Virus record (IMG/VR): IMGVR_UViG_3300020477_000106
Location: 1-27,820 of that record
From: a virus
Length of the DNA stretch: 27,820 nt
Reading direction: 5' to 3' (one strand)
Shown: in pieces, positions 1 through 27,820 of the stretch
How positions within the stretch are numbered: the first letter of the stretch is position 1
Layout of the letters: each line of letters begins with the position of its first letter
Translations under genes and position numbers: made by a program
The notes under the pieces: generated by a model
Databases searched by the model: none
What the model was told of the DNA's origin: nothing
Seen by the model: the letters and a program-made list of their open reading frames with translations, nothing else

Positions 1-673
1 TCTTATATTTCAAAGTGTGTTTCATTGATGGCATTGTTGAGAAAAATTCTGACATCTTTGTGAATTGTGGTTGAGTCAAATTGTTTACCCACTCTTCCAA
101 TTCTTTTCTGTCAATATTATTTCTATCAAATACATCATCACCTTTGTAAATACTTTGTATGCATTCTGTTATTAAGTCAAAACTCAATTGTGTAGCACTA
201 ACTTTATTATTAAAAGTTTTAATTGTTGGATATCTCATTATAACTCCATATCCATCCCCAAAATCAACTTCTTTTTTGTGCTTATCATTATAATCAACCT
301 TAATTTCTTCAAGGTTAAGTGATACATCCACGACTTCTTTTTCGTCATCTGGACATTTCACTTTCAAATTCACAACCTCTCCTACTGCTTTGCCTCTTAT
401 TTTTAAAAACAAATATTCAAAATCAAATATCGGTAACTCTCCAACATTAATGTTAGAGTCCAATATACAATTCTGTATAACTTGTTCTACTGCATTTTGT
501 ATTTCTCTATCATCTTCCGATTCTAAAGCAATTAACAATATCTTTTCTTCTCTAACAAGAAACGGTCTATATTTAACCGCTTGTTTAGTAGAAGGCAATT
601 CGCAAGTATAAGTAGGGGTCACGTTTTTTGGTAACTGCATCCTATTTGTCATATTAGTCATTGTTTCGTCCAT
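1..673 (-). CDS. 26: Baseplate hub/assembly protein, gp26-like (3' end cut off by window edge)
   Basis: Read on the minus strand from an ATG at 673 preceded by an excellent Shine-Dalgarno (AAGGAGG, 7-8 nt upstream); the frame stays open to base 1, so at least 224 codons are present and the C-terminus is missing. The product matches my memory of the T4_baseplate family (phage T4 gp26 and its marine relatives): an N-terminal part with LPSTKQAVKYRPFLVREEK, where the polypeptide is folded for hub assembly, and a C-terminal FFSTMPSMKHTLKY stretch at the window edge that normally precedes a short Cys-containing tail. In T4, gp26 is needed for building the central baseplate hub. It is followed downstream of the tail-tube-fold gene, as expected for a structural cluster. 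Family assignment is by recall of sequence pattern, without an alignment. Confidence 0.75.
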   Translation of the reverse strand, partial: MDETMTNMTNRMQLPKNVTPTYTCELPSTKQAVKYRPFLVREEKILLIALESEDDREIQNAVEQVIQNCILDSNINVGELPIFDFEYLFLKIRGKAVGEVVNLKVKCPDDEKEVVDVSLNLEEIKVDYNDKHKKEVDFGDGYGVIMRYPTIKTFNNKVSATQLSFDLITECIQSIYKGDDVFDRNNIDRKELEEWVNNLTQPQFTKMSEFFSTMPSMKHTLKYK

Positions 674-713
674 ATAATTTATCCTCCTTATCAGTATATT
701 ATATAGTCATTGT

Positions 714-1802
714 TTAAAAGAATGGTGGTATCACTTTACCACCAAATATTCTACCCCAAGGAAATCTTACTTTCGCTTGGTTTAATACATCTCTTCCAAT
801 CTTTTTAGCTTGTTCAATAATACCACCAAACTGGCCTCGTTTTTGGTATTCTCCTATTGAAACTTCTCCTGGTCTTAATTTTCCTTGTGGCAATGAATCA
901 ACACCTAGTCCTCCTTCAACATCAGCAGGACCTATTGCTTTTCTGTAAGTAAAAGTAACCGTTAATTTCATTATTTCATTGTTGGTATTATAACTTAACG
1001 GCACAGCAGATATAGCTGTTGGCCACGCTTCAGTTAAATGATTATAATAAGCACCAACCGTTGCAATTGCCATTGCTCTATCATCACCTGTACTTACTTT
1101 TCTTTTTGCAACAACAGGTTTATTGCCAAAAACTTTATCTTTAATCATACCTGTTAACGACCATTTCTTACTTTGAGGTGATTCATAATCTTCCCATTTA
1201 TCATTTTTAACACCTATTAATGGATATAATTGTATCGAACCACAATACTCATCATAAAAATTAGCGTTATGTGTATTAGGGTTAATTGCTAAATTCTGCC
1301 AAGATTCAAATAATGCTTTTTCAGCCATAGTTTGTCCCATATAAAATGTTAAAGTTAAATCTTCAAAGCCAACACCTCTAGCAATTTTTCTTTCTGGTCC
1401 ATATAACATATCTTTTGTTTCATCTGTTATATTTCTTCCAGGTAAAGAAGCACTATCACAAAACCATATCAATCTATCTCTAATTAAATTATTTAAAGTG
1501 CTTGTCATTGCTTGTTGTGTTGTGTATTCTACAAATTCCTGTGATGATTCTACGGCAGTTTGTAATGCCTGTGGAATATTAACTACGGCAATAAATCTAT
1601 TTGGTCTAGCAAGTCCTTCTGCTTGAGATAAAAAGGACCTCATTTTGTTTATTCTAGTATTTTCATTTGGCTGACTATCTTGGTGATAACGCTTAGCTTC
1701 TTTTACTGGATCAAAGCCTCTATCTCTAGGTAGACCTAGTCTTATGTCAAATATTTTCCCTAGTTTCCCTGGTAAAGGTATTCGTTCTCTAATTATTGCC
1801 AT
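714..1802 (-). CDS. Baseplate tail-tube initiator-like protein (gp54/gp48 type)
   Basis: A 362-residue protein. Near residue 66 the ARPNRFIAVVNIP segment has the look of the first beta strand of the tail-tube fold, and near residues 265-290 VPLSYNTNNEIMKLTVTFTYR resembles the matching part of T4 gp54 (PELSYDGDNQITTFDVTFAYR). T4 gp54 and gp48 are paralogues of the tail-tube protein gp19 that cap the baseplate hub and start tube polymerisation. Length (T4 gp54 320 aa, gp48 364 aa) fits either; the motif favours gp54. The N-terminal ~55 residues are basic and have no T4 counterpart that I recognise. The ATG at 1802 overlaps the last base region of the upstream gene, so the two are co-translated. 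Likely a late structural gene. The choice between gp54 and gp48 is uncertain. Confidence 0.6.
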   Translation of the reverse strand: MAIIRERIPLPGKLGKIFDIRLGLPRDRGFDPVKEAKRYHQDSQPNENTRINKMRSFLSQAEGLARPNRFIAVVNIPQALQTAVESSQEFVEYTTQQAMTSTLNNLIRDRLIWFCDSASLPGRNITDETKDMLYGPERKIARGVGFEDLTLTFYMGQTMAEKALFESWQNLAINPNTHNANFYDEYCGSIQLYPLIGVKNDKWEDYESPQSKKWSLTGMIKDKVFGNKPVVAKRKVSTGDDRAMAIATVGAYYNHLTEAWPTAISAVPLSYNTNNEIMKLTVTFTYRKAIGPADVEGGLGVDSLPQGKLRPGEVSIGEYQKRGQFGGIIEQAKKIGRDVLNQAKVRFPWGRIFGGKVIPPFF

Positions 1803-2368
1803 TATATTTTATTCCTACTATCTGACCAAACAACTGCTTCACTTGCTTTTTTGAATCTAGCAACAGGTAACATAATTGCAATTGCGGCCTCGTCTAAATC
1901 TATTCTTAAAAAATCTGACCTCATATGAGACCACAAATATTTTTTAAGAGTGGGTTTAATAATTCTAATTTTTTTAACATCATCATAGTTTATATCAAAA
2001 ATTGTTTTCTTATCAAATTTTCTATCAGTAGCAAATCTACTCATCTTATCTAACATTTCAAATCTTAATAATGGTGGCAAATAGTGAAAGTTCATACCAA
2101 TAAAACCACCTTTGATTGGGTCTAAAGGTAACACTAATGGAAATATATCATAGTAAGGTAATGTGCCTTTTAATTTAGGGTCATAAGCATATAGACTTAA
2201 CTTACCTCTACTAGGTCGTTGTGTCAATTTACCATCTTTCATCAATTGTCTAGCAGTAATATTACTTGCTAACTTACTGACTTGCGCTCTATACCATTGG
2301 GCAGATTTTCGCATATGTCCAGTAGAAGAACCTTCTCTTTGTTTGATAGTATCAAATATACTTGCCAT
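1802..2368 (-). CDS. Conserved T4-like virion-assembly protein (YYDIFPLVLPL / NFHYLPP family)
   Basis: A 188-residue protein starting at the ATG at 2368 (MASIFDT). An in-frame ATG 18 bases further up (2386) exists but lies upstream of the late-promoter octamer, so the 2368 start is preferred. The central block LPYYDIFPLVLPLDP, GFIGMNFHYLPP and KPTLKKYLWSHM, and the C-terminal AAIAIMLPVARFKKA, are characteristic of a protein I recall as conserved among T4-like marine phages beside the head/baseplate genes; I cannot assign a T4 gene number with confidence (gene 2 lies next to gene 4 in T4, which makes a gp2 relation possible but unproven). Driven by a T4-type late promoter whose predicted start point coincides with the ATG. 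Confidence 0.6.
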   Translation of the reverse strand: MASIFDTIKQREGSSTGHMRKSAQWYRAQVSKLASNITARQLMKDGKLTQRPSRGKLSLYAYDPKLKGTLPYYDIFPLVLPLDPIKGGFIGMNFHYLPPLLRFEMLDKMSRFATDRKFDKKTIFDINYDDVKKIRIIKPTLKKYLWSHMRSDFLRIDLDEAAIAIMLPVARFKKASEAVVWSDSRNKI

Positions 2369-2373
2369 ATCTA

Positions 2374-2381
2374 TATTTATA
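2374..2381 (-). promoter_or_regulatory. T4-type late promoter, minus strand (TATAAATA)
   Basis: Exact T4 late promoter octamer TATAAATA on the minus strand. In T4 the octamer ends five bases before the transcription start; here the sixth base is the A of the ATG at 2368, so the mRNA would have no leader. It is back-to-back with the plus-strand octamer at 2385. Confidence 0.65.
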
Positions 2382-2384
2382 TGC

Positions 2385-2392
2385 AATAAATA
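2385..2392 (+). promoter_or_regulatory. T4-type late promoter, plus strand (AATAAATA)
   Basis: One mismatch from the T4 late octamer (AATAAATA). With the standard spacing the transcript would begin at 2398, itself the A of an ATG in frame with gene 4, 12 codons before the start that best fits the family. This is the only plausible promoter for the single plus-strand gene. Confidence 0.55.
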
Positions 2393-2433
2393 ATAGTATG
2401 AGAAAGATTGGGAGATTAGTTAACTTGGATAAG

Positions 2434-2868
2434 ATGGCATATAAAGGTATTTTTACACCTAAAAACCCAGGAAAATACAAAGGCGACCCTAGTAATATTA
2501 TTTATCGTTCTTCCTGGGAGAGAAGGTTTATGGCCTATTGTGATAAAACACCACAAGTGTTAGAGTGGGGTAGTGAAGAAATATGGATAAAATATCGTTC
2601 AATTGACAATAAAATACATAGATACTTCCCAGACTTTTATATGAAAGTAAAACAACCTGATAATACAATAAGAAAGTTCATTGTTGAAATCAAACCATCA
2701 TATCAAACAAAACCACCTAAAAAGAAATTACGCAAGACTAGGCAATACATCAAAGCAATTATGGGGTATAAGAAAAATCAGGCCAAATGGGCATACGCAA
2801 AAGAATGGTGCCAAAGAAATGATATGAATTTTATTATACTCACCGAACATCATCTAAAAACATTTTAG
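2434..2868 (+). CDS. 4: Head completion nuclease gp4
   Basis: The only plus-strand gene. From the ATG at 2434 it encodes 144 residues (T4 gp4: 150). It carries the hallmark block of the gp4 family, KYKGDPSNIIYRSSWERRFM (residues ~13-32), then VLEWGSEEIWIKYRS and a nuclease-like core HRYFPDFYM ... FIVEIKPSYQT, where the D of PDF and the E-x-K of VEIK look like PD-(D/E)XK-type metal ligands. T4 gp4 acts in the last steps of head maturation before tail joining and is proposed to trim packaged DNA ends. The family N-terminus begins about ten residues before the KYKGDP motif, which is why 2434 is chosen over the in-frame ATG at 2398; the latter would add 12 residues. Convergent with gp32 over a bidirectional terminator. 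Confidence 0.9.
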   Translation: MAYKGIFTPKNPGKYKGDPSNIIYRSSWERRFMAYCDKTPQVLEWGSEEIWIKYRSIDNKIHRYFPDFYMKVKQPDNTIRKFIVEIKPSYQTKPPKKKLRKTRQYIKAIMGYKKNQAKWAYAKEWCQRNDMNFIILTEHHLKTF

Positions 2869-2871
2869 GCT

Positions 2872-2905
2872 AAAAAAAAGGCACCCGATTACTCGGGTAC
2901 CTTTT
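2872..2905. terminator. Bidirectional rho-independent terminator between gp4 and gp32
   Basis: A stem GGCACCCGA/TCGGGTACC (2880-2901, one C-A mismatch, TTAC loop) is flanked by eight A's on the left and four T's plus more A/T on the right, so it can end transcription from both the plus-strand gene 4 and the minus-strand gp32 operon. Confidence 0.85.
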
Positions 2906-2927
2906 AAAGTAAAGTGTGAGAGATAGA

Positions 2928-3857
2928 TTACGAATCGTCCTCAGCTAATTTGCTAAAGTATGATATAGAATCACCGTCACCAGATTCGCTTTCTACTTTA
3001 TCTTTTGTCACCGTCCAACCACTTTTAGTAGCTGTACCGTTTACCTTTGGTGCGGTCTCATTGACTTTTGGTAAGTCAATATTGGCAACGGACTCGGTGT
3101 TTCTTTGTCCTGTAAGTGTCTTATTCAGTTTCTCTTTGAGTTCATCATAAGATTTAAAATTACTAGGATCAATGAAAGGTTTAAGAGCGTATTGAGATTT
3201 CCATACTTTGTCAATCTCAGCATCGGTAGATTTAATCTTACCAACTGGCTCAAATTCTGATTTGTCGTAGTTCCAAAAACCATCAACTTTACGAATCTTT
3301 AATTTAAAGTTAGCGCCTTCCCAAAAATCAAATGGGTTACACGCCTTCTCATCTTCAAACTGCGGATTCATCTTTTCAGTTATCTTATCAAATATCTTTT
3401 TACCAAATTTGTATAAGAAAACTTTACCTTCGTGTTCTGGATGTTTTGGATCAGAAACAACTAAAATATTTGAATAATATTGTAGTTTTCTTTTTCTCTT
3501 ACGAGCAATATCCTTATCAGACTCTATACCAGTATTCCACAATCTAGTGTTTTCTTCCGATACAGGATCTTTTTTGTTTAAAGTCGTCAAAGAATTTTCA
3601 ATATACCATTGACCACCTGGTCCTTGAAATGCGTGATTCCAAACTCTTACCCAAGGCATATCTTCGCCTTCTATTGCTGGTAAAAATCTCAATACTGCAT
3701 AACCATTTCCAGATTTATCTAATTCTGGTTTCCAGAATCTGTCATCTTGGTAATTACTTTTCTTTGATGGATCTTTATCTATAGATTTCTCTAACTTTTT
3801 TGTCAGAGCGTCAAAATTAGATTTTGACCTTTTTAATTGTTCAAGTGCTGTACTCAT
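2928..3857 (-). CDS. 32: Single-stranded DNA-binding protein gp32
   Basis: A 309-residue protein with the gp32 architecture: a basic N-terminal self-association segment (LEQLKRSKSNFDALTKKL), an OB-fold core with RFWKPELDKSGNGYAVLRFLP, YYSNILVVSDP, GKVFLYKFGKKIFDKI and FWEGANFKLKIRKVDGFWNYDKSEF, and a short acidic C-terminal tail ending LAEDDS that in T4 contacts partner proteins such as gp59, gp61 and polymerase. It coats single-stranded DNA in replication, recombination and repair. The zinc ligands of T4 gp32 are absent: the region that in T4 has CxxC reads KDPVSEENTRLWNTG, a replacement I recall in marine T4-like phages. Strong SD (AGGAGG) before the ATG at 3857. Upstream lie a late octamer (3935) and a perfect sigma-70 promoter (4077), consistent with early plus late expression. 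Confidence 0.95.
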   Translation of the reverse strand: MSTALEQLKRSKSNFDALTKKLEKSIDKDPSKKSNYQDDRFWKPELDKSGNGYAVLRFLPAIEGEDMPWVRVWNHAFQGPGGQWYIENSLTTLNKKDPVSEENTRLWNTGIESDKDIARKRKRKLQYYSNILVVSDPKHPEHEGKVFLYKFGKKIFDKITEKMNPQFEDEKACNPFDFWEGANFKLKIRKVDGFWNYDKSEFEPVGKIKSTDAEIDKVWKSQYALKPFIDPSNFKSYDELKEKLNKTLTGQRNTESVANIDLPKVNETAPKVNGTATKSGWTVTKDKVESESGDGDSISYFSKLAEDDS

Positions 3858-3933
3858 AACTTATATATCCTCCTATGTGTATATTTTTGTTTAAGTATTA
3901 TTTCTTTCGTATCATTATATAAAATTCACTTGA

Positions 3934-4068
3934 TTATTTATAAGATTTCTTCCATCTACGATAACCTTCTACCCAAGGTTTTCTACATTCCACAGGTAAT
4001 TTTCGTTCACGGAGAAAGTGTCTAAATTGCGACAACTTATCTATTAAATAATCTAGTATTGTAATCAT
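3934..4068 (-). CDS. Small basic protein, 44 aa, unknown function
   Basis: An ATG at 4068 opens a 44-codon frame ending in TAA at 3934, with product MITILDYLIDKLSQFRHFLR followed by a basic half rich in K, R and W (VECRKPWVEGYRRWKKSYK). It begins 15 nt after the stop of the upstream gene and about 2 nt after the predicted start of the sigma-70 promoter at 4077, so translation would be leaderless or nearly so. Its composition resembles other tiny basic phage proteins such as the 46-residue one at 25531. The gene ends inside the late octamer upstream of gp32. No recognised family. Confidence 0.55.
   Translation of the reverse strand: MITILDYLIDKLSQFRHFLRERKLPVECRKPWVEGYRRWKKSYK
3935..3942 (-). 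promoter_or_regulatory. T4-type late promoter upstream of gp32 (TATAAATA)
   Basis: Exact late octamer on the minus strand, about 78 nt upstream of the gp32 ATG; it overlaps the last two codons and stop of the 44-aa gene. In T4, gene 32 also has several promoters of different classes. Confidence 0.5.
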
Positions 4069-4076
4069 TATGTACC

Positions 4077-4105
4077 ATTATATCAGGAAATACCCAACTT
4101 GTCAA
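4077..4105 (-). promoter_or_regulatory. Sigma-70 promoter (TTGACA-17-TATAAT) for the gp32 transcript
   Basis: Minus-strand -35 TTGACA at 4100-4105 and -10 TATAAT at 4077-4082, 17-nt spacer: a perfect consensus match. It lies in the last codons of the gene that ends at 4083 and points toward the 44-aa gene and gp32. Confidence 0.8.
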
Positions 4106-4922
4106 GCACCTGTCTATGTGTCATATATTCAATATTGCTCAACTTACTCCATTCGGGTAAAGGTCGGTTAGTCTTTGTATCTGCCCCATCCAGGTTGACC
4201 TTATAAAACTTGACATCTGGAGTCCATCCCATAAGAGTTCTCCATTGGTCTACCCAATTAACTGCTGGGGTAGGTGGGGTGTTTTTCGCTGTATAATTCT
4301 GTGTACTGGCATATATGTTATTAATCTTATCTGTATCACTATATAAATCGTGGCCTATCATATAGACCTCATCTGGATGCTCTCTTTTACAAGCAATAAA
4401 ACCACTTGTTGCTCCACACGCCCAACCGTGGTCTTTACCATCTGCAATATCTCTAAAATCAAATGACATATCGCCTTCTTTAATCCAGGACAAATATAAT
4501 TGTGATTTATTAATTTGTTGTCTATCAATCTGATTATTCTTTTTGATGATACCAACTAGACCTTTTAAATTGGTGCCGTGCATAACAAATTCAGTAGAAT
4601 CATCTTGGTTATTAGATTTAATTAAATCATATTTTTTTATATCTTCAACTTCTTGTTTTGAAGCCATACCTTCAACCATCATAGAATACATATGAACAGG
4701 TACTTTAGTCCAATTTCTAAAATAACAAGGTTTCTTTAAAGCATAACCACTATGATATATTTCGTGGCATATACCGTGGTCAACTCCTGTCAATACATCT
4801 ATTAAATCTGGATAGTCCCTATAAATGGCATTGCAACCATATATCTTGCCGTGACCTTTTAACTTCTCAATAGGAAATTGTAATCTACTTTGGCCATTAC
4901 CTATTAAAAAAATTCTATTCAT
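4083..4922 (-). CDS. Putative glycosyltransferase/nucleotide-sugar enzyme with Rossmann N-terminus
   Basis: A 279-residue protein. Its start, MNRIFLIGNGQSRLQFPIEKL followed by KIYGCNAIYRDYP, has the pattern of the Rossmann-like N-terminus of the sialyltransferase/DUF115 (motility accessory factor) group: hydrophobic strand, GNGxS turn, then strand ending in GCNAI. Further blocks are VLTGVDHGICHEIY, HGWACGATSGFIACKREHPDEVYMIGHDLY and MGWTPDVKFYKVN. The DEVYMIGHDLYS segment is typical of proteins that report on a nucleotide-sugar-dependent step. A role in modifying a host or virion surface glycan fits the family but is inference. The gene sits between endonuclease VII-like and gp32 genes, and its last codons hold the gp32 promoter. 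The ATG overlaps the 32-aa gene upstream by 8 nt. Confidence 0.5.
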   Translation of the reverse strand: MNRIFLIGNGQSRLQFPIEKLKGHGKIYGCNAIYRDYPDLIDVLTGVDHGICHEIYHSGYALKKPCYFRNWTKVPVHMYSMMVEGMASKQEVEDIKKYDLIKSNNQDDSTEFVMHGTNLKGLVGIIKKNNQIDRQQINKSQLYLSWIKEGDMSFDFRDIADGKDHGWACGATSGFIACKREHPDEVYMIGHDLYSDTDKINNIYASTQNYTAKNTPPTPAVNWVDQWRTLMGWTPDVKFYKVNLDGADTKTNRPLPEWSKLSNIEYMTHRQVLDKLGIS

Positions 4923-5013
4923 CCCACGCCTCTGGACATATTCGTTTCATTGCTTCTATAATTTCTTTTATAGTCCAAGTGCCATTAATCTTTTTTTCTA
5001 ATTCTTTATCCAT
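4915..5013 (-). CDS. Tiny protein, 32 aa, translationally coupled
   Basis: ATG at 5013 lies in the last codons of the endonuclease VII-like gene (8-nt overlap) and its TAG at 4915 lies 8 nt inside the next gene. The product, MDKELEKKINGTWTIKEIIE then AMKRICPEAWDE, is predicted helical and charged. The exact fit between two genes with the same 8-nt overlap on both sides is the main evidence that it is translated. No family recognised. Confidence 0.6.
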   Translation of the reverse strand: MDKELEKKINGTWTIKEIIEAMKRICPEAWDE

Positions 5014-5461
5014 CTTGTTCCGACTCAATTAAATACTGCAATCTTAATTTTACTGAATCAGCAGTATCACCTAGTAAACCAAAACCTGTATTACAAGGAT
5101 TACAAATCCAACCTCTAAACTCAACCGTCTTATGATTGTGGTCAAACATCCATTGATAAGTTCCATTTACATCTACTGGTATATCACTTTGGGTAGCATA
5201 CACAGGTCTTTTACAAGCCTTACATAATTCTCCAAAAGCAGGTTTAGGGTGTTGAGGTATTGTTTCTCTTTTTAATTTGTTTGTTTCTACAGCCAATTTA
5301 TTTCTACATTCTCTACAAGAGCCATTAACTCTTTTTCTATCACCTAGACCTCCATTAGGTCGGCGACTTTCATACCAATGAAAATGGATACTATCTTTTT
5401 CTTGCTTACAAGTAGAGCATTTATATTTACCTTCAGGTATGCCTTCTAGGTTTCTACTCAT
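5006..5461 (-). CDS. Endonuclease VII-like Holliday junction resolvase (gp49 family)
   Basis: From the ATG at 5461 it encodes 151 residues. The C-terminal half has the recombination endonuclease VII signature: CKAC (~residue 81), then FDHNHKT, FRGWICNPCNTGFGLLGD. The two CxxC pairs form the structural zinc site and the DHNH segment plus the following Asn belong to the beta-beta-alpha-metal (HNH-like) active site that cuts branched DNA. T4 gp49 resolves junctions before packaging. The N-terminal ~70 residues carry a second putative zinc site (CSTC near residue 15 and CREC near residue 50) with an intervening basic stretch, as in HNH-type homing enzymes of phages. T4 gp49's C-terminal dimer domain is not visible, so this could also be a free-standing endonuclease VII-type HNH nuclease. 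A GTG one codon earlier is an alternative start. Confidence 0.75.
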   Translation of the reverse strand: MSRNLEGIPEGKYKCSTCKQEKDSIHFHWYESRRPNGGLGDRKRVNGSCRECRNKLAVETNKLKRETIPQHPKPAFGELCKACKRPVYATQSDIPVDVNGTYQWMFDHNHKTVEFRGWICNPCNTGFGLLGDTADSVKLRLQYLIESEQDG

Positions 5462-5744
5462 CACCGCTCTTTCTAGTAATTAAATTTTTAGGTTTATCTA
5501 TTGGCATACCACACCTATCAAACCATCTGTTATCTGCTGTACAATGAACCATACCAAGTGTGCCATCTTTTAACTTAATTGACCTCTTATCAATTCTACC
5601 TTTATATGTTGTTCCATCTTTTTGTATTAACCTCTGGTCAGATTTATGCAACCCACCATATATTCTATCAATATATACAAATTGAGTTTCGCTTGAATAT
5701 AATCTATTTGTTTCTGGTATAACTATTTTATCAAACTTACTCAC
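5454..5744 (-). CDS. Conserved hypothetical, 96 aa
   Basis: Starts with GTG at 5744, overlapping the upstream stop (GTGA), and ends 8 nt inside the endonuclease gene. The product begins MSKFDKIVIPETNRLYSSET and contains VYIDRIYGGLHKSDQRLIQKDGTTYKGR and HCTADNRWFDRCGMPID; it is mixed in charge, without membrane segment or known motif. Two Cys and a His near the end (HC...RC) are too few for a convincing zinc site. Its place between gp59 and endonuclease VII suggests a DNA-related job, but nothing in the protein itself proves this. Confidence 0.7.
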   Translation of the reverse strand: MSKFDKIVIPETNRLYSSETQFVYIDRIYGGLHKSDQRLIQKDGTTYKGRIDKRSIKLKDGTLGMVHCTADNRWFDRCGMPIDKPKNLITRKSGDE

Positions 5745-6343
5745 ACAAATATTTCCTTCATTATAAACTTACATTTTGTTGTATTGTATTTAACGAAGGG
5801 TGAATATTTTTTTAACCTAAAAGAAACCTCGGGCCAAACCACTTTCTCAGCAATTTTTTTATCCCAATTCGGGATAAACGATAATATTTTATTAAAGGTG
5901 ACCATTGTTTCTGTCCCAAGTCGTTTTGAAAGATATAAGCGTAGCAACTTTGGATGTTGTCCATTATGAACATTGAACCAATCATCAAAACGGCCGCCAA
6001 TCCTAGCAATGTCATTATTAATAGTAGAGCAATCTGCTCTAAAATTGTATGCAAAGCTTTCATTATATTTTTGCCACTTTCTATATACAGACTCACCATC
6101 TTCTCTTATTAACTCCCCAATCCATCTTTTTGGTTTATTTGAAAAATTTGCAACATAAAAATTTAATAACTCCTCATCTTTAAATCTTGTTGATAACCTA
6201 TGAAAGAAATACTTATCATTCCTTTTAGTAAAACTATCTAGTGAACAATTAACTTTACCATTGTGTTTAATGAAATCATAATCTTCCGTAGAGAAGTGTA
6301 ACTTAATTGCCAAATATAATTTATATGCTTCATATCCATTCAT
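5741..6343 (-). CDS. 59: DNA helicase loader gp59
   Basis: Reading from the ATG at 6343, which overlaps the ThyX stop as TAATG, gives 200 residues (T4 gp59: 217). The N-terminal half matches T4 gp59 in pattern: GYEAYKLYLAIKLHF, then YDFIKHNGKVN, FTKRNDKYFFHRLS and KRWIGEL, against VYKLYLMIKQHM, YDVIKYNW, YQKRRDKYFFQKLS and DAWIGDI in T4. gp59 loads the gp41 replicative helicase onto gp32-coated forked DNA and inhibits polymerase until the primosome is assembled. The C-terminal half is helical and less conserved, as in the family. The neighbourhood (gp33, gp59, gp32 in close proximity) repeats the T4 order. A TTG 24 nt upstream extends the frame but lacks support. Confidence 0.85.
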   Translation of the reverse strand: MNGYEAYKLYLAIKLHFSTEDYDFIKHNGKVNCSLDSFTKRNDKYFFHRLSTRFKDEELLNFYVANFSNKPKRWIGELIREDGESVYRKWQKYNESFAYNFRADCSTINNDIARIGGRFDDWFNVHNGQHPKLLRLYLSKRLGTETMVTFNKILSFIPNWDKKIAEKVVWPEVSFRLKKYSPFVKYNTTKCKFIMKEIFV

Positions 6344-6975
6344 TATCTTGGTCTTAATGCGTTCCAACTGATAGGAAAATGAAATAAACTATAACTATCT
6401 ATAAACTCCGCAACCTCTCTTGTTTCTTTTTGTACATCTGGTTTACATCTTAAATCACATACTCTAGCAAACGCATATAAAGTACCTGACCATATCCATT
6501 CTGTCATCATTGATTGTGGTAATACTGCTCTTGCTTGTTCAGGTGCTACACCTTCACTTAACAATTGATTATATAAAATTTTAAGACCATCCATCATTTC
6601 ACTATAAGTTACTTCAGCAAGTTCACTTAACTTTATTGTTCCAGACGAACCTTGTTTTGAATTAACAGGTTTACCTCTCCATTCATCTATCTTATATAGT
6701 TCGGGCTCATATGATACATAACGCCTACTTACTTCGTTCCAACTTAATCCTACTTGATGTTTAACTAATTGTCTTGCAACAAATACTGGTGCTTTAATTC
6801 TAAATGATATTGAGGCGTGAGCAAAAGGTGACCAATGACCGTGTTTAGCAAGATAACCTATAAGTTTTGTATCTTTATCTTCAAATTCATTTTTAACTTT
6901 AGCATATGATACTCTAGCAGCATTTACTACTGATAAATCACTACCCATTTTATCTATCATTTCAACTTTTATCAT
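6343..6975 (-). CDS. thyX: Flavin-dependent thymidylate synthase ThyX
   Basis: A 210-residue protein of the ThyX fold. N-terminal AARVSYAK, then YLAKHGHWSPFAHASISFRIKAPVFVARQLVKHQ and the signature region SWNEVSRRYV (residues ~78-88). The C-terminal EWIWSGTLYAFARVCDLRC ... VQKETREVAEF carries the dUMP/FAD-binding part. ThyX makes dTMP from dUMP with methylene-tetrahydrofolate, FAD and NADPH, supplying thymidine for an AT-rich phage genome. The usual RHRxxSxNxxSxR reads KHQVGLSWNEVSRR: the two basic residues of RHR are changed to K and Q, and one residue is inserted. ATG overlaps the gp33-like stop as ATGA; the gene is coupled to gp59 downstream. Confidence 0.93.
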   Translation of the reverse strand: MIKVEMIDKMGSDLSVVNAARVSYAKVKNEFEDKDTKLIGYLAKHGHWSPFAHASISFRIKAPVFVARQLVKHQVGLSWNEVSRRYVSYEPELYKIDEWRGKPVNSKQGSSGTIKLSELAEVTYSEMMDGLKILYNQLLSEGVAPEQARAVLPQSMMTEWIWSGTLYAFARVCDLRCKPDVQKETREVAEFIDSYSLFHFPISWNALRPR

Positions 6976-7184
6976 AACGGTAATGTGCTTGATTTAGGTA
7001 GAAAATTTAAATTTTCTGCCTCTCCTTTAATTTTTTCTTTTAATGATTTATTGATTAGGTTACCAACGGTGCCTGTGTCTATATTATTTTTTTCACAATA
7101 ATAAACTACAGCGTCAATATATGAGATTCTTTTTTCTTTGACAATTTCTTCAATTTTTAAAGCAAACTTCTTACTAGTCAACAT
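6972..7184 (-). CDS. 33: gp33-like late transcription coactivator
   Basis: ATG at 7184 with an AAGGA Shine-Dalgarno just downstream of the tmRNA gene gives 70 residues: MLTSKKFALKIEEIVKEKRI, SYIDAVVYYCEKNNID, GNLINKSLKEKIKGEAENLNFLPK. The YIDAVVYYCEKN and EKIKxEAxxLNFLPK blocks fit the short gp33 proteins of marine T4-like phages as I remember them. gp33 bridges host RNA polymerase and the gp45 sliding clamp to activate late promoters together with sigma gp55. Presence of TATAAATA-type promoters in the same window agrees with this. The T4 C-terminal clamp-binding hydrophobic/acidic tail is not obvious here (end: SSTLPL). Position next to ThyX, gp59 and gp32 parallels T4. A longer TTG-start reading would run back into the tmRNA and is not credible. 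Confidence 0.65.
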   Translation of the reverse strand: MLTSKKFALKIEEIVKEKRISYIDAVVYYCEKNNIDTGTVGNLINKSLKEKIKGEAENLNFLPKSSTLPL

Positions 7185-7198
7185 AATATCCTTTTTAT

Positions 7199-7432
7199 GT
7201 CCCGTTCCTGTTGCCAAGTCGGGACCACACTCCGTCTGCCTAAGCAGCCATACGATAACTTGCGTTGTCGTTTAAAAATGGCCTTTAAAGTAGCACCCTA
7301 CTATTTTACTCCAGTTAGTTTTAGTAGTAGTCGAATCTAACTCACCCCCTTACAGCACATCTAAATGTGTTCTAAATTGGTGGAGGTGCTGGGAATTGCA
7401 CCCAGGTCCTCACTAGTTATTATCTAACCTTC
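7199..7432 (-). ncRNA. ssrA: Circularly permuted (two-piece) tmRNA
   Basis: Transcribed leftward. The acceptor piece comes first (7432-7378): GGTTAG, then a T arm CTGGG-TGCAATT-CCCAG, then CACCTCC and an encoded ACCA end. A 28-nt spacer (7377-7350) with a CACAT-TTAG-ATGTG hairpin follows. The coding piece starts at 7349 with GGGGGTGA and the universal AGATTCGAC. The two pieces pair: GGGGGTG with CACCTCC gives a seven-pair acceptor stem including the G3-U70 wobble that specifies alanine; CUAACU (7318-7313) pairs with GGUUAG (7429-7424) as helix P2. The tag frame reads NDNASYRMAA then TAG (7240-7242), and the stop lies in the loop of a CTGC-TTAG-GCAG hairpin. The RNA ends with a hairpin GTCCCG...CGGGAC (7225-7199). 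Function: rescue of stalled ribosomes and tagging for proteolysis. Probably cut from an operon transcript, since no promoter is obvious. Exact ends are estimates. Confidence 0.88.
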
Positions 7433-7447
7433 AACATAAAATTCATT

Positions 7448-7705
7448 TTAAAATTTTCTAACTATATGTTTTCTTAATGCTCTTACTAACTCCTCAATCT
7501 TATCTACAATTGCAATAAGACTTGGGTCGGTAATATAGTTTGATTTTTCTTTTAACCTATCGTACTCTTTAATTGAGATTTGCACCATTGGAGAATAATC
7601 TCTATCGTGTTCGTTCTCAAATGTCGCTTGTTGAGCTTCATCTTGTTCGTCTAGGTCTTTAGGAAATAATTCTAGTTGTTCATTACCTAAAATTTCATCA
7701 CTCAT
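7448..7705 (-). CDS. Conserved hypothetical, 85 aa
   Basis: ATG at 7705 follows the upstream stop at once and has a strong SD (AAGGAGG) inside the preceding gene's last codons. The protein has an acidic N-terminal half (DLDEQDEAQQATFENEHDRD) and a C-terminal helix VDKIEELVRALRKHIVRKF that is amphipathic and basic at the end, with SPMVQISIKEYDRLKEKS between. It could be a small DNA- or protein-binding adaptor, but no family is recognised. It directly precedes the tmRNA acceptor piece, whose precursor probably shares its transcript. Confidence 0.7.
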   Translation of the reverse strand: MSDEILGNEQLELFPKDLDEQDEAQQATFENEHDRDYSPMVQISIKEYDRLKEKSNYITDPSLIAIVDKIEELVRALRKHIVRKF

Positions 7706-8068
7706 TTATTCCTCCTTAGGAATTACTATAGTATTAAATGTCAAAAACATAATACATTTTTCTTGTTGTTGAGGAGTTTCCATTGTCATTAATAATTGGT
7801 CGTTATTTCTATATAACATAATTAAAAAGACTGGATCTCCTTGTGGATTTGCCCCTACTCTCCCAATACTAGCTTGAGATGGAACAAAACCTTTCTGCTC
7901 TAGTAAATTCTCAACAAACGCATATTCTCCACAGACAGCAGGAAAATGTTGTGTGTACATTCCATACTGATATGGATTAAATCCTTGTGAATCCTCTGCC
8001 TTTACAGACAGCGATACAACGCTCAGCAATAATGCGAGCCAACAACCTTTTAAAAATTTTGAGAACAT
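7706..8068 (-). CDS. Secreted/periplasmic hypothetical with signal peptide
   Basis: A 120-residue protein with a clear Sec signal: basic MFSKFLKG, hydrophobic CWLALLLSVVSLSV and a cleavage site after KAE or VKA (residue ~24-25). The mature part contains FNPYQYGMYTQHFPAVCGEY and a second Cys late (QQEKCIMFLTF), so one disulphide is possible in the periplasm. The C-terminal LTFNTIVIP looks like beta strands. A late octamer lies 9 nt before the ATG, giving a predicted 3-nt leader. No family name can be given; the export signal suggests action on the host envelope. Confidence 0.75.
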   Translation of the reverse strand: MFSKFLKGCWLALLLSVVSLSVKAEDSQGFNPYQYGMYTQHFPAVCGEYAFVENLLEQKGFVPSQASIGRVGANPQGDPVFLIMLYRNNDQLLMTMETPQQQEKCIMFLTFNTIVIPKEE

Positions 8069-8076
8069 TACTCATA

Positions 8077-8084
8077 TATTTATT
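8077..8084 (-). promoter_or_regulatory. T4-type late promoter (AATAAATA) before the secreted protein
   Basis: AATAAATA on the minus strand overlaps the stop codon of the exonuclease gene; predicted start 8071, three bases before the ATG at 8068. Confidence 0.5.
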
Positions 8085-8796
8085 CTGGTTGTGTTAATTT
8101 TTCCTTATGCGTATTAAAAAAATCAGCTGCGTGTTTATAGAATAGCTCTTGGTGTTCTTTCATCTTTGCTTCTTCGTGTATCCACTCTTGTACATAGCCA
8201 TCTTCACAAGCAGCCAAGACTATAGTTTGTTCAATTTTCTTATCTGGATAAAGTTCTTCAAACATTTTTGCGTAAGCAGCAGTTTGTAAGAAGTTACCAT
8301 AATTGTATTCTCTATCTCTTTGCTTTGTTGATGACTTAATATCTATCACCGATAATTTACCTTTGTATTCAGCAATACAATCTACTTGTCCTGCAACACC
8401 TATTTCTTTTGAACATAGATATTCCTCAACACAATGTATATTGTCTATTCTTGCTAAGTAAGGTTTAATCAATCTGAATAATCCTAATGGTGTTACCTTG
8501 GTAATACCAATAGATTTATCGTCCTGATTTTTTAAATGATTTTCTACCAATGTATGTAGAGTTTTACCACGACTTGTAGCAGACCGAGATATGTAATTGG
8601 CCATTTGGTCGCCAACAGCATCCCTCCACTCCTGTATCTTCGCAGCTCGTTCTGGTATTTGTCCTAAAATAGATGTAACCGAAGGCATATTAATACCATC
8701 AATAGTATAATATCTTATACCATCTTGGTTTTTACCTTTTACACCTAAACCTTTAGGTAATACCGTTTCGTCAAGTTTTACATAATTAAATGCCAT
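8080..8796 (-). CDS. PD-(D/E)XK exonuclease (RecB/MGME1-like)
   Basis: A 238-residue protein with the motifs of the RecB-type PD-(D/E)XK nucleases related to mitochondrial MGME1: RGKTLHTLVE near residues 76-85 (His81 and Glu85), GVAGQVDCIAEYKGKLSVIDIKSS at residues 134-156 (Asp139, then Asp152-x-Lys154), and the helical motif NFLQTAAYAKMF with Gln171. Such enzymes digest single-stranded ends in replication, recombination or host DNA breakdown; free-standing copies are common in marine T4-like phages. The N-terminus PSVTSILGQIPE is typical of the family. ATG at 8796 has an SD (TTAGGAG) and a perfect sigma-70 promoter 30-57 nt upstream, so it is probably an early gene and first in its transcript. 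Confidence 0.87.
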   Translation of the reverse strand: MAFNYVKLDETVLPKGLGVKGKNQDGIRYYTIDGINMPSVTSILGQIPERAAKIQEWRDAVGDQMANYISRSATSRGKTLHTLVENHLKNQDDKSIGITKVTPLGLFRLIKPYLARIDNIHCVEEYLCSKEIGVAGQVDCIAEYKGKLSVIDIKSSTKQRDREYNYGNFLQTAAYAKMFEELYPDKKIEQTIVLAACEDGYVQEWIHEEAKMKEHQELFYKHAADFFNTHKEKLTQPE

Positions 8797-8825
8797 TATA
8801 TTCTCCTAAATTTAATCATACTATA

Positions 8826-8853
8826 ATTATATCACAAATCACTAATATGTCAA
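8826..8853 (-). promoter_or_regulatory. Sigma-70 promoter (TTGACA-16-TATAAT) for the exonuclease operon
   Basis: Minus strand -35 TTGACA at 8848-8853 and -10 TATAAT at 8826-8831, 16-nt spacer, with a leader of about 23 nt to the ATG at 8796. It lies in the 61-nt gap between two genes, as a real promoter should. Confidence 0.85.
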
Positions 8854-8857
8854 TGAC

Positions 8858-9379
8858 CTATACTCCTTTTTGAGAGTATTGATCCATAATTTCACTAGGA
8901 CTAGGTTCCCAATCTGCTGTATGTGTCTTTTCATACACCGTTTTGCCACCTGGACCCCTAAATGCTCTTAAATATTCTTTTCTATTATTTGTATTCTTAT
9001 ATGAACAATGGACCCATCCACTATTCGCTTCCTCTGGATTATGATACTCCAATATCAATTGGTCAAAATCCAAATGTTTATAAATGTAATCTGCCAATTG
9101 TTTGTTTGGCACTCCTGTAATTTCAAAGTCAGCCGCTTCCCCTTTGGCGTGCTGTGAATTAACACTTGAGCCAATTGCAACGCATAATTCTGGTGACCTA
9201 AATCCAGATGATACAGATACAACTTGTTTAAAATGGTCCCTAACAGGCTGTAATACCATTTCACACAAATTCTGCAACTTATCAATCTGGTCCTCATTAG
9301 GATTATTTGCAATCCCTTTTCGGTCAGCAGTTTGGCTTCTAGTCAGCTCTTTTAGACTAAAATTTTTGCTTAATTTCAT
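8858..9379 (-). CDS. Zinc peptidase M15A family, putative endolysin
   Basis: A 173-residue protein covering the whole M15A peptidase domain: MKLSKNFSLKELTRSQTA, then VSVSSGFRSPEL (Arg61), SQHAKGEAADFE (His77 and Asp84) and GWVHCSY (His124). These three are the zinc ligands of D-Ala-D-Ala carboxypeptidase/L,D-endopeptidase-type enzymes that cleave peptidoglycan cross-links. There is no signal peptide, so release would need a holin or it could be a virion-borne enzyme; the protein lacks a cell-wall-binding domain. The C-terminal region RAFRGPGGKTVYEK plus ~20 residues is additional. The start overlaps the 58-aa gene upstream by 23 nt. Together with the Bax-like glucosaminidase at 13037 the phage has two different wall-degrading activities in this window. 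Confidence 0.88.
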   Translation of the reverse strand: MKLSKNFSLKELTRSQTADRKGIANNPNEDQIDKLQNLCEMVLQPVRDHFKQVVSVSSGFRSPELCVAIGSSVNSQHAKGEAADFEITGVPNKQLADYIYKHLDFDQLILEYHNPEEANSGWVHCSYKNTNNRKEYLRAFRGPGGKTVYEKTHTADWEPSPSEIMDQYSQKGV

Positions 9380-9533
9380 TTATTTTATCCTTTGTTCTTA
9401 ATTTCATTTTTTTAAGGTCCTTTAAGTTAACCCAACTTGTCATTGACCTATCGTTTCTTCTTGTTTCAGTTAGTTCTTTAGTTTTTACATCCATACGCTT
9501 GTGCTCTTTAATCATCTTCTTTAGAAGATTCAT
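9357..9533 (-). CDS. Small DUF465/YdcH-like coiled protein, 58 aa
   Basis: ATG at 9533 with SD AAGGGGG six bases upstream, ending in TAG at 9357, 23 nt inside the endolysin gene. The product is strongly charged and helical: MNLLKKMIKEHKRMDVKTKE, then RRNDRSMTSWVNLKDLKKMK, LRTKDKINEI. The HKRMDVKTKEL and LKDLKKMKLRTKDKI segments recall the DUF465 (YdcH) pattern of an N-terminal H-x-x-h-D helix and a C-terminal LKKxKLxLKDxI helix. The function of DUF465 proteins is not settled. It is translationally coupled to the endolysin and may aid its regulation, which is speculation. Confidence 0.65.
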   Translation of the reverse strand: MNLLKKMIKEHKRMDVKTKELTETRRNDRSMTSWVNLKDLKKMKLRTKDKINEIKQKF

Positions 9534-9536
9534 AAA

Positions 9537-9944
9537 TTACCCCCTTGTAAGTTTAAGTATTTTCTCAATCTGGCTTCTTATAATTGGTCCACGATTTGGC
9601 CAATGTATATATGGTTCATCCGATTTTGATAAATTGTATAATAGTGGTAGGACAATTTTCTCAACATCTTTAAATCTAGTCTTAACATCAGCACTTGCAA
9701 TTTCTTTATTAACAGAATCTTTCTCTGCTACAATTTGCATTACCTCGTTCATCATAGATTTAATTGTTGATACATCGGACTTAACTTTTGATAATTCTAT
9801 ATTTGTTCCTTCAAACTTTGATTCAATTACTGCTTTATCAACTCCTGGTTTTGGATCTGCAGGTTTATGTGATACCGGAGTAAAACCATAATCTATATTC
9901 ATATCAAATTCTCTCATAAAATCTGGTATACCTTTATCTGCCAT
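9537..9944 (-). CDS. Conserved hypothetical of marine T4-like phages, 135 aa
   Basis: Starts at the ATG at 9944 (MADKGIPDFMREFDMNIDYG), chosen because AAGGAG lies at the right distance; the frame extends 14 codons further up without an SD. The middle (VKSDVSTIKSMMNEVMQIVAEKD) is a predicted coiled coil and the C-terminus YIHWPNRGPIIRSQIEKILK ends LTRG, a pattern I recall from small conserved proteins of cyanophages and pelagiphages. No enzyme motif. Overlaps nothing; 2 nt from the lipoprotein gene upstream. Confidence 0.7.
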   Translation of the reverse strand: MADKGIPDFMREFDMNIDYGFTPVSHKPADPKPGVDKAVIESKFEGTNIELSKVKSDVSTIKSMMNEVMQIVAEKDSVNKEIASADVKTRFKDVEKIVLPLLYNLSKSDEPYIHWPNRGPIIRSQIEKILKLTRG

Positions 9945-9946
9945 AA

Positions 9947-10255
9947 CTATCTCCTTTTCCCTAATTCTGTTTCTACATATTCCCAACCAAACATTCCTTC
10001 TTTGTATATAGTTTGTATTGGAATATGATTTTCTACTTTCTTATATGTAACCAACGCTGGTGTAACCAAATGGTTATAAGCGTGCTTCTTTATAGATTTT
10101 TCTGTACTGATAATTGTTACCATATCAGCCCCAGCATAAACTTTGGCGTAGATATTATTACTCGCAACCAAGCTACTCGTACTAGTAACCATTGCGAATT
10201 GTGAACACGCCGGAAGTGTAATCAATAGTGATAATATTAATATTATTTTTCTCAT
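9947..10255 (-). CDS. Small lipoprotein
   Basis: From ATG at 10255 (MRKIILILSLLITLPACSQF) it encodes 102 residues with a lipobox LPAC, so Cys17 becomes the lipidated N-terminus of the mature protein. The mature part has SSLVASNNIYAKVYAGADMV and VTYKKVENHIPIQTIYKEGM, and ends in a basic GKRR. SD GGAGG lies 7 nt upstream, and the ATG overlaps the upstream stop as TAATG. The SD can base-pair with an ACCTCC inside the upstream reading frame, suggesting coupled translation. An outer-membrane or periplasmic role is likely; its function is unknown. Confidence 0.75.
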   Translation of the reverse strand: MRKIILILSLLITLPACSQFAMVTSTSSLVASNNIYAKVYAGADMVTIISTEKSIKKHAYNHLVTPALVTYKKVENHIPIQTIYKEGMFGWEYVETELGKRR

Positions 10256-10428
10256 TATTGGACCTCCGCTGTTGACGAGCAGGCCATTCTGTAATTGGAG
10301 GTTACGGTGTATGACCTGCCCCAATTATTAATGCTATAGGAGTGGATTGACTTACTTTGCGCCGGTTTACGACCTTTGGGTTTCAGTTGCTCACTCATAA
10401 CATTAACTATATTATTTATTTTCTGCAT
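10255..10428 (-). CDS. Small protein, 57 aa (start 10428 or 10398)
   Basis: An ATG at 10428 opens 57 codons ending in the TAA that overlaps the lipoprotein start (TAATG). The product reads MQKINNIVNVMSEQLKPKGR, then KPAQSKSIHSYSINNWGRSY, then TVTSNYRMACSSTAEVQ; it is basic in the middle. A late octamer at 10413 would start the mRNA at 10407, so the second ATG (10398, MSEQLKPKGRK) is the natural start on the late transcript with a 9-nt leader. No family recognised. Base composition is richer in GC than its neighbours, with several self-complementary stretches. Confidence 0.55.
   Translation of the reverse strand: MQKINNIVNVMSEQLKPKGRKPAQSKSIHSYSINNWGRSYTVTSNYRMACSSTAEVQ
10413..10420 (-). promoter_or_regulatory. 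T4-type late promoter (AATAAATA)
   Basis: Minus-strand AATAAATA just inside the first codons of the 57-aa frame; predicted start at 10407, nine bases before an in-frame ATG at 10398. Confidence 0.4.
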
Positions 10429-10433
10429 AATCT

Positions 10434-10760
10434 CTACTTTGCAAATTTCTTTGCCTTTTCTGCTTGTATTTTTCTATGTTTATTAATAACTCTTTCAGTT
10501 CTTACTTCTTTTATACTTCTTTTACCGTGTTCTTTGGCTAATGCACTTTTAGGATGTGCTTCTGCTATTCTACTTAAATTCTCTTTCCATCCTTGGTCTT
10601 GTCTATAACTCATTCCTGACACACCAGCAACAATATTCAATTTTGTTATTGCTTGCTTTATGTGTGTATTATTTTTAAGATATTCTTCCTTATCAGATAT
10701 GGTCATCATCTCCGACCATTCTTTACCAGTTTTGGTATTTTCAAACGAGTATAGTGGCAT
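10434..10760 (-). CDS. Conserved phage protein with FmdB-like N-terminus lacking cysteines
   Basis: A 108-residue protein. MPLYSFENTKTGKEWSEMMT parallels the start of FmdB-type zinc-ribbon proteins (MPxYxFxCxxCG) but has no Cys, and is followed by a conserved block NIVAGVSGMSYRQDQGWKEN LSRIAEAHPKSALA and a very basic helical tail (RTERVINKHRKIQAEKAKKFAK). I recall this combination from many marine T4-like phages. Function unknown; the basic tail could bind nucleic acid. ATG overlaps the upstream stop as TAATG. Confidence 0.75.
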   Translation of the reverse strand: MPLYSFENTKTGKEWSEMMTISDKEEYLKNNTHIKQAITKLNIVAGVSGMSYRQDQGWKENLSRIAEAHPKSALAKEHGKRSIKEVRTERVINKHRKIQAEKAKKFAK

Positions 10761-10957
10761 TATTCTTTAATATTTTTTAATGAAACCAATTTGCCTTTTG
10801 TACTAGACAATTTCTCTAACTCTTTTTCAACCGTACCAGTATAATTTATATGGTCTGGAACAGCTTGAGTTGGACTTTTTAAAAAAGTCTTAATATTTGT
10901 TTCAATAGCTTCAACTTCGCCTTCTAATTTTTTTATTACTGCGTCTTTTACTGACAT
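10760..10957 (-). CDS. Small coiled-coil protein, 65 aa
   Basis: MSVKDAVIKKLEGEVEAIET at the start and VEKELEKLSSTKGKLVSLKN near the end form two predicted helices around a Pro-containing link (SPTQAVPDHINYTGT). A GGAGGAG Shine-Dalgarno 11 nt before the ATG at 10957 supports the start. Coupled to the FmdB-like gene by TAATG. No enzymatic motif; perhaps a subunit or chaperone. Confidence 0.7.
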   Translation of the reverse strand: MSVKDAVIKKLEGEVEAIETNIKTFLKSPTQAVPDHINYTGTVEKELEKLSSTKGKLVSLKNIKE

Positions 10958-10960
10958 CTT

Positions 10961-11518
10961 CTATTTATCTCCTCCTAATTTAATATTTTCACTTTGTTGC
11001 AAACCGTTCTCAAACCATACTGGTGTTTTAGCAGGGCTTTTCCAGGTTGCAAAACTTCTTTTTTTCATTATATAATATTTTCTATATGACTCAACAACAT
11101 TTCCAGGAATTTTACATTCATCTGGCATACAAGTTGGTGGTTCAGTACCTATTTTATTTACAGGTGCTTTCATTGGAGGGTTATGTAATAAGTCCTTCAA
11201 TTTAGCAAAAGATAAATGGTTTTTATCTTTTTTATATCTTAATTTATATTCTTCATTTAAAGCACAAAAATACAAATATAACCATCTGTAATTATAAGCA
11301 CTTTCACGCACCCATTTTGCTGATGGATGATTTATATGTGTTGCCTTGTACATTGTTTTTTCTTCTAATAAAGAGTTCATCTGTAAATCTCTACCATCTA
11401 AAACTCTATGTGCTGTTGACAACAATTGAGCAGTTTCTAATATCATTTTTACGCAATGTTTATCACACGCATATTGAGCTGCTATTTCGGGGTTTTTGTC
11501 TAAATAAAAAATATTCAT
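10961..11518 (-). CDS. Conserved phage protein, MNIFYLDxxPxxAA family
   Basis: A 185-residue protein. Its start MNIFYLDKNPEIAAQYACDK, then HCVKMILETAQLLSTAHRVL DG, and later ATHINHPSAKWVRESAYNYRWLY, PPTCMPDECK and YRKYYIMKK, is a recurrent signature in T4-like phages of many hosts. Conserved Cys/His/Asp in the first 30 residues (CDKHCVKM) suggest a metal or active site, but the activity is not known to me; some relatives are labelled as DNA-repair-like without proof. A sigma-70 promoter (11531-11559) ends about 6 nt before the ATG, so it is probably an early gene with a very short leader. Confidence 0.75.
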   Translation of the reverse strand: MNIFYLDKNPEIAAQYACDKHCVKMILETAQLLSTAHRVLDGRDLQMNSLLEEKTMYKATHINHPSAKWVRESAYNYRWLYLYFCALNEEYKLRYKKDKNHLSFAKLKDLLHNPPMKAPVNKIGTEPPTCMPDECKIPGNVVESYRKYYIMKKRSFATWKSPAKTPVWFENGLQQSENIKLGGDK

Positions 11519-11530
11519 AATGTACTCTCC

Positions 11531-11559
11531 ATTATATCAAGTTTTTAACCTTGAGTCAA
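11531..11559 (-). promoter_or_regulatory. Sigma-70 promoter (TTGACT-17-TATAAT)
   Basis: Minus strand -35 TTGACT at 11554-11559, -10 TATAAT at 11531-11536, 17-nt spacer, in a 50-nt intergenic gap. The predicted start leaves only about six bases before the ATG at 11518, with the GGAG motif upstream of the start point. Confidence 0.82.
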
Positions 11560-11568
11560 GCGTCAAAT

Positions 11569-12537
11569 TTATTGTTCTTCCTTCACCTTTTTGTCATTCC
11601 AATCCACTATTTGATTCAATTTTAAACGAATCTCATCTGGATCCAATTCTGATAATTCTTTAGCACCTAATTTTTCTACAAAGGTTTTGTAATCTTTTTC
11701 CTGTGCTTTTAATCTTCTTAATCTAATACCTTGTCTTTCAATTTTATCTTCTAAAGTTTGTTTTTCATTTTCTTTAGATAAATTTTTGTGCATTGCCCTT
11801 TGTTTAAATGAAATATTAGCAGCAATTAACAACAATACTGCCAATGGGTCAAATACAAAAATTAAAACTATAATTATAATTCTTACTGCTTTATCAAAAT
11901 GGTCCTCAGCCTTATCTCCATATATTAATTCTGCAACATATTTAAGTGGACCTACATCTGCCTCAATTTTTAATTGTTCAATTTCTAAATTACTTTTTTG
12001 TACTGAAAGTTCAGCAATAGTATTCATTGCAATTTTTATTTCATTATTTAATAATTCTCTTTCTTTTTTCTGTTTTTTTCTTTCTGAAAGGCCTTTACTA
12101 ACTCTTTCATTTTCAATATAAACTTCCATTACACGGTCTAATTGATCCAATACAGACTCGTTTCTATCTATAATTATTTGTTGTTGGTCTATTTGTTTAT
12201 CTATTAGAGCAACTTGTACTGCATTATTTCCCGATGGTCTAACTTGGTCTAGGTGTGCTTTAGATAAAAATCCAAAGATACCCATACTGGTTACAAATAC
12301 TAATACTATAACCGATGAAGTTAAGTACCATTTAATTGACCTGGGGAGTAAATTACTATTCCAATTCCGATATAACCAAGAAGCGGCAATTAATTTACCT
12401 ACTTCTAATACAGAACCCATAGCAATAATGGCCACCTTTGCTCCTGCAAATAGTGTTGCCAAACCTATAATAGAATAACCTGCGGCTATTACTGATATAG
12501 ATATTGCTGATAGTAATGTTATAATTGCTAAAAACAT
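11569..12537 (-). CDS. Membrane protein with long coiled-coil domain
   Basis: A 322-residue protein with four predicted membrane segments: residues ~1-30 and ~31-56 (two adjacent hydrophobic stretches with small residues), ~70-91 (YLTSSVIVLVFVTSMGIFGF), and ~217-243 (VRIIIIVLIFVFDPLAVLLL). Between segments 3 and 4 is a ~110-residue charged coiled coil (QIDQQQIIIDRNESVLDQLD ... ERKKQKKERELLNNEIK), and a second helical region follows segment 4 (EKQTLEDKIERQGIRLRRLK). Architecture is that of an envelope-spanning scaffold. I recall similar proteins in marine T4-like phages without known function; roles in lysis timing or superinfection exclusion are possible. The late octamer at 12543 puts its transcript start exactly at the ATG. 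Confidence 0.75.
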   Translation of the reverse strand: MFLAIITLLSAISISVIAAGYSIIGLATLFAGAKVAIIAMGSVLEVGKLIAASWLYRNWNSNLLPRSIKWYLTSSVIVLVFVTSMGIFGFLSKAHLDQVRPSGNNAVQVALIDKQIDQQQIIIDRNESVLDQLDRVMEVYIENERVSKGLSERKKQKKERELLNNEIKIAMNTIAELSVQKSNLEIEQLKIEADVGPLKYVAELIYGDKAEDHFDKAVRIIIIVLIFVFDPLAVLLLIAANISFKQRAMHKNLSKENEKQTLEDKIERQGIRLRRLKAQEKDYKTFVEKLGAKELSELDPDEIRLKLNQIVDWNDKKVKEEQ

Positions 12538-12542
12538 ATTAT

Positions 12543-12550
12543 TATTTATT
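12543..12550 (-). promoter_or_regulatory. T4-type late promoter (AATAAATA), start point at the ATG
   Basis: AATAAATA on the minus strand in the 14-nt gap before the coiled-coil membrane gene; five bases separate it from the ATG at 12537. Confidence 0.5.
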
Positions 12551-12551
12551 C

Positions 12552-12791
12552 TTAATGTAAGGTCTTATCTTCATAAGGTTCAATTTTATCCATAGACTCT
12601 TTGATACTTTCCATCATTTCATCATAGCCTTGTGGATCTAAAACCGTTTTATACAGCCTTAATGCAATCGCAATCATAGTGGCTGCTATAATTTGCCATT
12701 CAAATTTAAACCCTTGCTCAATCATAAACCGAAACATTTTTTGATAACAATTATCTAATTGACTATCTTTGTTTCCATTTTTTTCGCTCAT
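12552..12791 (-). CDS. Small membrane protein, 79 aa
   Basis: Starts at the ATG at 12791 (MSEKNGNKDSQLDNCYQKMF), one base after the preceding stop. One predicted membrane segment, FEWQIIAATMIAIALRLYKT (~residues 30-49), with an acidic C-terminus (MMESIKESMDKIEPYEDKTL). Size and the single helix with charged ends would allow a pinholin/antiholin-type role in the cassette that ends with the glucosaminidase, but the sequence alone does not show this. Confidence 0.7.
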   Translation of the reverse strand: MSEKNGNKDSQLDNCYQKMFRFMIEQGFKFEWQIIAATMIAIALRLYKTVLDPQGYDEMMESIKESMDKIEPYEDKTLH

Positions 12792-12792
12792 A

Positions 12793-12960
12793 TTATTTCT
12801 TTCTATCAAATAAGTCCCATAATGATTTTTGTACGGAAGATAAATCTTCGTATTTTACTTCCTTCTTTTCCTTACTACCAAAATATAAAGCAACACCAAA
12901 ACCTATTATGGTTAATATAATGCCTAAACTTCCTAATATTAGTCCGTGTACTAAATCCAT
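12793..12960 (-). CDS. Small membrane protein, 55 aa
   Basis: ATG at 12960 with a good SD (AAGGAG), stop TAA at 12793. Product: MDLVHGLILGSLGIILTIIG, then FGVALYFGSKEKKEVKYEDL and SSVQKSLWDLFDRKK. A single N-terminal membrane helix (residues ~5-28) is followed by a charged cytoplasmic tail (positive-inside). The start overlaps the 26-aa gene's stop as TAATG and the stop is one base from the next ATG, so it is a coupled operon member missed by a length cut-off. Confidence 0.75.
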   Translation of the reverse strand: MDLVHGLILGSLGIILTIIGFGVALYFGSKEKKEVKYEDLSSVQKSLWDLFDRKK

Positions 12961-13040
12961 TATTTCTCCTTATTCCACATCACCAACATCCCTACTACTA
13001 AAAGATATATCAATAGGATGTATATTATTGATAATATCAT
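12960..13040 (-). CDS. 26-aa membrane peptide locked between two genes
   Basis: ATG at 13040 overlaps the glucosaminidase stop (ATGA) and its TAA overlaps the start of the 55-aa membrane protein (TAATG). The product is almost all hydrophobic: MILSIIYILLIYLLVVGMLV then MWNKEK. Perfect coupling on both sides, plus a membrane helix with a short basic tail, argue that it is a real single-pass peptide rather than a gap in the annotation. Possible holin-like or regulatory membrane peptide. Confidence 0.6.
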   Translation of the reverse strand: MILSIIYILLIYLLVVGMLVMWNKEK

Positions 13041-13738
13041 TGTTCAACTTTTTTATCTGTTGCAACAACATTTTCTAATTTTCTAACCTTTACAATTATT
13101 TTAATTACTCGGTCTGCATAATCGTCCGTTGTAGAAAACTTGGTTAAAGTTTTAACTAACTTAATCGGATCCATAGTTTGAGTTCTTAATGCTCTAAAAT
13201 CTGAATATGCAGGATGCTCATTTAAAATCCTAATATATTCTTTTACTGATTGGCATTTGGAAGTAAATATTCTAACTCCCCAACCAGGCCATTTCTCAAT
13301 ACCTGTTGGTAATAGATACTTACCTTCTTTATCCCAAGTTCTTATACCATATAAATTATTTGCCTCTTTAGCAAATCTACTCATACCCCAACCAGACTCT
13401 AAAGCTGCTTGTGCTGTAATAAGTTCATAAGGTATCCTCTTATTTGGTTCTAAAGTAAAATTTATATAATCAATACATTTGTGCATTGCCTTAACAAATT
13501 GAACATCTGTAGAATACTCAAAAGATGGTTCTCTTAATTCCAAATCTTTTATTTTATCTATGTAATAAAGTTCTAATTGTGTATTAATTCTTTTAGTAGT
13601 AAGTTGGTTTGGATAGAAAGTTCCTGCACCAAATATAATAGTTCCTACTATTAATACAGCAAAGAAAATCTTTAAATATTTCCACGAAGTATTTAACAAT
13701 TTTTCCCAATCAAATTCTTTATTTTTTTTGTTTCCCAC
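13037..13738 (-). CDS. Membrane-anchored Bax-like glucosaminidase (GH73 type)
   Basis: A 233-residue protein starting with GTG at 13738 (GTGGGAAAC), in the end of the preceding gene. One membrane segment at residues ~22-42 (LKIFFAVLIVGTIIFGAGTF) with a basic cytoplasmic N-terminus places the rest in the periplasm. The catalytic domain has PYELITAQAALESGWGMSRF (Glu114 as the general acid candidate), ANNLYGIRTW, a W/G-rich patch, SVKEYIRILNEHPAYSDFRA and KFSTTDDYADRV, as in E. coli Bax and flagellar-type N-acetylglucosaminidases. These enzymes cut the glycan strand of peptidoglycan. A signal-anchor enzyme would resemble a SAR-type endolysin, needing no classical holin. It is followed by a chain of three small membrane proteins, suggesting a lysis or envelope cassette. 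Confidence 0.87.
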   Translation of the reverse strand: MGNKKNKEFDWEKLLNTSWKYLKIFFAVLIVGTIIFGAGTFYPNQLTTKRINTQLELYYIDKIKDLELREPSFEYSTDVQFVKAMHKCIDYINFTLEPNKRIPYELITAQAALESGWGMSRFAKEANNLYGIRTWDKEGKYLLPTGIEKWPGWGVRIFTSKCQSVKEYIRILNEHPAYSDFRALRTQTMDPIKLVKTLTKFSTTDDYADRVIKIIVKVRKLENVVATDKKVEQ

Positions 13739-14009
13739 TTAACACATCCTTTATATCTTTTATTGTTTTATTTTTATGAATTGTAATAACATACCATTTA
13801 TATCTAACTTTATGTTCATTTGCTGGACCAACATAAGGTATATCATATTCTCTTTGAAAGGTTAACAAACCGTGCAAATATAATTTAACAACATCTGCTA
13901 ATACATTACCGTCTGATTCTTCTTTCTTAATTCTTTTTGTAATAAACTGACCTTTACCTTGAATCAATTTATTCAATATATCTTTTTGTCCTTTATTTAA
14001 CTTTATCAT
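13719..14009 (-). CDS. Hypothetical, 96 aa
   Basis: Begins MIKLNKGQKDILNKLIQGKG and continues FITKRIKKEESDGNVLADVV KLYLHGLLTF, which has the helix pattern of a winged-helix N-terminus, then a strand-rich end KVRYKWYVITIHKNKTIKD. Basic overall. The frame overlaps the next gene by 20 nt and the previous by 17 nt. A DNA-binding role is a guess from the helix spacing. Confidence 0.7.
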   Translation of the reverse strand: MIKLNKGQKDILNKLIQGKGQFITKRIKKEESDGNVLADVVKLYLHGLLTFQREYDIPYVGPANEHKVRYKWYVITIHKNKTIKDIKDVLSGKQKK

Positions 14010-14205
14010 TATTTACCCTTCTCTCAGCTTCTTTAATAATTTTGTGTGTATCGGATATACTTTCTTCCTTCATTACACCTTCTGCTCTAATCTTATCCAT
14101 TTCTTTTCTAACATACTCTTGGTGCCTAGAAGATTGCATAGATGATTCTAATTCTTCTTTTTGTGATTCTAAAGTTTCAACTTTTATAGATTTATTATAA
14201 ATCAT
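13993..14205 (-). CDS. Hypothetical helical protein, 70 aa
   Basis: ATG at 14205 preceded by TGGAG; product MIYNKSIKVETLESQKEELE, SSMQSSRHQEYVRKEMDKIR, AEGVMKEESISDTHKIIKEA, ERRVNNDKVK. It is one long charged helix/coiled coil with Gln, Glu and Lys repeats. The TTG-started longer frame would lack an SD. It overlaps both neighbours by 11-17 nt. No family recognised. Confidence 0.65.
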   Translation of the reverse strand: MIYNKSIKVETLESQKEELESSMQSSRHQEYVRKEMDKIRAEGVMKEESISDTHKIIKEAERRVNNDKVK

Positions 14206-14545
14206 ATTTCTCCACAATCTTTCTATATTTTTTTAAATTCTCTGGTTTAACTTCTCTATCACACATTACGCAAATTTCTTTTTTTGGCAATTCCCATTTC
14301 ATCTTTTTTGCAATATACCAAACTACGGTATCTCTATTCTTAATTAAATATTCTGCCGATTCATAATCTTCACCTTCTGGATGAATATGTCCATCTTCGT
14401 CCCTATAAAAAGTATAGGTCTTACCATCATAGTTTATTTTTTTTGCTTCATTTAATTTCATTTTAATTTGCTCTTCTGGAGTATGAAAATTTGTAATTTT
14501 ATTATTTTCTAATATCTTTAATACTTCTTTTTTATTATTGGGCAT
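14195..14545 (-). CDS. Hypothetical, 116 aa, one CxxC
   Basis: MPNNKKEVLKILENNKITNF, then HTPEEQIKMKLNEAKKINYDGKTYTFYRDEDGHIHPEGEDYESAEY in the middle. The C-terminal KKEICVMCDREVKPENLKKYR has a CxxC (CVMC) that could be half of a zinc ribbon or a redox site; no partner Cys is present, so a dimer would be needed. The start overlaps the upstream gene by 11 nt. Confidence 0.65.
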   Translation of the reverse strand: MPNNKKEVLKILENNKITNFHTPEEQIKMKLNEAKKINYDGKTYTFYRDEDGHIHPEGEDYESAEYLIKNRDTVVWYIAKKMKWELPKKEICVMCDREVKPENLKKYRKIVEKYDL

Positions 14546-14822
14546 TTATTTTTTGTACATAATAATCATACGATTCTTTATCAAATCTTTTTTGTGTGAA
14601 TATTAATGTTCTATCCTTTAATAGTTCTTTATAACCTTTAAATATTTTTTTACTAGTTCTGCCTGGGAAATTGTCTAGGATATCTTTATGTAAGTATCCT
14701 GTATAATAGCACTTTCTTTGTGGGTGGGACCCTTGTGCTGTATCATATATGATTTTAATACCTTTACGAATATTATCTTTCACAAAATCATCAATAAAAT
14801 TTTTTTCAATTATTTCTTTCAT
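14535..14822 (-). CDS. Hypothetical, 95 aa
   Basis: A basic mixed protein: MKEIIEKNFIDDFVKDNIRK, then KIIYDTAQGSHPQRKCYYTG, YLHKDILDNFPGRTSKKIFK and an end rich in Phe, Tyr and Lys. QGSHPQRKCYYTGYL looks like a conserved core, but no family comes to mind. Encoded between two operon neighbours with an 11-nt overlap downstream and 17 nt upstream gap to the SprT-like gene. Confidence 0.65.
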   Translation of the reverse strand: MKEIIEKNFIDDFVKDNIRKGIKIIYDTAQGSHPQRKCYYTGYLHKDILDNFPGRTSKKIFKGYKELLKDRTLIFTQKRFDKESYDYYVQKINAQ

Positions 14823-14839
14823 AACAAAAACTGATATTA

Positions 14840-15247
14840 TTAAATATCAAGTCCAACATAATTTAATTTTGGTCTAAATGAATAAAACAACGCATTATGG
14901 TTGCCTGTATCTCCTTTTAAATTCATTTGATACAAATGGATCATTTCGTGAGCCAGTGTATCTAAAAATTCTTTTTTATTCTTGTATTTTGGTAACATAT
15001 GTAAATGGTAAACTCTAGTTCCTTTTCTTGCCCATTCATATTGTACCACTTCACCTTTACATCTTAAATTTTTAATCTTAATATCATTGAAGGCATCCAA
15101 CATACCATCAAAAATAGCGTCATTAAGTATTCTAAAATACTTTTTAATATCCGAATATTTGGTAATGTACTGCCTACTAATATTAGCAGTTTCATTTTTA
15201 AGTTTTTTCTTAACTCTTAATTTAAATTTTTTAGTAATTTTTTTCAC
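14840..15247 (-). CDS. SprT-like zinc metalloprotease
   Basis: A 135-residue protein with GTG start at 15247 (SD AAGGGGGAG; GTGA overlap with the small gene upstream). The central LDTLAHEMIHLYQM has the HExxH zinc/catalytic motif (His100, Glu101, His104) followed by GNHNALF with His117 as the probable third ligand; AIFDGMLDAFNDIKIKN upstream matches the SprT-domain beginning. SprT-like proteins (for example eukaryotic Spartan) act on DNA-protein crosslinks; bacterial and phage homologues are poorly characterised. No zinc-ribbon C-terminus is present, so it is a minimal version. Basic N-terminus (KKFKLRVKKKLKNE) may bind DNA. Confidence 0.8.
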   Translation of the reverse strand: MKKITKKFKLRVKKKLKNETANISRQYITKYSDIKKYFRILNDAIFDGMLDAFNDIKIKNLRCKGEVVQYEWARKGTRVYHLHMLPKYKNKKEFLDTLAHEMIHLYQMNLKGDTGNHNALFYSFRPKLNYVGLDI

Positions 15248-15375
15248 TTATTCTCCCCCTTGTAAGTATAAAATAAACCAACTAACAAACATCCCAGTAT
15301 GATTATAAACAAATCTTTAGGGATTATAGCATATATAATTTGAAGCGCTTCGTAAATGACACTAAATACATCCAT
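15244..15375 (-). CDS. Small membrane protein, 43 aa
   Basis: ATG at 15375 lies 14 nt inside the preceding gene; TGA at 15246-15244 overlaps the GTG of the SprT-like gene. Product: MDVFSVIYEALQIIYAIIPK, DLFIIILGCLLVGLFYTYKG, ENK. Two hydrophobic stretches (residues ~4-18 and ~21-38) suggest a hairpin or one membrane span. Coupling at both ends is the evidence for expression. Function unknown. Confidence 0.65.
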   Translation of the reverse strand: MDVFSVIYEALQIIYAIIPKDLFIIILGCLLVGLFYTYKGENK

Positions 15376-15700
15376 TGGAACTTCCCTTCAACTCCTCACA
15401 CTTTCTAATTTCATCTGCTTTTATTCTTAAATCAGCAGCAATAAAATCTAAAATGTTTGGCAAATTCTTCTGTAGTATTTGCGTCAACTCAATTGTATAA
15501 TTGTAAGCAAGTGTTTCAAGTTCTTTTTCAAGGACTTTCAACATTTCTTCCTGATTACCTTTTACAACCTCGGTGATAATATGACCTGTTAATTGGTCAT
15601 TAGCCTGAGCCTTATCCCAAGGATTAAATGGATTGATTAAAGCACATACCCAAAAGTAGGCAATAAAGAATCCGATTATCAATGTTTTTGTCTTTTTCAT
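15362..15700 (-). CDS. Secreted or membrane-anchored helical protein, 112 aa
   Basis: MKKTKTLIIGFFIAYFWVCA at the N-terminus is a basic-then-hydrophobic export signal; the charged rest (NQEEMLKVLEKELETLAYNY, LDFIAADLRIKADEIRKCEE) is predicted helical, ending with two Cys. A cleavage site may lie after KAQA (residue ~33); otherwise it is a signal-anchor. Preceded by a late octamer (15705) four nt before the ATG and sharing an unusual leader with the gene at 20209. No family recognised. Confidence 0.7.
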   Translation of the reverse strand: MKKTKTLIIGFFIAYFWVCALINPFNPWDKAQANDQLTGHIITEVVKGNQEEMLKVLEKELETLAYNYTIELTQILQKNLPNILDFIAADLRIKADEIRKCEELKGSSNGCI

Positions 15701-15727
15701 AATATATTTATTTCTCTCACTTTCTTA
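15698..15727. repeat. Leader element shared with 20207-20233
   Basis: The minus-strand sequence from TAAGAAAGTGAGAG to the ATG at 15700 (ending ATATATTATG) recurs before the ATG at 20209. The two copies share TAAGAAAGTGAGAG (14 nt) and ATATATTATG, differing by three bases inserted in between (AATAAAT against AATA). No canonical Shine-Dalgarno is present in either copy. Confidence 0.6.
15705..15712 (-). promoter_or_regulatory. T4-type late promoter (AATAAATA)
   Basis: AATAAATA on the minus strand, four bases before the ATG at 15700; it is part of the leader element repeated at 20207, where the octamer is broken. Confidence 0.45.
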
Positions 15728-15794
15728 CTCCAAGCTATCAGATTCTAGTACATATTGCAAGCATTATTCCTTCGCATAAACACTAGGTTTTTTG

Positions 15795-15836
15795 ATAGGG
15801 ACAAGACAAATGTTCTCTATTTGTTCTCGTCCCTAT
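15795..15836. terminator. Long imperfect hairpin after the DUF6433-like gene
   Basis: ATAGGGAC (15795-15802) pairs exactly with GTCCCTAT (15829-15836), continued by AGACAAAT against ATTTGTTCT with one bulge, giving about 16 pairs. No T-run follows on the minus strand, so it may be a processing or stability hairpin rather than a simple terminator. It contains two TGTTCTC copies 11 nt apart. Confidence 0.5.
15811..15828. repeat. TGTTCTC tandem motif (11-nt spacing), copy A
   Basis: TGTTCTC at 15811-15817 and again at 15822-15828, the same spacing as at 23841/23852. Eleven bases is about one helical turn, as for operator half-sites. Confidence 0.5.
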
Positions 15837-15847
15837 AATTCTAATTT

Positions 15848-16333
15848 CTACTTATTTCTTGTATATGAATCGTTCCAATCAAATGCTTCTTTTACACATT
15901 CCGCTGTTAATCCTTTATATACTTTGTTAAGATTCTTTTCCTTAACTGCAATTAGGACTTTTGCGTCATCAGCGTGTAGAGATTCTAACATCTGAATAAA
16001 CATAGTTTCTTTTTTAGTCTTTGATAAAGTAGCTGCACCATCCACAAAGTAATATAATCTTCTTGCTTCTGTGTATAGTGTGGTATGTTCCGTACCAGCT
16101 GGGGCATCATTTTCCGAATAAGGTGGGGTGCCTTCTGGTAAGTCCCATTTGATTTTTGGGTCAAATGCTCCTTTAAGAATCTGTCTTAAAGGTTGACTAT
16201 CGTTTTCACGCAAAACGGCAACCTTTTTAGGTTTGTCTTTTGCATTATTCACTTTTGTTAGTATTTCACTAATCAATGGAGCACTAGAGCCTGCTGTTTG
16301 TAAATTATTCAAAGCTGCTGTTGTATTAGCCAT
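15848..16333 (-). CDS. DUF6433-like protein of marine T4-like phages
   Basis: A 161-residue protein. The blocks LISEILTKVNNAKDKPKKVA, VLRENDSQPLRQILKGAFDP, EGTPPYSENDAPAGTEHTTL and TKKETMFIQMLESLHADDAK, then LNKVYKGLTAECVKEAFDWN are, by recall, those of DUF6433, a family found in cyanophages and pelagiphages. Predicted helical and soluble; function unknown. SD AAGGAGAAC precedes the ATG at 16333. It is followed by a strong hairpin (15795) and is probably well expressed; abundance-type features are consistent with a structural or takeover protein, which is inference. Confidence 0.8.
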   Translation of the reverse strand: MANTTAALNNLQTAGSSAPLISEILTKVNNAKDKPKKVAVLRENDSQPLRQILKGAFDPKIKWDLPEGTPPYSENDAPAGTEHTTLYTEARRLYYFVDGAATLSKTKKETMFIQMLESLHADDAKVLIAVKEKNLNKVYKGLTAECVKEAFDWNDSYTRNK

Positions 16334-16335
16334 AA

Positions 16336-16623
16336 CTATTTGTTCTCCTTCTTTTTTTCAAATATGATAGTTTCATTACCATCATTATCATTTCCGGTTG
16401 TCTTAAAAATGAAATCTTTACCATACTCTTTATTATTTAGGCGTCCTTGTTGGTTCGCATATATACACGCAGCTTCAACTACATCATATCCTGCATTAAG
16501 GCCACCGCCTTCGCCTTGTTCTTTGTTAATTTCAGCTGAGTATGATTGTCTTTGTGTTAAGGCAGAAACCTTATTTTCTGAAATTTCACTATCTTTAAAT
16601 TTATTTTTCACTTCGTATGCCAT
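16336..16623 (-). CDS. Hypothetical, 95 aa
   Basis: MAYEVKNKFKDSEISENKVS, then ALTQRQSYSAEINKEQGEGG and GLNAGYDVVEAACIYANQQG, FIFKTTGNDNDGNETIIFEK. Polar with a Gly-rich loop; two nucleotides separate it from the DUF6433-like gene, so they share an mRNA. A possible late octamer and a GC-rich leader hairpin lie upstream. No family recognised. Confidence 0.7.
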   Translation of the reverse strand: MAYEVKNKFKDSEISENKVSALTQRQSYSAEINKEQGEGGGLNAGYDVVEAACIYANQQGRLNNKEYGKDFIFKTTGNDNDGNETIIFEKKKENK

Positions 16624-16646
16624 ATAATTCTTTTTCTTTAACTTTT

Positions 16647-16680
16647 GGGGGCGGTTACTACCGCTAGCGTTCGCCGCCCC
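16647..16680. promoter_or_regulatory. GC-rich hairpin in the leader of the 95-aa gene
   Basis: GGGGCGG (16648-16654) pairs with CCGCCCC (16674-16680) around a 19-nt loop that holds the palindrome CGCTAGCG. It is the most GC-rich spot of its neighbourhood. On the minus strand it follows the stop at 16701 and precedes the ATG at 16623; A's rather than T's follow it, so it is not a standard terminator. Confidence 0.6.
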
Positions 16681-16687
16681 ACAAAAC

Positions 16688-16695
16688 TATTTATG
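16688..16695 (-). promoter_or_regulatory. Possible late promoter (CATAAATA)
   Basis: CATAAATA on the minus strand; the predicted start (16682) would put the GC-rich hairpin at the very 5' end of the mRNA for the genes at 16623 and 16333. One mismatch from the T4 octamer. Confidence 0.35.
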
Positions 16696-16700
16696 CGTTA

Positions 16701-17042
16701 TTACGCATTGTGGTATGAGTACGGAGTACCATACAATTTTTTGATTCCAGCAGCGACAATTGCTTTAGTCGGTGTGCCAAGTCTGTAAGATGTACCTCTA
16801 GCAGATTTGTTAATATATATCATATTACCTTCTGCTCTTAAAGTATCAACCAACGCTCTTGGTGATGTTAAATCGAATCTGTTTCTTAAAGTTTTCCAAG
16901 AAACATCAACGCCTTTAGATAAAAGGTTCATAACCTTTGTTCTTTTAGACATTCTTTTTCTGCCTTTTACAGCAGTTCTTTGAACAGATTTTACTTTTAC
17001 AAGTTTATCTGGTCCAAGTATAAAATTAAATAATTTTCTCAT
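16701..17042 (-). CDS. Small basic HTH DNA-binding protein conserved in marine T4-like phages
   Basis: A 113-residue, highly basic protein: MRKLFNFILGPDKLVKVKSV, QRTAVKGRKRMSKRTKVMNL, then a helix-turn-helix-like SKGVDVSWKTLRNRFDLTSP RALVDTLRAEG, followed by IYINKSARGTSYRLGTP (a wing-like beta hairpin) and IVAAGIKKLYG. The middle has the form of a winged helix and the N-terminus an RKR-rich DNA contact arm. I recall near-identical proteins in cyanophages and pelagiphages; they may compact or mark DNA or act as regulators. SD AAGGAG lies 10 nt before the ATG at 17042. Confidence 0.82.
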   Translation of the reverse strand: MRKLFNFILGPDKLVKVKSVQRTAVKGRKRMSKRTKVMNLLSKGVDVSWKTLRNRFDLTSPRALVDTLRAEGNMIYINKSARGTSYRLGTPTKAIVAAGIKKLYGTPYSYHNA

Positions 17043-17118
17043 TATAAAATTTCTCCTTCTTTAATTTAGGTATCTTGTTAAGTTTGATATGTATGGTGAT
17101 ACCTTTGACCATACACAT
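17023..17118 (-). CDS. Possible 31-aa basic peptide (start ambiguous)
   Basis: A frame from ATG at 17118 (or 17112) ends 20 nt inside the HTH gene; product MCMVKGITIHIKLNKIPKLK then KEKFYNEKII. Only a weak GGA lies upstream and the start is inside a perfect 8-bp hairpin (17090-17115). Listed because most gaps of this size in the window hold a gene; it could equally be chance. Confidence 0.25.
17090..17115. promoter_or_regulatory. Hairpin upstream of the HTH gene
   Basis: TGTATGGT (17090-17097) and ACCATACA (17108-17115) form a perfect eight-pair stem with a 10-nt loop in the 98-nt gap between two genes. No T-run, so a leader or processing structure is more likely than termination. Confidence 0.5.
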
Positions 17119-17140
17119 ATTCCAAAGTGCTTTATGGAAT

Positions 17141-17575
17141 TCATTTTAAAGGTAAGTTCTCATAATCAATAACAAAATTGAATAGAGCCTTTCCTTTTTT
17201 ATGGGACACAACACACTTGTCCACAATTTTTTGTAAATTATGTTTGTTACCCACATATCTAGCAAGCATACTCTTAATAGATTCATTTACTAGTTTAAAA
17301 TCTTTCATCAATATAGGATTTTGTAATTGGACTTTTTCTTCGTGTAAATATCTCATTATCACGGTACAAATATCATCAACACATTGTTGAACATATATTT
17401 GGTTATGTATTTGTTTAATCTGTTTTTCAGTTTTAGGATCAATTTTACTTCTTGCTTTATTCAAATCTTTTATTCTATGAAATGGAAAGAATACTACATT
17501 ATCTTTCATATGTGGTTTTTTATTGTCCTGATTATTATTATCTTCAGCCATACTTCCTAAACTTTGTTCGTTCAT
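17141..17575 (-). CDS. Conserved hypothetical of marine T4-like phages, 144 aa
   Basis: Starts at the ATG at 17575 (MNEQSLGSMAEDNNNQDNKK). An Asn/Asp-rich N-terminus leads to VVFFPFHRIKDLNKARSKID and a helical domain VQQCVDDICTVIMRYLHEEK, MKDFKLVNESIKSMLARYVG, ending in IVDKCVVSHKKG and FNFVIDYENLP. The pattern is familiar from cyanophage hypotheticals but I cannot name a function. Six nt after the glutaredoxin stop. Confidence 0.7.
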   Translation of the reverse strand: MNEQSLGSMAEDNNNQDNKKPHMKDNVVFFPFHRIKDLNKARSKIDPKTEKQIKQIHNQIYVQQCVDDICTVIMRYLHEEKVQLQNPILMKDFKLVNESIKSMLARYVGNKHNLQKIVDKCVVSHKKGKALFNFVIDYENLPLK

Positions 17576-17581
17576 AAACAA

Positions 17582-17860
17582 TTATAATATTTCGCCTCTA
17601 AAATTTACCAATTTTTGTTTTTCAAAATATTCTACTAATTGATTATATCCGCCTATTAAATCTCCGTTTATTTTTATTTGTGGCATTGCCCGAACGGTTT
17701 TGCCTAATTCTTTAAATAGTTCCTCTATGTTTTTAAATTCTGTTTCAAAATTCTTTTCCTTAAAAGAATAACCAAGGCCTTTTAGCAAGGCCTTAGCCTT
17801 ATTGCAATAAATACAATTATTTTTTGTGTACACAATTATATTATTAATTTGTGCTTCCAT
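17582..17860 (-). CDS. Glutaredoxin
   Basis: From the ATG at 17860 (MEAQINNIIVYTKNNCIYCN) with SD AGGA it encodes 92 residues. The active site CIYC (Cys16, Cys19), cis-Pro AMPQIKING and GG-YNQL near the end are the canonical glutaredoxin motifs (thioredoxin fold, glutathione-dependent). It most likely reduces ribonucleotide reductase or other phage enzymes for nucleotide synthesis, as T4 NrdC does. The longer frame seen upstream would overlap the lipoprotein gene by 89 nt and lacks an SD; the chosen start overlaps by 17 nt. Confidence 0.92.
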   Translation of the reverse strand: MEAQINNIIVYTKNNCIYCNKAKALLKGLGYSFKEKNFETEFKNIEELFKELGKTVRAMPQIKINGDLIGGYNQLVEYFEKQKLVNFRGEIL

Positions 17861-18467
17861 TGTCTGTTTCCTGTTCAATAGACTCATATGCTTCTGTTGC
17901 TTTTTTCTTAAGCTCAAAAGCATCCACAACATCTATTACAGCGTAGTTATACATTTTGTTAAACTCGCCTAGAGGTAGTCTTAAACCTATCCACGCACGG
18001 TAGTAACCATTTTTCGTCATAGTTACCTCCTGAGCAAATACTTCATAACCTCTCACAGGTGTACTATCAATGATATTTACCAACACGGTTTCTACATCCG
18101 ACACTACGGTTTTCGTATGTGTCTTACCCAATTCAGTTATGAATATTTTTGCTTTCTTATTCATTTCACCTTTGATGATGTCGGCCAATTCAGCTTTCGC
18201 TACAAGCTTTGCCTTCTCAATCGCAAGTTCTAAACTAGGGGATACAGATGTTCCAACGCCGTATATACATTGCTTACTTTTAGTTTTACCAAAAGTCTTT
18301 TTATCACACGCCTTTTTCTCAGCGATGTCTGCCATATACCACGCAGGTACTTTATTAATTACTTTATTCTTTTCTTGCTTAATTGTATAAGTTTTATTTG
18401 CACAATTAGTCAACATTAAAGTAGCTAATAGTATCATTGTGTATTTTAATATCTTACTTTTTGACAT
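17844..18467 (-). CDS. LPP20-like lipoprotein
   Basis: A 207-residue lipoprotein: MSKSKILKYTMILLATLMLT with lipobox LTNC (Cys22). The mature part has VPAWYMADIAEKK and IYGVGTSVSPSLELAIEKAK LVAKAELADIIKGE, the typical pattern of LPP20/FlgP-type outer-membrane lipoproteins (PxWxx ... GxGxS ... A-rich helix), then a beta-strand part RGYEVFAQEVTMTKNGYYRA. The sigma-70 promoter 18490-18518 precedes it, so it is probably made early, which suits a protein that changes the host surface. It overlaps the 55-aa membrane gene upstream by 14 nt. Confidence 0.78.
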   Translation of the reverse strand: MSKSKILKYTMILLATLMLTNCANKTYTIKQEKNKVINKVPAWYMADIAEKKACDKKTFGKTKSKQCIYGVGTSVSPSLELAIEKAKLVAKAELADIIKGEMNKKAKIFITELGKTHTKTVVSDVETVLVNIIDSTPVRGYEVFAQEVTMTKNGYYRAWIGLRLPLGEFNKMYNYAVIDVVDAFELKKKATEAYESIEQETDNGSTN

Positions 18468-18621
18468 TATTTTTCACCTTCCCTATTATATTATATACTG
18501 ATTGCTTTGTTTTGTCAACAAGCTGATGTTTTTCAACAAAGTTTGTTGCAGGATTCCAACTGAATGCAATCAAAATCCAGATGGTCCCTAATGTAAATAT
18601 AGATTTTATCAAACTAAACAT
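18454..18621 (-). CDS. Small membrane protein, 55 aa
   Basis: ATG at 18621, four nt after the upstream stop; TAA 14 nt inside the lipoprotein gene. Product MFSLIKSIFTLGTIWILIAF, SWNPATNFVEKHQLVDKTKQ, SVYNIIGKVKNNVKK. One membrane helix (residues ~4-22), then a basic soluble tail that would be periplasmic or cytoplasmic. The promoter for the lipoprotein lies within its coding region. Confidence 0.6.
   Translation of the reverse strand: MFSLIKSIFTLGTIWILIAFSWNPATNFVEKHQLVDKTKQSVYNIIGKVKNNVKK
18490..18518 (-). promoter_or_regulatory. Sigma-70 promoter (TTGACA-17-TATAAT) for the lipoprotein gene
   Basis: Minus strand -35 TTGACA 18513-18518, -10 TATAAT 18490-18495, spacer 17. The predicted start leaves about 16 nt with SD GAAGG before the ATG at 18467. 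Confidence 0.82.
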
Positions 18622-18624
18622 AAT

Positions 18625-19221
18625 CTAATTTATTACCTCCCATTTACCGTCAGGCGATAAACATACATCACCTGGCTTTTTAAACAATGATTTTGGTTTT
18701 GCATATTTCCTGCAATACAACGGTACATTGTCATCCGTATAGTAGAATTCCGCAAATAATTCCCAGTAACCTGGTTTCTTGGCCTTCTCTAATTCTATTT
18801 GTAATTTCAATTCTTCAATTTCTTGTTTATATGTTAAACCATATTTCGTATCTGAGCAATGCAATTCTTCTCTTTTAATAATTTCATCTTCTTCGGTTTG
18901 TCTTATAACAATGGTAACAAAACACCATTGTCCATCTGGAGTAACCCAACGCTCTTGCACATCACTCTTTAAAATATTTTTATCTTTAGTATTCAACTTA
19001 ACTTTTTTAATATTCAAAACTTCATTACCTGTATCTATCTCAAAGGATCCATTATCTATTCCTGTAATAACTTTAACCTCACCTTTTTTGATTGAATCAA
19101 ATACTTCTTTATTTAAATCACAATCAACACAAGCGTTCGCTTTATTAGCACTCCAAAAGACTAATATTATAATACTTAAAATAAAAGTCATCATCAATTT
19201 AATATATGTACTAAATTTCAT
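18625..19221 (-). CDS. Exported protein with 17-kDa-antigen-like C-terminus
   Basis: From ATG at 19221 (SD AAAGGAA at good distance) 198 residues: a hydrophobic signal YIKLMMTFILSIIILVFWSA with probable cleavage near ANA (residue ~30), then CVDCDLNKEVFDSI. Two similar blocks follow, VTPDGQWCFVTIVI and CLSPDGKWEVIN at the very end, around a coiled charged part. The C-terminal pattern CRKY...C-x-SPDGKWEV parallels the end of the Rickettsia-type 17-kDa surface antigens (CR...AC-x-x-DGxWxI). The protein is soluble periplasmic or anchored. Belongs to the envelope cluster 17844-20759. Confidence 0.65.
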   Translation of the reverse strand: MKFSTYIKLMMTFILSIIILVFWSANKANACVDCDLNKEVFDSIKKGEVKVITGIDNGSFEIDTGNEVLNIKKVKLNTKDKNILKSDVQERWVTPDGQWCFVTIVIRQTEEDEIIKREELHCSDTKYGLTYKQEIEELKLQIELEKAKKPGYWELFAEFYYTDDNVPLYCRKYAKPKSLFKKPGDVCLSPDGKWEVIN

Positions 19222-19447
19222 AATCATTTCCTTTGTTTAAAAATTTAAATCTCGGTATTAGATTCCATTCTTTTTCATCACCATCTTTAACATTACCTTG
19301 TCCCTTAAATTCTCCTTTTAATGCCTCAAATAAACTATGTCCCCATCCTTTTAATTCTGTTTGTTTAGGTTCAGGTTTATTTGCACATCCTAATAAAATA
19401 AATGCAAGTATAAAACATATTATAAATGCAATCCAAAAATTCCTCAT
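19211..19447 (-). CDS. Small lipoprotein, 78 aa
   Basis: MRNFWIAFIICFILAFILLG ends in the lipobox LLGC (Cys21). The mature part is short and polar (ANKPEPKQTELKGWGHSLFE, EGKEW region, end GNDYEI). The ATG overlaps the preceding stop (ATGA) and has GGAG upstream; the stop lies 11 nt inside the next gene. A membrane-tethered peptide with about 58 mature residues; function unknown. Confidence 0.72.
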   Translation of the reverse strand: MRNFWIAFIICFILAFILLGCANKPEPKQTELKGWGHSLFEALKGEFKGQGNVKDGDEKEWNLIPRFKFLNKGNDYEI

Positions 19448-19950
19448 TGTAATATCTCCACTCTACCATCAGGCATTATACAAGCAGTTCCTGTATTCGT
19501 ATTTCTTATAGGTGAACCAATCCAATTTAAAGGAAAAGACGGTGTAATATCAATCGTACTTTCCCAAGTTCTACATTTTAATGGTCCTCTATAAAATGTC
19601 CTTGTTGTTTTAATAATTCCTGAATTTTTTGTATTTGGATTATACCAAGTAGTAATACTCGGATTATTTGGTGCCCCAATTAAATGATCCACAAAATATG
19701 ATTTATGAGTATTAAAATCTGAATTCCATATTTCATTTGCCCCATAAACAGCACCTGTCATAGCACAAGCCGCAACGGCTTCGGGACTATCAACTACCCC
19801 AGCACAAAGACCTCCTGCTTGAAAGGCACCTAATACTTCGCCACTATGAGATTTTATGCCGTTCTTACTAGCACAATTTGTGAGTAAAACGCCAGCGATT
19901 AAAATACTACTTAAGCACTTTATCAACGCTTTTGGTTCTGTCGCCAACAT
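19444..19950 (-). CDS. Lipoprotein with glycine-zipper and surface-antigen-like C-terminus
   Basis: Start at 19950 (GAGGAGAAAG SD), 168 residues: MLATEPKALIKCLSSILIAG with lipobox LTNC (Cys26). The middle VLGAFQAGGLCAGVVDSPEA VAACAMTGAVYGANE looks like the glycine-rich membrane-inserting segment of 17-kDa-type surface antigens; the end GPLKCRTWESTIDI ... GTACIMPDGRVEIL matches their C-terminal CR...TAC-x-x-DGxW pattern. These are abundant outer-membrane lipoproteins of alphaproteobacteria, so acquisition from a host is plausible. The longer in-frame reading upstream would overlap the neighbouring gene by 146 nt and has no SD. Confidence 0.68.
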   Translation of the reverse strand: MLATEPKALIKCLSSILIAGVLLTNCASKNGIKSHSGEVLGAFQAGGLCAGVVDSPEAVAACAMTGAVYGANEIWNSDFNTHKSYFVDHLIGAPNNPSITTWYNPNTKNSGIIKTTRTFYRGPLKCRTWESTIDITPSFPLNWIGSPIRNTNTGTACIMPDGRVEILQ

Positions 19951-20209
19951 CTTTCTCCTCTTTTTCGGCAATTCTTTCTTCATATGCCTGTTGTTCTTTA
20001 AAAGTTCTTCCGAATACTTTTTTGTAAAAATGGTCTCTTGGATTTTTATCACTCCAAGCAGTTATTAAATTATCCCAATTAATATCTAAATGACTATAAT
20101 GGTTAGGGTGTGCTTTAGCAGCATCCCTATGTCCTTCAAGGTATTTCACCTTTGCTTTATTTGATTTTAATTTCTGAAAATCCTCGTAGATTTGTTCCTT
20201 TGATTGCAT
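19907..20209 (-). CDS. Hypothetical, 100 aa, charged
   Basis: MQSKEQIYEDFQKLKSNKAK, VKYLEGHRDAAKAHPNHYSH, LDINWDNLITAWSDKNPRDH, then a Lys/Glu-rich end (ERIAEKEEKDVGDRTKSVDK). Soluble, rich in charged and His residues. Overlaps the next lipoprotein by 44 nt. The sigma-70-like promoter at 20248 and the repeated leader element lie just upstream, so it may head a transcript. No recognised family. Confidence 0.7.
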   Translation of the reverse strand: MQSKEQIYEDFQKLKSNKAKVKYLEGHRDAAKAHPNHYSHLDINWDNLITAWSDKNPRDHFYKKVFGRTFKEQQAYEERIAEKEEKDVGDRTKSVDKVLK

Positions 20210-20233
20210 AATATATTATTCTCTCACTTTCTT
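20207..20233. repeat. Leader element shared with 15698-15727
   Basis: Second copy of the minus-strand leader TAAGAAAGTGAGAG...ATATATTATG directly before an ATG (20209). Three bases are missing relative to the first copy, which destroys the late octamer. Confidence 0.6.
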
Positions 20234-20247
20234 ATTATATTGTATCC

Positions 20248-20276
20248 ATCCTATCATAAAAATTCAATATTGTCAA
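20248..20276 (-). promoter_or_regulatory. Sigma-70-like promoter (TTGACA-17-TAGGAT)
   Basis: Minus strand -35 TTGACA at 20271-20276, -10 TAGGAT (4 of 6) at 20248-20253, spacer 17, in the 128-nt gap between the genes at 20338 and 20209. Weaker -10 than the others but well placed. Confidence 0.6.
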
Positions 20277-20337
20277 GCCCCTATATATCTTATATAAACA
20301 CATTATAGACACATATTGAACACATAATAAACATACT

Positions 20338-20544
20338 TTAACTAGTGAAATCCATACCAGAATCTCTAATTTTCTTACAAATATCTGGTCCATCTACGGA
20401 TTTTATCACATAGAAATCTTCGGTATTGTCTATTACTTTCTTCATTATATTGTTATCCTTAAACCAAGTTTCTGCTCGGGCAGATACAGGTCTAATTAAA
20501 CTAGTGCCATCATTGGCACTAGTATAAACAAAATCGGCAGTCAT
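20338..20544 (-). CDS. Hypothetical, 68 aa
   Basis: ATG at 20544 overlaps the upstream stop (TAATG). Product starts MTADFVYTSANDGTSLIRPV, then SARAETWFKDNNIMKKVIDN and FYVIKSVDGPDICKKIRDSG. Soluble, no motif. The frame reads further upstream through the neighbour (TTG) but the coupled ATG is the natural start. It lies in the envelope cluster but has no signal. Confidence 0.62.
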   Translation of the reverse strand: MTADFVYTSANDGTSLIRPVSARAETWFKDNNIMKKVIDNTEDFYVIKSVDGPDICKKIRDSGMDFTS

Positions 20545-20759
20545 TATTTGACTAACCCTATTTTTTGAAACAGCTTTGTAATATCTGTTTTCATCATCGC
20601 CCAATTTTTCTTTTGGAATTCTTTTGTTTTTTCAATCTCCGAGTTAACAAAAGCACCAACAGCATTTATTTTATCAGCAATTACATTACCTTTAGGTTCT
20701 GCATAAGCAACACCTGAAAGAAACGCTGATAAAGCGATTATTGTCAATAGTTTTCTCAT
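20544..20759 (-). CDS. Small exported protein with signal peptide, 71 aa
   Basis: MRKLLTIIALSAFLSGVAYA is a textbook Sec signal cleaved after AYA (residue 20). The mature 51 residues (EPKGNVIADKINAVGAFVNS, EIEKTKEFQKKNWAMMKTDI, TKLFQKIGLVK) are helical and amphipathic, so the protein should act in the periplasm. SD GGGAGG-type (AGGGAGG) precedes the start. Translationally coupled to the 68-aa gene. Confidence 0.75.
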   Translation of the reverse strand: MRKLLTIIALSAFLSGVAYAEPKGNVIADKINAVGAFVNSEIEKTKEFQKKNWAMMKTDITKLFQKIGLVK

Positions 20760-20762
20760 AAA

Positions 20763-20924
20763 CTATTTTCCTCCCTTATCTTTTTTGTTGATTATATTGT
20801 CGCATATTTCATTAATTTTTTTCAAGTGAAATTGCATAGACTTTATAATTTGTTTCATATCTCCTACGGTAGCAATTGCATACCCTAGTAATAAAATTAT
20901 TACAATTAATAATAACATATCCAT
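20763..20924 (-). CDS. Small membrane protein, 53 aa
   Basis: ATG at 20924, TAG at 20765-20763, three nt before the next ATG. Product MDMLLLIVIILLLGYAIATV, GDMKQIIKSMQFHLKKINEI, CDNIINKKDKGGK: one N-terminal membrane helix (residues 3-20) and a basic amphipathic tail. Tight packing with both neighbours supports it as a gene. Confidence 0.65.
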   Translation of the reverse strand: MDMLLLIVIILLLGYAIATVGDMKQIIKSMQFHLKKINEICDNIINKKDKGGK

Positions 20925-20926
20925 AA

Positions 20927-21088
20927 TTAATTTACCATCCTTTTAGGGAGTTTTTTCATAAGTTCCATCAACTTATTTTTAAACAATGCTTTAAACTCCC
21001 AATTTGTAGCATTATTCATAGCTTTCTCTAAATTAGATACTCGTCTCCAAAATAATTGTTCTGGATTTAAAAATATTGTTTTAGGCAT
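20927..21088 (-). CDS. Small basic protein, 53 aa
   Basis: ATG at 21088 overlaps the preceding stop by 8 nt; TAA two nt before the next ATG. Product MPKTIFLNPEQLFWRRVSNL, EKAMNNATNWEFKALFKNKL, MELMKKLPKRMVN. Helical, basic at both ends. Likely real by its operon position; function unknown. Confidence 0.62.
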   Translation of the reverse strand: MPKTIFLNPEQLFWRRVSNLEKAMNNATNWEFKALFKNKLMELMKKLPKRMVN

Positions 21089-21455
21089 CCTTAATCGTCT
21101 TCCTTAAAAATGGTAATTTGGATGCTAATACTTTATTTTCTTTTTTCCATTCTTTAACAGATTTACCAAATCTTCCAGCATATTTTTCATAGTCTGGATT
21201 ATTAACATCTTCATTATTTCCATCTTCAACTAATTTATATTTACCTAAAGGGTTTAATGCCTCTTCCATTAATTCATCTTCGTGGCGTTTCATATACTTC
21301 GCTTCTTCCTTTGATAAATGTTCCTCAAATTCTTTAATTAATTTTTCATATTTGTCAATTGCTAAATCAATTAATTTTAATCGTCTAGCAGGTAAATCGT
21401 TTAAATCTTTTTTAATGTTTTTTAGTTCTTCTATAAATTTAAAATATTCTATCAT
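21081..21455 (-). CDS. Hypothetical coiled-coil protein, 124 aa
   Basis: Start at 21455 (TAATG with the upstream stop, SD GGAAGG), product MIEYFKFIEELKNIKKDLND, LPARRLKLIDLAIDKYEKLI, KEFEEHLSKEEAKYMKRHED. A charged helical first half and DVNNPDYEKYAGRFGKSVKE WKKENKVLASKLPF at the end. No catalytic motif; possibly structural or regulatory. Confidence 0.68.
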   Translation of the reverse strand: MIEYFKFIEELKNIKKDLNDLPARRLKLIDLAIDKYEKLIKEFEEHLSKEEAKYMKRHEDELMEEALNPLGKYKLVEDGNNEDVNNPDYEKYAGRFGKSVKEWKKENKVLASKLPFLRKTIKDA

Positions 21456-21580
21456 TATATTACCTTCCATAATATTATTAATTGTAAAACCAATACTGCA
21501 AATGGAACAACCGTTCTAATTAATTCCATTGTATGGTTATATTCATCTAATTTTCTTTCAAATTTGTTTCTTTTTTTCAT
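21455..21580 (-). CDS. Small membrane protein, 41 aa
   Basis: ATG at 21580 overlaps the 2H phosphoesterase stop (TAATG) and its TAA overlaps the next start (TAATG). Product MKKRNKFERKLDEYNHTMEL, IRTVVPFAVLVLQLIILWKV, I. A basic N-terminus followed by one C-terminal membrane helix gives a tail-anchored type-II peptide. Double coupling supports expression. Confidence 0.65.
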   Translation of the reverse strand: MKKRNKFERKLDEYNHTMELIRTVVPFAVLVLQLIILWKVI

Positions 21581-22014
21581 TATATTTTCTCCTTAAATGG
21601 AATCCATTTCACTCTTCCTTCTAACATACCCAATCTTTCTTCTTTGAAAGCAGGTCTTTTAAACATACTATTTGCGTCACCAGATTTAAAACCTTTTCTA
21701 TGTGATATTGTAATATGGGCTGGTCCTTTATCAACTCTTTTTAATTTTATATTTGGAGTTAAATACATATTACTAACCCAATATGCCTGTATATTCTCAT
21801 TTGCTCTCATTTCATTAATATATACTTCAACTTTTTTACCACACAATTTATTCAACTTTTTAAAAGTTTTATTATTTGGTTTATATGCAAGTGTAATATG
21901 GTCTCCAACTACAACATCATATTGAGCATTTCGCTTTGCAACATTGCAAGATTCTTTATCCAATGCAACGGCAAAATATCCATTATTCATTTTAGTTTCT
22001 ATAGCCACTTCCAT
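21580..22014 (-). CDS. 2H phosphoesterase-like protein
   Basis: From the ATG at 22014 (144 residues): MEVAIETKMNNGYFAVALDK opens with a strand as in the LigT/2H superfamily, and two H-x-T motifs are spaced about 60 residues apart, VVGDHITLAYKP (His39, Thr41) and GPAHITISHRKG (His100, Thr102). The superfamily includes tRNA 2'-5' ligase-like enzymes, the viral 2',5'-phosphodiesterases that destroy 2-5A, and T4 Acb1 (gene 57B), which degrades CBASS cyclic nucleotides. This protein could therefore process RNA ends or act against cyclic-nucleotide defence; the sequence does not decide. Upstream ATG at 22026 is an alternative. It overlaps the 98-aa gene by 23 nt and couples to the tail-anchored peptide. 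Confidence 0.75.
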   Translation of the reverse strand: MEVAIETKMNNGYFAVALDKESCNVAKRNAQYDVVVGDHITLAYKPNNKTFKKLNKLCGKKVEVYINEMRANENIQAYWVSNMYLTPNIKLKRVDKGPAHITISHRKGFKSGDANSMFKRPAFKEERLGMLEGRVKWIPFKEKI

Positions 22015-22288
22015 ATAATCTTTCATAGATAGCAAAACTATCTGCAAATTCCTTATTCACATAAGCGCCAGGTCTACGATAATTTGGTTTTGATTTACCT
22101 CTATATCTGAATCTTAAAGGACTTACCTTTTTAGAATATTGATATAAAAGTTTTAACCACGCCATCGGTATACCTTTTGCCAATGATAATTCACAATTGG
22201 GTGATTTGTATAACCTAATAAGGTCATCACCCATTGTTTTTAATTTTTTGTAAGTTCCACTTACCATTACTTTGTCAGCGTATAACAT
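21992..22288 (-). CDS. Hypothetical basic protein, 98 aa
   Basis: MLYADKVMVSGTYKKLKTMG, DDLIRLYKSPNCELSLAKGI, PMAWLKLLYQYSKKVSPLRF, then RYRGKSKPNYRRPGAYVNKE and FADSFAIYERLYGSG. Rich in Tyr, Lys and Arg; no known domain. Coupled to the 78-aa gene upstream by TAATG. A nucleic-acid role is possible from composition only. Confidence 0.68.
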   Translation of the reverse strand: MLYADKVMVSGTYKKLKTMGDDLIRLYKSPNCELSLAKGIPMAWLKLLYQYSKKVSPLRFRYRGKSKPNYRRPGAYVNKEFADSFAIYERLYGSGYRN

Positions 22289-22524
22289 TATTTTCCCATT
22301 GACATTTCGTTAGCAAGTTCAAGCATATTATCAACTTCTGCTTCTTCTTTAGTTCCATAAAGTTCTTTTTCTTCAAACTTTATTAATTGTTCTAGCATAT
22401 CTGTAGCATTTAAAAAATTACTATCTGATATGTTTTCTTTGATACTTGTTAAAATATCTACTTTATTTGTAAAGCCATTGATGTTTAATCCTTTGACTAC
22501 TACATTTCCGTTTTTATTTGACAT
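22288..22524 (-). CDS. Hypothetical, 78 aa
   Basis: ATG at 22524 with strong SD AGGAGG at 8-13 nt (MSNKNGNVVVKGLNINGFTN). The product continues KVDILTSIKENISDSNFLNA, TDMLEQLIKFEEKELYGTKE, EAEVDNMLELANEMSMGK; soluble, acidic, predicted helical. Not recognised. Member of the operon headed by the promoter at 23772. Confidence 0.65.
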   Translation of the reverse strand: MSNKNGNVVVKGLNINGFTNKVDILTSIKENISDSNFLNATDMLEQLIKFEEKELYGTKEEAEVDNMLELANEMSMGK

Positions 22525-22535
22525 TGTGTGTCCTC

Positions 22536-22796
22536 CTATTGCCATAAATTAGCCGTTAATATTAATATTAGCATTGTAGGTACTACAATAGATAATGGCC
22601 AGAAATCTAATAATTCTTTCCACAATACTACTTTGTCTTTGTTTTGTTTTTTTATATCTTTCTTAATTTCCATAATTAAATTGTATAAAGGTTCTCCTTT
22701 TTGAAAGTTAGGAAAATCTAAATCACTCAACATCTTCACTTGATTGTATGCTGATTGTATAGTTTTCTTTTTTAGTTCAACATTAATTGTTTTCAT
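22536..22796 (-). CDS. Tail-anchored membrane protein, 86 aa
   Basis: MKTINVELKKKTIQSAYNQV and a helical soluble part lead to a C-terminal membrane helix WPLSIVVPTMLILILTANLW (residues ~66-85) that ends the protein, so it is tail-anchored with its N-terminus in the cytoplasm. The ATG at 22796 is two nt after the preceding stop. Function unknown. Confidence 0.7.
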   Translation of the reverse strand: MKTINVELKKKTIQSAYNQVKMLSDLDFPNFQKGEPLYNLIMEIKKDIKKQNKDKVVLWKELLDFWPLSIVVPTMLILILTANLWQ

Positions 22797-22798
22797 AA

Positions 22799-23287
22799 TT
22801 ATCTACTATTAACTATTTTTTCTAAATCATCTAAAGGACTATCTGTTAATTTAATTTCCTCTTGTTCTTTTTTTAGTGATTGTCCAACAGCGATAGCATT
22901 GTCAACTGCGGATACAACTTTACCTTCATCATTAATCACATCATCTTCCGATGCCCAAGTGTCTATTTCAACATCTCCGTTTTCTTTGGCATTTTCTAAG
23001 CCATCATAATCATCATAAACAACTTTTCCTAGATACTTGGTTGTATCTGAATCAGTATAGTTAGCATCCACATAGTAAGTTTCAACTCCATCTTTTTCAT
23101 CAGCAAGTTCTTTATTGATTTTGTCGTGGTTAATTCCACCGTTATCTGAAAACAGGTTATCTGCTTCGTCCTTATTCTTTGCCAAAACATCTTGTTCAAT
23201 GCAAAGTGTGTAATAAGTTTTTTTTCTGTATAAGTTTTTGCCTAAATCTTCTTTATTCACAAAAACTTCTGTATCAACTTTACTCAT
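22799..23287 (-). CDS. Acidic protein, possible nucleic-acid mimic
   Basis: A 162-residue protein with about 40 Asp/Glu against about 20 Lys/Arg. It begins MSKVDTEVFVNKEDLGKNLY and carries repeated acidic patches (DGVETYYVDANYTDSDTT, VVYDDYDGLENAKENGDVEI, WASEDDVINDEG). SD AGGAGG precedes the ATG at 23287. A strongly acidic soluble protein in a promoter-proximal early-type operon is the profile of anti-restriction or DNA-mimic proteins, but that is inference from composition; no family is recognised. The C-terminal helix DSPLDDLEKIVNSR might be a binding tail. Confidence 0.7.
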   Translation of the reverse strand: MSKVDTEVFVNKEDLGKNLYRKKTYYTLCIEQDVLAKNKDEADNLFSDNGGINHDKINKELADEKDGVETYYVDANYTDSDTTKYLGKVVYDDYDGLENAKENGDVEIDTWASEDDVINDEGKVVSAVDNAIAVGQSLKKEQEEIKLTDSPLDDLEKIVNSR

Positions 23288-23305
23288 AATATATTCCTCC
23301 TTGTT

Positions 23306-23746
23306 TTAATAAAATGTATAATTTTTAGTTAATTCTGGTTTATAATCTTTTTTGAAGAATTGTCTACCACTTACGGTTTGTCCATAATCATTATATAAAC
23401 ACATATAGTCATCTTCTTTTGAATCTAAATCGTATTCATCTCCAAAAGTATAATAATAATCATCTCCAAAAACTATTTTTAATTCTGTTTTACCTGTAAA
23501 ATTAGCAGCACCTTTATAATGCTTATCTAAATAAGTTTTGATTTTAGGAAATAAAGACTCTAATTTTACCTTCTTGTTAGCGTCAATATCCATATTTCTA
23601 TAGATAGTATGCCAAGACATAAAATAAGGATCGTACTTTTCCTCGTCATCATAGTGTTCGGCACCATAAACTAGGTGCATTGTATTTTTAGATTGTTCTT
23701 TTAAATCTTTTAATTCTGAAATTGTCATTTTGTCTGTAATTCTCAT
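23306..23746 (-). CDS. Hypothetical early-operon protein, 146 aa
   Basis: Start at the ATG at 23746 (MRITDKMTISELKDLKEQSK), the first on the transcript predicted from the promoter at 23772. Contains MHLVYGAEHYDDEEKYDPYF, KVKLESLFPKIKTYLDKHYK and VFGDDYYYTFGDEYDLDSKE, rich in Tyr and Asp. Slightly acidic; no known domain. An upstream TTG would start inside the promoter and is rejected. As the first gene of its operon it is a candidate early host-takeover protein. Confidence 0.68.
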   Translation of the reverse strand: MRITDKMTISELKDLKEQSKNTMHLVYGAEHYDDEEKYDPYFMSWHTIYRNMDIDANKKVKLESLFPKIKTYLDKHYKGAANFTGKTELKIVFGDDYYYTFGDEYDLDSKEDDYMCLYNDYGQTVSGRQFFKKDYKPELTKNYTFY

Positions 23747-23771
23747 AGTGTATTTCTCAATATCTACTGCT

Positions 23772-23800
23772 ACGCTATCATCATTTATCAACAAAGTCAA
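23772..23800 (-). promoter_or_regulatory. Sigma-70-like promoter (TTGACT-17-TAGCGT)
   Basis: Minus strand -35 TTGACT at 23795-23800 and -10 TAGCGT at 23772-23777 (TA and final T match), spacer 17, about 26 nt before the ATG at 23746. Shares the CTTGAC context of the stronger promoters. Confidence 0.55.
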
Positions 23801-23840
23801 GCACAAAAAAGCGTTGATTTTACTGGGTTTTTTGGACTAG

Positions 23841-23858
23841 TGTTCTCGTTTTGTTCTC
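23841..23858. repeat. TGTTCTC tandem motif (11-nt spacing), copy B
   Basis: TGTTCTC at 23841-23847 and 23852-23858, matching the arrangement at 15811/15822. It lies 40-60 bp upstream of the -35 element at 23795. Confidence 0.5.
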
Positions 23859-23876
23859 TTTTTTAAGTGTTTTTTG

Positions 23877-23925
23877 CCGTAAAAATCGCATAGAATCTAC
23901 GGTATTTACATAATCGTCTGCGATT
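23877..23925. ncRNA. Candidate RNA pseudoknot
   Basis: CCGTA (23877-23881) can pair with TACGG (23898-23902), while AATCGCA (23884-23890) can pair with TGCGATT (23919-23925). The order a-b-a'-b' is that of an H-type pseudoknot, on either strand. Since both neighbouring genes read leftward, a minus-strand RNA is more likely. Evidence is only the base pairing. Confidence 0.35.
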
Positions 23926-24005
23926 CGTCTGATTTAAACGCCCATAGCCGCCGCCTGGGTGTGTTTAAAGACTATCTGCGTCTGATTGTATAGGGGGGAA
24001 ATTGA

Positions 24006-24722
24006 CTAATACCAGACTTTTTCAATCCACTTAAATTCTGGTTGGTTCTGTAATTTCTTAGCATCCGATGGATTTGGGAATCCGTGAAAAACACAAAATA
24101 TAGGTCCTTCTTTTCTAGGATATAAATTAGGTCTATACTTTTGAAACTTTACTATCTTACCTCGTTCAGGCCATTTAAATGAATAAGTCCATTCATCTGG
24201 CATAAACTTGGTTTTAGAATCGTTGTATTTTAAATCTGTTATGATATTTTGGTCTCCGTGAGCGTGTATCCAAGTAGGTCGATTTAACATATATTCAGTC
24301 CATATACTAGTCTGATTTTCAGGATAAAATAACATCACACTTGAATTAATGAGAATTTCTGGTTGTCCGAAATCTCTAACACACCCAAATTCATTTGGTT
24401 TAATATATGTAAAAATTTCATCAATATTTTTTTGTATTAATATATCTAAATCTAATGATAATGTTAATCCCTTAATCCCTAGTTCTGGATGAAAATAGTA
24501 TAACTTTGCCCACCAAGCTCGTAGGGCAAGTTCTCCTTTAGGTGCTGTAGGCCTTCTCAATATGTTTATCTTATCTTTATAATCAGTCCCATAAGACTCT
24601 CTATCTGATAAACAATAAAATTTAAAAGGTAGTTTTGTATTTCGCTCAACCATATTATAGAGTATTTTAACATACTCATCTCCATACTTACTTCCTAAAT
24701 GAGTACAAATAATATTATTCAT
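24006..24722 (-). CDS. GT-A-fold glycosyltransferase (GT8-like)
   Basis: A 238-residue protein: MNNIICTHLGSKYGDEYVKI, FKFYCLSDRESYG, then WWAKLYYFHPELGIKGLTLS LDLDILIQKNIDEIF, where LDLD is the DxD metal/nucleotide-sugar motif in its usual setting, followed by INSSVMLFYPEN, HGDQNIITDL and FCVFHGFPNP near the end (a C-terminal HGxPxP motif typical of retaining GT8-like enzymes). It should transfer a sugar from a nucleotide donor. In this cluster the target could be the host surface, phage tail fibres or DNA; surface glycan is the likeliest given the neighbours. The start overlaps the capsule-like gene's end by 8 nt. Confidence 0.8.
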   Translation of the reverse strand: MNNIICTHLGSKYGDEYVKILYNMVERNTKLPFKFYCLSDRESYGTDYKDKINILRRPTAPKGELALRAWWAKLYYFHPELGIKGLTLSLDLDILIQKNIDEIFTYIKPNEFGCVRDFGQPEILINSSVMLFYPENQTSIWTEYMLNRPTWIHAHGDQNIITDLKYNDSKTKFMPDEWTYSFKWPERGKIVKFQKYRPNLYPRKEGPIFCVFHGFPNPSDAKKLQNQPEFKWIEKVWY

Positions 24723-25527
24723 ATTGATACATCAAAGTTCTATATGCTGTACCATCTTCAATTTCTGATAATGTAAATTGATGTTCAGCAATAAATTTTA
24801 ACCATTCTTCAATAGTCTTTCTTCCAGGTTTCATAGGTTTCTCTATAAACTTTGGATCTCTACTTGATACTGGCCACGCTACATTACCACCATCTGCTAT
24901 CACAGGCACATAATTTAATATTGCGTCAATAGACGCTAAACTCATATTTGTAACCAAGCAATGACAATCTTTTAAGTCATCTTTTATATCAGTATTCCAC
25001 CATTGATTATCTGGTCTTGGTTTATTTCTTACTCTTATTTCTCTATCTGTATATTTTATTAATTCTTCTTTTACAGCTTCAACCCATTCTTCCTGGGTCA
25101 TCTTATTAACTCTCATTGTCACCGTAGGTGATGATGGACATATCAATATATGTTGTCCTGGACTCCATCCTTTAAATCTAACATCTAATTTATTATCTTC
25201 TAATTTTCTTAATCTATCACCAATTTTTCTACCTGCTGTAAATCGTCTTGTATGTAAATCACCTTTAACTATTCTAAAATAAGTTCTATCTTTATTGTGG
25301 ATTTTAGGCTCAGGATATCTAGTGATAGGTTCAGTTAAATAACCAACATCTACATACCACCATTCTTCTTTATTCTCAATACACTTTTCAATCTCTTGCT
25401 GATTCTTTCCAGCTAGTCCCCAAAAAAAGTGTATCTTTCTATCTTCATCTGTCCAACCTTTTTCTATAGCAGGCCAAATTTGATGTGAGAGGCACCTATC
25501 CCAGTTAATCTTATGTGTTATTAACAT
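24715..25527 (-). CDS. Capsule-synthesis-like protein (KpsS/LipB type), paralogue 1
   Basis: A 270-residue protein. The second half carries ILICPSSPTVTMRVNKMTQE, KYTDREIRVRNKPR, then DDLKDCHCLVTNMSLASIDA ILNYVPVIADG, a Rossmann strand-turn-helix with the S-x-A-x-x-D-A motif found in capsule polysaccharide export/Kdo-transferase proteins, and a C-terminal FTLSEIEDGTAYRTL. The same blocks occur in the same order in the gene at 26287. Likely a transferase acting on a surface polysaccharide; substrate unknown. Confidence 0.65.
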   Translation of the reverse strand: MLITHKINWDRCLSHQIWPAIEKGWTDEDRKIHFFWGLAGKNQQEIEKCIENKEEWWYVDVGYLTEPITRYPEPKIHNKDRTYFRIVKGDLHTRRFTAGRKIGDRLRKLEDNKLDVRFKGWSPGQHILICPSSPTVTMRVNKMTQEEWVEAVKEELIKYTDREIRVRNKPRPDNQWWNTDIKDDLKDCHCLVTNMSLASIDAILNYVPVIADGGNVAWPVSSRDPKFIEKPMKPGRKTIEEWLKFIAEHQFTLSEIEDGTAYRTLMYQYE

Positions 25528-25530
25528 ATA

Positions 25531-25671
25531 TTATTTGTCTTTATTTTTTCTCTTATGTCTACCAAAGTAATGCTCTGATGGTTCGTAATCCCAACGGTGT
25601 CCGTGATGTCCTCTTACATCAGCGTACCACATTCTTAGCTTGACAATCATCTTTCTCAAAAATAAGCTCAT
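25531..25671 (-). CDS. Small basic His-rich protein, 46 aa
   Basis: ATG at 25671, stop at 25531, four nt before the next gene. Product MSLFLRKMIVKLRMWYADVR, GHHGHRWDYEPSEHYFGRHK, RKNKDK. Very basic, with a HHGHRW His cluster and a Lys/Arg tail. Its ATG overlaps the TGA of the frame at 25668 (ATGA). No SD is visible, so translation would depend on coupling. Resembles small accessory proteins of phage glycan clusters only in size. Confidence 0.6.
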   Translation of the reverse strand: MSLFLRKMIVKLRMWYADVRGHHGHRWDYEPSEHYFGRHKRKNKDK

Positions 25672-25701
25672 AGTGCTTTTCGTCTTTCCTTTCTTTCTTT
25701 A

Positions 25702-25803
25702 TCAGTTAAATGCTCCAAAAAAATTAATATGATTAGTAGTCATATAAACTACAAATATTATATACATTAATAAAAATACATATAGCAATAACAAATATTT
25801 CAT
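25702..25803 (-). CDS. Small membrane peptide, 33 aa, possibly frameshifted at a T7 run
   Basis: ATG at 25803 overlaps the GNAT stop (ATGA). Product MKYLLLLYVFLLMYIIFVVY, MTTNHINFFGAFN: one membrane helix. At its end lies a run of seven T's (minus strand; A7 at 25717-25723). Removing one T would continue the frame as INFLEHLTDKERKERRKAL and end at a TGA (25670-25668) that overlaps the next ATG, giving a 44-residue protein with a basic tail. Either a base-calling or assembly slip or a real truncation. Confidence 0.55.
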   Translation of the reverse strand: MKYLLLLYVFLLMYIIFVVYMTTNHINFFGAFN

Positions 25804-26300
25804 ATCTTATATTCAAAATTTTGTGTAGTAGGATTAATACTTACTAACTTCGCCCCATTTCTTATATGGTAATGTGTTGCTACAGGTGTCAATGGAGATA
25901 GAGTTACCAATTGTTTTATATGAGGTAAGCTTTTAATATGAGCCTGTAATTCTTTCATAAGTTTTTTACCTGCACCTCTTTTAAGAGACCATAAAGTATA
26001 TGCAACTGCTATCGTTCCTATTTGATTTGCTCTCATACTACCTTGCATATGAGCATCCTTACTTAATAATTCTAATTCTTTTACCGTCTTTGGGATTTCG
26101 TTTGTAAATGCTAAACATACAACTCCTTCAATTTCTTCTTTCCATTTTAAACCAAATATCTTTCTTCCTTGACCTGTTCTAAATTTATTATCTAGTTCAG
26201 GTCTAACTGGATCATCTGCTACATTAACACTATCTAGTTCAACTAATTTTGAACCTTTAACCCACGCATAAAAATCATCCCAATATTTACCAATTTCCAT
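25800..26300 (-). CDS. GNAT-type N-acetyltransferase-like protein
   Basis: A 166-residue protein with the GNAT core: KIFGLKWKEEIEGVVCLAFT, then IGTIAVAYTLWSLKRGAGKK LMKELQAHIK, where KRGAGKKL is the acetyl-CoA pyrophosphate-binding Q/RxxGxG/A loop after the beta-4 strand, and VTLSPLTPVATHYHIRNGAK LVSINPTTQNFEY at the end, which in pattern resembles the C-terminal part of malonyl-CoA decarboxylase-type GNAT folds. It may acetylate a sugar or protein. It sits between the capsule-like genes, so an N-acyl-sugar step in glycan building is plausible but not shown. Confidence 0.7.
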   Translation of the reverse strand: MEIGKYWDDFYAWVKGSKLVELDSVNVADDPVRPELDNKFRTGQGRKIFGLKWKEEIEGVVCLAFTNEIPKTVKELELLSKDAHMQGSMRANQIGTIAVAYTLWSLKRGAGKKLMKELQAHIKSLPHIKQLVTLSPLTPVATHYHIRNGAKLVSINPTTQNFEYKI

Positions 26301-27144
26301 CTATTGCAAATTCTCCTTTTAATCTATTCCACGCAAACCCATTTCTCAATTCTTCCATAGTATATTGATTAGCTAATAAACTATCTATCCATCGTTCTCT
26401 AACATCATCTATTGGATGTGGATCTTCAAGTTTATCAAATTCATCTAAATTATAAGATACTGGATTTGCACAGGATATCGTATCACAAAAAGAAGGCACA
26501 CCTTCTAATACTGCGTCAACAGCTGCTGTTGATTGAAAAGTTACAACAGCGTAAGCATTTTTTAAATCTTCCTTTAATGGTATAGATGTACCTTTAACTC
26601 TCATTTTAATATATCTATCAGTATATTTTTTTATATTTTCAATCACTTTATTTTCCCAACTATTAGACCCTAACAAATAATATATTTTAATATGGTCCGA
26701 AGGTGGTAAAACTAATATATACTCACCATTCTTTTTTCGTTCTTTTATTTTTATATGCTTCTTAATTTTATTTATTCTATTATAATCTTCTTCATTTAAT
26801 TTGTCAACATAGTTTAAAGATAAAGCATTCTTTGTTAATCGGTATACTCTATCTCCTAATATTTTATTTACAGCGTGTTTCTGTTCTTTAAAATAATAAG
26901 CGTGGTCAAAATAATAAAAAGTATGTTTCATCTGTTGACATTGTGTAATTAAATCTCCTGTGCCTCTTAATATACCAAAAACACATACAGGTTTATCTAC
27001 AAGATTTCTATATGTTGGCCAATGTGTTTTCTCATATTGTCCTACACTAGGTCCACTTCTTTTATGTAATGTTCCCTTTGCACCTTCTACAAATGCTCTA
27101 ACAACGGTATCAGTAACTTCTCTAGTTTCAAATCCTTGAATCAT
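26287..27144 (-). CDS. Capsule-synthesis-like protein (KpsS/LipB type), paralogue 2
   Basis: A 285-residue protein with YILVLPPSDHIKIYYLLGSN, IKKYTDRYIKMRVKGTSIPL, LKNAYAVVTFQSTAAVDAVL EGVPSFCDT and, at the end, LANQYTMEELRNGFAWNRLK. The corresponding parts of the gene at 24715 are KYTDREIRVRNKP, LKDCHCLVTNMSLASIDAIL NYVPVIADG and EHQFTLSEIEDGTAYRTL, in the same order. The VTFQSTAAVDAVLEGVP block is typical of the capsule synthesis family. They diverged far enough that each probably has its own substrate. A consensus-like internal promoter sits within its coding region (26779). Confidence 0.68.
   Translation of the reverse strand: MIQGFETREVTDTVVRAFVEGAKGTLHKRSGPSVGQYEKTHWPTYRNLVDKPVCVFGILRGTGDLITQCQQMKHTFYYFDHAYYFKEQKHAVNKILGDRVYRLTKNALSLNYVDKLNEEDYNRINKIKKHIKIKERKKNGEYILVLPPSDHIKIYYLLGSNSWENKVIENIKKYTDRYIKMRVKGTSIPLKEDLKNAYAVVTFQSTAAVDAVLEGVPSFCDTISCANPVSYNLDEFDKLEDPHPIDDVRERWIDSLLANQYTMEELRNGFAWNRLKGEFAIDGNW
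26779..26807 (-). promoter_or_regulatory. Internal sigma-70 promoter (TTGACA-17-TATAAT)
   Basis: Perfect -35 (26802-26807) and -10 (26779-26784) hexamers with a 17-nt spacer, inside the capsule-like gene and pointing to the GNAT and downstream genes. In AT-rich coding sequence a chance match is possible, but both hexamers are exact. Confidence 0.45.
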
Positions 27145-27367
27145 ATTTACTTTTTTTAATTTGATATTGTTCTTCCGTTAATTTATGCCAACCTATACAA
27201 TTACCAGTTGGAGACCTACCACAAGTACAAGGACTTGTTTCTGTAGCCAATTTAGTTTCCCACTTATAAATGATATTTGTAAGGGCTTGGAAATGAGGAT
27301 TAGATTGTGCTACTAAATCATTTCTAACTTTTCTTATATCTTCTAATATTTCTTTAATCTTACTCAT
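27128..27367 (-). CDS. CDGSH-like small protein, 79 aa
   Basis: A helical first half (MSKIKEILEDIRKVRNDLVA) and a compact CTCGRSPTGNCIGWHKLTEE (residues ~47-66). Cys47, Cys49, Cys57 and His61 have the C-x-C ... C-x-G-x-H order of CDGSH iron-sulphur proteins, but the loop between the second and third Cys is one residue shorter than the canonical motif. Such a 3Cys-1His site could hold a 2Fe-2S cluster or zinc. Start overlaps the capsule-like gene by 17 nt downstream and abuts the membrane gene upstream. Role unknown. Confidence 0.6.
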   Translation of the reverse strand: MSKIKEILEDIRKVRNDLVAQSNPHFQALTNIIYKWETKLATETSPCTCGRSPTGNCIGWHKLTEEQYQIKKSKYDSRI

Positions 27368-27570
27368 TAAAATAATTTACCTAACAATTTAAGTCCATAC
27401 AATATACCTATAACAGAAAGAGTGCCTGTTATACCTTGGTCTATAAATGCAAGTATTGAACCAACAATTAATAACGCATAGAACACATAAGTTTTCCAGT
27501 TCCAAACATAATAGAACCAGCCGTGGTCTTTCTTTGTAGGTCCAAAATCTAGTTTAGGTTTTTTACTCAT
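27367..27570 (-). CDS. Small membrane protein, 67 aa
   Basis: MSKKPKLDFGPTKKDHGWFY followed by VWNWKTYVFYALLIVGSILA, FIDQGITGTLSVIGILYGLK, LLGKLF: a basic cytoplasmic N-terminus and two predicted membrane helices (residues ~26-43 and ~47-66). Overlaps the glycosyltransferase end by four nt. Could anchor or export a glycan step; no homology recognised. Confidence 0.7.
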   Translation of the reverse strand: MSKKPKLDFGPTKKDHGWFYYVWNWKTYVFYALLIVGSILAFIDQGITGTLSVIGILYGLKLLGKLF

Positions 27571-27820
27571 TTTATTAAATTAGTTTGTGTAGTTTCTTCT
27601 TTTAACTTATGCCATTCAGCTGAATAATCACAATTTAAATAATCTACAAACCAAGGTCCTCCTTCAGTAAAATGTACATTATGCACATTATCTTTTTTAT
27701 CATATTCTCCAACTAACCAATTCCACTCTAATGGTAACTCACCTATCATATGGTCACCTTCTAACCATTTGAATTGATGTAATTGAAGTCCACTTGCACT
27801 ATTAACATAATCAGGTGTTA
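27567..27820 (-). CDS. Glycosyltransferase C-terminal part (5' end cut off by window edge)
   Basis: The frame is open to the right edge (codons from 27818), so the upstream part lies outside the window. At least 83 residues: TPDYVNSASGLQLHQFKWLE, GDHMIGELPLEWNWLVGEYD, then VHFTEGGPWFVDYLNCDYSA, EWHKL. LPLEWNWLVGEY followed by HFTEGGPWF is the usual end of GT-A nucleotide-sugar transferases of the kind found in marine T4-like phages. Internal ATG at 27749 should not be taken as the start, because the codons before it fit the family. Third sugar-related transferase in the cluster. Confidence 0.7.
   Translation of the reverse strand, partial: TPDYVNSASGLQLHQFKWLEGDHMIGELPLEWNWLVGEYDKKDNVHNVHFTEGGPWFVDYLNCDYSAEWHKLKEETTQTNLIK

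Follow-up and report, generated by a model that had tools for sequence, protein, structure and literature searches.

A phage-borne, two-piece tmRNA gene of alpha type upstream of gp33 in a T4-like phage genome

Closely similar tmRNA genes have already been described in phages, and the kind of system considered here is already known. In the Methylophilales phage Melnitz, a two-piece tmRNA lies directly upstream of the late-transcription coactivator gene; the same study found a permuted tmRNA in 17 of 47 related contigs and counted 53 two-piece tmRNAs in phages (PMC9004378). The publication that introduced the Rfam family RF04321 lists 79 unique bacteriophage tmRNA sequences (PMC11915505).

The gene analysed here is located on the minus strand of the window, by which we mean the whole stretch of DNA under study, a 27.8-kb virus record with T4-like phage genes. 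It resembles the ssrA of Melnitz (EXVC044M, PMC9004378), annotated as SsrA ahead of the coactivator gene of that phage, in being two-piece, of the alpha type and upstream of a late-transcription coactivator. Melnitz differs by its 142-nt spacer, by its tag ANDNYVPVDYALAA and by a glutamine riboswitch placed right behind the tmRNA, while a search of the window with Rfam covariance models found no such riboswitch. In Melnitz itself, this element (L324:3628-3676) sits behind the alpha_tmRNA match (3203-3620) and before gp33, not inside the match. It may therefore serve the downstream genes rather than the tmRNA that it is said to control, and a correction of the literature may follow.

In the Pelagibacter phage Mosig (EXVC030M, MT647606), an annotated SsrA stands immediately before gp33 and thyX, which is the order seen in the window. 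The Mosig gene is likewise permuted, of the alpha type (93.6 bits with RF04321) and part of an exonuclease-tmRNA-gp33 stretch, whereas its tag is GEDNFALAA, its spacer measures 44 nt against 28 nt in the window, and the two tmRNAs are only about 63% identical. The same stretch with a permuted, alpha-type gene (90.6 bits with RF04321) occurs in the Pelagibacter phage HTVC008M (KC465899), although with the tag ANFNEYALAA and a spacer of 49 nt instead of 28. This tmRNA is absent from the GenBank annotation of HTVC008M, where it occupies positions 145103-145414 (L002:2922-3233). The sequence-only reading of the window had considered a permuted tmRNA inside a T4-like operon to be notable; the gene is indeed present, but its kind was already known, with the SsrA of Mosig and Melnitz at the same place. 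What is added here is that the window gene falls into an all-phage clade apart from the sampled SAR11 ssrA genes, and that its tag, which starts with Asp, aligns without gaps to the host tag.

The initial proposal of a permuted, alpha-type, two-piece tmRNA in a T4-like phage is borne out by two covariance models and by ARAGORN. On the minus strand, 7441-7196 scores 92.4 bits (E 6.5e-17) with RF04321 (tmRNA_permuted), and the same stretch, with a match that reaches 7196, scores 69.1 bits (E 3.8e-17) with RF01849 (alpha_tmRNA); both values exceed the Rfam gathering cut-offs, which are 47 and 50 bits, respectively. ARAGORN, run on the whole window, called one gene, the permuted tmRNA at this place, and read its tag as DNASYRMAA. 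Every modelled element of the tRNA-like domain is matched with RF01849 and RF04321, while the mRNA-like domain is compact in comparison with these models, several positions of which are absent. Two SAR11 ssrA genes score 125.8 and 134.8 bits, and the window gene scores lower with the same model. The limits first given, 7199-7432, enclose a real element, but the model matches extend beyond them, from 7441 to 7196.

The order of the pieces was also read correctly from the start: an acceptor piece with an ACCA end comes first, then a 28-nt spacer and then the tmRNA 5' end, which begins GGGGGTGAGTTAGATTCGAC at 7349 (G1), all of them on the minus strand. The P2 helix, the T arm, the hairpin with a stop in its loop and the final hairpin are all present on this strand, and the acceptor stem forms seven of seven pairs, the G-U at 3-70 among them. 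The parts of the gene are as follows, in the order of transcription.

7378..7441, minus strand: tmRNA 3' (acceptor) piece, first in the gene, with P2 strands, T arm and CCA end (RF04321 match 7441-7240; the 5' limit is the match edge)
7437..7441, minus strand: P2c strand TTTTA of the 3' piece, partner TAAAA at 7308-7304
7424..7428, minus strand: P2b strand GTTAG of the 3' piece, partner CTAAC
7389..7405, minus strand: T arm CTGGG-TGCAATT-CCCAG, 5/5 stem pairs
7382..7388, minus strand: 3' strand of the acceptor stem, CACCTCC, followed by A73 (7381) and the encoded CCA (7380-7378)
7350..7377, minus strand: intervening segment of exactly 28 nt, expected to be excised, with a small CACAT/ATGTG hairpin inside
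7196..7349, minus strand: tmRNA 5' piece (mRNA-like domain) of about 154 nt (RF01849 match to 7196)
7343..7349, minus strand: 5' strand of the acceptor stem, GGGGGTG, with G3 opposite U70
7314..7318, minus strand: P2b strand CTAAC of the 5' piece, partner GTTAG
7240..7269, minus strand: tag reading frame called by ARAGORN, with resume codon GAC (7269-7267), tag DNASYRMAA and stop codon TAG (7242-7240)
7236..7247, minus strand: hairpin CTGC(TTAG)GCAG with the stop codon in its loop, read from the sequence
7199..7225, minus strand: terminal hairpin of the 5' piece, GTCCCG (7225-7220) with CGGGAC (7204-7199), loop with GGCAACAG

The T loop carries G55 for U55; we considered this as an oddity and rejected it, TGC or GGC being usual in that loop among the alpha-type relatives.

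Pairing was followed in 14 distinct sequences from related phages. Every one of them keeps P2b, P2c and the T stem paired, and both partners have changed in 4/5, 3/5 and 3/5 of the pairs of these helices, respectively, a level of covariation that was reached by none of 500 shuffles and by no slid register. For P2a, more than one register is possible, since the partner strand carries CTACTACT repeatedly and a shift by three scores about equally. The acceptor stem is invariant in this close set. Among 21 phage loci, which were found via gp33 or belong to named phages, pair 5-68 occurs as GC, CG, AT and TA and pair 6-67 as TA, CG and GC; the pair counts in these loci lean towards pairing because the script required at least six of the seven acceptor pairs and at least four of the five T-stem pairs. 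G3-U70, which is partly fixed by the search pattern, is present in every phage sequence examined. The stem of the terminal hairpin differs in sequence among the relatives yet stays complementary, and its loop is conserved. In homologous phages, the T and P2 helices are kept by compensating changes and the acceptor stem stays intact, in agreement with the structure proposed initially. A chance match or an ordinary tRNA is ruled out by the two covariance models together with these two-sided changes, and the element is a phage-borne, alpha-type permuted ssrA gene. By thermodynamic folding alone, the window RNA outdoes shuffles only moderately (z -1.99), and P2 was not recovered by cofolding of the window RNA; folding energy alone would not have revealed the tmRNA.

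The genes recognised in the window include those for the baseplate hub, tail tube, DNA end protector, head closure, gp32, ThyX, gp33 and an exonuclease. Its gp32 shares 66.9% identity with that of Mosig and 63.6% with that of HTVC008M, and this likeness to Pelagibacter phages makes a SAR11 host likely. The features that matter for the expression of the tmRNA gene are the following.

8826..8853, minus strand: sigma70-like promoter TTGACA-16-TATAAT with TG, 12/12, a consensus match only
7448..7705, minus strand: 85-aa ORF without a PHROG match, ending just ahead of the 3' piece (7448)
6972..7184, minus strand: gp33-like late-promoter transcription coactivator of 70 aa, directly downstream of the tmRNA (PHROG 254, E 3.2e-23)

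Only about 14 nt separate the end of the terminal hairpin (7199) from the gp33 start codon (7184). The sigma70-like promoter (8853-8826) precedes the exonuclease gene and is a candidate start for a transcript that would carry the exonuclease, two ORFs, the tmRNA, gp33 and thyX. Because the promoter lies ahead of the exonuclease, processing of a longer transcript probably yields the tmRNA. Exact T4-type late promoters (TATAAATA) were not found near the tmRNA, and the two present in the window are below chance expectation.

To see this position in other phages, we draw on a pattern scan of viral contigs, which returned at least 119 stretches, and on a gp33 search, which returned 80 contigs, 50 of them searched whole with RF04321. 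The model scored above its cut-off in 28 of these 50 gp33-bearing contigs, and in all 28 the tmRNA is upstream of gp33 on the same strand, at a distance of 57 to 3,912 bases. When typed by cmscan, the tmRNA-bearing relatives are mostly of the alpha type. Two contigs, L131 and L137, have beta-type permuted tmRNAs at the place of the alpha-type ones, upstream of gp33, which points to tmRNA genes being exchanged, or gained more than once, at this site.

Two further observations concern other phage tmRNAs. The two tmRNA pieces of contig L126 are separated by 108 nt, in which a 28-aa hydrophobic ORF (MDGHHIFLTFVIFGSAAIFIWVMEAVLL, L126:1226-1312) follows AGGAGAG; in the matching stretch of L127 the peptide is kept with conservative changes and ATA replaces ATG, and the ORF is possibly a small gene nested in the tmRNA spacer. 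A tRNA cluster of the Streptomyces phage pSt2308 contains an 81-nt stretch, not annotated, that matches the RF00023 tmRNA model (61 bits, L003:1452-1532); having no room for a tag, it is a candidate for a tag-less tmRNA like that of phage DS6A.

Since ssrA is often used by integrating elements, one can ask whether the window gene is a passenger, either a host ssrA captured recently or what remains of an attachment site, with no function in the phage. An origin through gene exchange with a prophage has been considered possible for the Melnitz tmRNA (PMC9004378). The window gene, however, is complete, and its nearest relative is the tmRNA of the phage contig L123 (87.7% identity), other phages reaching at most 78.9% and the sampled SAR11 ssrA genes 58.5% at best. 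In a FastTree tree, built from short sequences and from a SAR11 host sample drawn by DNA pattern, the window groups with L123 (support 1.0) within clades made up of phages only, and the 25 sampled hosts form a separate group. The pattern scan of bacterial genomes gave almost only SAR11 ssrA genes among the matches listed. In a blastn search of 297 SAR11-order genomes, the matches listed comprise stretches of the 3' piece of about 45-58 bases, 79-84% identical, and no longer copy of the gene is among them; with such short matches, a recent capture from SAR11 is unsupported. The all-phage clade, the identity values and the short blastn matches point to a gene established in phages and against a recent capture. 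The chromosomal ssrA of SAR11 (Pelagibacteraceae) has the same architecture and acceptor stem as the window gene, but it resumes at GCT, forms its own clade and is at most 58.5% identical as RNA; its spacer is short. In addition, linkage to gp33 is widespread, and the compensatory changes in the relatives already largely refute the passenger reading, which we regard as extremely improbable.

A metagenome genome labelled "Rickettsiales" (G052) holds three permuted tmRNA matches above the cut-off, one of which (L215) encodes the long tag of the viral contig L047. A phage contig may therefore have been binned with this genome.

The tag of the window gene, DNASYRMAA, aligns codon for codon and without gaps to the SAR11-type ANESYALAA. 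The tag hardly varies among hosts: of 117 SAR11 genes among the matches listed, 115 encode ANESYALAA or ANESYAIAA. Among the 82 distinct tag segments from phages, no others than those of the window and its sister L123 resume at GAC (Asp). Since this codon and the Arg-Met that precedes Ala-Ala set the window tag apart from that of SAR11, it is uncertain whether the host protease would recognise it. Both the rarity of GAC and the constancy of the host tags would suit a scheme in which ribosomes are rescued but the altered tag (Asp start, Arg-Met) gives the tagged proteins another fate, for example slower degradation. We find this unlikely: the window tag keeps the Ala-Ala end, MAA endings also occur in L067 and L128 with an otherwise SAR11-like tag, and the tag interiors differ widely among phages. 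There is, in our estimate, only a slim chance that the tag of the window and its sister changed under selection, from Ala to Asp at the resume codon and from Ala-Leu to Arg-Met, so that proteins rescued during infection would be handled unlike those rescued by the host.

The signals around the tag bear on another alternative. UA at positions -5/-4 ahead of the resume codon is a feature familiar from work on tmRNA frame choice; 74 of the 82 distinct phage tag segments have it, the window included, and 81 of the 82 end in xAA. A phage RNA that served as a decoy, tying up SmpB, AlaRS or ribosomes and so blocking host trans-translation, would need neither the tag frame nor the resume signal, the stop and the xAA ending, all of which are conserved. 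Such a role does have a precedent in the tag-less tmRNA of phage DS6A, which is reported to act in this way (as cited in PMC11915505). Conservation of a readable tag nevertheless argues for real trans-translation, and we consider a decoy very unlikely.

The analysis establishes what the gene is, how it is built, that it is conserved and where it lies. Beyond this, we suggest, with good though incomplete confidence, that the window gene encodes a working two-piece tmRNA that would use the SmpB and AlaRS of the host and tag proteins with DNASYRMAA. We infer that its transcript probably starts from the sigma70-like promoter at about 8826 and carries the genes listed above for that promoter. Host nucleases of tRNA maturation would excise the 28-nt spacer, giving an acceptor RNA and a coding RNA, which the acceptor stem and P2 may keep together. 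The CCA end would be charged by host AlaRS via G3-U70, and host SmpB would bring the tmRNA to ribosomes stalled on broken mRNA. Translation would then restart at GAC, and the appended DNASYRMAA would be read as a degradation signal. The presumed benefit is that ribosomes stay free during infection and amino acids are returned. The phage RNA may also replace or outcompete the ssrA of the host, as the sequence-only reading proposed.

That phages bring their own ribosome rescue into the most abundant marine bacteria is an idea that has seen little testing. The window adds to it a compact, well-supported gene, and such genes represent a phage lineage that is well established and keeps its place upstream of gp33. 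The difference between the host and phage tags offers a testable contrast.
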